Shown here piece by piece: positions 1 through 64,000 of a DNA stretch of 64,000 nt. Both the position numbers and the translations under genes were made by a program. A model generated the notes under the pieces. It did no database searches. It saw only the letters and a program-made list of their open reading frames with translations, and was not told where the DNA came from. The stretch comes from an uncultured Hyphomicrobiales bacterium (lineage in GTDB: Bacteria; Pseudomonadota; Alphaproteobacteria; Rhizobiales; Beijerinckiaceae), in assembly GCA_903824185.1 (NCBI GenBank), contig CAIJVU010000063.1, forward strand, positions 1 to 64,000. The letters run 5' to 3'. Each line of letters begins with the position of its first letter. Position 1 is the stretch's first letter.

Positions 1-230
1 TTTTTCTGCTATCTATGTCAGCCCCAAAATGTATTATATTTTAAGGAGAAAAAACTGTCCCACTTTGGTATAAATATATGTTTTTATTCAATATCCTTGT
101 CCCGGCTAGGGGCACCACGCTTTTTTTGCACCTCAGCATCACAAATTTTCATGACCCATTTCAATCACGCAAGACGCATGATGTCGGCTTGGGCATTGCC
201 ACGTAAGCGATTGAAACAGAAAGTGTGACC
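1..230. other. Non-coding left edge
   Basis: No reading frame with recognisable protein features lies here. The stretch is AT-rich at its left end and becomes more mixed towards the start of the DedA-like gene. It probably carries that gene's promoter, but I see no convincing -35/-10 pair. A gene beginning left of the window could end before base 1. Confidence 0.5.
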
Positions 231-812
231 ATGCTCCGCCGCCTTTATGACTGGACTGTGGCGCTGGCCGAAAAACCCTATGCCTTATGGGCTTTGGCGC
301 TGGTGTCTTTTTTAGAGAGTTCGATTTTTCCGGTGCCGCCCGATGCGCTGTTGGCGCCCATGGCTTTGGCGCGTCCCGAACGGGCTTTTCGTTATGCGTT
401 GGTTTGCACGCTGGCCTCTGTCGCGGGCGGGGTGGCAGGCTATGCGATCGGCTCCTTGCTTTATGACAGCCTCGGTTTGTTTTTGCTGAACCTTTATGGC
501 TATGGCGGCAAGATCGAGGCGGTGAAGGCGCTTTATGCCGAATACGGGGCGTGGTTTATTCTGATCAAAGGCTTTACGCCGATCCCGTTTAAATTGGTGA
601 CCATTGTTTCGGGCTTTATGGATTATCCGCTCGCGGCCTTTGTGGGTCTGGCTTTGCTGACCCGCGGCGCGCGGTTTTTTCTGCTGGCCTTTTTGTTCAA
701 CCGCTATGGCGGTAGTCTGCGCTTGTTCATCGAGCAGCATCTGACGGCTGTGGTTTTAGGTTCGCTGATGATTATTGTTTTGGGCTTTGTTCTGGTCAGC
801 AGGTTGGTGTGA
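231..812 (+). CDS. YqaA/DedA-like VTT-domain membrane protein
   Basis: A polytopic inner-membrane protein of 193 residues. It has the hallmarks of the YqaA branch of the DedA/VTT (SNARE-associated) family: an early Glu followed by a P-V-P-P-D motif (about residues 28-38), a glycine-rich small-residue helix, and a G-F-T-P-I-P-F-K motif around residue 115 that forms a re-entrant segment in this family. DedA proteins are linked to lipid (undecaprenyl-phosphate or phospholipid) translocation and membrane homeostasis; which substrate applies here cannot be told. The ATG at 231 is preferred because it gives the common M-L-R-R-L-Y-D-W start; an in-frame GTG lies at 225. The stop overlaps the dsbB start (TGATG), so the two are translationally coupled. 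Confidence 0.85.
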   Translation: MLRRLYDWTVALAEKPYALWALALVSFLESSIFPVPPDALLAPMALARPERAFRYALVCTLASVAGGVAGYAIGSLLYDSLGLFLLNLYGYGGKIEAVKALYAEYGAWFILIKGFTPIPFKLVTIVSGFMDYPLAAFVGLALLTRGARFFLLAFLFNRYGGSLRLFIEQHLTAVVLGSLMIIVLGFVLVSRLV

Positions 813-1357
813 TGGGCAAAAGCTATTGGCGCTTGGATCGACTGGCTATGGTGTTGGTGCTGGCCTGTTTGGTGGTGGCCGTGATTGCGATTGTCTCGGC
901 GTGGTTTATCCAGCTGGTTTTGGGTATTGCGCCCTGTCCGCTGTGTCTGGAGCAAAGGCTGTCTTATTATGCGGGCATTCCGATTGCAGGCTTGTTGCTG
1001 GTCTTGTTGCGGGATGGGCGCAGGCGTTTGCTGATCAAGCCGCTCTTGCTTTTGCTGATGCTGTGTTTTGCCTTCGGGGCGGGCCTTGGCCTTTATCATG
1101 CCGGGATTGAATGGGCCTTGTGGGCCGGACCCACAGACTGTTCCGGCCAGCTCGCGCCCATGGCGGGTGCCGGTGATTTGCTGGCGCAATTGGACAAGGT
1201 CAAAGTGATCCGCTGTGATCAGGTGGCGTTTCGCCTGTTGGGGCAATCACTGGCGGTGTGGAATCTTTTGGTGGCGGGGGCGGTCACTGTCATGGCTGCC
1301 ATCGCATGGCGGGCCGAAATGTCCCGCGATCACGGCTCCAGCTCGCTGTCCCAGTAA
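812..1357 (+). CDS. dsbB: Disulfide bond formation protein B (DsbB)
   Basis: DsbB is the inner-membrane quinone reductase that reoxidises the periplasmic thiol oxidase DsbA. This 181-residue protein has four hydrophobic segments, the classic CPLC pair at residues 42-45 followed by the E-Q-R signature, and a second cysteine pair at C111 and C136 in the second periplasmic loop. Length and cysteine layout fit the family. The start ATG shares its A with the stop codon of the upstream DedA-like gene. The 3' end overlaps the convergent HNH gene by 28 bases. No dsbA is in the window, so the partner must be elsewhere. Confidence 0.93.
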   Translation: MGKSYWRLDRLAMVLVLACLVVAVIAIVSAWFIQLVLGIAPCPLCLEQRLSYYAGIPIAGLLLVLLRDGRRRLLIKPLLLLLMLCFAFGAGLGLYHAGIEWALWAGPTDCSGQLAPMAGAGDLLAQLDKVKVIRCDQVAFRLLGQSLAVWNLLVAGAVTVMAAIAWRAEMSRDHGSSSLSQ

Positions 1358-1914
1358 AGATAATCCATCCAGCTTTCATGCAGGTAATTGGGCGGGAACA
1401 ACCGGCCATTGGCATGCAGATCATGCACGCTCGGCGCATAGGGTTTTTGCAGCGGAAACATTTTGACCTGCGCGGGCAGGCGGTCGGCCTTGCGGACATT
1501 GCAAGGGGAGCAGGCCGCAACCACATTGCCCCATGTGGTCAAGCCGCCTTTCGAGCGCGGAATGACATGGTCGAAGGTGAGGTCTTCGCGCGCCCCGCAA
1601 TATTGGCAACAAAAGCGATCCCGCAAAAAGACGTTGAAGCGCGTGAAGGCGGGTTCGCGGCTCGGTTGGATGAAGGTCTTGAGCGAGACAACCGAGGGCA
1701 GGCGGATTTCAGCACCGGGAGAGCGGATGGTGCGGTCATAATGGGAGACGATATTCACGCGGTCCAGACAGACGGCTTTGATCGTATCCTGCCAGCTCCA
1801 GAGCGAAAGGGGGTAATAGCTCAACGGGCGGTAATCCGCATTGAGCACAAGCGCGGGACAGGCCTGTGGCGACACAGGCTGGGCCTGTCTAGGCTGAGCA
1901 ACGTGAATGGTCAC
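1330..1914 (-). CDS. HNH endonuclease family protein
   Basis: A 194-residue protein with a complete HNH zinc-finger nuclease core in its second half: C103-x2-C106, the D115-H116 metal-binding pair, an asparagine at 130, and C135-x2-C138-N139. The N-terminal half resembles the conserved alphaproteobacterial HNH protein family, whose biological role is not established. I place the start at GTG 1914, because a strong AAGGAGG lies 8 bases upstream of it. The longer frame to TTG 1932 would put that Shine-Dalgarno inside the coding region. The leader can fold so that the Shine-Dalgarno is paired (see the 1923-1958 entry). The 3' end overlaps dsbB on the other strand. Confidence 0.85.
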   Translation of the reverse strand: MTIHVAQPRQAQPVSPQACPALVLNADYRPLSYYPLSLWSWQDTIKAVCLDRVNIVSHYDRTIRSPGAEIRLPSVVSLKTFIQPSREPAFTRFNVFLRDRFCCQYCGAREDLTFDHVIPRSKGGLTTWGNVVAACSPCNVRKADRLPAQVKMFPLQKPYAPSVHDLHANGRLFPPNYLHESWMDYLYWDSELEP

Positions 1915-1922
1915 GCAAACGG

Positions 1923-1958
1923 CCTCCTTCAAGCGAAGGGTCGAACCCTTGAGGGAGG
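1923..1958 (-). promoter_or_regulatory. Hairpin covering the HNH gene ribosome-binding site
   Basis: On the minus strand CCTCCCTCAAG (1958-1948) faces CTTGAAGGAGG (1933-1923), giving ten pairs out of eleven around a 14-base loop. The 3' arm is the Shine-Dalgarno of the HNH gene, so folding would hide the ribosome-binding site. There is no U-run, so it is not an intrinsic terminator. The structure is read from sequence; its regulatory role is inferred. Confidence 0.45.
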
Positions 1959-2052
1959 CTGCGGGCTGCAGCTCCCGAATCGCATCTCCCCCACAGTCTA
2001 ACGGTGCTGTGACAAAAATGTGAAGCCTTCAGGTCCGGGGCAAGCCGGTTAA

Positions 2053-2928
2053 TCAGCGCGTGGGAACTGGTGTCTCGCCCCGATAATCATAAAAACCGCG
2101 TTTTGTCTTGCGGCCAAGCCAGCCAGCCTCGACATATTTGACGAGCAAGGGGCAGGGCCGGTATTTCGAGTCGGCCAGCCCTTCATGCAAAACCTGCATC
2201 ACGGACAGACAGGTATCAAGACCGATAAAGTCGGCCAGCTGCAAGGGGCCCATCGGATGATTGGCACCCAGCCGCATGGCGGTGTCGATGGCTTCCACCG
2301 AACCAACGCCCTCATAAAGCGTATAGATGGCCTCGTTGATCATCGGCAACAAGATGCGGTTGACGATAAAGGCCGGAAAATCCTCGGCCACGGTCACGGT
2401 CTTGTTCAGCTTGCTGACAAAGGTGCGGGCCGCCTCAAAGGTTTCATCCTCGGTGGCAATGCCGCGGATCAGCTCCACGAGCTGCATGCGCGGCACGGGA
2501 TTCATGAAATGGATGCCGAGGAAGCGTTCAGGCCGGTCGGTGACAGAGGCCAGACGCGTGATGGAAATCGAGGATGTATTGGAGGCGATGACAGCCTTTT
2601 TGCCGATCACTTTGCACAGATTGATGAAAATCTGTTTTTTGACGCTTTCGTTTTCGGTCGCCGCCTCGATGATGATGTCGCAATCATCGAGATCTTCCAG
2701 ATTGGGGGCGCTGTTGATCAAGGCAAGCTGGGCTTGGCGGGCCGCTTCATCCATGCTGCCTTTGGCAATCAGGCGCGACAAATTGCCGTTGATGGTGGCA
2801 AGACCGGCATTGATCCGTTCGGCGCTGATATCATGCATGAGCACTTCAAAACCGGATGCTGCGCAAACCTGAGCAATCCCATTGCCCATTTGACCCGCAC
2901 CGATAAGACCGACCTTGCGAATTTCCAT
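2053..2928 (-). CDS. 3-hydroxybutyryl-CoA dehydrogenase
   Basis: An NAD(P)-dependent 3-hydroxyacyl-CoA dehydrogenase of 291 residues that interconverts acetoacetyl-CoA and 3-hydroxybutyryl-CoA. The N-terminal Rossmann fold has G-A-G-Q-M-G at 10-15. The catalytic residues expected for the family are visible: S-N-T-S-S at 116-120, H140 in H-F-M-N-P-V-P, E152, and N190 ahead of the C-terminal helical domain. It is the last gene of a minus-strand run after etfB and etfA, an arrangement common in alphaproteobacteria that links it to fatty-acid/butyrate oxidation or polyhydroxybutyrate metabolism. Substrate chain length is inferred from length and family, not tested. Confidence 0.93.
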   Translation of the reverse strand: MEIRKVGLIGAGQMGNGIAQVCAASGFEVLMHDISAERINAGLATINGNLSRLIAKGSMDEAARQAQLALINSAPNLEDLDDCDIIIEAATENESVKKQIFINLCKVIGKKAVIASNTSSISITRLASVTDRPERFLGIHFMNPVPRMQLVELIRGIATEDETFEAARTFVSKLNKTVTVAEDFPAFIVNRILLPMINEAIYTLYEGVGSVEAIDTAMRLGANHPMGPLQLADFIGLDTCLSVMQVLHEGLADSKYRPCPLLVKYVEAGWLGRKTKRGFYDYRGETPVPTR

Positions 2929-2975
2929 CGAACTCTTCCTGCTGCCTGTTACAACGTCCCCAGTTTCCGTCGCCT

Positions 2976-3914
2976 CTAGGCGCCGGTCAATGCTTTGTGC
3001 AAGTCAGGCAACACCGTGTAAAGGTCGGCGACCAGACCATAATCGGCGACCTGAAAAATCGGCGCCTCCTCGTCCTTGTTGATGGCAACAATGACTTTCG
3101 AATCCTTCATGCCTGCCAAATGCTGGATCGCACCCGAAATGCCGACGGCAATGTAAAGATCAGGCGCAACGACTTTGCCGGTCTGTCCGACCTGCCAGTC
3201 ATTGGGGGCATAGCCCGCATCAACGGCGGCGCGTGACGCCCCCATCGCCGCACCCAAGGCATCAGCCACAGGCTCCAGATAGGTTTTGAAGTTTTCGGCA
3301 TTTTGCATCGCACGACCGCCGGAAATGATGATCTTGGCGGAGGTGAGTTCGGGCCGGTCTGATTTCGACAAGGCCTCGCCGGAAAACTGCGACAAAGCGC
3401 CGGATTGGGACACTGTTACAGTTTCTACCGGAGCTGATCCGCCGGTGCCTGCGGCCGCGAAAGAGGCCGTGCGCACCGTGATGACTTTGATGGCATCGCT
3501 GGACTGCACCGTCTGGATCGCATTGCCCGCATAGATCGGACGCTCGAATGTATCGGGCCCATGCACTGCGGTGATGTCGGAAATCTGCATGGAGTCAATC
3601 AAAGCCGCAACGCGCGGCATGATATTCTTGCCATTGCTGGTGGAGGGGGCAACCAATGCGCCGTAATCCTTGGCATGGGCTGCAATCAAGGCAGCCACAG
3701 GCTCGGCAAGCTGATGGGCCAGCGAGGCATCATCGGCCAACAAAACCTTGGCCACACCGTCAAGCGTTGCCGCTGCATCGGCAGCAGCGCGGGCCTGATG
3801 TCCTGCAACCAGAATATGGACAGGCGCACCCAAAGCCTTGGCAGCGGTCAGCGCTTTGTGGGTGGCATCTTTGAGACCCGACGCGTCATGTTCGGCAATC
3901 AGCAGTGTGGTCAT
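2976..3914 (-). CDS. etfA: Electron transfer flavoprotein alpha subunit
   Basis: EtfA binds the FAD that carries electrons from acyl-CoA dehydrogenases to the ubiquinone pool through ETF-ubiquinone oxidoreductase. The 312-residue protein has the N-terminal alpha/beta domain and the conserved C-terminal FAD domain: G-G-R-A-M at about 200, Q-V-G-Q-T-G-K-V-V near 245, then G-I-S-G-A-I-Q-H and V-A-I-N-K-D. The start codon overlaps the etfB stop by 4 bases (ATGA), so the two subunits are translated together, as expected for an obligate heterodimer. Confidence 0.96.
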
Positions 3915-4663
3915 GACAGCACTCCCGCTTCGTTTTTCAATTTATCAACCAGTTCAGCAACAGAACCCACTTTGACACCGGCTTTACGGCCCGCAGGTTC
4001 AGCTGTTTTCAGCACTTTCAGACGCGGCGTTATATCCACGCCGAAGCTTTCGACTGCCTTCTCGTCAATCGGCTTTTTCTTGGCCTTCATGATATTGGGC
4101 AGGCTCGCATAACGCGGCTCGTTCAAACGCAAATCGGTGGTAACAATGGCAGGCAGCGACAGGTTGACGGTTTGCAAGCCGCCGTCTACTTCGCGGGTCA
4201 CAGCCACATGGCCGTCAGCCAGCTCGACTTTGGAGGCAAATGTGCCCTGACCCCAGCCGAGCATCGCCGCCAGCATCTGGCCGGTGGCATTGCTGTCATC
4301 GTCAATCGCCTGTTTGCCAAGCACAACCAAAGATGGATTTTCTTCAGCGATCACGGCCTTAAGCAATTTGGCAACCGCCAAAGGCTCAACCGGCGCATCG
4401 GTTTTGATGAGGATGCCGCGATCCGCGCCCATGGCCAAGGCCGTGCGGATGGTTTCCGCCGCCTGTGCGGGCCCGATGGAAACAATGATGATTTCTTCGG
4501 CTTTGCCGGCTTCTTTCAGCCGCAGGGCCTCTTCGACGGCGATTTCATCAAAGGGGTTCATCGACATTTTGACATTGGCGAGTTCAACGCCGGAGCCGTC
4601 CGCTTTCACGCGAATTTTTACGTTGTAGTCAACCACCCGTTTCACGGGAACAAGAATTTTCAT
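3911..4663 (-). CDS. etfB: Electron transfer flavoprotein beta subunit
   Basis: EtfB partners EtfA and holds the AMP of the ETF heterodimer. The protein begins with the family-typical M-K-I-L-V-P-V-K-R and continues with the [11 protein letters not shown] signature segment near residue 38. Its 250 residues match the usual length. A GTG at 4672 would add three residues (M-C-G), but the ATG at 4663 agrees with the family start. Upstream, between this gene and the adenosyltransferase gene, an inverted repeat pairs CAGGGC with GCCCTG around 4697-4728; it has no U-run and its role is unknown. Confidence 0.95.
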
Positions 4664-4809
4664 TCCGCACACCTTTTGTCGGCTTAACGATCATTTATCA
4701 GGGCGTTGCGAACCTAAAGCCCTGACTTCGGACTTGTCAACGCAGGTAAAAGTCTATTTCCGCTTTCTCAAGCGCGATGCGGTCTTTTAAAGGCAGACCG
4801 GATGCGATC

Positions 4810-5391
4810 CTAGCGGGTGGCTCCGGGAACCCAGAGCACATCGCCTTTGCCTTTTCCGTTGACGTAGCGGGAGGCCACAAACAGAAAATCCGACAGGCGG
4901 TTGATGTAGCGCAGCGCGGCGGCACCAATTTTTTCATCGGGATCTTGAGCTAATTCCACCATAATCCGCTCCGCGCGGCGGCAAATCGTGCGTGCCAGAT
5001 GCAAATGGGCCGCGGCCGCCGTTCCGCCGGGCAGAACAAAGGAGTTCAGCGGGCTTAATTCGGCATTCAGCTGGTCGATTTCATTTTCAAGACGTTCGAC
5101 TTGCGCCGGAATCATGCGCAAAGGCTCGTAAGGCAGCGGTTCGACGGTTTCAGGCGTGCATAAATCAGCACCCAAATCGAACAAGTCATTTTGGATTCGG
5201 CCCAACATTTGATCGACCAGCGGGTCTTGGGCCCCTGTGTAAAGCCGTACCATGCCGATGGCGGCATTGGTCTCGTCGACGGTGCCGAAGGCGTCAATGC
5301 GCAGATCATGTTTGGACCGACGCTCGCCGGTGCCCAGACCTGTCGTGCCGTCATCGCCGGTGCGGGTATAGATTTTGTTGAGTTTGATCAT
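4810..5391 (-). CDS. PduO-type cob(I)alamin adenosyltransferase
   Basis: This enzyme transfers the adenosyl group of ATP to cob(I)alamin or its precursor to make adenosylcobalamin. The 193-residue protein has the PduO-family ATP-binding start Y-T-R-T-G-D-D-G-T-T (residues 8-17), the D-A-x-G-x-V-D-E motif near 33-40, an R-R-A-E-R segment and the N-R-L-S-D-x-L-F-V motif near the C-terminus. Standing next to etfBA and a 3-hydroxyacyl-CoA dehydrogenase, it could serve B12-dependent methylmalonyl-CoA mutase or similar. The window also has cobS and cobT at 42.6-45.6 kb, far away. Confidence 0.93.
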   Translation of the reverse strand: MIKLNKIYTRTGDDGTTGLGTGERRSKHDLRIDAFGTVDETNAAIGMVRLYTGAQDPLVDQMLGRIQNDLFDLGADLCTPETVEPLPYEPLRMIPAQVERLENEIDQLNAELSPLNSFVLPGGTAAAAHLHLARTICRRAERIMVELAQDPDEKIGAAALRYINRLSDFLFVASRYVNGKGKGDVLWVPGATR

Positions 5392-5401
5392 CGCTTTCGG
5401 G

Positions 5402-5950
5402 TCAGAAACTATAGCCGAGGCGCAGACCCATATTGGTCAGACCGCGATTACGCTCACAAAATCCGGCATTGGAGGCATGTTCGATGGTGGCCAGAAGGCT
5501 CAGATTGCTGCTGAAGCGGTACCCTAAAGAGCCTGACTCTCGGAAGGCTGCGGAGCAACCCATGGCATTGCGGCCTTGCACAAGTGTATTGCCGGTTTTG
5601 CCGTTGTTGAGATCACCCCCGAAAGAGGCTTCCACAAACAAGGTTTTGGTCAGGTCATAATCCCAGGTCAGGCCGGTATAGCCATGGCTGGTTTTGCCAG
5701 CCGTATTGATGGTGGCCCCCAAATGCAGCCGCGGCACCAAGATTTGCCAAGAACCGGCATTGATGGGCAGGCGCGGGGAAAGCATTTCGGCATTGATATC
5801 TGCGGAGCCTTTTTCGGGGCTGACGGGATCATGGGCAAAAACACCACCGCGCAATTCATAGCGGTTGAAGGCATCTTGCGCCTGTGCGGCACCCACATTC
5901 ATGATCAAAAGGCCGGTTAAAAAGGCCGAAGCAAGGGAAAACGCGCGCAT
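5402..5950 (-). CDS. PagL-like outer-membrane protein (acyloxyacyl hydrolase family)
   Basis: A 182-residue protein with an N-terminal signal peptide ending at A-Q-A (about residue 24) and a C-terminal beta-barrel strand ending G-Y-S-F. This architecture fits the lipid A 3-O-deacylase PagL family. The H158-A-S160-N161-A motif matches the catalytic His-x-Ser-Asn of PagL. The glutamate that completes the triad in the Pseudomonas enzyme would fall near residue 172, where this protein has Thr, so activity cannot be assumed. It sits 10 bases upstream of the adenosyltransferase gene, with no obvious metabolic link. Confidence 0.75.
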   Translation of the reverse strand: MRAFSLASAFLTGLLIMNVGAAQAQDAFNRYELRGGVFAHDPVSPEKGSADINAEMLSPRLPINAGSWQILVPRLHLGATINTAGKTSHGYTGLTWDYDLTKTLFVEASFGGDLNNGKTGNTLVQGRNAMGCSAAFRESGSLGYRFSSNLSLLATIEHASNAGFCERNRGLTNMGLRLGYSF

Positions 5951-6099
5951 CAGATATTATCCTTGGAGGCTGTCAGTCCTGTATCGCAATAGTCTCTCTT
6001 ATCGCATGGCTTGGCCTTGAAAGAAAGGCGCTATTTGGGGCCTCTCAGGCTAGACCGCTATCAATTGCCCCGAACAAGTGGCTTTTTTTGACCGAACAT

Positions 6100-6309
6100 T
6101 CAGAGCGAACGCAAATAAAGCAGACCCATGGCAATGATAATGGTGACAAATTGCACCAAAACGCGCATCCGCATGAGTTTTTGCGAGGTATTGGGGCTGC
6201 CGCCGCGCATCATATTGAGCAAGCCGAACAGCAAAATCACCGCAACACTTGCGGCCGCAAAAGGTAAAAGTCCATCAATGAAGGCCACGGTTTCTATCTC
6301 CTGATCCAT
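6100..6309 (-). CDS. HIG1-like twin-transmembrane protein
   Basis: A 69-residue protein with two hydrophobic helices (about 9-30 and 48-66) separated by a short basic stretch rich in Arg, Lys and Met. The pattern fits the HIG1 domain family, whose mitochondrial members associate with respiratory supercomplexes and cytochrome oxidase. In alphaproteobacteria such small genes are often found close to a cobalamin adenosyltransferase and etfBA, as here. The function in bacteria is not established. Confidence 0.75.
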   Translation of the reverse strand: MDQEIETVAFIDGLLPFAAASVAVILLFGLLNMMRGGSPNTSQKLMRMRVLVQFVTIIIAMGLLYLRSL

Positions 6310-6402
6310 CGTCTTGAGCTGAGAAAAGACGGACGGAATTCCTATTCATCACCGGCAAAGACAAGATCATAGGCTTTAAAACCACCCGTTCAAGGGCGGG
6401 GC

Positions 6403-8961
6403 TCAGGGTTTGGCATTGAGACCATCCGATTGCAAGAGCCGTTTGAGATAATCCATCTCGGCTTGCGGGCGATCCATCTCGCCCAGCCTCCGTCTGAGCT
6501 CTTCCAATAAAGCGCGGGCGCGCTGTTCGGGTGCGGATTGCAGGCCGTCGCCTTGCATGCGCGCGCGGTCATTGCTGCCTTGTGAGGGTAAGGGGCGACC
6601 TAAGGGATCGCGTCCATTGCTGTTTTGCCCATTGTCCCCCTGACCGTTTTGCCGGTCTGCTTCCTCCTGATTTTGGCCGGTATCGCCGTCCCCGTTTTGT
6701 TGCCGCAAATATTTGGCCAGTTGATCCGCCCCCTGACGCAAGCCTTGAATGGCGCGATTTTGGGCGTCGAGCGCGTCGCTGTCCTGCCCCTGTTTCAAAG
6801 CCTCTTCGGCTTCCCGCATGGCACTATCAGCGTCGGCAAAACCATCTTGATCAGCCCCGTTTTGCTGCATGCCCTGCCGCAGGGCGTCGAGTTTATCGCG
6901 CAATGCTTTTTGGTTGTTTTCAAGATCGGACAGTGGCCCATCCGGATCCGCTTTTTGCTCTGATCGCGGACGTTGACGGTCTTGCTGGCGCTCCAGACCT
7001 TCGCGATAGGTTTTGTCACGCAGATTTTGCTGGTCGCGGGTCATATCCTGCAAGGCCCCCAATGCGCGCTGTTGGTCAGAGGGCGACGCTTGACCATCGG
7101 GGCGGGCGGTTTGCAGGTTGCGGGTGATCTGGCGCAATTGCTCCAACAGGCGCAGAGCTTCTTCCTGATCACCCCGTTGCATGGCCTGATCCAATTTGTC
7201 CATCAAGGCGCTGAGATCTTGGGGCGTGATCGTTTGCCCGCCCTCCCGTTTTGACAAGTCGTTTTGGGAGGGATCTTGCTTGCGCATTTGATCGGTCAGG
7301 GCCAGCAATAAGCGGTTCATGGCTTGGCGAACCGCCTCGCTTAATTGCTTCAATTCATGTGCGGGGGCTTCGCGTGCGATGGCTTCTTTTAAGGCCGCTT
7401 GCGCTGCTTGCAGGGCCTTTTGCGCATCATCGGATCCTTCCGTTTCGATCATCACCGCCATGTCCCATAACCACTGGGCGGTTTCGATCAAACGCGCTTT
7501 ATCAGCGGGACGCGATAACCAGCGCCGCGCCCTGTTTAATCCGAGATAGGGTCCAAATTGCGGAGTGAACAAATCCGGCGCAACCATCAAAGCCTCCAGC
7601 GCCATCAGAACCTTTTTTTGCTGATGCGGCGCACGAACAAGAAGTTTGCGTTGTTCATCCAGTGCACGCGCCAGAGGATGCGTAAAAAGCCGTTGCGGTA
7701 GAGTGAAACGGAAAGTTTCGCTCAGGCCGTTTTGTTGCACATCATCGTGCACACTCAAACGGGCTTCCACCGTTAATCCGCTCCATAAATGCTCCTCATA
7801 CCCCAATGGCTGTTTTGTCTCGCCACGGCGTTGATCGGGCATAAAGCTCAGGGCAGCGCGTGGGGGGTCGAGCAAGGGGGGATGGCGGATGATCTGCCCG
7901 TCTTCCACGATGCCGGTGATGTCGACAAAGCCTTGGGCTATGCCATAATCATCCTGCCAGCCATAGGTGATCAACAGGGATTCTTGTCCCTCTGCCACAG
8001 GGGCTTTGATCAGTTTGATGGTCGGTGGCTTATCGGCAAGGGCTGTGAAGTGAAAGTCCACGCTCCGGCGTCCAAGCAAGGCCACTTGAAGTTGGGCATC
8101 ACCACTGATCTTGAAACGTAAATCCTGCTCGTGTTGTGACGTATTTTGATCGTTCGGGATCAGCACCAAGGGGCCCTTGATCGTCGTGCTGATCGTGTCG
8201 CCGCCAGAGCGGCGTAAGACGAGGACTGACCCTGTCGGGACTGTGTAAAGAGGCTGGTCGCCGTCCTTGAATGTTGCGAGATCCAGTATGATCGGCGCTA
8301 TCTGGGTATAGGCGGGCGGGTCGATCCAGCCATCTTCGCGCAAGGCGATGGTGTTTGTGTGCGACCATTGAAAAGAGGTGGCCGCCCAAAGCCGTTCTGG
8401 CCGCTCGGCGCCGGCGGCAAAAAAACCGGTGACCAGAATAAGCACGGCCAAATGCCTGAGAGCACAAGGATCCAAGCGGCTCATGATGATGCGTGGTGGC
8501 GCGCATGAAAGCTGCATGATCGAGGCCGCCAGTTGCGCACGGTGTTTTTGCCACAACGCTTCGGTCAGCGGGTCATTGGCAGAAAGCGCCAATGGATCGC
8601 CAAAGCTGCTGGCGGGGCGGTTTTTGAAATCCTGATCAAGGCGAAACAGGGCGTCGCGCTTGGATGGCCATTGCAGCAGTCCTTGACGGGCGCGCAAGGC
8701 CAAGCCGATCATCAAGAGGGTTGCCAAGAGGCCGATCAGGATTGCGCTGCCATTCCATGGCGTAGGCAGAATCAAAAACAAGCCAAGCCAAATCAATCCC
8801 AAAAGACCGATCCAAAGGCTCAAAAGCAAAAGAGCGGGCGGGCAAAAAAACTCAATGGCCAGCGTCACACGCGACAGCTGCGACAACCACGCCAGCCTCT
8901 GCTGGGCAGCGTGGTCAGACGTCTTCTGCGTCATCGTCAGCTGTTTTTCAGACACGCCCAA
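6403..8961 (-). CDS. TIGR02302/DUF4175-type membrane-anchored protein
   Basis: An 852-residue protein of unknown function, common in alphaproteobacteria. Two strong transmembrane segments lie at about 36-66 and 71-90 and a third near 165-180. They are followed by a probable periplasmic region with beta-rich character and a long C-terminal part (about 470 onward) dominated by Gln, Asp, Glu, Ala and Arg. That tail has coiled-coil heptads and strongly Gln/Asn/Gly-rich stretches near 690-810. It is the last gene in the argH – lipoprotein – lysA run. Its position suggests a link to cell envelope or diaminopimelate supply, but that is inference only. M10 is an alternative start. Confidence 0.8.
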   Translation of the reverse strand: MGVSEKQLTMTQKTSDHAAQQRLAWLSQLSRVTLAIEFFCPPALLLLSLWIGLLGLIWLGLFLILPTPWNGSAILIGLLATLLMIGLALRARQGLLQWPSKRDALFRLDQDFKNRPASSFGDPLALSANDPLTEALWQKHRAQLAASIMQLSCAPPRIIMSRLDPCALRHLAVLILVTGFFAAGAERPERLWAATSFQWSHTNTIALREDGWIDPPAYTQIAPIILDLATFKDGDQPLYTVPTGSVLVLRRSGGDTISTTIKGPLVLIPNDQNTSQHEQDLRFKISGDAQLQVALLGRRSVDFHFTALADKPPTIKLIKAPVAEGQESLLITYGWQDDYGIAQGFVDITGIVEDGQIIRHPPLLDPPRAALSFMPDQRRGETKQPLGYEEHLWSGLTVEARLSVHDDVQQNGLSETFRFTLPQRLFTHPLARALDEQRKLLVRAPHQQKKVLMALEALMVAPDLFTPQFGPYLGLNRARRWLSRPADKARLIETAQWLWDMAVMIETEGSDDAQKALQAAQAALKEAIAREAPAHELKQLSEAVRQAMNRLLLALTDQMRKQDPSQNDLSKREGGQTITPQDLSALMDKLDQAMQRGDQEEALRLLEQLRQITRNLQTARPDGQASPSDQQRALGALQDMTRDQQNLRDKTYREGLERQQDRQRPRSEQKADPDGPLSDLENNQKALRDKLDALRQGMQQNGADQDGFADADSAMREAEEALKQGQDSDALDAQNRAIQGLRQGADQLAKYLRQQNGDGDTGQNQEEADRQNGQGDNGQNSNGRDPLGRPLPSQGSNDRARMQGDGLQSAPEQRARALLEELRRRLGEMDRPQAEMDYLKRLLQSDGLNAKP

Positions 8962-9031
8962 AAATCCCTCGCAAAACGAGATTTGTTTTTAGCACGCCGA
9001 TTGCAAACCCGTCATAAAAAAGAACGAGGGA

Positions 9032-10297
9032 TCAGAGCCAGTTCGGCAATTGATCGCGCCCGATCAGGGTTTCAAAGCTTTCGCGCGGACGTATGACAGC
9101 CGTCTCCGATCCTTTGACCAGAACTTCCGGCACCAGCAAGCGGGTATTATAGGTGCAGGCCTGAACGGCACCATAAGCGCCCGCGGTCATAACAGCCAAG
9201 AGATCCCCTTCTTTGGGCAGGGGCATGTGTCTGTCCAATGCCAGATAGTCGCCGCTTTCACACACAGGGCCGACCACATCGACAAGAACCGTTTTCTGTT
9301 CGGTTGCATTCTGGTGCACCGGCCACAGATCATGGTGAGCTTCATACAATGTCGGGCGGATCAGGTCATTCATCGCGGCATCGACAATCACAAAGGTTTT
9401 GCCTTCACCTTCTTTGACATAGATGACGCGCGTCACCAAAATGCCCGCATTGGCAACCAACAAGCGACCCGGCTCCAGAATGAGCTGACAGCCAAGCGTC
9501 CCGAGATGCTTTCGGATGACCTCTGCATAGACCGCAGGGGCGGGCGGGGCAGGCTGGTCAAGCCTATAGGGAACGCCCAGACCGCCGCCCAGATCCAGAT
9601 GATGGATGGCATGGCCGTCCGAGCGCAATTGATGAACAAAATCGGCCAGCAAGGCAAAGGCATCGTCAAAGGGCTGCAGATCCGTGATCTGGCTGCCGAT
9701 ATGCATATCAACACCCGTGACTTCAATGCCGGGCATCTTGGCGGCCTGTGCATAGGCTGCCCGCGCCTGTGAAATCGGAATGCCGAATTTGTTTTCGGAT
9801 TTTCCGGTCGAAATTTTGGCATGGGTTTTGGCATCGACATCAGGATTAACGCGGATGGCGATTTTGGCGGCCAGACCCAATGCACTGGCGACTTTGGATA
9901 GATGCACCAATTCCGGTTCAGACTCGACATTGAAGGACAGAACACCGGTTTCAAGCGCCAGCTTGATTTCGCGATCGGTTTTGCCGACCCCCGAAAAGGT
10001 GATTTTTGAGCCCGGTACACCTGCCGCCAGCGCGCGATGCAGTTCGCCTTCTGACACCACATCCATACCCGCACCCAGACGGGCAAATGTTTTCAAGACG
10101 GCCTGATTGGAATTGGCCTTCATGGCATAACAGGTCATGGCGTCAAGGCCGTGAAAGGCCTCGGCAAAGACCGTGTAATGGCGCTCAAGCGTTGCGCTCG
10201 AATAGCAATAAAAGGGTGTTCCGACATCGCGCGCGATCTCGTCAAGCGCGACATGTTCGGCGTGCAATGCGCCGTTTTGATACGCAAAATGATGCAT
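9032..10297 (-). CDS. lysA: Diaminopimelate decarboxylase
   Basis: LysA removes CO2 from meso-diaminopimelate to give L-lysine, the last step of lysine synthesis. The 421-residue protein is a fold-III PLP enzyme. The Schiff-base lysine is K60 in Y-A-M-K-A-N, the phosphate-binding glycine loop is L-G-G-G-L-G near 230, and the G-P-V-C-E-S-G-D motif near 340 supplies the active-site cysteine from the partner subunit. The order argH, small lipoprotein, lysA is typical of proteobacteria. lysC, the first enzyme of the pathway, is 13 kb away in this window. Confidence 0.96.
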   Translation of the reverse strand: MHHFAYQNGALHAEHVALDEIARDVGTPFYCYSSATLERHYTVFAEAFHGLDAMTCYAMKANSNQAVLKTFARLGAGMDVVSEGELHRALAAGVPGSKITFSGVGKTDREIKLALETGVLSFNVESEPELVHLSKVASALGLAAKIAIRVNPDVDAKTHAKISTGKSENKFGIPISQARAAYAQAAKMPGIEVTGVDMHIGSQITDLQPFDDAFALLADFVHQLRSDGHAIHHLDLGGGLGVPYRLDQPAPPAPAVYAEVIRKHLGTLGCQLILEPGRLLVANAGILVTRVIYVKEGEGKTFVIVDAAMNDLIRPTLYEAHHDLWPVHQNATEQKTVLVDVVGPVCESGDYLALDRHMPLPKEGDLLAVMTAGAYGAVQACTYNTRLLVPEVLVKGSETAVIRPRESFETLIGRDQLPNWL

Positions 10298-10317
10298 GGA
10301 ATAAAAGGCCGCTTTGC

Positions 10318-10578
10318 TTACAGGATCGGATCGAGAATAAAAGGACGCTTGGGTCGATCGATTTTTTTGACCGCTTTTTTCTGCTCCTGCCCATCCGCGC
10401 CCGGCAATGTCATCACCGAGGGATCGGCGCCGTCCTCGCTATCGGAGGGCTGCACATTGACAGGGGATTTGCTGCCTTCGGGTGCTTCCAAAGGGCCATG
10501 ACGGCCACAACCGGACAACACCAGACCCATGAGGGTCAGGGCAATAAGGGCAGTGGTTTTTCTCGTGAAGCCGGACAT
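10318..10578 (-). CDS. Small lipoprotein, LptM (YifL)-like
   Basis: An 86-residue lipoprotein with a short signal peptide and lipobox L-S-G-C (Cys at about residue 24) followed directly by G-R-H-G-P-L-E-A-P, the mature N-terminus typical of LptM/YifL. In Escherichia coli LptM helps the LptD outer-membrane LPS translocon mature; the same role here is inferred. The rest is Pro/Ser/Asp-rich and disordered, ending P-F-I-L-D-P-I-L, a tail I recall from alphaproteobacterial homologues. It lies 20 bases before lysA and is probably co-transcribed. Confidence 0.8.
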   Translation of the reverse strand: MSGFTRKTTALIALTLMGLVLSGCGRHGPLEAPEGSKSPVNVQPSDSEDGADPSVMTLPGADGQEQKKAVKKIDRPKRPFILDPIL

Positions 10579-10658
10579 TTGGTTATTCCCTGTTCAAACA
10601 GTCAGAGACTAAATCAGTTTTACGAGTGTTTGAACCCGCGTTGTGCGTAAAAGAGTGA

Positions 10659-10683
10659 TTTTGACGATAATTTATTGTCAAAA
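10659..10683. repeat. AT-rich palindrome between argH and the lipoprotein gene
   Basis: TTTTGAC (10659-10665) is mirrored by GTCAAAA (10677-10683), and the match extends inward to give an almost perfect 25-base palindrome. It sits just after the argH stop and upstream of the lipoprotein-lysA genes. It could be an operator, or a weak terminator-like hairpin for argH. There is no downstream U-run on the minus strand. Confidence 0.4.
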
Positions 10684-10690
10684 AAGGCGT

Positions 10691-12082
10691 TCACCGCATT
10701 TCTTTGCGTAATTTGGTCAGCCAGCGCCGCGCCTGCGACCGAACCTGCTGGGGCGCGGTTCCGCCATAGCTTGTGCGGCTTTTCACAGATTTATCAACGC
10801 CCAAAACCGCAAAAACGCCGTCATGGATGCGGGGCTCCACGCTGCGCATGTCCGACAAAGACAGTTTTTCCAGCCCGATCATGCGGGCGCTGGCAAGTCC
10901 GACCAGACGGGCGGTGACGTGATGGGCTTCCCGAAACGGCATATTCAGGCTTCTGACCAGCCAATCGGCCAGATCGGTGGCCGTGGCATAGCCTGCACCG
11001 GCGGCCTTTTTCATGGCTTTGGTGTCGGGGGTCATATCCGCAATCATGCCGGTCATGGCAGCCAGCATCAAGGACAGGGTCGAAAGGGCGTCAAAAGTCC
11101 CTTCTTTGTCCTCCTGCATATCTTTGGCATAGGCCATCGGCAGGCCTTTCATGACCACCAGCAAGGCCGTCAGGGCGCCGATCACACGTCCCGATTTGGC
11201 CCGCACCAGTTCCGCGGCGTCGGGATTGCGCTTTTGGGGCATGATTGAGGAGCCGCTGGAAAAGGCGTCAGAGAGGCGGATAAAGCCGAATTGCGGCGTG
11301 GTCCATAAAACAATTTCTTCGGCCAGACGCGACAGATGCATCGCGCAAATCGAGGCAATGGAGAGCGCTTCAAGCACAAAATCCCGATCCGACACGCTGT
11401 CCAATGAATTGGCGGTCGGATGGTCGAAGGACAGGGCTTTCGCGGTGGCAAAGCGGTCAATCGGAAAAGACGTGCCCGCAAGGGCTGCGGCACCCAAAGG
11501 ACATTCATTCATGCGCGCGCGGGCATCTTTGACACGGCTGCGGTCACGCCCGAGCATTTCCACATAGGCCATCAGGTGATGGCCAAAGGTCACGGGTTGC
11601 GCCGATTGCAGATGGGTGAAACCGGGCATGACAGAGGCAGCATGTTCTTGGGCTTTTTCCGCCAGCACCAATTGTAAATTGCGCATTTGCGCATCCAATT
11701 CGTCGAGTGTGTCGCGCACCCATAGCCGCATATCGGTCGCGACCTGATCATTGCGTGAACGGGCTGTGTGCAAACGGCCAGCAGGGGCACCGATCAGCAC
11801 GGACAGGCGGGATTCGACATTCATATGCACGTCTTCGAGCGCACGGGTGAACTGGAATTGACCGCTTTCAATCTCGTGGGCCACGGCATCCAGACCCTTC
11901 AGAATGGCTGCGCAATCTGCTTCGGTGACAATTCCTTGCTGGGCCAGCATCTTTACATGCGCGCGCGATCCGGCGATATCTTGCCGCCACAGGGTTTGAT
12001 CGAACTCGACCGATGCATTGATTTCTTCCATAATGGCCGCAGGTCCGCTTTCGAAACGACCGCCCCACATCGCATTGCTCAT
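10691..12082 (-). CDS. argH: Argininosuccinate lyase
   Basis: ArgH splits argininosuccinate into arginine and fumarate, the final step of arginine synthesis. The 463-residue protein opens with the usual M-W-G-G-R-F, has H-T-A-R-S-R-N-D-Q near residue 105-113, the catalytic T-H-L-Q-x-A-Q-P segment near 155, and the superfamily signature [11 protein letters not shown] around 280. It is divergent from the TlpA-like gene, with 68 bases between the two starts for both promoters. Confidence 0.97.
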
Positions 12083-12150
12083 TGTCTCAAGCCCTTTGTC
12101 TCACAACTTTGCCGGTTTAACGCAGCTGACCGGTTGATACAGGAATTGGA

Positions 12151-12786
12151 ATGTCCCGCATTCGTTTGATCATCATTTTTGTCGTGCTGCTCGGCGCTAC
12201 CGTGGCGAGCACGTTCTTTCTATACGGGAAAAAAGGGGATGCGGGCAACAGCGCGGCTGATCCATGTTCAGCGACATTGGGGCAGGCCGCAGGTTTGAAA
12301 CCCCTCATCAAAGGTGAAATTGCGGCTTTGCAGCCTGTTTTGAAGCCTTTGGCATTTCCTCTGGTGAGTTTTGAAAGCGATCAGGGTCCGTTCACGCTTG
12401 AAAAGTTCAGCGGGCGGGTGGTGTTGTTGAATCTTTGGGCCACTTGGTGCGTGCCCTGTCGGGAGGAAATGCCGGCGCTTGATCAGTTGCAACAAAAGCG
12501 CGGCGGTGCCGATTTCGAGGTGATCGCCTTGAATATGGATACGCGGAATGTGGACCGCGTGCCGAAATGGCTTGCGGAGAACAAAATCAATACGCTGGCA
12601 CGCTATTTTGATCCGGCTGGCAAGGCCTTTCAAACCTTGCGTGGGATCGGCAAAGTGCAGGGGCTTCCGACAACATTTCTGATCGACAGACAGGGATGTT
12701 TGTTGGCTGAAATGGCAGGCCCTGCCAATTGGGCTTCGGATGAGGCTTTGGCTGTGCTGGATCATGCTTTGAAGCTGCCAAAATAA
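12151..12786 (+). CDS. TlpA-like membrane-anchored thioredoxin
   Basis: A 211-residue protein with one N-terminal membrane anchor (residues 5-24) and a periplasmic thioredoxin-fold domain whose active site is W-A-T-W-C100-V-P-C103-R-E-E. TlpA/ResA-type proteins reduce disulfides in apocytochrome c or in copper-handling proteins of cytochrome oxidase assembly. The insert between the beta strands and the cis-Pro region (G-L-P-T-T-F near 169) fit this family. The gene is divergent from argH, a conserved alphaproteobacterial neighbourhood. Confidence 0.88.
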   Translation: MSRIRLIIIFVVLLGATVASTFFLYGKKGDAGNSAADPCSATLGQAAGLKPLIKGEIAALQPVLKPLAFPLVSFESDQGPFTLEKFSGRVVLLNLWATWCVPCREEMPALDQLQQKRGGADFEVIALNMDTRNVDRVPKWLAENKINTLARYFDPAGKAFQTLRGIGKVQGLPTTFLIDRQGCLLAEMAGPANWASDEALAVLDHALKLPK

Positions 12787-12808
12787 TGCATAGAAGGGTT
12801 TTGATGAG

Positions 12809-13231
12809 ATGACGCGGTCTTTGATTTCAACCGGCTCGCCTTTCGAGGCAGCCTATGGCTATTCGCGTGCCGTGATCGATCAGGGCTTGGTGTTTGTGTC
12901 GGGCACCACAGGCTATGATTATGACACTATGACCATGCCGCATGATGTGGCGGTGCAGGCGCGCAATATTTTCAAAACGGTGGCGGGCGTTTTAACGCAG
13001 GCCGGAAGCGGACTTGACCATATCATGCGGATTCAGATTTTTGTGACTGATCATGATTATTGCGAGCCGGTTCTGGCTGTCTGCGGCGAGGTCTTGCATG
13101 CCATCCGGCCCGCATCCGGAATCTATGTCGTGGCAGGGCTTTTGAAAGCCGAAATGAAAGTCGAAATAGAAGTCACGGCCACATGCACGACCACACGTGC
13201 GGCCACACTTGCGGCCACACTTGGCGCATAA
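12809..13231 (+). CDS. RidA family protein
   Basis: RidA/YjgF proteins hydrolyse reactive enamine/imine intermediates made by PLP enzymes. This 140-residue copy has the expected early V-F-V-S-G-T-T-G motif, a central R-I-Q-I-F-V-T-D strand and the C-terminal M-K-V-E-I-E-V-T-A strand. The usual arginine that grips the substrate carboxylate near residue 105 (I-R-P-A-S in this protein, R about 99) is present. After the canonical end the protein carries about 15 extra residues (Thr/Ala-rich) encoded by a 12-base tandem duplication. The stop codon touches the terminator of the convergent grxD transcript. Confidence 0.85.
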   Translation: MTRSLISTGSPFEAAYGYSRAVIDQGLVFVSGTTGYDYDTMTMPHDVAVQARNIFKTVAGVLTQAGSGLDHIMRIQIFVTDHDYCEPVLAVCGEVLHAIRPASGIYVVAGLLKAEMKVEIEVTATCTTTRAATLAATLGA

Positions 13232-13266
13232 AAAAAACCTCCCGCCTGCATAGAGCAAGCGAGAGG
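13229..13266 (-). terminator. grxD: Intrinsic terminator of the pur-bolA-grxD transcript
   Basis: On the minus strand CCTCTCGCTTGC (13266-13255) pairs with GCAGGCGGGAGG (13249-13238) over 12 positions with a 5-base loop, counting G-U pairs. An uninterrupted run of U (13237-13230) follows. It overlaps the stop codon of the convergent RidA gene. Confidence 0.85.
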
Positions 13267-13291
13267 CTTGATCTGAAATTTGAGGGGCGCC

Positions 13292-13630
13292 TCAGGGTTT
13301 GGCGGGGGTTTTCACCTCGATGCCCTGTTCGCTCAGATAGGTGTGCAATTCACCGGACTGGAACATTTCGCGCACGATGTCGCAACCGCCGACAAACTCC
13401 CCTTTGATATAGAGTTGCGGAATGGTCGGCCAATTGGCGTAATCCTTGATGCCTTCGCGGATATCCTGATTGTCGAGAACATTGATGCCTTTATAAGGCA
13501 CGCCGACATAATCAAGAATTTGCACAACCTGTCCGGAAAACCCGCACATCGGGAATTGCGGCGTGCCTTTCATGAACAGCACGATATCTTGCGAGGTGAT
13601 TTCGGATTTGATCTGGTCTTGAATGCTCAT
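13292..13630 (-). CDS. grxD: Monothiol glutaredoxin, Grx4/GrxD type
   Basis: A 112-residue CGFS-type glutaredoxin. The single active cysteine is C29 in P-M-C-G-F-S; the family-typical K21, the W-P-T-I-P-Q-L-Y cis-Pro segment near 74-82, and G-G-C-D near 88-91 are present. CGFS glutaredoxins bind a [2Fe-2S] cluster with glutathione and pass it on, often as a heterodimer with BolA proteins. The bolA gene immediately upstream supports that partnership. Confidence 0.95.
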   Translation of the reverse strand: MSIQDQIKSEITSQDIVLFMKGTPQFPMCGFSGQVVQILDYVGVPYKGINVLDNQDIREGIKDYANWPTIPQLYIKGEFVGGCDIVREMFQSGELHTYLSEQGIEVKTPAKP

Positions 13631-13715
13631 GGTCTTTGGTCCTTGGGCCGTGCGCGTTCAAGGCGCGCCGTTGCAAAAAAGATGGTCCGAACAACGGACC
13701 ATCGGGATGAGGGGA

Positions 13716-13952
13716 TTAAGTATCCTTGGTAACCGTTGTCAGGGCAAGCGCGTGCAATTGTCCGCCCATTTTACCCTGCAACGCCGCATAGACCATCTGG
13801 TGCTGGCGCACGCGCGGCAAGCCTTTGAAGGCAGAGGAGGTGACCGTTGCGGCATAGTGATCACCGTCTCCTGCCAGATCTTTGATCACGACATCCGCAT
13901 CCGGCAAGGCTTCGCGGATCATGGCTTCAATATCTTGGGCTTGCATGGCCAT
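13716..13952 (-). CDS. BolA family protein (BolA2-like)
   Basis: A 78-residue BolA-fold protein. The helix-turn-helix-like core includes G-D-G-D-H-Y at 29-34, and the conserved metal/cluster-ligand histidine is in R-Q-H-Q-M-V-Y-A-A-L near residue 50. The short form next to a CGFS glutaredoxin matches the BolA2/IbaG type, which acts with GrxD in iron-sulfur trafficking. A second, distinct BolA gene lies at 41472-41732. It is probably co-transcribed with purL and grxD. Confidence 0.9.
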   Translation of the reverse strand: MAMQAQDIEAMIREALPDADVVIKDLAGDGDHYAATVTSSAFKGLPRVRQHQMVYAALQGKMGGQLHALALTTVTKDT

Positions 13953-13979
13953 CGGTTTGTCTATCCTTGTCGTTTTTTG

Positions 13980-16235
13980 TCAGGCGCTGTCTTTGCCGCT
14001 CATATATTTGGGCAGCCAGCCTTCATGTTTGTTGCGTAATTCCATCACCGATATGGGTTTTTCACCCGGCAAAATCAAGGCGTCGCCGCCCGTCGTGCCG
14101 ATTGCGCTATGGGGTACGCCGGCCGCATCCAGTGCTTGCAGCAATTTCTTCAGCGATTTACCGGGAACGGCTGCGACATAGCGGGCCTGATCTTCCCCAA
14201 ACAAGGCCGCGTGAACCGGAATCCCCTGTGGCAATGCATCGATCTGCGCACCAATGCCGCCTGCCATCACCATTTCTGCCAGCGCCACGGCAAGACCGCC
14301 GTCTGACAGATCGTGAACGGTGGTGAGATCACCGGCTTGGATCAAGGGACGGATCGCATCACCGGTTTTGCGTTCGAGAGCCAGATCAACCGGCGGCGGT
14401 GCGCCTTTTTCCTGACCGGCAATTTCCTTGAGCCAGATGGATTGGCCGAGATGGCCTCTGGTATGGCCGATCAGGACAATGATCTGTCCTTCGCCTTTAA
14501 AGGCCAGCGTGGCATGTTTTGTATAGTCGGCCAAAAGGCCGACGCCGCCAATGGTCGGTGTCGGCAAAATGCCTTCGCCATTGGTTTCGTTATAGAGCGA
14601 GACATTGCCGGACACGACCGGAAAGTCCAAGGCTTCACAGGCGGCACCAATGCCTTTGAGGCAGCCCACAAATTGGCCCATGGCATGGGGGCGTTCGGGG
14701 TTGCCGAAATTCAGATTGTCGGTGATGGCCAAGGGCAGGCCGCCGACCGCCGTAATATTGCGCCAGGCTTCGACCACGGCTTGCTTGCCGCCTTCGAATG
14801 GATTGGCCTCACAATAACGCGGCGTCACATCGGAGGTCAGTGCCAAGGCCTTGGGGCCGTCTTCCACCCTGACAATGGCCGCATCGCCGCCGGGTTGCTG
14901 AACGGTATTTCCGAGAATGAGATGATCATATTGTTCCCAGACCCAGCGCTTCGAGCACAGTTCCGAGGAGGCCAGCAATTTCAGCAACGCATCGCGGTTG
15001 GAAAGCGTGTTCGGGACTTTGCGCGCATCGAGTTCAGCTTGCGGAACGGTCTCTTCATAGGGACGATCATATAAGGGGGCCTCGTCCCCCAGCTCCTTGA
15101 TCGGCAAGTCAGCCATGACCTCGCCATGATGTTTGATCACAAAGCGTAATGTGTCGGTGGTGTGGCCGATCACGGCAAAATCGAGCGCCCATTTGCGGAA
15201 GACCGCTTCCGCCTGTTCGCGCTTGGCCGGATCAAGAACCATCAACATGCGTTCCTGACTTTCCGACAACATCATTTCATAGGCTGTCATTCCGTCTTCA
15301 CGGCAGGGCACATGTTCGAGATTGAGTTCGATCCCGAGATTGCCCTTGGCTCCCATTTCAACCGCAGAGCAGGTGAGACCCGCCGCCCCCATATCCTGAA
15401 TGGCGATCACCGAACCGGTTTTCATCAATTCAAGGCATGCTTCCAAGAGAAGCTTTTCCGCGAAGGGATCACCCACTTGAACGGTGGGGCGTTTTTCCTC
15501 CGACGCATCGTCAAATTCCGCCGAGGCCATGGTGGCGCCATGAATGCCGTCACGCCCCGTTTTGGACCCCAGATAGACAATCGGATTGCCGACGCCGGTG
15601 GCTGCCGAATAGAAAATCTCATCGCTGCGGGCGATGCCCACCGCCATCGCATTCACCAAAATATTGCCGTTATAGCGTTCGTGGAATCCGACCTGTCCGC
15701 CAACGGTCGGGACGCCGAAGGAATTGCCGTAGCCACCGATGCCCGCCACAACCCCCGAGACCAGATGGCGGGTGCGCGGATGGGACGGGTCACCGAACCG
15801 CAAGGCATTCAGACAGGCAATCGGGCGTGCGCCCATGGTGAAGACATCGCGCAAAATGCCGCCCACACCGGTGGTTGCGCCCTGATAGGGTTCGATGAAG
15901 GAGGGGTGGTTGTGGCTTTCCATTTTGAAGATGCAGGCCAGCCCGTCGCCAATGTCGATCACACCGGCATTCTCACCCGGTCCTTGGATCACCCAAGGCG
16001 CTTTGGTCGGCAGGCCCTTCAAATGCAGACGGGAGGACTTATAGGAACAATGCTCGTTCCACATCGCCGAAAAAATACCGAGTTCGGTCAGGCTGGGGGC
16101 GCGGCCAATCAGCGCCAGAATGCGCTCATATTCATCAGGCTTGAGACCATGTTGGGCAACCAGATCCGGTGTGATGTCCGGATTGTTCCAGTCACTTTTG
16201 CGCGTATCGCTTGTCATACCACGAGGTCCATTCAT
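13980..16235 (-). CDS. purL: Phosphoribosylformylglycinamidine synthase subunit PurL
   Basis: The synthetase subunit of FGAM synthase in purine synthesis. It uses ATP and the ammonia delivered by PurQ to convert FGAR to FGAM. At 751 residues it is the short PurL that needs separate PurQ and PurS, both encoded just upstream. The [11 protein letters not shown] segment near residue 60, the M-E-S-H-N-H-P-S motif near 105 and the G-V-G-G-I-L-R-D motif are typical. ATG 16235 is the longest start; ATG 16217 (M-T-S-D) is possible, and neither has a clear Shine-Dalgarno. Confidence 0.97.
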
Positions 16236-16276
16236 TCAAGAAACGGTCAGTCGGAAGTGTCAAAAAGGCTGCAATG

Positions 16277-16966
16277 TCACGCCGCTTTGGCAAGGCTTGC
16301 AAAAAGGCCGCGCCCATCGGTGCCGCCCATGATGTCTTCGATCAGATTTTCAGGATGCGGCATCATGCCGAGAACACGACGGTTCTCAGACAAAATGCCT
16401 GCAATATCATTGATCGATCCGTTGGGATTGGCGCCTAACGTGCGTGTGCCATCGGCATGGCAATAGCGGAACGCGACACGGTCCTGCTCTTCAAGCGCGG
16501 TGATCGTGTGTTCATCGGCCATGTAATTGCCTTCGCCATGCGCGATGCAGACTTTGATGACCTGTCCTTTTTTATAAAGGCTGGTGAAATCGCTGTTTTG
16601 GGTAGCGACCTGCAAATGCTGCATTTTGCAAATAAACCGCAGGCCCGCATTGCGCATCAAAATACCGGGCAACAAGCCCGATTCGACCAAGATCTGGAAG
16701 CCGTTGCAAATGCCCAAAACATAACCCCCGCGCGCTGCATGGGCGCGCACGGCTGTCATGATCTCGGCATGACCGGCAATCGCGCCGCAGCGCAGATAAT
16801 CGCCATAAGAAAAACCGCCGGGCAAGACAACAAGATCGGTTCCCGCCGGCAATTCATGGTCGCCATGCCAGACGGCGGCCGGGGCTGTGCCCGTGGCCTG
16901 CTGCAAGGCCCGCATCACATCCTGCTGGCGGTTGGATCCGGGAAAGGTGATGACGGCTGTTTTCAT
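16277..16966 (-). CDS. purQ: FGAM synthase glutaminase subunit PurQ
   Basis: PurQ hydrolyses glutamine and feeds ammonia to PurL. The 229-residue protein is a class-I amidotransferase: nucleophile C87 in G-I-C-N-G-F-Q and the His/Glu pair in M-M-P-H-P-E near residue 205. The G-G-F-S-Y-G-D-Y-L-R-C-G segment at 50-61 is characteristic of PurQ. It lies between purS (13 bases upstream) and purL (41 bases downstream) in one transcription unit. Confidence 0.97.
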   Translation of the reverse strand: MKTAVITFPGSNRQQDVMRALQQATGTAPAAVWHGDHELPAGTDLVVLPGGFSYGDYLRCGAIAGHAEIMTAVRAHAARGGYVLGICNGFQILVESGLLPGILMRNAGLRFICKMQHLQVATQNSDFTSLYKKGQVIKVCIAHGEGNYMADEHTITALEEQDRVAFRYCHADGTRTLGANPNGSINDIAGILSENRRVLGMMPHPENLIEDIMGGTDGRGLFASLAKAA

Positions 16967-16979
16967 AAGTCCCGCCCCT

Positions 16980-17222
16980 TTAGTCGTTGATTTCGACTTT
17001 GAAATTCTCGATGACCGTATTGGCCAAGAGTTTTTCGCCGGCCTGCCGGAGGGCGTCTTCCGCCTTGACCGCGTCTTTGGTGCTCAGTTCAATATCAAAG
17101 ACCTTGCCTTGGCGGACGGATTTGATGCCATCGACCCCAAGCGCCTTGAGTGCGCCTTCAATGGCCTTGCCTTGCGGATCGAGGACACCGTTCTTCAAGG
17201 TGACTGTGACGCGGGCTTTCAT
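16980..17222 (-). CDS. purS: FGAM synthase accessory subunit PurS
   Basis: An 80-residue protein that docks PurQ onto PurL in the three-part FGAM synthase. It shows the M-K-A-R-V-T-V-T-L-K start, V-L-D-P-Q-G near 15-20 and the closing F-K-V-E-I strand. As first gene of purS-purQ-purL-bolA-grxD it is probably preceded by a promoter in 17223-17318, because the upstream purC gene ends in its own terminator. Confidence 0.95.
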   Translation of the reverse strand: MKARVTVTLKNGVLDPQGKAIEGALKALGVDGIKSVRQGKVFDIELSTKDAVKAEDALRQAGEKLLANTVIENFKVEIND

Positions 17223-17317
17223 GCGAGAGTGTCCTTATATCAAGAGAGTCTGAGGGGATTTTATCAAAAAAGCCCCAGAATCAGCTCATTAGAGCATAAA
17301 AAAGGGAGAATTTCATG

Positions 17318-17348
17318 GAAAAAGGCCGCCTTGTTCCCAAGACGGCCT
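17318..17348 (-). terminator. purC: Intrinsic terminator of purC
   Basis: On the minus strand AGGCCGTCTT (17348-17339) pairs with AAGGCGGCCT (17332-17323), with a small loop, and is followed by five U (17322-17318). It separates purC from the purSQL transcript. Confidence 0.8.
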
Positions 17349-17364
17349 GATTAAAACAGCAGGT

Positions 17365-18129
17365 TTACTGCACCAATTTGGGGCTGGATCCGCCGATGGG
17401 CTCGTTTTCACCCAAAATGCCGAGACGCTTGGCGACCTCTTGATAGGCCTCCACCAATCCGCCCATATCGCGGCGGAAACGGTCTTTGTCCAGCTTGTCG
17501 TTGGATTTCATGTCCCACAAACGGCAGGAATCAGGTGAAATTTCATCCGCGACCACGATGCGCATCATTTCACCTTCCCACAGACGCCCGCATTCCATCT
17601 TGAAATCAACCAGACGGATGCCAACACCCAGGAACAGGCCGGACAGGAAGTCATTGACGCGAATGGCCAAAGCCATGATGTCGTCAATTTCCTGCGGGGT
17701 GGCCCAGCCAAAGGCGGTGATGTGCTCTTCCGACACCATAGGGTCATTGAGCGCGTCGTTTTTGTAATAAAATTCAATGATCGAGCGGGGCAGCTGCGTG
17801 CCCTCCTCGATGCCCAGACGTGTGGACAGCGAACCTGCTGCCACATTGCGGACCACAACCTCGAGCGGAATGATCTCCACTTCGCGGATCAGCTGCTCGC
17901 GCATATTGAGCCGTTTGATGAAATGGGTCGGCACACCGATCTCGTTGAGATTGTTGAAAACATATTCCGAGATGCGGTTGTTCAGCACGCCTTTGCCATC
18001 AATCACCTCGTGCTTTTTGGCATTGAAGGCGGTGGCATCATCTTTGAAATGCTGGATCAGGGTGCCGGGTTCTGGACCTTCGTAAAGGACTTTGGCCTTG
18101 CCCTCGTAAATGCGACGACGACGATTCAT
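17365..18129 (-). CDS. purC: SAICAR synthase
   Basis: PurC condenses CAIR with aspartate using ATP to give SAICAR in purine synthesis. The 254-residue protein starts [13 protein letters not shown] (the G-K-A-K loop binds ATP), has the family motif around [11 protein letters not shown] near 87-97, and D-F-K-M-E-C-G-R near 175, close to the usual L-V-D-F-K-x-E-F-G. It is transcribed ahead of purS but separated from it by an intrinsic terminator. Confidence 0.97.
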
Positions 18130-18507
18130 CGGTTTTGACCGTTTTCACTTGGTTTCTGCGGGGGCTGGACAATTTTCCGTTCAAAAACAGAAAAATGCAG
18201 CCTTTTCTAAGATTTAGTGCCGAAAAAACAAAATAAACGGGTCAGACCCGTTCTTTTGATGTCTAGGCTCCTTCTTCTCCTAGCCGATTGAGCTGCAAAG
18301 CACAATGTTTCTGAGGCTTTGGCTCCCCTTCATCAACATCTATGGGCAAAGACCGAGCGAATTGAGCATTTCTGCTGTGCTTGCGGGGTGGCTTGCTGTT
18401 CTTGTCAAAAGCCGCTTATCTTAGCTTCCTTGTTTGAGCAGGTTGCGGTTGCTTGGCCGTGACGGCATGAAAAGAACAGAAAATGGAAACTCCGAGGGAG
18501 AAATCTT
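18130..18507. other. 378-base intergenic region between purC and the aldolase gene
   Basis: Divergent promoter space for purC and the aldolase gene. No protein frame is convincing. It contains two small hairpins: AACGGGT-CAG-ACCCGTT at 18236-18252, with a short T-run after it on the plus strand and a longer interrupted T-rich stretch on the minus strand, and CTAGG/CCTAG around 18262-18284. With no gene reading into them, they could mark the end of an unannotated small RNA. A Shine-Dalgarno-like GAGGGAGAA lies just before the aldolase start. Confidence 0.5.
18236..18256. terminator. Orphan terminator-like hairpin
   Basis: A perfect 7-base stem (AACGGGT/ACCCGTT) with a 3-base loop, followed by CTTTT on the plus strand and an interrupted T-rich run on the minus strand. 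No annotated gene ends here, so its transcript is unknown. Confidence 0.4.
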
Positions 18508-19287
18508 ATGAGCGCATCATCGGTGGCAAGTCTGGCACAAAGGTTGGGGAAGGGCACCCCTTTGATAACCGCCTGGACAGGAATTCCGGACCCTTTGTTG
18601 GTGGGCATTCTGGCGCGTGAAGCCTTTGATGCGGTGGTGCTGGATATGCAGCATGGCGCTCAAGACATCAGCACGATCATTCCCTCGATCGCGCAGGTGG
18701 CTTTGGCGGGTAAGCCGGCGATTGTGCGGATTCCCGTCGGACAATTCGAGACCGCCTCACGCGCGCTTGATCTGGGCGCTTCCGGCATTATTGCACCGAT
18801 GATCAACAGCGCGGCGGATGCCCGCCAGCTGGCCGCTTTTACCAAATTCCCGCCATTGGGCGAACGCAGCTGGGGTCCGGCTGTGACTTTGAACATGACG
18901 CAGCAACAACCGTCTGACTATCTCAAAGAAGCCAATAAAATGCATGTCACCATCGCGATGGTTGAGACCCGCGAGGCCTTAGCAGCGCTTGATGATATTT
19001 TGTCGGTGGATGGCATTGATGGCGTTTTGGTGGGTCCGTCCGATCTGTCCATTGCGCTGTCGAATGGCGGCCATGTCGATCAGACCCATGCCGATGTTTT
19101 TTCGGCCTTGGATCATGTCTTGAAGCGGTGCCGTCACCACAAGAAAGCCGCAACGGTTTTCACAGCCAGCGGGCAGGTTGCGCACAAGCTGGCAAAAGAC
19201 GGGTTTGATCTGTTGTCGATCGGCACGGATATCATGCAATTGCGCGCGGGCGCGAAAGCCGCCATCGAGGCCTATCACAAGGGCTGA
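18508..19287 (+). CDS. HpcH/HpaI family aldolase
   Basis: A 259-residue class-II pyruvate aldolase of the HpcH/HpaI family, which cleaves 2-keto-3-deoxy or 4-hydroxy-2-keto acids to pyruvate and an aldehyde with a divalent metal. The conserved D-x-Q-H-G segment (M-Q-H-G-A near 50) carries the catalytic His, a metal-ligand Glu lies in M-V-E-T-R near 153, and G-V-L-V-G-P-S-D-L near 172-180 supplies the metal-ligand Asp. The exact substrate cannot be told. It stands alone between purC and a convergent methyltransferase gene and ends in a good terminator. Confidence 0.88.
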   Translation: MSASSVASLAQRLGKGTPLITAWTGIPDPLLVGILAREAFDAVVLDMQHGAQDISTIIPSIAQVALAGKPAIVRIPVGQFETASRALDLGASGIIAPMINSAADARQLAAFTKFPPLGERSWGPAVTLNMTQQQPSDYLKEANKMHVTIAMVETREALAALDDILSVDGIDGVLVGPSDLSIALSNGGHVDQTHADVFSALDHVLKRCRHHKKAATVFTASGQVAHKLAKDGFDLLSIGTDIMQLRAGAKAAIEAYHKG

Positions 19288-19308
19288 TGGCCCTTTTGCT
19301 TTGCTTGA

Positions 19309-19336
19309 AAAGTCCGGTTTTGCCGGACTTTTTTTG
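19309..19336 (+). terminator. Intrinsic terminator of the aldolase gene
   Basis: AGTCCGG (19311-19317) and CCGGACT (19323-19329) form a perfect stem with loop TTTTG, followed by a run of seven T. It lies 22 bases after the aldolase stop. Confidence 0.88.
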
Positions 19337-19353
19337 TGCGCAATAAAAAGCGG

Positions 19354-20226
19354 TTATTGCGGTTTCAAGGCATCGGCCAGCCGCATTTGAGCGGAGCCGG
19401 GTTTTAAGGGCTTTTGTTGATCGGGATGGGGGGCCCAACCTGAAAACCAGATGATCTCGAAACTGGCCCTGATCCGCCCATCGGGGTCGGAAAATTTTTT
19501 CGCATAAAGGCGGGCGGCCTCGATTAAAGTCTGCTTGTGAAGCGGCTGTTTGCGGCGTGCCACCAACGGATTGCTAGCCGCCATTTTGCGCAAATCATGC
19601 ACGAGATCAAACAACGTGTTATAGCGCACAATCACATGGTCGCTATCGGTTACCGGCAAAGCCAGACCCGCCCTTTGCAAAAGCCCGCCCACGGCACGCA
19701 CATCGGCGAAAGGGGCAATACGCGGACTGACGCCGCCTTCGCATAGGGTTTCCGCTTCCACCATCACCGTGCGCAATTCATGCAAAGTATCGCCGCCGAG
19801 CAGAGCGCCGATCAGCAAGCCGTCGGGTTTAAGCGCGCGCCGCAATTGCACCAAGGTGCCGGGGAGATCATCGACATTTTGCAACGCGAACAAGCTTGAG
19901 ATCATGTCGAGCGATTCGGATCGAAACGGCACAACCGCCGGATCACACAGCACAGTCTGCCATGGTCCAAACCCTTGCGCCTCGGGGATCGGGCAGGCAC
20001 GGATCACATGGTCTGTGATCCCCGATGTGGCCAAGACTTCGGCCCCATGCGGTCCTGGACTGGCCCAGTCAAGCGCATTCGGAAAACGTCGGGTGATCAC
20101 CGACAGCCTGTCTGCCAAATCATCGGCCGCACGGGCCAATAAAAAATCAGCCGGCTGCTGCCGATAGGCGCGTCGAAGCCTTTGGCGGTAAAGGTGAGGA
20201 TCAAAAAGGCGCGGGGGTGTCTGCAT
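19354..20226 (-). CDS. NDUFAF5-like SAM-dependent methyltransferase
   Basis: A 290-residue class-I methyltransferase-fold protein that starts R-L-F-D-P-x-L-Y-R-Q-R-L-R-R-A. This start, and the closing W-F-S-G-W-A-P-H-P-D-Q-Q-K-P-L, match the alphaproteobacterial relatives of mitochondrial NDUFAF5, a complex I assembly factor reported to hydroxylate an arginine of NDUFS7. Motif I is degenerate here (A-L-D-W-A-S-P-G instead of a classic L-D-x-G-x-G-x-G). The S-L-F-A-L-Q-N-V-D-D-L-P segment is intact. It is divergent from comF. Confidence 0.8.
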   Translation of the reverse strand: MQTPPRLFDPHLYRQRLRRAYRQQPADFLLARAADDLADRLSVITRRFPNALDWASPGPHGAEVLATSGITDHVIRACPIPEAQGFGPWQTVLCDPAVVPFRSESLDMISSLFALQNVDDLPGTLVQLRRALKPDGLLIGALLGGDTLHELRTVMVEAETLCEGGVSPRIAPFADVRAVGGLLQRAGLALPVTDSDHVIVRYNTLFDLVHDLRKMAASNPLVARRKQPLHKQTLIEAARLYAKKFSDPDGRIRASFEIIWFSGWAPHPDQQKPLKPGSAQMRLADALKPQ

Positions 20227-20318
20227 AAGGCCCTTATAGCCTGTCCGGTCTTTTCGTCAAAAATCACCGAGAGCGGCGGCCCTTTTGCCAGTTTGCACGC
20301 TTCCTGTTTTATGGGACA

Positions 20319-21137
20319 GTGATGCTTGATGTTCTCCCTTGGCGCGATCAGACGGACACACGCATGACACTTTTTGATCCGCTGCAATCCCTGCAGGGTT
20401 TGAAGACATGGGGCCGCACACTGTCAGCGGCAAGTCTTGATTTTTTCTATCCGCCCACCTGCATCGCTTGTCCGGCCTTTACACAGGCGCATGATCTGTT
20501 GTGCGCGCAATGTTGGCAGTCCATGCCCTTTATCGCGCGCCCCTTTTGCGAACGGTTGGGCGTGCCTTTGCCGGTTGATTACGGCGGGCCTTTATTGTCC
20601 ATGCGCGCCATGGCGGATCCGCCGGTATTCGGACATGCGCGATCCGTTGCTCTTTATGACGGTGTGGCGCGCGAATTGGTTCACCATCTGAAATATGGCG
20701 ACAGGCTTGAACTTGTCGCCCCGATGGCCCGATTGATGGGTCAAGCCGGTGAACATTTGCTGCGGGATAAACCGGTTCTGGTGCCGGTTCCGATGCATCT
20801 ATGGCGGTTTTTATGGCGGCGGTTTAATCAATCGGCACTCTTGGCTGCTGAAATCGGACGTTTGAGCGGATGTGAGGTTTTCTTTCATGCCTTGCGGCGG
20901 GTGAGACGCACGCGTCCTCAGCCGAGGCTCACAAAAGCCGAGCGGGCTCAAAATTTACAAGGCGCATTCAAGGTCGACGGGCCAGAGGCGCTTTTCATAC
21001 GTGGTCGGTCGGTTGTGCTGGTGGATGATGTGCTCACTTCCGGCGCCACGGCCAATGCCTGCGCGCGCGCCTTGCTCAAGGCCGGCGCCAAGTCCGTTGA
21101 TCTGCTCTGCTTTGCATGCGTGGCCAGAGGGGTTTGA
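20319..21137 (+). CDS. ComF family phosphoribosyltransferase-like protein
   Basis: A 272-residue protein with an N-terminal zinc-ribbon-like cysteine cluster (C-I-A-C-P and C-A-Q-C, about residues 44-67) and a C-terminal type-I phosphoribosyltransferase domain with the PRPP loop V-V-L-V-D-D-V-L-T-S-G-A-T near 229-241. ComF proteins act in single-stranded DNA uptake in competent bacteria; in many alphaproteobacteria the gene is present without an obvious competence system. The start could be GTG 20319 or the adjacent ATG 20322. A later ATG at 20364 is also possible. Confidence 0.9.
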   Translation: MMLDVLPWRDQTDTRMTLFDPLQSLQGLKTWGRTLSAASLDFFYPPTCIACPAFTQAHDLLCAQCWQSMPFIARPFCERLGVPLPVDYGGPLLSMRAMADPPVFGHARSVALYDGVARELVHHLKYGDRLELVAPMARLMGQAGEHLLRDKPVLVPVPMHLWRFLWRRFNQSALLAAEIGRLSGCEVFFHALRRVRRTRPQPRLTKAERAQNLQGAFKVDGPEALFIRGRSVVLVDDVLTSGATANACARALLKAGAKSVDLLCFACVARGV

Positions 21138-21184
21138 ATGCGTTATAAGCCTTTGCTTAATGGATTGTCTGTGGAGTTTTTATC

Positions 21185-21442
21185 ATGTCCGAAGTCACGA
21201 TTTATACAAAATCTTGGTGCCCTTATTGCCAGAAAGCCAAGGCTTTGCTGGATAGCAAACAGGTAACCTATGAAGAAATTGACGTGGGCCATGATCCCGA
21301 GGGTCAGGCCGCGATGGCACAGCGCGCGCATGGCCGCTCGACGGTTCCGCAAATCTTCATCAATGGCACGCATGTCGGCGGGTGTGACGATCTGCATGCC
21401 TTGAATGATGCGGGCAAGCTCGACACTTTATTGGCCGGTTGA
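21185..21442 (+). CDS. grxC: Dithiol glutaredoxin, Grx3/GrxC type
   Basis: An 85-residue glutaredoxin that reduces disulfides and glutathionylated proteins with glutathione. The active site is C12-P-Y-C15; the cis-Pro motif S-T-V-P-Q-I-F near 67-73 and G-G-C-D-D at 80-84 of the helix region are conserved. It follows comF, and a carbon-nitrogen hydrolase starts 15 bases later, the usual alphaproteobacterial order. Confidence 0.95.
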   Translation: MSEVTIYTKSWCPYCQKAKALLDSKQVTYEEIDVGHDPEGQAAMAQRAHGRSTVPQIFINGTHVGGCDDLHALNDAGKLDTLLAG

Positions 21443-21457
21443 AGAAAGAGAAAAACC

Positions 21458-22300
21458 ATGACCCAGTCCCCGACCTCATTTGTTGCGGCGATGATTCAAA
21501 TGCGCTGCGGCGTTGATCCCGTACAAAATACCGATTTTGCGGTCAAAACCATTCGTGCGGCTGCAGAGGCGGGTGCTGATTATGTCCAGACGCCGGAAAT
21601 GTCGAATGCGGTCAATCGCGCGCGCGACGGATTGATGGCCTCGCTCGCCCCCGAGGACAAAGACGGCATGTTGGCGGCTTTGCGTGATCTGGCGCGCGAG
21701 AAAAAACTGCATATCCATATCGGCTCGCTTGCCTTGTCGGTCGGAGAAAAAGTCGCCAATCGCGCGCTCATCATCGGACCGGACGGGGATATCCGCGCGC
21801 GCTATGACAAAGTGCATCTTTATGATGTTGATTTGCCAAATGGCGAAAGCTGGCGGGAATCACGCACCTATACCGCAGGGGCGGAAGCGGTGGCAGTTGA
21901 TCTTCCATGGGGCCGCTTGGGCGTTTCGATCTGTTATGATGTGCGTTTTCCCCATCTTTATCATGATCTGGCGGAGGCGGGCTGCCATTTTCTCTCTGCG
22001 CCGGCCTGTTTTACCAAACAGACCGGAGAGGCCCATTGGGTGGTGCTGCATCGGGCGCGGGCCATTGAAAACGGCGCCTTTTTCATGTCCGCCGCGCAAG
22101 CCGGTCACCACGAGGACGGGCGCGATACATTCGGCCATTCGATCATTGTGGATCCTTGGGGGCGCGTTCTGGCGGAAGCTGAGGCCGAACCGGGCTTTAT
22201 TCTCGCAAACATTGACACCGCATTGGTCACGGATGCGCGCGCCCGCATTCCCACGCTGGTTCATGCCCGCAAAGTGCCGGTGAAGGTGATTGAGGCCTGA
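21458..22300 (+). CDS. Carbon-nitrogen hydrolase, Nit2/omega-amidase-like
   Basis: A 280-residue member of the nitrilase superfamily with the catalytic triad clearly placed: E47 in T-P-E-M-S-N, K118 in Y-D-K-V-H-L-Y-D, and C159 in S-I-C-Y-D-V-R-F-P. The family hydrolyses linear amides; Nit2/omega-amidase members remove ammonia from 2-oxoglutaramate-type compounds, and Nit1-like members repair deaminated glutathione. The tight link to grxC favours a glutathione-related role, but that is inference. Confidence 0.9.
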   Translation: MTQSPTSFVAAMIQMRCGVDPVQNTDFAVKTIRAAAEAGADYVQTPEMSNAVNRARDGLMASLAPEDKDGMLAALRDLAREKKLHIHIGSLALSVGEKVANRALIIGPDGDIRARYDKVHLYDVDLPNGESWRESRTYTAGAEAVAVDLPWGRLGVSICYDVRFPHLYHDLAEAGCHFLSAPACFTKQTGEAHWVVLHRARAIENGAFFMSAAQAGHHEDGRDTFGHSIIVDPWGRVLAEAEAEPGFILANIDTALVTDARARIPTLVHARKVPVKVIEA

Positions 22301-22313
22301 TACTGTTCGTGAT

Positions 22314-23090
22314 TTAGCTTTTGGTGCTCGCGACCAGCATGTAATTGACATCCATGTCGCGACTGACCCGCCATTGATCCCGCAAGGGGTGATAGACAAC
22401 CCCTGTCTCATCCAGCGGCACAAAGCCGCCATAAGACAGGGCCTTTTCCAGCTCCTCGGGGGTGACAAATTTGTCCCATTGATGGGTGCCGCGCGGCAGC
22501 CAGCCCAGCACATATTCGGCCCCGACAATTGCCAGCGCAAAGGCCTTCAGCGTCCGGTTCAGGGTTGCCAGAAACAAAAGACCGCCCGGTTTGACCGCTT
22601 GGCAGCAGCTTTTAATGAAAAAATCGACATCGGCGACATGTTCTACCACTTCCATGGCCATGACGATATCAAATTGCCGTCCCTCGGCCACCAAAGCCTC
22701 GACGGTTTGCTCCTCATACGCAATGGGCAGGCCGGATTGGGCGGCATGCAGGCGGGCCACCCCGATATTTTTGGGGGCCGGATCAATGCCGGTGACATGG
22801 GCGCCCAGCCGCGCCAGCGGTTCGCATAACAATCCGCCGCCACAGCCAATATCCAGCAGATCAAGCCCCGAAAGCGGGGTCAATGTGTCACCTGAGCGCT
22901 GAAAATGCCTCAAAATGTGATCGCGGACATATTCAATGCGGACCGGATTGAATTTGTGGAGGGTCCGCATCGGGCCAAATTCGTCCCACCACGTCTCGGC
23001 AAGCCTGTCGAAACGGGCCACTTCTGCCTCATCGAGGGTGGAAATAGGCGGATTTTGCGGCGATTGCGTCTGAAAACGGCGATTTGACAT
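22314..23090 (-). CDS. ubiG: Ubiquinone biosynthesis O-methyltransferase
   Basis: UbiG methylates the two ring hydroxyls made during ubiquinone synthesis, using SAM. The 258-residue protein has the F-D-x-L-A-E-T-W-W-D start, motif I L-L-D-I-G-C-G-G-G near 89-97, and the family-specific G-T-H-Q-W-D-K-F segment near 206. It is convergent with the hydrolase gene and divergent from lysC. The 176 bases before lysC form the shared promoter space. Confidence 0.95.
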   Translation of the reverse strand: MSNRRFQTQSPQNPPISTLDEAEVARFDRLAETWWDEFGPMRTLHKFNPVRIEYVRDHILRHFQRSGDTLTPLSGLDLLDIGCGGGLLCEPLARLGAHVTGIDPAPKNIGVARLHAAQSGLPIAYEEQTVEALVAEGRQFDIVMAMEVVEHVADVDFFIKSCCQAVKPGGLLFLATLNRTLKAFALAIVGAEYVLGWLPRGTHQWDKFVTPEELEKALSYGGFVPLDETGVVYHPLRDQWRVSRDMDVNYMLVASTKS

Positions 23091-23266
23091 CGGATGGACC
23101 CCTGACTCGACAATCTATTATAGAGAGAAGGTTGACAGCAGGCGAGGCCAGCTGCATGAGAAAGCGCGCTTTTTTATATGGCGCGGGCGTGACAGCCACT
23201 GGCTTCCTTTGTAGAAGGGCCGTTCATTGCTCTGTTACTTTTGCCTTTAAGGGATTTTTGACGCGC

Positions 23267-24505
23267 ATGGCTCGTCTGGTGATGAAATTTGGCGGTACGT
23301 CCGTCGCGGATATGGATCGCATCCGCAATGTCGCGCAGCATGTCGCCCGCGAGGTTGCGGCTGGCTATCATGTGGCTGTGGTTGTTTCGGCCATGTCCGG
23401 AAAAACCAATGAATTGGTCGGCTGGGTGCGTGACGGCTCGAAAATGTATGATACGCGGGAATATGATGCGGTGGTGGCGTCTGGTGAGCAGGTCACCTCG
23501 GGTCTTCTCGCCATTGTTTTGCAGGAAATGGGAATCGCGGCCCGTTCCTGGCAGGGCTGGCAAATCCCGCTGGAAACCTCGGATGCCCATGGCTCTGCCC
23601 GTATCAACCGTGTTGACGGGCACAACCTGATCGAGGGTTTTGAAAAACGCGGCGAAGTGGCGGTGATTGCTGGTTTTCAGGGGATCCATCCCGAAAGCGG
23701 CCGCATTACAACGCTGGGTCGTGGCGGTTCCGACACCAGTGCGGTGGCGGTGGCGGCAGCGATCAAAGCCGAACGCTGTGATATCTACACGGATGTGGAC
23801 GGTGTTTACACAACCGATCCGCGGATTGTGACGAAAGCGCGCCGTCTGGATCGGGTGGCGTTTGAAGAAATGCTGGAAATGGCCTCGATGGGGGCTAAGG
23901 TTTTGCAGGTCCGTTCCGTGGAGCTGGCCATGGTGCATCGGGTGCCGACCTATGTCCGGTCGTCATTTGATGATCCGGCCAATCCGGGACTGGGAACGCT
24001 GATTTGCGATGAGGAGGATATTGTGGAGCAACAGATCATCACCGGCATCGCCTATTCCAAGGACGAGGCGCAAATTACATTGCGGAATGTCTCGGACAAG
24101 CCGGGCGTTGCGGCCAATATTTTCATGCCCTTGGCCGATGCCAATATCAATGTCGATATGATTATTCAGGTTGTCTCGGATAATTCGACCACGACCGATA
24201 TCACCTTTACGGTTCCTGCCGCTGAATTCGAACGCGCCAAAGTGCTGTTGGAAGAAGCCAAAGGCGGGATTGGTTATGCCAGCCTCGAAGGGGCGACCGA
24301 TGTGGTCAAGGTCTCGGCCATCGGCATCGGTATGCGCAGCCATGCAGGCGTGGCAGCCCGTGCCTTCAAGGCGCTGGCTGACAAAGGCATCAATATCCGG
24401 GCCATCACGACATCCGAGATCAAATTTTCGGTATTGATTGATGAGGCCTATACTGAATTGGCCGTGCGCACGTTGCATGCTTTATACGGTCTCGATAAGG
24501 CCTGA
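23267..24505 (+). CDS. lysC: Aspartate kinase
   Basis: LysC phosphorylates aspartate, the first step to lysine, diaminopimelate, threonine and methionine. The 412-residue protein begins M-A-R-L-V-M-K-F-G-G-T-S-V, the kinase nucleotide-binding motif, and ends with two ACT domains (from about residue 265) that bind the feedback inhibitors. The reading frame stays open upstream to 23084, but those extra residues are not kinase-like, and the ATG at 23267 gives the standard length. It precedes ptsP, a conserved pair in alphaproteobacteria. Confidence 0.95.
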   Translation: MARLVMKFGGTSVADMDRIRNVAQHVAREVAAGYHVAVVVSAMSGKTNELVGWVRDGSKMYDTREYDAVVASGEQVTSGLLAIVLQEMGIAARSWQGWQIPLETSDAHGSARINRVDGHNLIEGFEKRGEVAVIAGFQGIHPESGRITTLGRGGSDTSAVAVAAAIKAERCDIYTDVDGVYTTDPRIVTKARRLDRVAFEEMLEMASMGAKVLQVRSVELAMVHRVPTYVRSSFDDPANPGLGTLICDEEDIVEQQIITGIAYSKDEAQITLRNVSDKPGVAANIFMPLADANINVDMIIQVVSDNSTTTDITFTVPAAEFERAKVLLEEAKGGIGYASLEGATDVVKVSAIGIGMRSHAGVAARAFKALADKGINIRAITTSEIKFSVLIDEAYTELAVRTLHALYGLDKA

Positions 24506-24666
24506 GACTGCGAACGAAGGGGCTTGGACCAAAGCCCTCTGTCGAAGGTTGTGTAATTGGCTGTGGTGCCTGTCTTTGCTGCGGGCATACGGCCTCATTT
24601 TTAATGACACCTTACTTTGTGCGACGTTGAGGGGCCGCGTGCCCTCAGGGATAAGGATACTCATTG

Positions 24667-26931
24667 ATGCGAGGCGTGCCAGCAGGTCCGCGCATTTTGC
24701 TCAAGCGACTCCGCGAGGTGATGGCTGAACCCATCAACGCGCAGCTTCGGCTTGACAAGATCGTGCGTTTGATCGCGGGCAATATGGTCGCTGAAGTGTG
24801 CTCGCTTTATGTGATGCGGGCCGACAGCATGCTGGAACTGTTTGCGAGTGAAGGCTTGGCCCGCGAAGCCGTGCATATGACCACCATGCATGCGGGCGAA
24901 GGTCTTGTCGGTTTGATTGCGCAACGGGCCGAACCGCTCAATCTGGCCAATGCGCAAGCCCATCCGGCCTTTTCTTATAAGCCGGAAACGGGCGAAGAAA
25001 TTTACCAGTCGTTTCTGGGTGTGCCTGTTTTGCGCCAAGGTGTGATGCTCGGGGTTCTGGTGGTCCAGAACCGCGCCTCGCGTCTCTATACCGAGGAAGA
25101 AATCGAGGCGCTGCTAACCACCGCCATGGTATTGGCGGAAATTATTTCCTCCGGTGAATTGCAATCGCTAGCCAGACCCGGCACCGACATCGCGGTCAGG
25201 CGTCCGCTCGATTTGAGCGGACTGGCTTTGGCGGAAGGCGTGGGTCTCGGGCATGTGGTGTTGCATCAGCCGCGTGTGGTTGTGCAAAATCTGATCGCCG
25301 ATGATCCCGCACAAGAAAAGCAACGGCTTGAAGCCGCATTGAATGCGTTGCGCGCCTCGCTTGATCATATGTTGGAACGTGGTGATCTGGCGCATGGCGG
25401 CGAGCATCGCGAAGTGCTCGAAGCCTTTAGGATGTTTGCCGATGATCGGGGTTGGACACGCCGTCTGACCGAGGCTGTGATGACAGGCCTCACGGCGGAA
25501 GCCGCTGTCGAGCGCGTCCAATCGGACAATAGAGCGCGCATGATGCGCCAGACCGATGCCTATCTGCGGGAGCGCTTGCATGATCTCGATGAATTGGCGG
25601 ATCGCTTGCTCAACCAGTTGCAAGGCCGTTCGATGACGCGGCTGGCCGGAGAATTGCCCGACAATGCAATTCTCGTGGCCCGTTCGATGGGGCCCGCTGC
25701 CTTGTTGGATTATGACCGTTCGCGCTTGCGCGGTCTGGTGCTTGAGGAAGGGGGCGCGCAAAGCCATATCGCCATTGTGGCCCGCGCCATGGGCATTCCC
25801 GTTGTCTCGATGATTGAAAATGCGGTGGGCCTTGTTGAACCCGGCGATGAAATCATCGTGGATGGCACAACAGGTCTCATCCATATCAGGCCGCAGCCCG
25901 ATATTCTCAACACCTATCGTGAAAAAGCCCGTTTGCGGGCTGACCGGCAGGCCAAATTTCGCAGCTTGCGTGATGTCAAGGCAGTCACCAAAGACGGCGC
26001 AGAAATCCATTTGCATTTGAATGCGGGTTTGATTTTTGATTTGCAAAATGTGGTTGATACCGGTGCCGACGGCATTGGGCTGTTTCGCACCGAACTGCAA
26101 TTCATGGTGACCGATCGTTTGCCGTCCCTCGCTGAACAGACCGCTTTGTATCGGTCGGTTCTTGAGGCGGCGGATGGACGCCCCGTTGTGTTCAGAACAC
26201 TCGATATCGGCGGCGACAAAATCCTTCCCTATATGGCGAAAGCCGAGGAGGAGAACCCGGCTTTGGGCTGGCGCGCGATCCGGATCGGGCTTGACCGTCC
26301 GGGCTTGTTGCGCGCGCAAGTGCGCGCTTTGTTGCGCGCGGCTGCAGGCTATGATCTGAAAATTATGTTTCCCATGGTGGCCACCATTGATGAATTCCAG
26401 CGTGCGCGCGCCATTGTGCATCGCGAGCAGGCGTTCATGGAACGGTTTGGTCGTGACAAGCCGCGCTCGGTGCAATTGGGTGTGATGGTGGAAGTGCCGT
26501 CACTGCTGTTTGCTTTGGATGCTTTGGCGCGCGAAGTGGATTTTATGTCGGTCGGCTCCAATGATCTCCTGCAATTTTTGTTTGCCGCAGATCGTGATCA
26601 TCCGCAAATGGCCGGTCGCTATGATGCGTGCAATCCCGCGGCCATACGCGCCTTGCGCATGATCGTCGAGGCGGCGGACCGTGCCCAGATTCCGGTGAGT
26701 GTTTGCGGTGAATTGGCAGGTCGTCCGGTGGATGCCTTGATGTTGATGGCGCTTGGTTATCGTCATCTGTCGATGTCGCCTTTGTCGGTCGGCCCCATCA
26801 AGGCGATGGTGCTGGATTTGGATCTCGGCGCTTTGCAGCAAAGAGTGACGCAGGCTTTAGAAGCCAGCGAGACAGAGGCCACGATCAGGCCCGCTTTGGA
26901 GCAATGGGCGCATCAGCACGGGCTGTTGTAG
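24667..26931 (+). CDS. ptsP: Nitrogen-PTS enzyme I (PtsP)
   Basis: PtsP takes phosphate from phosphoenolpyruvate and starts the nitrogen phosphotransferase relay (PtsP – NPr – EIIA-Ntr), which regulates potassium transport, polyhydroxybutyrate and other functions. The 754-residue protein has an N-terminal GAF domain (about 20-160) that senses glutamine in related enzymes, then the phospho-His domain (G-G-A-Q-S-H-I-A near 360) and the PEP-binding barrel with F-R-T-E-L-Q and [12 protein letters not shown] 24664 directly precedes the ATG and is less likely as start. Confidence 0.95.
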
Positions 26932-26998
26932 CGAGCGATGGTTTGGACGCTGCCTCGCTGATCTGACCCCCTTTTTTATTGCGCTACCGGATACATTC

Positions 26999-28078
26999 AT
27001 GTCTTTGCCTGCCACGAAATTAGACGCCATTCTTGCGCGCCATACCGCTGTTCTTGAACGGTTATCCAATGAGCATGATGCAGAGACCATCGTTGCTTTG
27101 TCGCGCGAACGCGCCGAGCTGGAACCGGTGGTGGAGGCGATCGCTTTATGGCGAAAGGCTGAAAGCGAAGCCCATGATTTGCATCATGTGATGATGGATC
27201 AAACGGCCGATGCGGAACTGCGCAGCATGGCGGAAATCGAGATCATACCGGCACGCGAGGCCTTGGCGCAGGCCGAGCATGCGATCAAGCTTTTATTATT
27301 GCCGAAAGATGCCGCCGATGAGCGCAGCGTGGTTCTCGAAGTCCGCGCTGGCACTGGCGGCGATGAAGCCGCATTGTTTGCGGGCGCTTTGTTCAGAATG
27401 TATCAGCGCTATGCCGATTTGCGGCGTTGGAAAGTTGAAGTGCTTTCGGAGAGTGAAGGCACGGTGGGGGGCTATAAGGAAATCATCGCTGAAATTCGTG
27501 GCAAGGGTGTTTTTGCGCGGTTGAAATATGAGAGCGGCGTGCATCGCGTGCAACGCGTTCCCGATACGGAAACCAGCGGGCGGATCCACACCTCGGCGGC
27601 AACGGTGGCTGTGTTGCCCTTGGCCGAAGATGTGGACATCAAGCTTGATGACAAGGATCTGGTGATTGAAACCATGCGGGCCGGTGGCGCAGGCGGACAA
27701 CATGTCAATAAAACCGAAAGCGCCATCCGCATCACCCATGTGCCGACGGGTCTCACGGTGATGATGCAGGAAGAGCGCTCACAACATCGCAACAAAGCCA
27801 AAGCGCTTGATTTGCTGCGAAGCCGTGTGTTTGATCTCGAACGTCAAAAACTCGATGCCGCACGGTCTGCAGACAGGCGTAATCAGGTCGGTAGCGGCGA
27901 TCGGTCAGAGCGCATCCGCACCTATAATTTTCCGCAAGGGCGTGTCACCGATCACCGGATCAATCTGACATTGTATAAATTGCCGCAAGTGGTCGAAGGC
28001 GAGGCGTTGGATGAATTGATTGATGCCTTGATTACCGAGCATCAGGCAGCCTTGCTGGCAGAGGAGCAAGACGCATGA
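26999..28078 (+). CDS. prfA: Peptide chain release factor 1
   Basis: RF1 ends translation at UAA and UAG. The 359-residue protein carries the catalytic G-G-Q at 232-234 in [11 protein letters not shown] and, at 188-190, P-D-T in the place of the stop-codon-reading tripeptide that is P-A-T or P-V-T in well-studied RF1 proteins. The surrounding R-V-P-x-T-E-x-x-G-R-I-H-T-S is conserved. The stop codon overlaps the start of prmC, which encodes the enzyme that methylates the GGQ glutamine. Confidence 0.97.
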
Positions 28079-28956
28079 TCGAGACACAGTTGACCGCAGA
28101 CAGCAATCGCGTGCAGGCTCTCAAACAGGCCTCGCAATTTTTATTGGATGCCGGATTGGAGTCTGCGCGACGGGATGCACGTTTGCTGATGCTGGCAGCA
28201 CTGAATATCGCGCATACCGATTTACTGGCACAGCCGCGCGAGGCCTTGGGTCATGAAGCCGCACAACGCTTGATTGCCTTTTTATACGAGCGGAAAAAAC
28301 GTGTGCCCGTCGCACGGATTTTGGGCGAGTGGGAATTCTGGTCTTTGCCTTTCACTCTTTCCCCCGCGACTTTAATTCCCCGCCCCGATAGTGAAACCGT
28401 GGTGGCCGCAGCACTGATCAATTTGGGCGATCGACGGCACAACAGCGAAGGCTTGCGCGTGCTTGATCTGGGCACCGGATCGGGGTGTTTGCTGATCTCG
28501 CTTTTGCATGAATTGCCACAGGCGCGCGGCTTGGGCGTGGATCTTTCCTCTGAAGCGCTTGATACCGCTCTCATCAATGCCCGCCGCAATCATGTGGCCG
28601 AGCGCGCCTCATTCTTGCAATCTGATTGGCATGCGGCCGTTGATGGTGAATTTGATCTGATTGTTTCCAATCCCCCTTATATTGCGGAGCGGGTGATCAC
28701 GACCTTGGAGCCCGAAGTGCGCGTGCATGACCCCCATCTGGCACTGTCGGGTGGCCATGATGGTCTGGATGCCTATCGCAGTATTTTGGCAGGTTTGCAG
28801 CGCCTTTTGGCGCCCGATGGGGTCGCGGTTTTGGAAATGGGATCTGATCAGTCCGAATCATTGGCAAGACTTGGACGTGATGCAGGGTTCGAACTCACAG
28901 GCCCTTATGCGGATTTTGGAGCGCGTCCGCGTGCCTATGCCTTCCGGAAAAGATGA
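28075..28956 (+). CDS. prmC: Release-factor glutamine methyltransferase
   Basis: PrmC methylates the glutamine of the GGQ motif in RF1 and RF2. The 293-residue protein has an N-terminal helical domain, motif [11 protein letters not shown] at 129-138 and the catalytic N-P-P-Y at 199-202. It overlaps prfA by 4 bases (ATGA), coupling enzyme and substrate. Confidence 0.96.
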
Positions 28957-29274
28957 TTTTTCAAGAAAAAATGCGGATGGGCGTGATATTTCTCTTTTTA
29001 TTCCGGTGATCTTGCGGCATAATTAAACACGTCGGAGTCGAAGGCTCGCTTTTTGCGGTGCTGTTTGGGGCCTCAATCATCTCTCAAGATCGTTTTTTAG
29101 ATCTCGTGATGCACACCGACAATGCCCGTATGAGCCTGATTGGTTGTTGTGCTGCTAATCGGTTTTGCTGCGTGCATCTTAAACGGACAGACATGACCGC
29201 TTGGCCCTTGAGGGGCTGATGTTGTCTTATGCAGAATTGGCGTCAAAGCCAGCCTATGTTTTTAGGGAATTTCA
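28957..29274. other. 318-base intergenic region before the DUF4167 gene
   Basis: No protein frame or RNA gene that I recognise. The sequence is more AT-rich than its neighbours and probably holds the promoter and leader of the DUF4167 gene. I see no strong terminator after prmC and no known riboswitch pattern. Confidence 0.45.
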
Positions 29275-30216
29275 ATGCGACCCAATCACCAGAATAACAA
29301 TAAGCGTATGCGCGGCCGTGGTCGTAGCAATGGCGGCGGTAACAAAGGGCCTAATCCTTTAACCCGCAGCTATGAGTCTAACGGCCCTGATGTCAAAATT
29401 AGGGGCACAGCCCAGCATATTGCTGAAAAATATCTGCAATTGGGTCGGGATGCGCAAGCAACGGGTGATTATGTGGCCGCTGAAAACTATTTTCAGCATG
29501 GCGAACATTATCTGCGCATCATTGCTTCGGCACAGGAGCAACAACGCCTTGCCAATCCGCAGCATCGTGGATTTGAAGGCGGGGAGTCCGATGAGGGCGA
29601 CGAGGATGAAGACGGTGTTCCCTTTGCGCCCGGGACGCCACAGCCGGAAGTGCGGTTCACCCATATGCAGGGCACGGGCGATCAACCCGATATCCAGCCG
29701 CGCGAGCGTCGGGAATTTCGTGAATCCCGCGAATTCCGTGAGCCGCGCGAAGGCGCTGAGCCCAAAGAATTTCGTGAACCCCGCGAGTTTCGCGAGCCAA
29801 GAGAATTCCGGGAACCAAGAGAATTTCGGGAACCCCGTGAGCCGCGCGAACCGCGTGAGTTTCGGCAACCGCGCGAGCCGCGTGAATTCCGCGAGCCGCG
29901 TGCGGAAGGCGCAGAGGGCGAGACGGCCCGTGACGGCCAGCGCTTTGAACGGCGTGATCGTTATGGCCGCCGCAATTTCAGACAAGACCGCGAACCCGGT
30001 GTCGAGGCAGAGGTCGATGCCCGTCCCGCAGGCTTGCCTGCTTTTATCACAACGCCGGTCCGCACGATGGCCGATGAATTGCCTTTGGGCGGTGATATCT
30101 TGGAGCCTGTGACCTTGCATGAAGAGCATGATGGTGAGGAGCTCGCAGTTCCAGAGCGTCGTCGCCGTGGTCGTCCACGCAAAGAGGTCGTTGATTTCGG
30201 TGATAAAGGCGAATGA
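29275..30216 (+). CDS. DUF4167 protein with Arg/Glu-rich repeats
   Basis: A 313-residue protein. Residues 1-35 are Asn/Arg/Gly-rich and look RNA-binding. Residues about 37-85 form the DUF4167 core, with two helices and aromatic repeats (Y-L-Q-L-G-R-D-A then Y-F-Q-H-G-E-H-Y) like a short TPR. From about 140 to 215 it is built of repeated R-E-F-R-E-P units, and the tail contains the R-R-R-R-G-R-P-R-K AT-hook-like motif. The function is unknown; the position between prmC and clpB is conserved in alphaproteobacteria. The composition suggests a nucleic-acid-binding or translation-associated protein. Two tandem terminators follow. Confidence 0.85.
   Translation: MRPNHQNNNKRMRGRGRSNGGGNKGPNPLTRSYESNGPDVKIRGTAQHIAEKYLQLGRDAQATGDYVAAENYFQHGEHYLRIIASAQEQQRLANPQHRGFEGGESDEGDEDEDGVPFAPGTPQPEVRFTHMQGTGDQPDIQPRERREFRESREFREPREGAEPKEFREPREFREPREFREPREFREPREPREPREFRQPREPREFREPRAEGAEGETARDGQRFERRDRYGRRNFRQDREPGVEAEVDARPAGLPAFITTPVRTMADELPLGGDILEPVTLHEEHDGEELAVPERRRRGRPRKEVVDFGDKGE
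29700..29910 (+). repeat. Repeats encoding R-E-F-R-E-P units
   Basis: In-frame, imperfect short tandem repeats of the general form CGN-GAA/G-TTY-CGN-GAG-CCN within the DUF4167 gene. Codons vary between units while the peptide is kept, so the repeat appears selected at protein level. Confidence 0.75.
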
Positions 30217-30271
30217 GACGCTTTCATTGAAACACCACTGATCAAGCCGGGTTGTTTTTCTGGCGCGATTT

Positions 30272-30298
30272 AAGGAGGGCCATGCCCTCCTTTTTTTA
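30272..30298 (+). terminator. First of two tandem terminators after the DUF4167 gene
   Basis: GGAGGGC and GCCCTCC (between 30273 and 30290) form a perfect GC-rich stem, followed by seven T. Confidence 0.88.
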
Positions 30299-30318
30299 TG
30301 GCAGATTTTTATCGAAAC

Positions 30319-30347
30319 AGAGGGGGCAAATGCCCCCTCTTTTTTTG
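30319..30347 (+). terminator. Second tandem terminator
   Basis: AGAGGGGGCA and TGCCCCCTCT form a ten-pair stem with a two-base loop, followed by about seven T. It is only about 30 bases after the first and ends about 37 bases before the holin start, so the lysis pair is insulated from upstream reading. Confidence 0.88.
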
Positions 30348-30383
30348 TGCAGTGTGTTCCCGATCAGAAAAGGAAAAACCGTC

Positions 30384-30926
30384 ATGGATCTATCGCGTTT
30401 TGTTTCAACCCTTGCATCTGTCGCGCCGACGATCGCCTTGGCTCTTGGGGGGCCTGTGGCGGGATTGGCAACCACCGCTTTGTCACAGGCTTTAACCGGC
30501 AAGCCCGACACCACCTCGGATCAATTAGGCTTGATGCTGGTCAAGCCCAATGCCGATCAATTTGCCAAGATCAAAGAAGCGGAACAGAGCTTCACTCAAA
30601 AAATGAAAGAACTGGATATTGATGTCATGCGCTTGGCCGCCGCCGATCTCGCCAGCGCCCGCCAACGTGAGATGGCCACAGGCGATCATGCAACACCAAG
30701 GATCTTGGCCTTTCTGGTCTCCATCGGCTTTTTCGGCATCCTCGGCTTTATGTTGATGAATGCCATTCCCAGCACCGGCAAAGAAGCCTTGCTGGTGATG
30801 TTGGGTGCATTGGGGACAGGCTGGACAGCCGTTCTGTCTTACTACTTCGGGTCTTCGGCAGGGTCGTTTGATAAAAATGCCGTCTTGCAACAATTGGCGC
30901 GCAATCGTCAGCAGGGGGGCGTGTGA
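30384..30926 (+). CDS. GTA-type three-helix holin family protein
   Basis: A 180-residue protein resembling the Pfam family 'Holin of 3TMs, for gene-transfer release', known from the gene transfer agent lysis genes of Rhodobacter. The N-terminal part has a small-residue hydrophobic helix with L-G-G-P-V-A-G-L (about 21-28), the middle is a charged helix, and two strong membrane helices lie near 113-133 and 140-156. ATG 30384 follows AAAAGGAAAA and matches the family start; the frame is open to 30252. It is coupled by TGATG to a lysin-like gene. No capsid, portal or tail gene is in the window. Confidence 0.8.
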   Translation: MDLSRFVSTLASVAPTIALALGGPVAGLATTALSQALTGKPDTTSDQLGLMLVKPNADQFAKIKEAEQSFTQKMKELDIDVMRLAAADLASARQREMATGDHATPRILAFLVSIGFFGILGFMLMNAIPSTGKEALLVMLGALGTGWTAVLSYYFGSSAGSFDKNAVLQQLARNRQQGGV

Positions 30927-31444
30927 TGGACCAGTGTCAAAACAATCCACATTGGGTGCGTGTGGCTCAGGCGTTGATCGGTGTTCATGAAGGTGTCGGG
31001 CCTGCGATCAATCCTGTGATCATAGATTGGGCGCGGCAGGAGGGCGGATGGATCGAGCGGTTTTATCGCGATGATGAAATCCCGTGGTGTGGTCTGTTTG
31101 TCGGCCATTGCCTGCAAGTGGCAGGATTTGCGGGGCCTAAAAATCCGCTCTCGGCCTTGGCTTGGGCGGATTGGGGGCAGCCGCTTGCTCCAGAGGCGCT
31201 TTGTGTGGGGGCGGTTCTTGTGTTTAAGCGGGCGGGGGGTGGCCATGTCGGATTTTATATGGGCGAGGATCCCGACCGGCAGGCTTTGCATGTTTTGGGG
31301 GGCAATCAGGCCGATCAGGTATCCGTGATGCGGATCAGGCGGGACCGGCTTTTTGCCGCCCGCTGGCCAGACGGCCTGCCGCTTGATGGCAGCGGCCCGC
31401 AGCTTGAGCCCCTTCAGGTGGCGTTTTCGCAAAAAGAAAGCTGA
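30926..31444 (+). CDS. TIGR02594-type NlpC/P60/CHAP-like peptidase
   Basis: A 172-residue protein of the TIGR02594 type, a papain-like cysteine peptidase fold found in phages and gene-transfer-agent lysis modules. The likely nucleophile is C55 in I-P-W-C-G-L-F-V-G and the likely base is H107 in G-G-H-V-G-F-Y, matching the W-C-[AG]-x-F … G-H-V pattern of CHAP/NlpC enzymes. There is no signal peptide, as expected for a lysin released through a holin. Its start overlaps the holin stop. It presumably cuts peptidoglycan; the bond is not determined. Confidence 0.8.
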   Translation: MDQCQNNPHWVRVAQALIGVHEGVGPAINPVIIDWARQEGGWIERFYRDDEIPWCGLFVGHCLQVAGFAGPKNPLSALAWADWGQPLAPEALCVGAVLVFKRAGGGHVGFYMGEDPDRQALHVLGGNQADQVSVMRIRRDRLFAARWPDGLPLDGSGPQLEPLQVAFSQKES

Positions 31445-31468
31445 ATTGAAAAAAGAAAGCAGAGGAGA

Positions 31469-31499
31469 CCTTTTGCTCTTTGGGTCGCGCACCTATCTA
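31469..31499 (+). promoter_or_regulatory. clpB: Possible heat-shock (RpoH) promoter of clpB
   Basis: CTTTTG at 31470-31475 and CTATCT at 31493-31498 are spaced by 17 bases and resemble the -35 (CTTG-type) and -10 (CYTATNT-type) elements used by alphaproteobacterial RpoH. They lie about 95 bases before the clpB start. The match is loose; the assignment rests mainly on ClpB being a heat-shock protein. Confidence 0.3.
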
Positions 31500-31591
31500 T
31501 AGTCTGAACAATGGTCGCCAAGAAGGGGCCATCGGTGCGGGACGCCTGTCGTGTCTTTCAGAGCGGCGGGCGTGGCCAAAGGAGACGGAAC

Positions 31592-34216
31592 ATGAGTTTT
31601 GAGAATTATACGGATCGGGCAAAAGGCTTCATTCAGGCGGCGCAAACCATTGCGATGCGCGAGGGCCATCCCCAATTCACACCCGATCATATTTTAAAAG
31701 CCCTACTGGATGACAGCGAGGGCATGGCATCGGGTTTGATCCGCGCTGCAGGTGGTGATCCGCGGGTTGCCAAGCACGAGATTGATAATGTCATTCATAA
31801 ATTGCCGCGCGTGAGCGGTCAGTCCGCGGCCCAGCCGCAGGCCACCCGTGATCTCATGCGCTTGTTTGAAACGGCAACGGAATTGGCCAAAGCCGCCGGT
31901 GATCGTTTCGTCACAGCCGAACGCTTGTTGCTGGCCATCGCGCATGAAAACGGCATGGAAGCGGGCCATGTTCTGGTCAAGGCCGGTGTTAGCCGCAAAG
32001 GACTGGAAGAAGCCATCGCGCAGTTGCGCAAAGGGCGGACCGCTGACAGCGCCAGTGCCGAAAACGCCTATGAGGCTTTGAAAAAATATGCCCGCGATCT
32101 AACCGCCGTGGCGCGTGAGGGCAAGCTTGATCCGGTCATCGGGCGCGATGAGGAAATCCGCCGCACCATTCAAGTTTTGTCGCGCCGGACAAAAAACAAT
32201 CCGGTTCTCATCGGCGAGCCCGGTGTGGGCAAAACCGCGATTGCCGAAGGGCTGGCTTTGCGCATTGTCAATGGCGATGTGCCCGAAGGTTTGAAGAACA
32301 AGCAATTATTGTCGCTCGATATGGGGGCCTTGATTGCGGGTGCCAAATATCGTGGCGAGTTTGAAGAGCGGTTAAAAGCCGTGTTGCAAGAAGTAACCTC
32401 TGCGGAAGGTGATATCATCTTGTTCATTGATGAAATGCATACTTTGGTGGGTGCCGGTAAAGCCGATGGGGCGATGGATGCATCCAATCTGCTCAAGCCC
32501 GCTTTGGCACGCGGTGAATTGCATTGTATTGGTGCGACAACCTTGGATGAATATCGCAAGCATGTGGAAAAAGACGCAGCGCTTGCGCGACGGTTCCAGC
32601 CGGTGTTTGTCAGTGAACCAACGGTTGAAGACACGATCTCGATCTTGCGTGGCTTGAAAGAAAAATACGAGCTGCATCATGGCGTGCGCATCAGTGATGC
32701 CGCGATTGTTGCAGCAGCGACTTTGTCAAACCGTTATATCACCGATCGGTTTTTGCCGGATAAAGCGATTGATCTTGTCGATGAAGCGTCTTCGCGGTTG
32801 CGGATGCAGGTAGACAGCAAGCCCGAAGAGCTTGATGAGCTGGATCGCCGCATCGTGCAGCTGAGGATTGAACAAGAAGCCTTGCGCAAAGAAAATGACG
32901 AGGCTTCGCGCGATCGGCTCGGCCGTTTGGAAAAAGAATTATCGGAATTGGAAGAGCGGTCTTCGCTATTGACCGCGCGTTGGAAAGCAGAAAAAGACAA
33001 ACTCGGTTCGGCGCAAAAACTCAAAGAGCAACTTGAAGCAGCCCGCAATGAATTGGCCATTGCGCAGCGCAACGGCGAATATCAGAAGGCAGGCGAATTG
33101 GCCTATGGCCAGATCCCTGATCTTGAAAAGCGCTTGAAGGCGTTGGAGGGCGAGGAAAAAATCATCGGCGGTGCCTTGGTGGATGAAGCCGTGGGTGCCA
33201 ATGATATTGCGCAAGTGGTGTCGCGCTGGACAGGCGTTCCGGTTGACCGGATGCTGGCGGGCGAAAAAGAAAAACTCCTGCAAATGGAGCAGACATTGGG
33301 CGCGCGTGTTGTGGGTCAGGTCGAAGCGGTGCATGCGGTTGCGACTGCCGTGCGGCGAGCGCGGGCGGGTCTGCAAGATCCCCATCGTCCGATTGGCTCC
33401 TTCATGTTCCTCGGGCCGACAGGGGTCGGTAAAACCGAACTCACCAAAGCCCTTGCCGCTTTCTTGTTCGATGATGAACAGGCTTTGCTGCGCATCGACA
33501 TGTCCGAATATATGGAGAAACATTCCGTTGCCCGTTTGATCGGCGCCCCTCCGGGTTATGTGGGTTATGAAGAGGGCGGGGCTTTAACAGAGGCGGTGCG
33601 TCGCAGGCCCTATCAGGTCGTGTTGTTCGATGAAATCGAAAAAGCCCATCCCGATGTGTTCAACATTTTGTTGCAGGTTTTGGATGATGGGCGTTTGACG
33701 GATGGTCAGGGACGTGTGGTGGATTTCCGCAACACGCTGATCATCATGACATCCAATCTGGGTGCCGATTATCTTGTCAACCAGCCGGAAGGCGAAGACA
33801 GCGAAGTGGTCCGCGAGGAGGTCATGGCTGTGGTGCGCGCTCATTTCCGGCCGGAATTTCTCAATCGCGTAGACGAGATCATTTTGTTCCACCGCCTGCA
33901 GCGCAGCGAGATGGGGGCCATTGTCGATATTCAGGTGGCCCGTTTGCAAAAGCTGTTGGAGGAGCGCAAGATTGATATCACCCTTGCCCCCGAGGCGCGG
34001 GAATGGCTGGCCTCGCATGGCTACCAGCCCGCTTACGGGGCGCGTCCGCTCAAACGCGTCATCCAGAAACATCTGCAAGATACTTTGGCGGAACTGATCT
34101 TGTCGGGCGTGGTCAAAGACGGCAGTTCAGTGCCGGTCACGGCTGGCCCTCTGGGTCTGTTGATCGGCGGCCATGGCGTCCCCGAACAGCGCCCCGTCAA
34201 GGCTTTGCTGAACTGA
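31592..34216 (+). CDS. clpB: ATP-dependent disaggregase ClpB
   Basis: ClpB is the hexameric Hsp100 that pulls proteins out of aggregates together with DnaK. The 874-residue protein has the N-domain (M-S-F-E-N-Y-T start), first AAA+ module (Walker A G-E-P-G-V-G-K-T near 208, Walker B F-I-D-E-M-H), the long coiled-coil middle domain (about 410-530) that distinguishes ClpB from ClpA, and a second AAA+ module (G-P-T-G-V-G-K-T near 610; D-E-I-E-K-A-H). The ATG at 31592 follows AAAGGAGAC; the open frame upstream to 31511 is not ClpB-like. Confidence 0.97.
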
Positions 34217-34394
34217 TCCCTGCCATATGCGGGAGCAGCGGGCATTTGAGCCGCGCTTTGCTCCCGTATTCCCACAGGCCCTTAGCTGTTTGAGGTTTTA
34301 CGATCCTCAGACTTTTTGACCGGCATGAGGGGCTTGCCGTTGGGCGAGCCCGTCCGCTATGGTCCGTCGGCTTGAGTCAAGGTGGTGATTTGGT

Positions 34395-36011
34395 ATGCTT
34401 CCTGAAATCAGAGACGAGGCGCTATTGCGCGCGGCCTTTCAATGGACCATTCCCGACTATTACAATATTGGCGTTGATGTCTGCGATCGCTGGGCCGACA
34501 GGGCGCCTTCGCGTCCTGCGATTTTGGATGTTGCCGCCAATGGCACGGTGCGTGTTGCGACTTATGGCGATTTGAAGCTGCGCAGCAATCGTCTGGCTTC
34601 CGCGTTGCAGGCGCAGGGACTGGGGATCGGGGACCGGATTGGTATTTTATTGCCCCAATCCATCGCCGTCGCCGAAAGCCATATCGCCATTTATAAAATG
34701 GGGGCCATTGCGCTGCCTCTGGCGGCTTTGTTTGGCGTCGAGGCTTTGAGCTACCGATTGCAGGATGCCGGTGTGCGGGTCTTGATCACCAATGCCTCGG
34801 GCGTCAGCAAATTGCGCGAGATGCCGCATTGGCCGGACGGATTGGAATGGGTGCTCTCGCTCGACGGCGCCGATGGTGTGGTGCGCGATTACGAGCATTT
34901 TTTGCAAGCGGGTTCGGCTGAATTCATCCCTGTCAAAACCCGCGCCGATGATCCCGCCATGATGATCTATACTTCGGGCACCACCGGCCATCCGAAAGGG
35001 GCCTTGCATGGCCATCGTGTGTTGTTGGGTCATTTGCCGGGCGTGCAATTGCCGCATGAATTTTTGCCACAAAAAGACGACCTCTTATGGACGCCAGCGG
35101 ATTGGGCTTGGGCGGGCGGCTTGCTGAACGGTCTATTGCCCTGCCTGCATTTCGGTGTGCCGATCATCGCGCGAAAATTCGATAAATTCGATCCCGAGGA
35201 AGCCTATGATCTGATGGCGCGCATGAACGTGCGCAATACCTTCGTTCCGCCCACCGCTTTGCGCATGTTGCGCATGGTCAACAATCCGCGGGCGCGGTTT
35301 GATTTGCAATTGCGCACCATCGCCTCCGGTGGCGAAGCATTGGGGGCGGAAACCTTTGCATGGGGACAAGAGGCCTTGGGCCTCACGATCAATGAATTTT
35401 ATGGACAGACGGAATGCAATCTGGTGCTGGGCTCCTGTGCGGCTATTGGCATGGTCAAGCCAGGATTTATCGGCAAGGCCATTCCCGGACATGAGGTCGC
35501 TGTCATCCGTCCTGATGGCACCAGATGCGAGGTGGGCGAATTGGGACAAATCGCTGTCCTCAGACCTGATCCCGTGATGTTCTTGGGCTATTGGAACAGG
35601 CCCGAAGCCACGGCAGAAAAATTCATCGGTGATTATATGACCACCGGTGATCAGGGCGAGCAGGATGAAAACGGCTTTGTGCGCTTTGTGGGTCGTGATG
35701 ATGATGTGATCACCTCATCGGGCTACAGGATCGGACCTGTTGAAATCGAAGATTGCCTGATGCAGCACGAGGCGGTGGCCTTGTCCGCGGTGGTCGGCAA
35801 ACCGGATGCTTTGCGGACTGAAATCGTCAGGGCCTTTATCGTGCTCAAATCAGGCTTTGCGCCCTCCGATGCTCTGGCCGCTTCGATCCGCGATTATGTC
35901 AAAGGGCGATTGTCGGCGCATGAATATCCGCGCGAGATCACCTTCCTTGATGATCTGCCGCTCACCACCACCGGTAAAGTCATTCGCCGCGTCTTGCGTG
36001 ATCAACCCTGA
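34395..36011 (+). CDS. AMP-dependent acyl-CoA synthetase
   Basis: A 538-residue ANL-superfamily enzyme that activates a carboxylic acid with ATP to an acyl-adenylate and then a CoA thioester. The P-loop is Y-T-S-G-T-T-G-H-P-K-G near 192-202; Y-G-Q-T-E-C-N sits near 335, T-G-D near 413 and the catalytic lysine in T-G-K-V-I-R-R near the C-terminus. The W-T-P-A-D-W-A-W segment is typical of acetyl-/medium-chain acyl-CoA synthetases. Substrate chain length cannot be read reliably. It is convergent with the CobW gene, 3 bases apart. Confidence 0.88.
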   Translation: MLPEIRDEALLRAAFQWTIPDYYNIGVDVCDRWADRAPSRPAILDVAANGTVRVATYGDLKLRSNRLASALQAQGLGIGDRIGILLPQSIAVAESHIAIYKMGAIALPLAALFGVEALSYRLQDAGVRVLITNASGVSKLREMPHWPDGLEWVLSLDGADGVVRDYEHFLQAGSAEFIPVKTRADDPAMMIYTSGTTGHPKGALHGHRVLLGHLPGVQLPHEFLPQKDDLLWTPADWAWAGGLLNGLLPCLHFGVPIIARKFDKFDPEEAYDLMARMNVRNTFVPPTALRMLRMVNNPRARFDLQLRTIASGGEALGAETFAWGQEALGLTINEFYGQTECNLVLGSCAAIGMVKPGFIGKAIPGHEVAVIRPDGTRCEVGELGQIAVLRPDPVMFLGYWNRPEATAEKFIGDYMTTGDQGEQDENGFVRFVGRDDDVITSSGYRIGPVEIEDCLMQHEAVALSAVVGKPDALRTEIVRAFIVLKSGFAPSDALAASIRDYVKGRLSAHEYPREITFLDDLPLTTTGKVIRRVLRDQP

Positions 36012-36014
36012 TCT

Positions 36015-37163
36015 TTAGCGGGGATGGCGCAAAGACAGGGGATTGTCTGACAGCGCTTGTGCATCGGCTTGGTCAATTTGCGGCGTGCCGGTCAAAACAT
36101 TCCAGAGGCTGCGGACAAAGTGCTCGTCAAGATCTTTGGTGATGAACACCAAGCGCGTGCGATGATCCGCATCGGGCCAATGGGGCAAGCGTTCGGGTGG
36201 ATGAAACACATGCTGGACGCCGTGCAATAATATCGGGCGCGACAGATCCTCAGCCACACAGACCAATCCTTTGAGGCGCAGCAAGTTCGGACCATGGGCC
36301 GAGCGCAACAGATCAATAAACATCTCCAGTGCAGAGGTGCGGATCGGCTGATCGCTGGTCAAGGCAAAAGAGCGGATATGCGCATTATGCCGGTTTTTGT
36401 CATGGCTATGCGCAGAATGATCATGATGCCCATGCCCATGCCCATGCGCATGATCATGGTGATGATGAGCATGGTCGTGATGCGCATCGTCTTGAAGCCA
36501 GTGCGCCACGTCATGGTCTTTGCCCTGTGTCACAAATCCCTGCAGGGATAGCAAGGCCTGCGCGCGGGCTTCCCCTTGGGCCGCATCCAGCAGAGGAGCA
36601 AACGGATTGAGCCCGTGCAAGCACGCAACAAGCTCTGCATGGGTTGACGGATTGTCTGCCAGCAAATCCGTTTTGCTGATCACCAGCAGATCCGCCATGG
36701 CCGCTTGTTTATAGGCCTCTTCATGCGCGGCCAATGTGGCCAATCCGTTCACGGCATCGATCAATGTGATCACGCCTTGCACCCGATAGCGGCGCGATAA
36801 ATAAGGATGCCCCAAAACCGATTGCAGGACAGGCGCCGGATCGGCCAAACCGGTGGTTTCAATCATCACGCGCTCAAAGGGAGGAATGCGTTTGTTGTCG
36901 AGATCTCGCAACACGTCTTCCAAAGTGCTGACCAGTTCGCCGCGCACCGTACAGCACAGACAGCCCGAGGCCAGCAAAACCGGTGTCTCGTCTTTCACAT
37001 CCAGAAACAAGTGATCCAATCCGACGTCACCAAATTCATTGATGATCACCAGCGTTCCCGCCATCGCCGGATCATGCAGCAGCTGATTGAGCAAGGTGGT
37101 TTTTCCCGCTCCCAGAAATCCGGTCAGCACATAAAGCGGAAGAGGGGCCGGTGGCTTCATCAT
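36015..37163 (-). CDS. CobW/COG0523 family GTPase with His-rich metal tail
   Basis: A 382-residue G3E GTPase, a family of metal chaperones that includes zinc transferases and CobW. Walker A is G-F-L-G-A-G-K-T-T near 16-24, the metal-binding G-C-L-C-C lies near 70, N-E-F-G-D-V near 42, and the guanine-specificity S-K-T-D near 163. Between about 222 and 265 is a stretch packed with His and Asp/Gly, as in zinc-handling members, before the C-terminal CobW_C domain. With cobS/cobT only 5 kb away a cobalamin link is possible, but the His-rich loop favours zinc. Its start overlaps the upstream transporter stop. Confidence 0.88.
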   Translation of the reverse strand: MMKPPAPLPLYVLTGFLGAGKTTLLNQLLHDPAMAGTLVIINEFGDVGLDHLFLDVKDETPVLLASGCLCCTVRGELVSTLEDVLRDLDNKRIPPFERVMIETTGLADPAPVLQSVLGHPYLSRRYRVQGVITLIDAVNGLATLAAHEEAYKQAAMADLLVISKTDLLADNPSTHAELVACLHGLNPFAPLLDAAQGEARAQALLSLQGFVTQGKDHDVAHWLQDDAHHDHAHHHHDHAHGHGHGHHDHSAHSHDKNRHNAHIRSFALTSDQPIRTSALEMFIDLLRSAHGPNLLRLKGLVCVAEDLSRPILLHGVQHVFHPPERLPHWPDADHRTRLVFITKDLDEHFVRSLWNVLTGTPQIDQADAQALSDNPLSLRHPR

Positions 37164-38092
37164 GGGGTCGGACTTTGCGTTGCGGGTTGATCGGCTTTTT
37201 TCAGAGCCTGATGTTCCTGAATGATCGAGATGACAATGGCCAGCACCACCATCACGCCGCCACTATATTGCAGCATGCTCAATTGTTCATCCAAAATCAC
37301 ATGCGCTGACAAAGCAGCGATCACCGGCTCCAGACAAAACACCAGACCGGCCGCGGTGGGCGAGATACGGTTGAGCGCCATGATCTGCAATAAAAATCCC
37401 AAGGCATAGCCCCCCATGGTGAGGGCCGAAGCCCAAGGGGCCAACATCAAAAGATCAAGGGAGGGCAGGCCGACATTCAACAGCATGATCAGTAAGGCCG
37501 CAGGGATCATGATGATCTGGATCATGATCAGTTTCGGCATGGTCGGCGACAGGGGCGAGCGTGTTCCGTAGAAAAACTGCACACTGGCCGAAAGACTGGC
37601 ACAGCCCGCCAAAATCAGGCCCACGGGATCAAGCCTTTGCTGATCGGGCCCCAGCACAATCACAATGCCTGCAAAAGCCACCACCGCCACCACCAGCATC
37701 ATGGGTTGCATGGCTTTGTTTTCAACAAAGGGTGTGGCCAGCACCACCAAGATCGGGAATGTATAAAAAATCACCGCGGCGATGGTCACAGGGATATGGG
37801 CCACCGATAAAATATAGCACAGGCTCACAGCGCTGCTGGTGACGCCCATCATCACAATGGCGCGTGTTTCTGATTTTTTGATCCGAAACGGCGTGCCTGA
37901 TATCCACATGGCGATCACGGCCAGCGGCAGCATCAAAAAAACACGGTAAAATAAAATCACCGAACCATGGATACCGGCATGGGCCGACATCTGTGCAAAA
38001 ACAATATTGACGCCATAACAGAGCGCGCCCCCCATCCCCAGCAATAAGCCGATCATAAAACGGCGCTTGGTCATGGCATCCGATTCCGGCAT
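37160..38092 (-). CDS. EamA/DMT family transporter
   Basis: A 310-residue membrane protein with ten predicted helices in two EamA repeats. The second repeat contains the L-E-P-V-I-A-A-L motif seen in drug/metabolite transporters. The substrate is unknown. It overlaps the CobW gene by 4 bases and follows the carboxypeptidase gene by 3, so all three minus-strand genes are probably one transcript. Co-expression with a metal chaperone makes a metal-related or metallophore substrate conceivable, but nothing in the sequence proves it. Confidence 0.82.
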   Translation of the reverse strand: MPESDAMTKRRFMIGLLLGMGGALCYGVNIVFAQMSAHAGIHGSVILFYRVFLMLPLAVIAMWISGTPFRIKKSETRAIVMMGVTSSAVSLCYILSVAHIPVTIAAVIFYTFPILVVLATPFVENKAMQPMMLVVAVVAFAGIVIVLGPDQQRLDPVGLILAGCASLSASVQFFYGTRSPLSPTMPKLIMIQIIMIPAALLIMLLNVGLPSLDLLMLAPWASALTMGGYALGFLLQIMALNRISPTAAGLVFCLEPVIAALSAHVILDEQLSMLQYSGGVMVVLAIVISIIQEHQALKKADQPATQSPTP

Positions 38093-38095
38093 GGC

Positions 38096-39130
38096 TTAGC
38101 TCTGCTTCTGCGCGGGCTTTTTCGGTGCCGCCGGTTTGCCGCCACCCAAATGCACAAGGATCGGTTCCGCCTTGTCACGCGGCGGCAGGGGGGGCGGTAT
38201 CACGCGCGGTGCTTGCCCTGCTTGCACCTCAGCGGGCGGGTCATTTTCATTCTGTTCTTTTTGTCCGCAAATCATGCCCCGCAAATCGGTTAGCGGCGCA
38301 CGGCTTTTGGGCAACATGTCCAGTGATTGCTGGAAGCCTGTTTGGGGCGCGGCAAAGCCGCTGTCCAAAAGCTCCATGGTTTTCAACGTGCGTTCGGCCC
38401 CCGAACTGGCTCCGAAAACAACCGCGATCAACCGATGGCCATTGCGTTGGGCACTGGCCACGACATTGAAACCGGAGGCGCAGATGAAACCGGTTTTCAA
38501 TCCGGTTGCGCCTTGATAGCGCCCGATAATTCCGTTGGTGTTTTCAATCACCCGCTTGCCAAGCTGGATGGCGGGAATGCCGAACAGGCTGCTTTGACGC
38601 GGAAAATCGAGAAACAGGCGACGCCCCAAAATCGCCATATCGCGCGCCGAGGTTTGTTGCCCTTCGGCGAATAATCCGTTCGGATTGACAAAGCGGCTGT
38701 CGAACATTCCGAGACGGGCGGCTTCGCGGTTCATCTCCTCTGCGAATGCTTCGACCGATCCCGACAGATTTTCAGCCACCACAACCGCGACATCATTGGC
38801 TGATTTGACCATCAAAATTTTCAACGCCGCATCCAGCGTCAGCGTGGTTCCGGGTTTCATGCCGACTTTGGAGGGCGGCATGGAGGCCGCATGCTCTGAA
38901 ACGGTCAACGCGCTATTCATGCTGATTTTGCCAGCCTTCACGGCTTTCAGCGCCAGATAGGCCGTCATCAATTTGGTGACCGAGGCCGGATGCCAGGGGT
39001 CGGTGGCATTGTCAGACGCAATCACCCGTCCCGTATCGAGATCGGCCACCAGCCACGGACCAGCCTTCAATGGGCCAGACAGGGGCAGCGATAACACCAA
39101 GCAGGTCAGGACAGTCAGACAAAGACGCAT
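38096..39130 (-). CDS. D-alanyl-D-alanine carboxypeptidase (PBP5/6-like)
   Basis: A serine-type penicillin-binding protein that trims the terminal D-Ala of peptidoglycan pentapeptides. The 344-residue protein has a signal peptide (cleavage near 22), S50-V-T-K53 as catalytic Ser-x-x-Lys, S-A-N near 114 and K-T-G near 214. After the catalytic domain there is a Pro-rich tail ending in Lys/Gln instead of a clear amphipathic membrane anchor. It starts 111 bases from the divergent transporter gene. Confidence 0.93.
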   Translation of the reverse strand: MRLCLTVLTCLVLSLPLSGPLKAGPWLVADLDTGRVIASDNATDPWHPASVTKLMTAYLALKAVKAGKISMNSALTVSEHAASMPPSKVGMKPGTTLTLDAALKILMVKSANDVAVVVAENLSGSVEAFAEEMNREAARLGMFDSRFVNPNGLFAEGQQTSARDMAILGRRLFLDFPRQSSLFGIPAIQLGKRVIENTNGIIGRYQGATGLKTGFICASGFNVVASAQRNGHRLIAVVFGASSGAERTLKTMELLDSGFAAPQTGFQQSLDMLPKSRAPLTDLRGMICGQKEQNENDPPAEVQAGQAPRVIPPPLPPRDKAEPILVHLGGGKPAAPKKPAQKQS

Positions 39131-39253
39131 GAGGGCTCAGATCAATATTGGACAAGCGGAAAACAGGCCCCGCAAATTAGAGGGTCTGATCCGATTTGCC
39201 TAGGACAGTTTGGCCTGATAGGCAGAAAGCTCCTCTCTCTCAGGTGCAGTCTC

Positions 39254-40159
39254 ATGGCCTCTTTCTGGATTTTGGCAACTCTTATCGCCTCTGCGGCCCA
39301 AACCGCCCGCAATGCCATGCAAAGCACGCTGACCGCCAGCATCGGTACGATTGGGGCGGCACAGGTACGGTTTTTATACGGCTTCCCCTTTTCGCTGCTG
39401 TTTTTGCTCGGCACGGTGATGGTGACAGGTGAGGCAGTGCCTGCGGCAGACGGCGTCTTTTTATCCTATGCCGTCAGTGGCGCGGTGTTGCAGATTGTCG
39501 GCACTGTTTTGATGCTGGCTGCCATGCGCTTGCGCTCTTTTGCGGTGGCTACCGCCTATCTGAAAACCGAACCGGTCTTGGTGGCGCTGGCCAGTGTTGT
39601 GGTTTTGGGCGAGCATCTCGATCCGCAAGCCTGGCTGGCCATTGTGATTGCAACCCTCGGCGTCTTGGTGCTGACATGGAAAAAACCGGCACAGGGGGCC
39701 GAACCGCAAACGGGTCAATGGGCCTCCGCCCTTTATGGCGTGGGTGCGGGCGGCTGTTTTGCGCTGGCGGCAGTGTTGTTTCGTGGTGGTATCCTGCATT
39801 TGGGCGAGGCGCCCTTTTATGTGCGCGCCACCACGATGTTGTGCTGGTCTTTGGGCATCCAATCCCTGATTTTGGCCGTTTATATGTTGTTTTTTGACCG
39901 TCACGCCTTCATCGGCAGCTTGCGGGTCTGGCGGCATTCGCTGTTTGCGGGTTTTATGGGGGCCTTGGCCTCGCAATTCTGGTTTATCGGCTTTTCGCTG
40001 TCCTCGGCCGCCAATGTGCGGACTCTTGCGCTGGTCGAGGTGGTGATGGCGCAAATTGTCTCGCGCGGCCTGTTCAAGCAGGCGGTGGCGCGGCGTGATC
40101 TTTTAGGCATGGCTTTGGTTGTCGGCGGGGTTGGCTGGCTGTTGATTCTGCATCACTGA
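39254..40159 (+). CDS. EamA/DMT family transporter
   Basis: A 301-residue ten-helix transporter with two EamA repeats and the T-A-Y-L-K-T-E-P-V-L-V-A-L motif in the first repeat. It is not closely similar by eye to the two other EamA proteins of this window (37160-38092 and 56284-57192). Substrate unknown. It is a single gene between the divergent carboxypeptidase gene and a thiolase gene. Confidence 0.82.
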   Translation: MASFWILATLIASAAQTARNAMQSTLTASIGTIGAAQVRFLYGFPFSLLFLLGTVMVTGEAVPAADGVFLSYAVSGAVLQIVGTVLMLAAMRLRSFAVATAYLKTEPVLVALASVVVLGEHLDPQAWLAIVIATLGVLVLTWKKPAQGAEPQTGQWASALYGVGAGGCFALAAVLFRGGILHLGEAPFYVRATTMLCWSLGIQSLILAVYMLFFDRHAFIGSLRVWRHSLFAGFMGALASQFWFIGFSLSSAANVRTLALVEVVMAQIVSRGLFKQAVARRDLLGMALVVGGVGWLLILHH

Positions 40160-40228
40160 TCAGCCCTTGTTTATTTGACATTTGCCGTGCAGATTAGACC
40201 CTAATTCAATCTCAGGGAGTGACGGATT

Positions 40229-41395
40229 ATGACTGCAGCCATTGTCGGATGGGCCCATACACCTTTTGGAAAACTCGATGCGGTCAGTGTCGAGAGTCTC
40301 ATTGTGCAGGTTGCGCGTGAGGCGCTTGACCATGCGGGGATCGAGGCGGGCGCGGTCGACGAGATTTTGCTGGGCCATTTCGGGTCGGGCTTCTCCGTGC
40401 AGGATTTTACCGCCTCTCTGGTGTTGCAAGCCTCAGACGCTTTGCGCTTCAAACCCGCCACGCGGGTTGAGAATGCCTGCGCCACCGGTTCGGCGGCGGT
40501 GCATCAGGCGCTCAAATCCATTGCTGCGGGCGCTGCCAAAATCACTTTGGTGGTGGGTGTCGAGCAGATGACCACAACACCCGGTCCTGAAATCGGCAAA
40601 ACGCTGCTGCGCGCCGCCTATCTGCCGGAAGACGGCGATACGCCCAATGGGTTTGCAGGCGTGTTTGGTAAAATTGCCGCCTCCTATTTCCAGCGTCATG
40701 GCGACCAGTCCGATGCCTTGGCCATGATCTCCGCCAAAAACCATTTCAATGGCGTTTCCAATCCCTATGCGCAAATCCGCAAGGATTTCGGCTTTGATTT
40801 CTGCCGCAATGAAAGCGAGAAAAACCCCTTTGTCGCAGGGCCTTTGAAGCGCACCGATTGCTCGCTGGTGTCGGATGGGGCGGCGGCCATGGTGATCGTC
40901 GAGGGCGCTCTGGCGCAGCAATTCCCGCGGGCCATCGGCTTCCGGGCGGCCGCGCATGTGCAGGATTTCCTGCCGATGTCCAAACGCGATATTTTGAAAT
41001 TTGATGGATGCGCTGCCGCTTGGCACAAAGCGCTGGATCAGGCGCAGATCACGCTGGATGATTTGTCCTTTGTCGAGACCCATGACTGTTTCACCATCGC
41101 CGAATTGATCGAATATGAGGCCATGGGCCTCACCCCCGAAGGGCAGGGTGCCCGCGCGATCAAGGAGGGCTGGACCCGCAAAGACGGCAAATTACCCGTC
41201 AATGCCTCGGGCGGCTTGAAATCAAAAGGCCATCCGATTGGCGCGACCGGCGTGTCGATGCATGTCTTGACCGCCATGCAATTGGCGGGCGAGGCCGGCG
41301 AGATGCAGATCAAGGATGCCAAATTGGGCGGCATTTTCAATATGGGCGGTGCGGCGGTTGCCAATTATGTCAGCATCCTCGAACGCCTCAAATAG
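40229..41395 (+). CDS. Thiolase-family acetyl-CoA acetyltransferase (SCP-x-like)
   Basis: A 388-residue thiolase. The nucleophile is the Cys in E-N-A-C-A-T-G-S (about residue 88). Further on are E-T-H-D-C-F-T near 288-294 and the G-G-L-K-S-K-G-H-P-I-G-A-T-G motif near 330. The H-D-C-F motif and the lack of the usual C-terminal C-x-G-G-G place it nearer to the SCP-x/sterol-carrier or acetyl-CoA acetyltransferase-like branch than to PhaA. Its substrate is uncertain. It ends in a shared bidirectional terminator. Confidence 0.87.
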   Translation: MTAAIVGWAHTPFGKLDAVSVESLIVQVAREALDHAGIEAGAVDEILLGHFGSGFSVQDFTASLVLQASDALRFKPATRVENACATGSAAVHQALKSIAAGAAKITLVVGVEQMTTTPGPEIGKTLLRAAYLPEDGDTPNGFAGVFGKIAASYFQRHGDQSDALAMISAKNHFNGVSNPYAQIRKDFGFDFCRNESEKNPFVAGPLKRTDCSLVSDGAAAMVIVEGALAQQFPRAIGFRAAAHVQDFLPMSKRDILKFDGCAAAWHKALDQAQITLDDLSFVETHDCFTIAELIEYEAMGLTPEGQGARAIKEGWTRKDGKLPVNASGGLKSKGHPIGATGVSMHVLTAMQLAGEAGEMQIKDAKLGGIFNMGGAAVANYVSILERLK

Positions 41396-41420
41396 ACCAG
41401 CGCGCTCCTGCTTTATTGAA

Positions 41421-41447
41421 AAAACCCTGCTCCGGCAGGGTTTTTTT
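41421..41447. terminator. Bidirectional terminator between thiolase and bolA
   Basis: AACCCTGC and GCAGGGTT form an eight-pair stem (41423-41442). T-runs follow on the plus strand (seven T) and A-runs precede it, serving the minus strand, so it can end both convergent genes. Confidence 0.87.
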
Positions 41448-41471
41448 GTGCACCATGACACAGGCTTTTGA

Positions 41472-41732
41472 TCAGGTGGCTTTGGCCTCGATGGCCAGCG
41501 CATGCACGCCGCCTTTCAATTCCGCGGCAAGGGTCTGGTTGATGAGACGGTGAATGGCGACCCGGCTCTGGCCCGCAAAGGCTGCGGCTGTGATTTTGAC
41601 GCGGAAATGGGTCTGGCCGCCCTCCTGCCAACCGCCATGGCCGCGATGCTGGTCCGATTCGTCGATCACCTCCAGAAAAGCGGGGGCAAAGGCCGCGGTG
41701 AGCTTTTCCTGAATGGTGTTTTTGACGGTCAT
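41472..41732 (-). CDS. BolA family protein (BolA1-like)
   Basis: An 86-residue BolA protein of the longer type. D-E-S-D-Q-H-R-G-H-G-G-W near 24-35 is the BolA1 loop, F-R-V-K-I lies in the core strand, and R-V-A-I-H-R-L-I-N carries the conserved histidine. BolA proteins act with CGFS glutaredoxins in iron-sulfur cluster control and can bind DNA. It is divergent from a J-domain gene, the standard alphaproteobacterial pair. Confidence 0.93.
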   Translation of the reverse strand: MTVKNTIQEKLTAAFAPAFLEVIDESDQHRGHGGWQEGGQTHFRVKITAAAFAGQSRVAIHRLINQTLAAELKGGVHALAIEAKAT

Positions 41733-41844
41733 GGGATGTTTTTCCTTTGAAAACAGCGGTTCGGTGAAATTTTTATCACAGGCGTGGAATTTTTGCGCAT
41801 TCAGCGGCTTGCGGCAAGCGCCTCCCTTCTCCTATGAAGAGGGC

Positions 41845-42453
41845 ATGAATTTGAACTCGCCTTTGTTTGACAAAATCAGAACGCGTCGTAAAGCGGAAGC
41901 GGCTTCCGCCACGCAGCCGCGCGGCTGCGAACATGTCGGCTGCAACAAAGCGGGCGAGTATCGCGCCCCCAAGGGCCGTTCCAGCGAGGGCCAGTACTGG
42001 AATTTCTGCCTCGACCACGTCAAAGCCTATAACCAGACCTATAATTATTTTGTCGGCATGACCGATGACGCGATTGCCCGTTACCAGAAAGATTCGGTGG
42101 TGGGCCACAGGCCGACCTGGTCGATGGGCACCAATTCGCGCGGCGGGCATGCGCAAGTGCGTCCCGATCAGGCCGCAACCGATGTGTTTGATTTGTTTGG
42201 CGGCGACGGCCCCAAAAACCGCAAAGCCGCACCAGAGGCGCCGCGCAAGCCGGCCGTGGGGCCTTTGGCGCTCAAATCGCTGGAGCGTTTGGGGCTTGAG
42301 GAGGGCGCGGACGCCGAAACGATCAAAACCCGTTTCAAATCCTTGGTGAAACAGTTGCATCCCGACGTCAATGGCGGGGATCGGGCCACCGAGGACCAGC
42401 TGCGCGAGATCATTGATGCCTATAATACCCTGAAAGCCTCGGGTCTGGCCTGA
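41845..42453 (+). CDS. J-domain protein (DnaJ-like co-chaperone)
   Basis: A 202-residue protein. The first half has a conserved Cys/His cluster (C-E-H-V-G-C, then F-C-L-D-H-V near 58) and W-N-F, which looks like a small metal-binding module. The last 65 residues form a J domain with the H-P-D tripeptide (Q-L-H-P-D-V-N-G-G) and the closing Y-N-T-L-K, typical of DnaJ partners that stimulate Hsp70. The ATG at 41845 gives the recognised family start; the open frame further upstream is not conserved-looking. It is divergent from bolA and 172 bases before cobS. Confidence 0.88.
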   Translation: MNLNSPLFDKIRTRRKAEAASATQPRGCEHVGCNKAGEYRAPKGRSSEGQYWNFCLDHVKAYNQTYNYFVGMTDDAIARYQKDSVVGHRPTWSMGTNSRGGHAQVRPDQAATDVFDLFGGDGPKNRKAAPEAPRKPAVGPLALKSLERLGLEEGADAETIKTRFKSLVKQLHPDVNGGDRATEDQLREIIDAYNTLKASGLA

Positions 42454-42625
42454 TCAGACAGGGGTTTGGGGACGCCAGTTTTGAGAGGGCCGGAGAGGAT
42501 CACGAACCGGCCACAGGTTGATTTTGCTGTTTGGGTGCATTGCCTGTTGCTGGACATGCCCCTAAGCTTGATGGAAATGAGCGCTGACGGGTCGGGTCCG
42601 CAGCCATGCGACAGATGAGGTTTTT

Positions 42626-43612
42626 ATGCGGGCGGTGAATGAAGCAAGCGAGATGATGCCGGATACCACTGTTTCGGTGCGTCAATTATTCGGGATCGAC
42701 AGCGACATGATGGTTCCGGCCTATGCCAAGCGGGACGACAATGTGCCCGATCTGGATCCGGATTATTTGTTTGATCCCGCCACCACGCTGGCCATTCTGG
42801 CGGGATTTGCCCGCAATCGCCGCGTGATGATCACCGGCTATCACGGCACCGGCAAATCCACCCATATCGAACAGGTCGCGGCCCGTCTGAACTGGCCCTG
42901 CGTGCGCGTCAATCTCGACAGCCATGTCTCGCGTATCGATCTCGTGGGCAAAGACGCGATTGTGCTCAAAGACGGCAAGCAGGTCACCGAATTCAAAGAC
43001 GGGATCCTGCCTTGGGCGCTGCAAAACAATATCGCGCTGGTGTTTGACGAATATGATGCGGGCCGCCCCGATGTGATGTTCGTGATCCAGCGCGTGCTGG
43101 AACTCTCCGGCAAGCTGACTTTGCTCGATCAGCGGCGGGTGATCCGCCCCCATCCCGCTTTCCGTCTGTTTGCCACCGCCAATACGGTGGGTCTGGGCGA
43201 TACGTCGGGCCTTTATCACGGCACGCAGCAGATCAATCAGGGCCAGATGGACCGTTGGTCGATTGTCGCCACCCTCAACTATCTGCCGCATGACAAGGAA
43301 GTGGATATCGTTTTGGCCAAGGCCAAGCATTACACAGGCAAAGAGGGCCGCGATATCGTCAACCGCATGGTGCGCGTGGCCGATCTCACCCGCAATGCCT
43401 TTATCAATGGCGATCTGTCCACGGTGATGAGCCCGCGCACGGTCATCACCTGGGCTGAAAATGCCGATATTTTCCAAGATGTTGGCATGGCCTTCCGCCT
43501 CACCTTCCTCAACAAATGCGACGAGCTCGAACGCGCTTTGGTGGCGGAATTCTATCAGCGCAGCTTCGGCGTCGAATTGCCGGAAAGCGCTGTCAATGTC
43601 GCGCTGAGCTGA
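42626..43612 (+). CDS. cobS: Cobaltochelatase subunit CobS
   Basis: CobS is the AAA+ ATPase that, with CobT and the large subunit CobN, inserts cobalt into hydrogenobyrinic acid a,c-diamide in aerobic B12 synthesis. The 328-residue protein has Walker A G-Y-H-G-T-G-K-S at 71-78, Walker B L-V-F-D-E-Y-D near 144, and the N-terminal S-V-R-Q-L-F-G-I-D segment typical of CobS. No cobN is in the window. No cobalamin riboswitch pattern is visible in the 172-base leader. Confidence 0.96.
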
Positions 43613-43678
43613 TGGTTTGCGGGGCCAGTCTCCGGTCAGGATCGGTGAGGCAGGATTTGTCATGAAGGGTGCGCTCTG

Positions 43679-45559
43679 ATGTCCTCAAGCAATCGCAAGC
43701 CCGCACAGCCGAAAGAAACACCCACCGAACCGTTCAAGCGGTCGGTGGCCATGGCGATGCGTGCTTTGGCGCGGCGTCCGGATCTCGAAGTCACCTATTC
43801 CTCCGATCGCCCCTCTTTGGTGGATGAGCGCGCCCGCCTGCCCGAGCCGCCCCGTCGCCTGTCGCCCCATGATGCGGCGATCATGCGCGGTTATGGCGAT
43901 TCCATGGCGCTGCGTCTGGCTTGTCACGATCAGGCCCTGCATCGCAAACTGACCCCGCAGGGCGACGAGGCAAAACAGGTGTTTGATGCGGTGGAACAAG
44001 CCCGCGTCGAGGCCATCGGCTCGCGCCGCATGCAGGGCGTTGCGGGCAATATAGGCGCCATGCTCGATGACAAATATCACCGCGGCAATTACCACGAGAT
44101 CACCGATCAGGCCGATGCGCCTTTGGCCGATGCGCTGGCCATGATGGTGCGCGAGCGGCTCACCGGCCTGAAGCCGCCGCCCGCCGCCCAAACCTGTGTC
44201 AATTTGTGGCGCGACACGATCGAGAAAAAAATCGGCCCCGAACTCGACAAAATGGGTGAACATATCGAGAGCCAGTCGCATTTTGCCAAATTGCTGCGCG
44301 AGATGCTGACCACGCTGGAACTGACCGAAGACTCAGCGCTTGATCCCAATGACAGCGAGGACGACGATCAGGACAATTCCTCCGACGACAATCAAAACAG
44401 CGAGGACGGCGAAAGCTCCGAGGACACAAGCTCCGAAAGCGAGCAGATGGAGCGGTCGGACGAGGCGTCCGACGAGATGGAAGACGGCATGCAAGACTCG
44501 CCCGACGGTCCGGCGGGTGAAATGTCGGAAGACATGGACAATGCCGAGGGGGATGACAGCGCCGAGCCGACGCGTCCGCCGGTTGCCATGGAGAACAAGC
44601 GCAACATCACCGACTACAAAATCTTCTCGACCAAATTTGACGAGATCATTCTGGCCGAAGACCTCTGCGATGCCGAGGAGCTGACCCGCCTGCGCGCCTA
44701 TCTCGACAAGCAGCTGTCGCATTTGCAAGGCGTTGTGGCACGGCTCGCCAACCGCTTGCAGCGCCGCCTGATGGCGCAGCAAAACCGCTCTTGGGAATTT
44801 GATCTGGAGGAGGGGCAGCTTGATCCCGCGCGCCTGACGCGCATCGTCATTGATCCGCAGCAGCCCCTGTCCTTCAAGCGCGAGCAAGACACCAATTTCC
44901 GCGACACGGTCGTCACGCTGCTGATCGACAATTCCGGTTCCATGCGCGGGCGGCCCATTACGGTCGCGGCCACCTGTGCCGATATTCTGGCGCGCACGCT
45001 TGAGCGCTGCGGCGTCAAGGTCGAGATTTTGGGCTTCACCACCCGCGCCTGGAAGGGCGGACAGTCGCGCGAGGCGTGGCTGGGGGCGGGCAAACCCGCT
45101 CTGCCCGGGCGGCTCAATGATCTGCGCCATATCGTCTATAAATCAGCCGATGCGCCATGGCGGCGTGCGCGCAAAAATCTCGGGCTGATGATGCGCGAAG
45201 GCTTGCTCAAGGAGAACATCGACGGCGAGGCGCTGGACTGGGCGCATCAGCGTCTGTTGGGTCGGCCCGAGCAGCGCCGCATCATGATGGTGATTTCCGA
45301 CGGTGCGCCGGTGGATGATTCCACGCTGTCGGTCAATGCGGGCAATTATCTCGAACGGCATTTGCGCCATGTGATTGAAGAGATCGAAACCCGCTCGCCC
45401 GTCGAATTGCTCGCCATCGGCATCGGCCATGATGTGACGCGCTATTACCGCCGCGCGGTGACGATTGTGGATGCCGAAGAACTCGGCGGCGCCATGACCG
45501 AAAAATTGGCCGAATTGTTTGACGACAAAGCACCGACGAAAAAAACCGGCGGGCGGTGA
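43679..45559 (+). CDS. cobT: Cobaltochelatase subunit CobT, with element-proximal 3' end
   Basis: CobT is the scaffold subunit of aerobic cobaltochelatase. The 626-residue protein has an N-terminal helical domain, a long acidic linker rich in Asp/Glu/Ser (about 217-305) and a C-terminal von Willebrand A domain with the metal-site motif D-N-S-G-S-M near 418. It is full length. Its last 72 aligned codons (45320-45535) are repeated 1,055 bases downstream behind an AT-rich nuclease-like gene. After the aligned part this copy ends T-K-K-T-G-G-R, while the downstream copy ends with a longer Arg-rich tail. The present 3' end may therefore have been supplied by an inserted element. Confidence 0.95.
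45320..45535 (+). repeat. Direct repeat, copy 1: end of cobT
   Basis: 216 bases aligned without gaps to 46375-46590. Eleven of 72 codons differ by one base each, five of them within codons 2-8 of the block. Ten of the eleven differences are silent; the other changes Leu to Arg. Immediately after the block the two copies diverge completely. Confidence 0.93.
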
Positions 45560-45700
45560 GGGCGTGTGTTTAAATTGGATGTGTCACCATCCTTATTAGA
45601 TGATCAAATTTAGGCCATTAAGTATTAATAGTAATCTCATTACTTTTAGTAATTTGCGTCAAGTTAATATTAAAATGTGACTCTGGACTGTGGTGCAATA
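45560..45700. promoter_or_regulatory. AT-rich leader of the GIY-YIG gene
   Basis: The base composition drops sharply to AT-rich right after the cobT stop. The leader contains AGTAAT-CTC-ATTACT at 45630-45644 and a further AGTAAT at 45648-45653, a plausible operator or promoter region for the nuclease-like gene. No consensus promoter is claimed. Confidence 0.4.
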
Positions 45701-46324
45701 ATGGCTCAGATTATTTATATTTTAACAAACGAAGCAATGGACGGACTAATAAAGATTGGCCGAACAACAACCAGTGTTGAGCAGCGCATTAAGGAGCTGG
45801 ACAACACGAGTATTCCTTTGCCATTCCAATGTTTCTTTGCTGGCGAGGTAGCAGATTGCGCGCATGTTGAAGCGCATCTTCATTTAGCCTTCGCGGATAA
45901 ACGTGTGCGAAATAATCGTGAATTTTTCCGCGTTGATGCAAACCAAGTCCGTGCAGCAATAATGCTCGCAAACCCAAAAGATATTACACCAAAAAATGAT
46001 GTCGTCGTTGATGCGAGTGATGTTCAAGCCTTGCAAAAAGCAGCAGCGACACAAGATAGACGTTCAAGGCTAAAATTCAGCGAACTCAACATACCAGTTG
46101 GTGCAAGACTCGTGTTCATTAAAGATGATTCCGTGACTTGTACTGTTGTTGCTAATGGTGAGGTTGATTTCCAAAATAAAATTATGTCACCCAGCAAAGC
46201 AGCATTGGTTGCTATTCAGGCAATGGGCTACAAATGGTCAGCTTTAAGTGGCAGTGATTATTGGAAATATGAAGACGAGACACTCACAGCTCGGCGATTG
46301 CGTTTAGAGGATGAACAAGAGTAA
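45701..46324 (+). CDS. GIY-YIG (T5orf172) nuclease-like protein with DUF4357
   Basis: A 207-residue protein in AT-rich DNA unlike its neighbours. The N-terminal part fits the T5orf172 branch of GIY-YIG nucleases: Y-I-L at 6-8, I-K-I-G at 17-20, R29 in V-E-Q-R-I-K-E-L, E57/H59/H61 in V-E-A-H-L-H-L-A-F and E74 in R-E-F-F. The C-terminal 80 residues fit DUF4357 (V-G-A-R-L-V-F, M-S-P-S-K-A-A, Y-W-K-Y). ATG 45701 is chosen because the family motif begins right there; the frame is open to 45677. The gene lies exactly between two copies of the cobT 3' end. Nuclease activity and homing are inferred. Confidence 0.85.
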
Positions 46325-46335
46325 TACCCAGTATT

Positions 46336-46632
46336 ATGGGTGCGGTTTCAGGTAGGGCTTTAAAGGTTCATTTTTCCACTCTGTCGGTTAACGCTGGTAA
46401 TTATCTCGAACGGCATTTGCGCCATGTTATTGAAGAGATCGAAACCCGCTCGCCCGTCGAATTGCTTGCCATCGGCATCGGCCATGATGTGACGCGCTAT
46501 TACCGCCGCGCGGTGACGATTGTCGATGCCGAAGAACGCGGCGGCGCCATGACCGAAAAATTGGCCGAATTGTTTGACGACAAAGCTCCTGTCAAACAAG
46601 CAAAGACGCGCACCCGCAGAAGAGTGGCGTGA
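46336..46632 (+). pseudogene. Displaced 3' end of cobT (headless copy)
   Basis: A 98-codon frame whose residues 14-85 match the CobT C-terminus with one substitution, followed by an Arg/Lys/Thr-rich tail (T-R-T-R-R-R-V-A) that the full-length cobT lacks. The first 13 residues are unrelated to CobT. It lacks the rest of the VWA domain and the metal-site motif, so it cannot work as CobT alone. It is either the original host cobT end pushed downstream or an end carried by the inserted element. Reading frame and protein sequence are well preserved. Confidence 0.85.
46375..46590 (+). repeat. Direct repeat, copy 2: displaced cobT end
   Basis: Partner of 45320-45535 at an offset of 1,055 bases. Upstream of the block only scattered positions match cobT. 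Confidence 0.93.
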
Positions 46633-47026
46633 GGCTGGCGTATATCTATCGCACCCTCGTCACATCCTCGCCATCAATCATGGTGTGATGCCCTCATTGC
46701 GTCATCGCGAGCGAAGCGACGCGATCCAGACAGGCCTTGTTGTTGATGACGCGGAAGCGCAACACGGCTCAGCTATCTGCGCCATATCTGCCATCAGCAA
46801 CGGTTCTGTCTGGATTGCCACGGCGCTTCGCGCCTCGCAAAGACGCTGTGACAGGCACCTACAAAAAATTTGCGTGCGGCCTTGCGTAAGCATAGCAGCA
46901 TTATTTCAGAAACAGTCAATGGCAGCAGGCTGCGTCCCTGAAGGACTTAACAAAAACCCGCCTCACCTCGCTTGCCTGAATAGTTTCGGTATTAAAATCC
47001 AGCACATAAATGATTGTTTCAATATC
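46633..47026. other. 394-base non-coding patch with palindromic element
   Basis: Lies between the displaced cobT end and the toxin gene. It contains the imperfect palindrome at 46701-46844. A 223-codon open frame crosses it but runs antisense into the toxin gene and shows no protein signature. The remainder, 46845-47026, shows nothing I recognise. Confidence 0.6.
46701..46844. repeat. Imperfect palindromic (REP/MITE-like) element
   Basis: The left arm (46701-46748, starting GTCATCGCGAGCGAAGCGAC) and right arm (46792-46844, ending CGCCTCGCAAAGAC) are inverted copies with mismatches and small gaps. The core includes GATCCAGACA against TGTCTGGATT. About 43 bases separate the arms. The arm sequence resembles the dispersed 'cattgcgagcgaagc…gcaatcc' palindromes seen in many bacterial genomes. 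No transposase is encoded within. Confidence 0.75.
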
Positions 47027-47347
47027 TCACTCAAACAAATCAGCATGTGTGCCCGCTCTGACAAAAATCACCTGCTCATTTTCAATCTGGTAAATGAGCA
47101 AAAAATCACCGCCGATATGACATTCACGATAGCCGTTCCATTCCCCCTTCAGCGGGTGGTCCAGCCATTCCGGTCCCAAAGCTTGGTCATTGGCCACCAG
47201 CAAGAGCATGACTTCCTTCAAACGCGGCATGTCAAAGCGGCCTGAGCGCGAAAGACGCTCCCAGTCTTTTTTGAAGTGCTTTGTAAAATCGCAGGAGCGC
47301 GGTCGTACCGCGCGTTTTGCGTCAGTGGGCTTTTTTATCGAGGGCAT
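47027..47347 (-). CDS. YafQ family type II toxin
   Basis: A 106-residue RelE-superfamily ribonuclease toxin that cuts mRNA on the ribosome. All residues reported as important in E. coli YafQ are present with the same spacing: H64, H77, D81 and H101 (H-P-L-K-G-E-W, Y-R-E-C-H-I-G-G-D-F, A-G-T-H). The start lies inside the antitoxin gene (26-base overlap), as is usual. The protein has about 14 extra basic residues at its N-terminus; a downstream start is possible. Confidence 0.93.
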   Translation of the reverse strand: MPSIKKPTDAKRAVRPRSCDFTKHFKKDWERLSRSGRFDMPRLKEVMLLLVANDQALGPEWLDHPLKGEWNGYRECHIGGDFLLIYQIENEQVIFVRAGTHADLFE

Positions 47348-47597
47348 TGATCAAATCCTGCCCCGATGAAAAGCCTTTGTTTCGCTGGATCAGCAGGGCG
47401 CGTGCTTCCCGCATGGCGTCTTGGGTTTCGGCATTCGGTATTTTGAGTTCGAACGGCAATCCTTTTTCGCGGGCGATACGGGTGAGCGTCATCCGCACGG
47501 CATCGGATACGGTCAATCCGAAATAATCAAGAACAGCCTCAGCCTCTTGCTTGATTGCGCCATCAATGCGGGCACGCACAAATGCATTGGTGGTCAT
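47322..47597 (-). CDS. RelB/DinJ family antitoxin
   Basis: A 91-residue antitoxin. Residues 5-50 form the DinJ-like ribbon-helix-helix DNA-binding domain (V-R-A-R-I-D, G-L-T-V-S-D-A-V-R-M, then P-F-E), and the C-terminal half would wrap the toxin. It is upstream of and overlaps the yafQ-type toxin gene; such pairs repress their own promoter. The start follows a GGAGAA-type Shine-Dalgarno on the minus strand. Confidence 0.92.
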   Translation of the reverse strand: MTTNAFVRARIDGAIKQEAEAVLDYFGLTVSDAVRMTLTRIAREKGLPFELKIPNAETQDAMREARALLIQRNKGFSSGQDLINALDKKAH

Positions 47598-47670
47598 CTC
47601 ATTTTCTCCTGATTATGGAAACAGTCTAGCTCAAATGGGCAACAAAGACAAGAAATGAAGGGGGGCACAA

Positions 47671-47708
47671 CAAAAAACCCGCCTGACCATGGTCAGACGG
47701 GTTTGAAT
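47671..47708 (-). terminator. rpmB: Intrinsic terminator of rpmB
   Basis: On the minus strand AACCCGTCTGACC (47703-47691) pairs with GGTCAGGCGGGTT (47690-47678) with one G-U pair, followed by a run of U. Very stable and 21 bases past the rpmB stop. Confidence 0.9.
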
Positions 47709-47728
47709 TTTAAAAGCGGGCCAGCTGA

Positions 47729-48028
47729 TTAGGCGTGGGCAGCGGCTTCCGCATGCTTCTTGTCGATTTCGCGCTTCAAGACGCGTGCGCCTTGCGACAA
47801 ATCGGTTTCCGAAGCCTTGATCAGGAACGAATCCAAACCACCGCGATGTTCAACGGTGCGCAGCGCATTGGCCGAAACGCGCAACCGCACGGAGCGTGCC
47901 AGCAGATCAGACTGCAAGGTCACATTGCACAGGTTGGGCAAGAAGCGGCGCTTGGTCTTGCGGTTCGAGTGGCTTACCAGATTGCCGCTCTGGACGGCTT
48001 TTCCCGTCAATTCGCAACGGCGTGCCAT
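47729..48028 (-). CDS. rpmB: 50S ribosomal protein L28
   Basis: A 99-residue ribosomal protein of the large subunit. The [10 protein letters not shown] start, the [12 protein letters not shown] segment and the C-terminal K-R-E-I-D-K-K are typical. An open frame continues upstream to 48118, but the ATG at 48028 gives the standard L28 protein. It is monocistronic, divergent from the DUF3108 gene, with a strong terminator. Confidence 0.97.
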
Positions 48029-48274
48029 GGGTGTCTTCCTTATTGCTCGATCAAATTCAAAAACGGTTTCGGCCACCAACCAAAAATCCACGCGCCCAAA
48101 GGGGCAGACAGATCCCAAGTCATGCCGGAGGATGAGGGTCTATAGGGGAGGATCACCACAGCGTCAAGTCAAAGCGCGACACGGATTCACAAATCAGCTA
48201 ATTTTATGCGCGCTCCAGATTCGGACGATCACCCCATAGGACCGGTTTTGCCACAGAATAACAGGGATAGAACA

Positions 48275-49153
48275 GTGTTTTGCGGCAAAAAGACCGCTTT
48301 GTCGTTCTGTTTCGGGGTTTTTCTGCTTGTTTCGGGGTCAAGTGACGCTGCTTTTCAGTTCACCAACCGCAAATTGGGCGCGCCGCTGGAAATCGATTAC
48401 CGCATCAGCCTGCTCGATATCGGCATCGGCGTGGCGCAGGCGCAAGGGGATCTGGGCAGCGGCCAGTACCGCCTGACCGTCAGGGCGCGCGCCACCGGCA
48501 TGGCGGGTTGGCTGACGGGGACATCGGCGGAGGCCTTTTCCATGGGTGCGCAGGTCGGCACGCGCGTGGTGCCGACAAGCCATGGTCTTGATTTTACAGG
48601 ACAAAAAAACGCCTTTTTGTTGCGGATGGGTTTGGTGGGCGGCACGGTGTCGCAGGTCAAAATCGATCCGCCGCTGATCCCGCGCGATGACCGCGTGCCG
48701 GTCGAGGAGAGCCATCGGCGCAATGTCGTTGATCCCATCGGCGCGACGATCTTTTTGCAGGGCCAACGCGGAGGCTCGCCTGATCCCGCGGTGTGCAACC
48801 GCACCTTGCCGGTGTTTGACGGGGTGGGGCGCTTTGATATCGCGCTCACCTATAAAGAGACCAAGCCGTTGAAAATATTGGGCTTTAATGGTCCTGTACT
48901 GGTCTGTTCCGTGCGTTATATCCCCGTGTCGGGCCATCGCATGAACCGGCCGGCGGTGGAATTCATGCGCGAGAACAAGGACATCGAGATTTGGCTGGGG
49001 CTGGTGCCCGGCACCCGCGCTTTGGTGCCGCTGCGCATCTATGTCAAAACCATGATCGGCGGGTTGGAAATCGAGGCCACGCGTTTTGGCGCGGTCGCGG
49101 GCGATCCGCTGCCTGCCGCCCAGCCGCCTGCGGATGCGCCCAAACAGCCTTGA
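48275..49153 (+). CDS. DUF3108 periplasmic protein
   Basis: A secreted protein of unknown function. With the GTG start at 48275 (after an AGGGA-like site) the first 25 residues form a clear Sec signal peptide ending S-S-D-A-A. The ATG at 48206 would place 23 polar residues in front of it, which is less likely. The mature part of about 265 residues is beta-rich and fits DUF3108, often found beside rpmB in alphaproteobacteria. The C-terminal I-K-V-x-T-M-I-G-G-L-E-I-E segment is typical. The Pro/Ala tail is probably disordered. Confidence 0.8.
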   Translation: MFCGKKTALSFCFGVFLLVSGSSDAAFQFTNRKLGAPLEIDYRISLLDIGIGVAQAQGDLGSGQYRLTVRARATGMAGWLTGTSAEAFSMGAQVGTRVVPTSHGLDFTGQKNAFLLRMGLVGGTVSQVKIDPPLIPRDDRVPVEESHRRNVVDPIGATIFLQGQRGGSPDPAVCNRTLPVFDGVGRFDIALTYKETKPLKILGFNGPVLVCSVRYIPVSGHRMNRPAVEFMRENKDIEIWLGLVPGTRALVPLRIYVKTMIGGLEIEATRFGAVAGDPLPAAQPPADAPKQP

Positions 49154-49336
49154 GGGGCAAAGCGGGGCAAGAAAGCTTTGGATGGCGGTTTGTTTTGCCC
49201 TGAAAAGGCGGGCCTATCCTGTCCAAATCCCTTCTGCCGCCCTATATTGGATTTGTTCTCTCTATCTCGGCTTTGTTTCGCCCCTATCCGGCTGGTTTTT
49301 TTCAAGGCTTTTTGGATTTTGTGAAGGTTTTTCTGG

Positions 49337-52300
49337 ATGCCCCCTCCGTTGATGCCCAGTTTGCGCGCGCGCGGTGTGGTGGCTGTCCTCGGCCCCACCA
49401 ATACCGGAAAAACCCATTATGCGATCGAGCGGATGCTGGCGCATGGCGGTGGTTTGATCGGCCTGCCGCTGCGGCTTCTGGCGCGTGAAGTCTATGGTCG
49501 TCTGGTTGATCGGGCAGGGCTTCATGCCGTGGCCTTGGTGACGGGTGAGGAAAAAATCAAACCGCCCAATGCCCGTTATTGGGTGGCAACGGTCGAAGCC
49601 ATGCCGGAGGATTTGCAGCTTCCCTTTGTGGCCATTGATGAAATTCAGCTGGCGGCGGATTTTGACCGCGGCCATGTGTTTACCGACCGCTTGCTCAATA
49701 TGCGCGGCCGCGAGGAAACATTGCTGATCGGCTCTGAAACCATGCGGCCCGTTTTGACGTCTCTTTTGCCGGGCCTGCATGTCATGACGCGGCCCCGCTT
49801 GTCGCAATTGACCTATGCGGGGGATGTGAAAGTCATGCGGTTGCCGCGCCGTTCGGCCATTGTCGCTTTTTCCGCCGAGGAGGTTTATGCGGTCGCCGAA
49901 TTGATGCGGCGGCAACGCGGCGGCGCCGCCGTTGTGTTGGGCGCTTTGTCGCCGCGCACCCGCAATGCGCAGGTCGAACTCTATCAATCGGGCGAAGTGG
50001 ATTATTTGGTCGCCACCGATGCCATCGGCATGGGGCTCAATCTCGATGTGGACCATGTGGCCTTTGCCAGTTCGCGAAAATTCGACGGACGACGGCATCG
50101 CTGGTTATATCCGTCAGAATTTGGCCAGATTGCCGGTCGCGCCGGCCGTTATATGCGCGATGGCACTTTCGGGACCACGGGACGCTGCGATCCTTTTGAT
50201 CCCGAATTGGTCGATGCGCTGGAAAATCATCAATTTGATGCCGTCCAGACCTTGCAGTGGCGCAATGCTGACCTCGATTTTCGGTCTATCGAAAGCTTGT
50301 TGGCCTCGCTTGAGCAACCGCCCCGCGAAGAGGGTTTGGAGCCTGCCCAGCCTGCCGATGATTATCTGGTGCTCGATGCCTTATCCCGCCATGCGGATAT
50401 CAAAAAACAGGTTCAGGGGCGTGCGGCAGTCGAAAAATTGTGGGGATTGTGCCAAATTCCTGATTATCGGCGGGTTTCCCCGCAGATGCATGCTGATCTA
50501 ATTGAAACATTATATCGGCAATTACGAGACTTCGGGCGTTTGAAAACCGACTGGTTCAAGGCGCGCGTCGCGGAAGTAGACAGGGTTGACGGCGATCTGG
50601 ATACGCTTTCAACCCGTATCGCCCATGTACGAACACTGACATTTATTGCACAAAGACCTGACTGGCTTGTTGATCCTGCCCATTGGCAGGGCGTGACGCG
50701 TCAGGTAGAGGACAAGGTGTCAGATGCTTTGCATGAGCGGTTGACGCAACGTTTTGTGGATCGGCGCACAAGTGTTTTGATGCGCCGCCTGAGAGAGAAT
50801 GCAATGTTAGAAGCGGAAATATCAGCAACGGGCGAAGTTACGGTCGAAGGTCATGTCATTGGCCATTTGCAAGGCTTTCAATTTGTGCCCGATCCGCAAG
50901 CCGGCGGAACCGAGGCCAAAGCCTTGCGGGCCACAGCGACCAAGGCTCTGGCGCAGGAATTCGACAACCGTGCCCAAAGGGTGATCAACGGTGTGGATGA
51001 TGCCTTCGCTTTGGCGCAGGATGGCGCATTGCGTTGGCTCGGGGAAGTGGTGGCCCGCATCACATCCGGCGAAAGGGTGCTGGAACCGCAAATCCGTCTC
51101 TTGGCGGATGAGCAATTGGCCGGTGCCCCGCGTGAGGGGGTCGAGGCCCGGCTGCAAACCTGGCTGAAGGCGCATATCGCCAAACTGCTGGGACCGCTTC
51201 AGGCCTTGGAAAGCGCGGAAAGCCTGACCGGTATTGCCCGCGGCATTGCCTATCAGGTCTATGAAAGCTTGGGCGTTCTCGATCGCACAAAAGTCGCGGA
51301 TGAAGTCAAAACATTGGAACAGGCCGACAGGGCCGCCTTGCGCGCCTTGGGGGTCCGTTTTGGAGCGTTCCATTTGACGGTACCGGCTTTGCTGAAACCG
51401 GCGCCACGCGCGCTTGTGGCGCAATTATGGGCGCTGCATCACCCCGATCTCGATCACGCCAAACTCGAAGAAATCTTGCATCTGGCCTATTCCGGTCGCA
51501 CCTCTATTCCGGCGGATGCGGCTTTGGGGCCGGATTTGTACCGTATGGCCGGGTTCCGTTTGTGCGGCCAGCGCGCGGTGCGGGTCGATATTCTCGAGCG
51601 TTTGGCGGATTTGATCCGGCCAGCCATCCAATATCGTCCGGGCCTGACGGGCGGCGAACCCCCTGCCGGAGCAGCGGATGGGGACGGTTTTGTCGTCACC
51701 ACTGCCATGACCTCTTTGTGTGGATGTGCGGGCGAGGATTTTTCCGAAATTTTACGGGCCCTTGGCTATGTCATGACCAAACGCACCGGTCCGGCCATTA
51801 CCAAAGCGCTGGTGCCCTTGGCACCGATGGAAGAGGTATCGGCTGTTGCGCAAACAAGCGCTGAACCAGCGTCCGAAGCCCCTGAACAAACAGACCAAAC
51901 GCCTGCACCAGCAGCAGAAGAGCCAGAACAAACCGAACAAACCTCTGGCGAGGCACAGGTTGTGGCGTCAGACAGTCTGTCTGAAACACCCGCTGAACCA
52001 TCCGCTGACACGCTTGCGCCGGAGGCCGGTGCTGCCGACGCTGCGGTTCCAGAGGCGGTGGTGGCTGAGGAGGCAGAGATCGAGATCTGGCGTCAGCAGC
52101 GCCAGCACCGGCCCCGTCATCAGGGACAAGACCGACATAAGGGTCGCCACAAAGGCGCTGGGTCAACACCCTCGACCGACACGTCATCACCCGAAGAGAA
52201 AAAAGAGGGCGCGTCACCGCGCCGTGACCGTCCGGCCTTCAAAGCGCGTCCGCAAGGCGGGGAGGGTGGAAAATCCGAGGCAGGTGAAGGGCGCTCCTTC

Positions 52301-52534
52301 CGGCCGAAACGCAGCGATCACAAAGGCCATGACGGCAAGCCGCAGGGCGAGCGCGGGTCGCAGGAACGCGGCGGTAAAAATCAGCGTCAGTCCGGCCGGG
52401 ACCGCCCGATGTCCAGCTGGCAGGACCAGCCGCGCAAGCAAAGCAATCAGGAACCCGATCCCAATTCACCTTTCGCCAAGTTGCTGGCCTTGAAAGCGCA
52501 GATGCAGGGTGGTTCCGATCAGGATAAAAGCTAG
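49337..52534 (+). CDS. SUV3-like superfamily-2 RNA helicase with long disordered tail
   Basis: A 1,065-residue protein. Residues 1-330 form a helicase core like mitochondrial SUV3: Walker A G-P-T-N-T-G-K-T at 19-26, D-E-I-Q at 101-104 in place of DEAD, S-E-T for motif III at 133-135, D-A-I-G-M-G-L-N near 228-235 and Q-I-A-G-R-A-G-R at 264-271. A long middle region and a SUV3-like C-terminal region (to about 820) follow. From about 835 to the end it is rich in Pro/Glu/Ala/Thr, then in Lys/Arg/Gly/Gln, and is surely disordered. In mitochondria SUV3 works with PNPase in RNA decay; a similar role here is inferred. The S4-domain gene starts 5 bases later. Confidence 0.88.
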   Translation: MPPPLMPSLRARGVVAVLGPTNTGKTHYAIERMLAHGGGLIGLPLRLLAREVYGRLVDRAGLHAVALVTGEEKIKPPNARYWVATVEAMPEDLQLPFVAIDEIQLAADFDRGHVFTDRLLNMRGREETLLIGSETMRPVLTSLLPGLHVMTRPRLSQLTYAGDVKVMRLPRRSAIVAFSAEEVYAVAELMRRQRGGAAVVLGALSPRTRNAQVELYQSGEVDYLVATDAIGMGLNLDVDHVAFASSRKFDGRRHRWLYPSEFGQIAGRAGRYMRDGTFGTTGRCDPFDPELVDALENHQFDAVQTLQWRNADLDFRSIESLLASLEQPPREEGLEPAQPADDYLVLDALSRHADIKKQVQGRAAVEKLWGLCQIPDYRRVSPQMHADLIETLYRQLRDFGRLKTDWFKARVAEVDRVDGDLDTLSTRIAHVRTLTFIAQRPDWLVDPAHWQGVTRQVEDKVSDALHERLTQRFVDRRTSVLMRRLRENAMLEAEISATGEVTVEGHVIGHLQGFQFVPDPQAGGTEAKALRATATKALAQEFDNRAQRVINGVDDAFALAQDGALRWLGEVVARITSGERVLEPQIRLLADEQLAGAPREGVEARLQTWLKAHIAKLLGPLQALESAESLTGIARGIAYQVYESLGVLDRTKVADEVKTLEQADRAALRALGVRFGAFHLTVPALLKPAPRALVAQLWALHHPDLDHAKLEEILHLAYSGRTSIPADAALGPDLYRMAGFRLCGQRAVRVDILERLADLIRPAIQYRPGLTGGEPPAGAADGDGFVVTTAMTSLCGCAGEDFSEILRALGYVMTKRTGPAITKALVPLAPMEEVSAVAQTSAEPASEAPEQTDQTPAPAAEEPEQTEQTSGEAQVVASDSLSETPAEPSADTLAPEAGAADAAVPEAVVAEEAEIEIWRQQRQHRPRHQGQDRHKGRHKGAGSTPSTDTSSPEEKKEGASPRRDRPAFKARPQGGEGGKSEAGEGRSFRPKRSDHKGHDGKPQGERGSQERGGKNQRQSGRDRPMSSWQDQPRKQSNQEPDPNSPFAKLLALKAQMQGGSDQDKS

Positions 52535-52539
52535 GCTTT

Positions 52540-52863
52540 ATGGCGGCACGCAAACCTTCATCAGGACGACAGGGTGATGAAAGCGGTGATGACGAGCGTC
52601 AGCGTCTCGACAAGTTTTTGGTCTATGCGCGCTTTGTCAAAACACGGACTTTGGCCGCGGAATTGATCCAGCGGGGACGCGTGCGGTTGAACGGACAGCG
52701 TGTGTCCAAGCCAGACCGGAAGATTGTGCCGGGCGATGTTTTGACGCTGACCCTGCCCCATGCCACGGAAGTGGTGCGCTTGCTTGATTTGCCGGAAAAA
52801 CGGGGTTCGGCACACGATATGGCAGAACTTTACGAGCGTCTTTCCAGCGAAAAGCCGCGTTAA
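52540..52863 (+). CDS. S4-domain RNA-binding protein (HSP15-like)
   Basis: A 107-residue protein with an S4 fold: R-L-D-K-F-L-V-Y-A-R-F near 22-32, the R-G-R-V-R-L-N-G motif near 45-52, and V-x-P-G-D-V-L-T-L. HSP15-type S4 proteins bind ribosomal complexes stalled by premature release. It is 5 bases behind the helicase gene and probably co-transcribed, which suggests a shared RNA quality-control task. Confidence 0.88.
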   Translation: MAARKPSSGRQGDESGDDERQRLDKFLVYARFVKTRTLAAELIQRGRVRLNGQRVSKPDRKIVPGDVLTLTLPHATEVVRLLDLPEKRGSAHDMAELYERLSSEKPR

Positions 52864-52989
52864 ACAGTCAAAAAGACCAAGTCATGAGGCAAAGAAAGAG
52901 AAAGACTTTCTCTTGCATCGCACAATCAAACTGATTAGAGCAGGTTCAGGTATAAGCCTGCCGAGACGTAGCGGATATAGGAGACACCG

Positions 52990-53328
52990 ATGACCTATGT
53001 TGTCGTCGAAAATTGCATCAAATGTAAATATATGGACTGCGTCGAGGTCTGTCCGGTCGATTGTTTCTATGAAGGCGAAAATATGCTCGTCATTCATCCT
53101 GACGAATGTATTGATTGTGGCGTCTGCGAGCCCGAATGTCCGGCGGAAGCGATCAAGCCCGATACCGAAAAGGGTCTTGAAAGCTGGCTGAAGCTGAATG
53201 CCGATTATGCCAAAAGCTGGCCGAATGTGACGATCAAGCGCGATCCCTTGCCCGAGGCCAAAGAGCATGACGGGGAAGAAGGCAAGTTGGAAAAATATTT
53301 CTCAACCGAGCCGGGTCAGGGCGACTAA
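52990..53328 (+). CDS. fdxA: 7Fe-type ferredoxin FdxA
   Basis: A 112-residue two-cluster ferredoxin. Cysteines at 9, 17 and 50 fit the 3Fe-4S site, and 21, 40, 43 and 46 the 4Fe-4S site; additional cysteines at 12 and 25 are usual in this family. The long C-terminal extension with Y-A-K-S-W-P-N is typical of FdxA. It stands between the S4 protein gene and carD, a conserved alphaproteobacterial order. Confidence 0.95.
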
Positions 53329-53618
53329 AGCACTCCTCGTTCTAAATTTAACATTTTTGCACGTCAGGCATGCGAATCATTTTCATGCTGACCCCGCCTT
53401 TGTCTTTGAAATTGGTGATTTTTTCTGTTATACAGGGCGATATTCTTGGTTTCCGCCCATGGAAAGTCTGACCCGCGTCTTCCTCCGGCCCATTTTTGAG
53501 CTAGGAAGCGGCAAAGGTTTTTTGTTGGATTGATCAACCAAAATAACAAGGCTTTTCAATAAGCCGGCCCTCATCCTGCCCAGCTGCATGGCTGCCGACC
53601 GCGGAGTATAACGATATT

Positions 53619-54218
53619 ATGACGAGTGCAAAGAAATCGACCCAACGTCAGGGTTTCAAGACTGGTGAGTCCGTTGTTTATCCGGCCCATGGGGTTGGAA
53701 CCATCACCGCCATCGAAGAGCAGGAAGTGGCCGGTTTCAAACTGGAATTATTCGTTATCAGCTTTGAAAAAGACAAAATGACCTTGCGGGTGCCCACCGC
53801 CAAAGCATCGCAGGTTGGCATGCGGAAATTGGCCGAAAGCGGCATTTTGACCCGTGCTCTGGATACGATTGCCGGTCGTGCGCGGATTAAACGGACCATG
53901 TGGTCGCGTCGGGCGCAGGAATATGAAGCCAAGATCAATTCCGGCGATCTCGTGTCGATTGCGGAAGTGGTGCGCGATCTTTACCGCTCCGAGGCCCAGC
54001 CCGAGCAGTCTTATTCCGAGCGCCAGCTTTATGAAGCCGCTTTGGATCGCATGGTGCGTGAATTGGCCGCGGCCCATAAAGTCACCGAGCCCGAAGCCGT
54101 GAAAATGATTGAAGCCCAATTGGCGAAATCACCCCGTCGTGCCAAGGCCACGGAAGCCGAGGTCGAAGTCGAGGCGGATGAGGATACGGAAGAGGGCGGC
54201 GAGGCTGAAGCAGCCTGA
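53619..54218 (+). CDS. CarD/CdnL family RNA polymerase-binding regulator
   Basis: A 199-residue member of the CarD_CdnL_TRCF family, which binds the RNA polymerase beta subunit and stabilises open promoter complexes, notably at rRNA promoters. The N-terminal RNA-polymerase-interacting domain (V-V-Y-P-A-H-G-V-G near 20-28) is followed by a helical DNA-contacting domain with the conserved W-S-R-R. The C-terminus is an Ala/Glu/Asp-rich acidic tail. Ends in a strong terminator. Confidence 0.94.
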   Translation: MTSAKKSTQRQGFKTGESVVYPAHGVGTITAIEEQEVAGFKLELFVISFEKDKMTLRVPTAKASQVGMRKLAESGILTRALDTIAGRARIKRTMWSRRAQEYEAKINSGDLVSIAEVVRDLYRSEAQPEQSYSERQLYEAALDRMVRELAAAHKVTEPEAVKMIEAQLAKSPRRAKATEAEVEVEADEDTEEGGEAEAA

Positions 54219-54254
54219 GCCCGTCAGCATCCATTCCTTTTTAAGCTCAAGATC

Positions 54255-54280
54255 AAGGCCCGATGTTCGGGCCTTTTTTC
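54255..54280 (+). terminator. Intrinsic terminator of the carD gene
   Basis: AAGGCCCGA (54255-54263) and TCGGGCCTT (54267-54275) form a nine-pair stem with a three-base loop, followed by a T-run. Confidence 0.9.
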
Positions 54281-54315
54281 TTTTCGTTTTTCGGATGGAT
54301 TTGGGCGTTGGCTCT

Positions 54316-55797
54316 CTATTCACTGATGATTTTATACGGACGGCCGATTTGGATCGGTCCATGATCCAATCCGTTGATCATATAAAAGCGCTCCTGCGCA
54401 TGATCGTTGAGAGAGGATTGCGCGGCCAGACTCTCCGCGGTGTCTCCGGTTTTTGCCAAGACGATTTTCAGGCGCAAGGGCCTGATCTGCAGGCTTTCTT
54501 CGGGCCGTAAGATGCGGAAACTCGCAATGGATTGGCGGAACAGGCCATCCAGATCCCCTGTCAGAGGATTGGCCGCAAAGATAAAGCGATAGATTTTATC
54601 GTCTTTGACAATGGCTGCCAACCGGAAGCGCCAATCCCGCCCGCTGGCGATGGTGGTGGCTGCCTCAAGACCGTTGACCGTCATGGCTTCGATCGGCCCC
54701 AGACTGGTATTGTCGATCCAGCCGGATTGCAACGCGCTGCTGGCACTGTGCTCGCCACGTGCAATCTGGTCAAACCGCAGGGCCACGGGTCGTCCGGGCA
54801 AAACGCCGACCAAAGCCTTGGCACTGTTGTCGAGCACAAAGGTATCAGGCGCCGAAAAACTGATATTGAGGGCGGGATGGGTGAAATGGCGACCGCGGAC
54901 AAGCCCTTGTACGGGATCATCGCCATAGATCATGTCTTGCAGGGACAGGAGCCATGCGTCGCGTTCGCTGTCCGGCGTGGGCGGTGCTGGCAACTGCCGA
55001 CCTTCTTGCAAGACACGCGTGATGCGTTCGGGTGTCGTGGGGTGGGAAAACAGGAAATGGTTTTTCTGATAATCGAAATCACCGAATAGCCGCCCGCGCA
55101 GGGCCGTATCCCGTCCCAATGTTTTCAGAATATGCGCGGCGGCAAAGGGATCATAGCCTGCCTGCGCCATCATGCGGACGCCCGAAAGATCCGCCTCTGT
55201 TTCCTGCGCGCGCGAAAAGCTGGCAAGCGTCATCAAGCCCCGCGCCTCGATCCGTTCCAGAGACTGGCTTTGCAGGAGCGGTTCCATCTCTTTGATCTGC
55301 TGAGACACTTGTCGGGCCGCCACTTCCCGTTGTTGGCGGTGCTGCAACAGCACATGCGACAATTCATGCGCCATGACGGCGGCAATTTCCGCGGGATCAT
55401 TGCTCATGGCCACAAGGCCGCGGCTGATAAAAATGTCACCGTCTTCCAAAGCAAAAGCATTGGGGGTCGGGCTATTGAGAAGAGTGAGGCGAAACGACCG
55501 GTTCAATGCGGGCGCATGCGCCAGCAAACGCGCAAGAATGGTCTCCAGACGGCTTTGCACGGCTTGGTTCTGATAGGCCCCGCCGAAGGCTATCAGCAAG
55601 CGGTCGCGCTCGCTTAGAAAGGGTGTGACCGTGCTATAGGGCGCTCCGCTCGGGATCGAGGGTGTCGGACTATCAGCGCGCTTGGCACAGGCTGAAAGGC
55701 TGAGCAGGATCAGACCAAGACCGGCCATCCGCCGGAAAAAGGTGCCTTTTTCCCGAACAGCCGAAAAAAACCCGTTTATTGGCACACAAAAGGTCAC
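54316..55797 (-). CDS. M48 family zinc metalloprotease, probable lipoprotein
   Basis: A 493-residue BepA-like peptidase. The zinc site is H144-E-L-S-H148 with E201 in E-T-E-A-D as third ligand. Residues 21-37 form a lipoprotein-type signal with two Arg, a hydrophobic stretch and lipobox L-S-A-C. The C-terminal 60 residues (A-K-T-G-D-T-A-E-S-L-A) resemble a LysM-type peptidoglycan-binding unit, unlike the TPR tail of E. coli BepA. The GTG at 55797 is used because the ATG at 55728 would leave the signal peptide without its basic start. The role is probably envelope quality control. Confidence 0.87.
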   Translation of the reverse strand: MTFCVPINGFFSAVREKGTFFRRMAGLGLILLSLSACAKRADSPTPSIPSGAPYSTVTPFLSERDRLLIAFGGAYQNQAVQSRLETILARLLAHAPALNRSFRLTLLNSPTPNAFALEDGDIFISRGLVAMSNDPAEIAAVMAHELSHVLLQHRQQREVAARQVSQQIKEMEPLLQSQSLERIEARGLMTLASFSRAQETEADLSGVRMMAQAGYDPFAAAHILKTLGRDTALRGRLFGDFDYQKNHFLFSHPTTPERITRVLQEGRQLPAPPTPDSERDAWLLSLQDMIYGDDPVQGLVRGRHFTHPALNISFSAPDTFVLDNSAKALVGVLPGRPVALRFDQIARGEHSASSALQSGWIDNTSLGPIEAMTVNGLEAATTIASGRDWRFRLAAIVKDDKIYRFIFAANPLTGDLDGLFRQSIASFRILRPEESLQIRPLRLKIVLAKTGDTAESLAAQSSLNDHAQERFYMINGLDHGPIQIGRPYKIISE

Positions 55798-56002
55798 GAT
55801 CCAGGATCCCGTCCCATGAAACAGGCATTCAACCTAGCCAAAGCCGAGCAGGGAAGGCAAGCCTCCCCCAAGAGAATGGTGCCTTTTGGGTTGATGCCGA
55901 AAAGGCGCAGGCCCTTTTCGCCCTCACGCGGTTTTTTTGAAACCCGCGTCCCTTTCCGATGCTGGCTCTTGCAAGCACTTTATGCTATCGCGGGCGCGAG
56001 CG

Positions 56003-56079
<77 letters not shown>

Positions 56080-56283
56080 ATGTCAGGGCTGATCAATCCG
56101 GCATGCCTGCCCAGACTTTGCGGGCTATCTTTGTGTGTCATCGTGTTCCAATATGGTTCAAGAATAATCGGCCTTGGGCGACCAAGGCCTGTGAATGTGA
56201 GGGATGGATGATGCTGGTTAAAACCGCTGCGGGCTTGTCTGTGTCTTTGCCCTTTGATGCCTGCCCGCGCGTTTGAGTCACGG

Positions 56284-57192
56284 ATGTCGTCGCAACGCCT
56301 CGCGCCCCCCATTCTTCCTGTCATCTTTTGGATGTGCGGCACCTTGGTGTCGTTTTCCGTCATGGCCGTTTCGGTCAGGCAGTTGTCGTATAAATTGGCA
56401 TTGATGGAAATTTTGACCATCCGCAATTTGTCGGGCGTGATCATTCTGTCTTGCATGGCGTTGATTCATGCGCCTCTGCGCCGCCAGATCCGGACCGAGC
56501 GCTTGGGCCTGCATGCTTTGCGCAACGGCGTGCATTTTCTCGCGACCTATTTATGGGCCTTGTCACTGACCTTATTGCCCTTGGCCACGGTCTTTGCTCT
56601 GGAGTTTACAGCGCCCGCCTGGGTCAGTGTCATGGCTGTTGTGCTGTTGGGCGAGCGTCTCACTGTGGCGCGGATTGCTGCGGTTGTGTTGGGCTTTATC
56701 GGCGTGTTGGTGATCATTCAACCCGGTGTTGAAACCTTCCAGATCAGCACGCTGGTGATTTTGTCAGCCGCGCTTTGTTTCAGCATTTCGATTGTCACAC
56801 AAAAAATGCTGACCAAGAGCGATATGACCTATGCCATTTTGTTCATCATGAATGCCGTTCAATTGCCCTTGGCGCTGGTCGGTGTTTATTTTTCGGGGAG
56901 TTTCCAGTTTTTTCTCAAACTGGATTGGGCGGATACATTCGCGGTGTTGGGGGTCTGTCTGGTGGGCCTGACCGGCCATATGTGCCTGACCAATGCCTTT
57001 CGGGCAGGGGATGCCATTGTGGTGGTGCCGCTGGATTTTCTGCGCATTCCTCTGATCGCCTTTGTCGGCTATTTTTTATATGGCGAGCAGCTCGACCCTC
57101 TTGTTTTTGTCGGGTCAGCTTTTATCGTATCGGGCATCTTGTGGAATATTATTGCCGAAAAACGGCATCAGATGAAAATGTCCCGCAGCTAA
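56284..57192 (+). CDS. EamA/DMT family transporter
   Basis: A ten-helix inner-membrane transporter of about 302 residues with two EamA repeats; F-A-L-E-F-T-A-P-A-W near 90 in the first repeat and F-R-A-G-D-A-I-V-V-V-P-L-D-F-L-R-I-P in the second are typical of this family. Substrate unknown. ATG 56284 is preferred; the frame is open to TTG 56254. It is followed by the alcohol dehydrogenase gene 27 bases later and may be co-transcribed. Confidence 0.82.
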   Translation: MSSQRLAPPILPVIFWMCGTLVSFSVMAVSVRQLSYKLALMEILTIRNLSGVIILSCMALIHAPLRRQIRTERLGLHALRNGVHFLATYLWALSLTLLPLATVFALEFTAPAWVSVMAVVLLGERLTVARIAAVVLGFIGVLVIIQPGVETFQISTLVILSAALCFSISIVTQKMLTKSDMTYAILFIMNAVQLPLALVGVYFSGSFQFFLKLDWADTFAVLGVCLVGLTGHMCLTNAFRAGDAIVVVPLDFLRIPLIAFVGYFLYGEQLDPLVFVGSAFIVSGILWNIIAEKRHQMKMSRS

Positions 57193-57219
57193 AGGGACCA
57201 AAGAGCGGAGGAGGCGGGC

Positions 57220-58353
57220 ATGCGTGTGCGGGCAGCAATTTTGAAACAATCGGGTTTGTCCTATCCTTACGCGCAATCCAAGCCGCTCCATATTGAAACC
57301 ATTACTTTGGCACCTCCCGGGCCCGATGAAGTGCTGGTCAGGATTGCGGCGGCGGGTTTGTGCCATTCCGATCTGTCGGTGATCAATGGTGACAGGCCGC
57401 GCCCCACCCCTTTGGCTTTGGGCCATGAAGCCTCGGCGATTGTCGAAGAATGCGGATCCCATGTCACCGATTTGAAACGCGGTGATCATGTGGTGATGTC
57501 CTTTGTGCCCACTTGCGGCCATTGCGCCATGTGCATTGACGGGCGTGCCGCCTTGTGTGAACCGGGCAATCTTGCCAATGGGCAGGGACGGTTGTTGTCG
57601 GGTGCCAGCCGGATCACCTGTGATGATGGGGTTGTGAACCATCATTGCGGCGTCTGCGCCTTTTCCGAATATTCGGTGGTCTCGCGCCGTTCCATTGTCA
57701 AAATTGGCGATGATATTCCGCTCACCCATGCCGCGCTGTTTGGCTGTGCCGTCATGACCGGTGTGGGGGCGGTGATGAATACCTGTGATGTGCGGGCGGG
57801 GCAGTCGGTCGCCGTGATCGGTCTGGGCGGGGTTGGTCTGTCTGCGATTTTGGGTGCGGTGGCCTGCGGGGCCAGCAAAGTGGTGGCGGTTGATTTGGAT
57901 GATCGCAAATTACAATTTGCGCAGACACTGGGTGCCACGCATGTGTTCAATGCCCAAGACCCCGATTGTGTCCAGCAAATCCGTGATGTGACAGGCGGTG
58001 GCGTGGATGCCGCGATTGAATTGGCGGGCTCTGTCAAAGCCTTTGAAAATGCCTTTGCCATGACACGCCGCGGCGGTATCAGCGCAACCGGCGGACTGCC
58101 CCATCCTGACTCGCGTGTTAGCCTGCCCGCGGTGATGATGGTGGCCGAAGAGCGTCAGGTGCGTGGCAGCTATATGGGCAGTTGTGTGCCGAGCCGCGAC
58201 ATTCCCCATTATATCGAGCTCTATCGCTCAGGCCGTTTGCCGGTGCAGTCATTGATGACCAGCACGGGGCCCTTGGATACGATCAACGAACATTTCGATT
58301 TGTTGCATCGGGGCGATGTGGTCCGCCATGTCATTGATATGCTGAACGGTTAA
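57220..58353 (+). CDS. Zinc-dependent alcohol dehydrogenase
   Basis: A 377-residue medium-chain dehydrogenase. Catalytic zinc ligands are C48 and H69 with E70 (G-H-E); the structural zinc site is C99, C102, C105 and C113. The NAD-binding loop is G-L-G-G-V-G near 206-211. A Cys/His-containing loop (N-H-H-C-G-V-C near 143-149) lies before the cofactor domain. It resembles class III-like enzymes that oxidise alcohols or formaldehyde adducts, but the substrate cannot be stated. Confidence 0.9.
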   Translation: MRVRAAILKQSGLSYPYAQSKPLHIETITLAPPGPDEVLVRIAAAGLCHSDLSVINGDRPRPTPLALGHEASAIVEECGSHVTDLKRGDHVVMSFVPTCGHCAMCIDGRAALCEPGNLANGQGRLLSGASRITCDDGVVNHHCGVCAFSEYSVVSRRSIVKIGDDIPLTHAALFGCAVMTGVGAVMNTCDVRAGQSVAVIGLGGVGLSAILGAVACGASKVVAVDLDDRKLQFAQTLGATHVFNAQDPDCVQQIRDVTGGGVDAAIELAGSVKAFENAFAMTRRGGISATGGLPHPDSRVSLPAVMMVAEERQVRGSYMGSCVPSRDIPHYIELYRSGRLPVQSLMTSTGPLDTINEHFDLLHRGDVVRHVIDMLNG

Positions 58354-58362
58354 GGGCCGCTC

Positions 58363-59298
58363 TTATCGGCATTGTTTGATGGCGGAACGCAGCTTTTGTT
58401 CCTGATCAGCCGTCATGTCTGCGGGCGCGGTGCTGAGCAGGTTTGGTGTTTTCTGCACCTCTTCATAGATGCATTGGCAAATGCGGCGGCACAGGGCTTC
58501 ATCGCCCTGATCGAAGCTGCAATCGCGTTCGCAGGCCTGTGTGAAATCCGCACGGGTGGTCGCGGCGGGCATCAACACACCCACGGCGATCAAGAGATTG
58601 AGAAGCCCCAACAAGACGGGTTGATGGATCAGATAATAGATCAGGCTATGACGCCCCATCAATCCGATCAGTCTTAGTGGACGGCTTGTTTGAGGCGCGG
58701 GGCTGTGATGTTGCAGAACGGGCCAGAGCTTGGGCAGTGCCATGCCCAGCAGGACAAAACCGAACCAAGGCAACAAAGGCACATAATCATTGGCCGGGGC
58801 GATGATGGTCGAGAGCCCCAAAAACAGCCATGGCGCGCTATTGAACACGTCATGCTTGGCAAAGTCGGGCAGTAGCAAACACAAAAGAGCCAAGCCGATC
58901 AGCGCAAAGGGCGGCAGACGCAAAAACAGCAAACCAACAACACCCGCCAAAGCCATATGGTGTAATATTCCGAATGCAATCCAGGAGGCGGGGAAAAGAA
59001 AATAGCTGCCAAGGCTCACCAAACTGGCGGCGCCTCCGAGCGTGAGGCTGCGCACAAGAACCTTGCGCCACAGGATGCGGCTTTGATGCGCCAAAGCCAA
59101 AGACAGGCCGCTCAACAGCAAAAACGTCGCTGCGATGCTTTTGGCCGACCACGCAAGCCATATCGTGCTGACGGGATTGAGGTCGGTCAGACCAAGGGAA
59201 AACAAATCCCATGTGAAATGATAACAGGTCATGGCAAGCAGCGCGATGCCGCGCGCTTGATCAAGCCAGTCCAGTCGGAGGGCGTGGGTTTGTTTCAT
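58363..59298 (-). CDS. DUF1624 / heparan-alpha-glucosaminide acetyltransferase-like membrane protein
   Basis: A 311-residue polytopic membrane protein. The start R-L-x-W-L-D-x-A-R-G-I-A-L-L-x-M, the Y-H-F-T-W-D motif near 26-31 and the R-H-S-L-I-Y-Y-L-I-H-Q-P segment are hallmarks of DUF1624, a branch of acyltransferase-3-like proteins. The C-terminal 70 residues after the last helix contain five Cys (including C-R-R-I-C-Q-C) and look soluble. The acyl acceptor is unknown. Convergent with the alcohol dehydrogenase gene. Confidence 0.85.
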   Translation of the reverse strand: MKQTHALRLDWLDQARGIALLAMTCYHFTWDLFSLGLTDLNPVSTIWLAWSAKSIAATFLLLSGLSLALAHQSRILWRKVLVRSLTLGGAASLVSLGSYFLFPASWIAFGILHHMALAGVVGLLFLRLPPFALIGLALLCLLLPDFAKHDVFNSAPWLFLGLSTIIAPANDYVPLLPWFGFVLLGMALPKLWPVLQHHSPAPQTSRPLRLIGLMGRHSLIYYLIHQPVLLGLLNLLIAVGVLMPAATTRADFTQACERDCSFDQGDEALCRRICQCIYEEVQKTPNLLSTAPADMTADQEQKLRSAIKQCR

Positions 59299-59360
59299 GG
59301 TCCCTTTAAGGCCGTGTTGGAAGAAGAGGAAGCGAGGCTTGTCGCGTGAGCGGGAGGTTA

Positions 59361-59388
59361 TAAAAAAAGCCGCCTTTCGGCGGCTTTT
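59361..59388 (-). terminator. atpC: Intrinsic terminator of the ATP synthase operon
   Basis: AAGCCGCC and GGCGGCTT form an eight-pair stem with loop TTTC. On the minus strand a run of U (complement of 59362-59368) follows. It lies about 35 bases after atpC. Confidence 0.9.
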
Positions 59389-59424
59389 GAATGAAATCTC
59401 ACAGTTGCATAGAGGCAGTCATTT

Positions 59425-59829
59425 TTACCAGGGCAACGGGATGTGACGCAGTTCAATGATCTGCGCCAATTTTTCAGCCGCTGCCCTGCGCTCCTCCGGG
59501 TTTTGAGATGCCTCAAATTCTGCTTCTGCCAGTTCCACTTCGTGATTGAGCACGTCTTCCGACACGTCTTTCACGGGAATGGCTTGTTCAGCCAGAATAG
59601 TCAGGCCTTCCGATGCGACATCACAGAAGCCGCCACGGATAAAATGCTGTTCATGATGCCCGTCCGCCTGGGTGATGGTGATAATCCCGGGGCGGATGCT
59701 CGTCATGAAGGGTTCGTGCTGGGCGAGAACAGTCAGAGTGCCCTCAGTACCGGGCACCACAACCGAATTCACTTCACCAGAAAACAAGAGGCGTTCGGGT
59801 GAAACCAGTTCAAAAGAAAAGGTGGCCAT
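59425..59829 (-). CDS. atpC: ATP synthase F1 subunit epsilon
   Basis: The epsilon subunit joins the rotor stalk and inhibits ATP hydrolysis. The 134-residue protein has the N-terminal beta-sandwich (F-E-L-V-S-P-E-R-L, G-T-E-G-T-L-T-V-L) and a C-terminal helical hairpin. It is the last gene of atpHAGDC. Confidence 0.96.
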   Translation of the reverse strand: MATFSFELVSPERLLFSGEVNSVVVPGTEGTLTVLAQHEPFMTSIRPGIITITQADGHHEQHFIRGGFCDVASEGLTILAEQAIPVKDVSEDVLNHEVELAEAEFEASQNPEERRAAAEKLAQIIELRHIPLPW

Positions 59830-59855
59830 GCGCCTGTCCTCTCAGCTCGCCAGAA

Positions 59856-62185
<2,330 letters not shown>

Positions 62186-62224
62186 GGAGATCCTCTATCC
62201 GCTAGCCTGTCCGATACCCGTTGC

Positions 62225-64000
<1,776 letters not shown>

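Follow-up and report, generated by a model that had tools for sequence, protein, structure and literature searches.

The window, that is the whole stretch of 64,000 nucleotides analysed, carries on its forward strand an intact cobT gene (43679-45559) that encodes 626 amino acids and was identified from its open reading frame (ORF), from the Pfam families CobT and CobT_C and from the CobT equivalog TIGR01651, against which it scores 976.5 bits for a cutoff of 759. The 3' end of this gene is present twice, as a 225-nt direct repeat (~75 codons) with 94% identity and a spacing of 1,055 bp, the E-value of which (about 1e-98) places it beyond chance. Copy 1 (about 45311-45535, forward strand), delimited by the direct repeat and by codon comparison, is in frame with the gene, and copy 2 (about 46366-46590, forward strand) is a headless cobT tail within an ORF of 98 residues (46336-46632) whose Pfam match is limited to CobT_C positions 148-219. 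Between the tails, an AT-rich leader of 141 bp extends from the cobT stop to the nuclease gene (45560-45700, forward strand, 33% GC) and is followed by the gene for a GIY-YIG nuclease of 207 residues (45701-46324, forward strand), assigned using Pfam, the PADLOC profile PDC-S57 and an AF2 model with fold comparison, and by a gap of 41 bp between the nuclease stop and copy 2 (46325-46365, 46% GC). The nuclease ORF has 43% GC versus 62% in the cobT head and is the single ORF of at least 70 residues on the forward strand between the tails, and the ORF listing contains no integrase gene between them. The initial annotation, made from the sequence alone, had described a cobT tail repeated 1,055 bases downstream, an upstream copy completing a full-length gene, a headless downstream copy and a single AT-rich nuclease gene with its leader between the two, all of which was recovered here.

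To the right of copy 2, a YafQ/RelB toxin-antitoxin pair (47027-47597, reverse strand; ORFs and Pfam) precedes rpmB, the gene for ribosomal protein L28 (47729-48028, reverse strand; recognised by eye from the translation), which forms the right border of the interval and occupies the same place in both sister genomes. The cobT-rpmB interval of the window measures 2.17 kb. Short repeats in the DNA 3' of copy 2 recur at nine other places of the host genome, as would fit native sequence, and the cobT-nuclease-tail segment itself occurs once. That the assembly has joined two strains at this point is highly improbable: the draft state of the host genome, in 82 contigs, speaks for such a join, but its completeness is given as 100% and its contamination as 0.16%, the two copies are not identical, and on either side the gene order is conserved.

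Empty sites and divergence of the two cobT tails

In two sister genomes of the same genus (G001 and G004), cobT lies ~0.16 kb from rpmB with neither a nuclease gene nor a second tail. Of two further genomes of this genus, one (G003) has no more of cobT than its start, located at a contig end, and the other (G002) has no cobT match; the nuclease is absent from all four. Since both sisters keep the cobT-rpmB order without the insert, the segment is, as judged from gene order, an insertion at the cobT 3' end. The RelB/YafQ pair also falls inside the cobT-rpmB interval of the window, and the short sister intervals leave no room for it.

A query with the cobT tail gave matches in 291 of 385 alphaproteobacterial genomes of the class, in a scan that would miss remnants weaker than E=1e-3, and four genomes showed two matches. 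In three of these (G162, G266 and G303) the second match has 31-48% identity and belongs to a different ORF, of about 340-390 residues, so that a true second cobT tail was found in the host genome only (1/291). In the family scan cobT was present in 242 of 248 genomes, and none of 12 other family genomes with two cobT matches has a same-orientation second tail beside cobT. In one genome (G555), a 37-residue inverted cobT remnant was seen about 2.3 kb away. Reuse of the cobT site with different cargo was thus not found (1/291 class genomes; no other tandem tail in 242 family genomes), and neither an empty allele nor a donor with either tail was found in the class and family scans. The initial annotation had proposed to look for an empty site ending in the sequence of copy 2, and no such allele was found in these genomes; the two observations that it had named as counting against its proposal, namely tandem cobT ends in genomes lacking the nuclease and an empty tail matching copy 1 exactly, were likewise not seen.

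Over positions 45319-45535 the copies differ at 11 positions, 10 of which are synonymous, compared with 24% expected of random changes (p=6e-6), indicating that both tails diverged as parts of working genes. Both would therefore once have been functional, and copy 2 appears to be the odd one: over 210 nt, every relative compared is nearer to copy 1 than to copy 2 (58/58, both sisters included), and at the sole replacement between the copies, Leu to Arg, the copy 1 base is kept in both sisters and in all 56 others. A local duplication of the cobT tail within the host genome, preceded or followed by the arrival of the nuclease, would account for the tails resembling each other (94%) more than any relative tested (the nearest to either tail matches at 182/210), but a headless copy released from constraint should gather mostly replacements rather than silent differences, and we consider this course of events quite improbable.

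The differences are concentrated at the left edge of copy 2, where the first 25 nt contain 5/11 of them (p=0.004). Copy 1 and copy 2 also have unlike C-terminal extensions, and both features are as expected of a mosaic. Relative to the cobT head, GC3 is offset by -0.093 in copy 1 and by -0.186 in copy 2, the range in 47 relatives being -0.089 to +0.076, which hints at a foreign origin, more so for copy 2, and proves nothing. A foreign origin of copy 1 was considered and set aside: with genus g13 as the comparator, a breakpoint test was positive (p=0.0045), but g13 had been picked for its similar tail; with all relatives the counts were 88/200 in the head versus 8/24 in the tail (p=0.39), and with the conserved part only they were 8/24 versus 8/24. 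No breakpoint is claimed.

Islands and prophages that rebuild the 3' end of the gene they enter, for example icd, are well known. The cobT segment could accordingly be the remnant of an island placed in the cobT 3' end by a site-specific recombinase and later cut down to one gene, and genes that look integrase-like by eye do lie near the Polynucleobacter relatives of the nuclease described below and at two other loci of its family (L091 and L095). Such an origin is unlikely, however, as no integrase lies between the tails, similarity between the copies is lowest at the left edge, the place where a crossover core should be identical, and no other island was found at cobT in the 291 genomes.

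The nuclease, its predicted fold and its relatives

Pfam places a T5orf172/MUG113 domain at residues 4-87 (67.5 bits versus a cutoff of 20 and 65 versus 22.3, respectively), confirming the GIY-YIG (T5orf172) assignment of the initial annotation, and the same match was obtained for 30/30 aligned members of the nuclease family, in which the catalytic-type residues Y6, K18, G20, R29 and E74 are invariant. The DUF4357 label of the initial annotation was not reproduced: the window protein has no match at E<=1, and none of the 18 families for which the 30 members gave matches is DUF4357. In the AF2 model (pLDDT 79.2, pTM 0.51), a low-confidence linker at residues 101-122 separates a predicted N-terminal domain resembling HIGLE (Z 7.6) and Slx1 (Z 7.3) from a predicted C-terminal domain (about residues 120-206). 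The latter resembles the C-terminal part of CcrM, with Z 11.2 and an rmsd of 2.7 over 81 residues, and MPND, with Z 9.0 and an rmsd of 2.6 over 82 residues. The C-terminal domain of CcrM is one that we take to be RAMA. Foldseek alone returned nothing for the AF2 model at E<=0.001, the best match being CcrM at 5e-3, and the family profile had no match at E<=10 among PDB sequences. The Pfam RAMA family matched 4/30 members with a best E-value of 5e-4, and these matches do not reach its cutoff, one of them scoring 19.7 bits versus the 35.2 required. MPND is named as a RAMA protein in the available part of one source, according to which its adenine-methylation preference could not be confirmed (PMC11037411).

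The PADLOC profile PDC-S57, which comes without a curated cutoff, matches the protein over its full length (E=5e-73, 243 bits, residues 2-205 against profile positions 5-209 of 212). NCBIfam yielded no match for the nuclease, and no mention of PDC-S57 was found in the literature searched. The protein is thus predicted to combine a GIY-YIG domain with a CcrM/MPND-like C-terminal fold, and it is most likely a two-domain (GIY-YIG plus RAMA-like) restriction or anti-phage enzyme that perhaps reads adenine methylation.

Relatives of the nuclease, full or partial and with weak matches included, occur in 27/385 class genomes and 28/397 family genomes. The nearest are 85% identical and belong to two Polynucleobacter genomes, where they overlap a helicase gene by 14 nt; DrmD is the best PADLOC match of the helicase at one of these loci (L062), which makes it DISARM-type. 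Neither Polynucleobacter locus has duplicated ends. Similarity of the window to L062 at the DNA level is confined to the nuclease gene (600 nt, 77%); the leader is outside that match, and at most 13 nt of it are included in the match to L063. In the tree, the sister of the window nuclease is the DISARM-type nuclease (100/99). Other relatives adjoin type I and type III restriction genes (L104 and L066) or a DrmD-like helicase (L077), and further restriction-like neighbours were named by eye. A phage or plasmid origin of the nuclease was considered and rejected: there were matches at four IMG/VR loci, in 102/50,697 phage records, where 80% coverage of the query was never reached, and in 31/72,556 plasmid records, four of which cover 80%, all at under 60% identity.

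Many relatives are located directly behind core genes on the same strand: behind rpoD in three Rhodobacterales genera (at 14, 2 and 31 nt), a trio that forms a clade in the tree (98/92), and behind nrdB (46 nt), atpC (112 nt), mfd (88 nt), gatB (19 nt), an ABC ATPase gene (24 nt), a PdhB-like gene (285 nt), bipA (117 nt), 5S rRNA (L112 and L115) and tRNAs (L074, L099 and L108). The upstream genes were identified using Pfam (L065, L078, L070, L036, L042, L060, L041 and L258), by the same last 40 residues (L067 and L068), or, for the RNAs, using Rfam or ARAGORN. Such positions account for 15/87 neighbour rows (78 plus nine loci read singly), a descriptive count in which some rows repeat a place.

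Duplicated gene ends at other loci and readings of the insertion

Direct repeats that span the nuclease gene and score at least 34 bits were found at 6/71 testable loci of nuclease relatives versus 3/284 random intervals of the same loci. The initial annotation had suggested that the same nuclease family might be found between repeats of other genes, and for some members this is the case: the 5S rRNA end with its terminator is present in three copies at L112, 46 nt of tRNA-Pro are duplicated identically at L074, and 20 nt of tRNA-Gly are duplicated identically at L099. At L076 the duplicated end is the 5' end of tyrS. A 314-nt repeat was also observed at L100. Repeats at L039, L058, L061, L080 and L102 were discarded as protein-gene ends, being inverted, palindromic, short or part of an RNA pair. 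Most relatives lack such a repeat, L115 at 5S rRNA included, and the nucleases with flanking tails are dispersed over the tree rather than forming one clade. When 18 rows (four repeating a listed place) were searched for headless tails behind the upstream genes, one was seen in the window only, with none behind rpoD (3 loci), nrdB, mfd or gatB; the L070 row of this test represents the ORF before atpC and not atpC itself, for which the repeat searches gave no tail-like repeat.

The 5S rRNA site was followed through the host family of L112, marine actinobacteria, in which 31/42 genomes have a 5S match. Additional headless 5S ends lie downstream in six genomes, one to three in each and nine in total. 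The nuclease family is present in 4/42 genomes and occupies the 5S site in two, with tails in G645 and without them in G648, and 5/6 genomes with tail-duplicating 5S inserts carry other cargo and no nuclease, comprising an AIPR protein (by Pfam) and lipoprotein-like, membrane and other ORFs (by eye). Among 22 5S loci examined, 16 are without a tail, and in some of these 0.4-3.3 kb of DNA separates 5S from the gene that follows. G685, G683 and G687 have empty sites, in which the following gene directly adjoins the 5S terminator, and the same junction is held by the last headless 5S end in G645, G679 and G666. As the 5S inserts are mostly without the nuclease, this layout arises without it. Cassettes with tRNA repeats have been described in the taxonomic order of these actinobacteria, and the single mention of 5S in the available text concerns the rRNA operon (PMC7771536).

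The reading to which we give about an even chance is that a defence-type nuclease gene arrived as the cargo of an insertion joined through cobT-tail homology. DNA carrying the nuclease gene and a cobT tail would have come from a diverged but related lineage and would have recombined with the resident cobT within or beside the tail, leaving cobT whole and a second, headless tail behind; the nuclease was probably the passenger rather than the engine, as the 5S inserts suggest. Consistent with this are the PDC-S57 match, the relatives beside DrmD-like helicase and type I or III restriction genes, the absence of the insert from G001 and G004, and the occurrence of the same layout with other genes in five of the six genomes at 5S. 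Against it, no recombinase or other insertion agent is visible, many relatives directly follow core genes, a position also taken by homing genes, the cobT site is not reused (1/291 genomes), and the C-terminal fold match rests on a model with a pTM of 0.51.

A bacterial counterpart of fungal mobile ORFs (mORFs) would instead have the nuclease cut insert-free cobT, with repair copying in the gene and a replacement tail and the old tail becoming headless. The layout is that of mORFs, one of which, at atp9, has a GIY-YIG enzyme (PMC3630166, available text), the available part of PMC10448857 counts phage T5orf172 enzymes among the homing enzymes, the catalytic-type residues are conserved, and relatives directly follow rpoD, nrdB, atpC, gatB, mfd, bipA, 5S rRNA and tRNAs. 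However, it is copy 1 and not copy 2 that is nearer to both sisters and all 58 relatives, headless tails are missing behind rpoD (3 loci), nrdB, mfd and gatB, the 5S layout is mostly found without a nuclease, and the nearest relatives belong to a defence-type locus, so that we regard this as doubtful. The proposal of the initial annotation, a minimal element that targets cobT and restores its tail, therefore stands in part: the segment behaves as an insertion and its tails as diverged functional ends, but a brought-in upstream end and a nuclease that targets cobT and drives the process are not supported, in view of the position of copy 1, of the 5S inserts, of nearest relatives that overlap a DISARM-type helicase gene without a duplicated end, and of the status of the protein as a PADLOC defence candidate. 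More broadly, GIY-YIG/RAMA-like nucleases might power a bacterial element of wide distribution, which would cleave the DNA behind conserved genes and insert itself while rebuilding their 3' ends, so that a restriction-like enzyme would double as a homing enzyme and move defence genes to safe positions behind essential genes; we think this rather unlikely. The conserved genes concerned would be cobT, rpoD, nrdB, atpC, gatB, mfd, bipA, 5S rRNA and tRNAs.

The locus links candidate restriction-type nucleases with 3'-end-duplicating inserts that spare an important gene, two subjects usually treated apart. If the nuclease drives insertion, it would provide a chromosomal bacterial counterpart of the fungal mORFs; if it is cargo, it would show how single defence genes enter genomes without an integrase. 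The empty and filled alleles at the 5S rRNA site of marine actinobacteria make the question of driver versus cargo testable.

Comparison with known systems

Fungal mitochondrial mORFs are described in the available text at atp6 of Allomyces and at atp6, atp9, cox2 and nad3 of Glomus (PMC3630166). As in the window, an endonuclease ORF separates the end of an intact gene from a further, headless copy of that end. However, in mORFs it is the headless end that matches the sister species, the upstream one being foreign, whereas in the window the upstream end is nearer the relatives, and end-to-end identity is 63-81% in mORFs and 94% between the cobT tails (PMC3630166). A foreign upstream end with a native headless end being a defining feature of mORFs, the cobT locus is not classed as one. 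Phage T5orf172 homing genes share with the window the catalytic domain and essential-gene neighbours but, in the text available, carry CapR or related Zn-finger domains, unlike the window protein (PMC10448857), whose family is rare in phage collections. In the titles and abstract openings of the literature on free-standing bacterial homing genes and end-restoring elements, the layout was not recognised.

The window protein matches PDC-S57 over its full length. PADLOC PDC candidates are usually defined by genome context, whereas the window protein sits outside any visible defence locus. GIY-YIG-RAMA fusions, with the same domain order as the window protein (the first domain by Pfam, the second by predicted fold), are noted for future study as possible adenine-methylation-reading type IV enzymes in the available text of PMC11037411, where methylation reading by RAMA is contested. 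The additive island cassettes of Ca. Actinomarinales are found at tRNA genes, whereas the window insert is at a protein gene, at a site used once among 291 genomes; no integrase is named for them in the text searched, just as none lies inside the cobT insert, and like the window they consist of a small insert closed by a repeat of the target end (PMC7771536).

Surroundings of cobT and rpmB

In the window, a RelB/YafQ toxin-antitoxin pair (47027-47597) is located between the headless cobT tail, which is the second copy of the cobT 3' end, and rpmB; in the same-genus sister genomes, the cobT-rpmB intervals measure only ~0.16 kb at this position. Short intergenic repeats, common to nine further places in the genome, were observed at window positions 46699-46855, and palindromic-looking DNA resembling these repeats follows cobT at two other loci (L005 and L128). 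An inverted remnant of the cobT tail, 37 residues in length and with a stop codon, was identified in genome G555 (L242; G555:C3:390965-391075), ~2.3 kb from the intact cobT.

Nuclease genes behind rpoD and gatB

In three Rhodobacterales genera (L065, L067 and L068), the start of the nuclease gene lies 2-31 nt past the stop codon of rpoD, and the three nucleases form one clade in the tree. At L042, where the nuclease lies behind gatB, the start of the nuclease gene itself recurs ~105 and ~550 nt past the nuclease (47 nt at 91%; 22 nt at 95%), giving these repeats the appearance of remnants that truncated nuclease copies may have left.

Duplicated gene ends and RNA genes

A duplicated tyrS 5' end (~4888-4955 and ~7522-7590; 68 nt, 91%) frames an insert upstream of tyrS at L076. 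In an Adlerbacteria genome (L080), the nuclease (5001-5594) is flanked by two LOOT RNAs (RF03000; 4826-4943 and 5819-5940), both of full length and on the same strand, and the LOOT RNA could be an RNA serving as the insertion site. In marine actinobacteria, cassettes of genes are situated 3' of the 5S rRNA gene (L197-L202; genomes G645, G692, G672, G679, G673 and G666). A headless 3' end of 5S, together with a terminator, closes each of these cassettes; relatives carry clean empty 5S sites (L203, L205 and L209).
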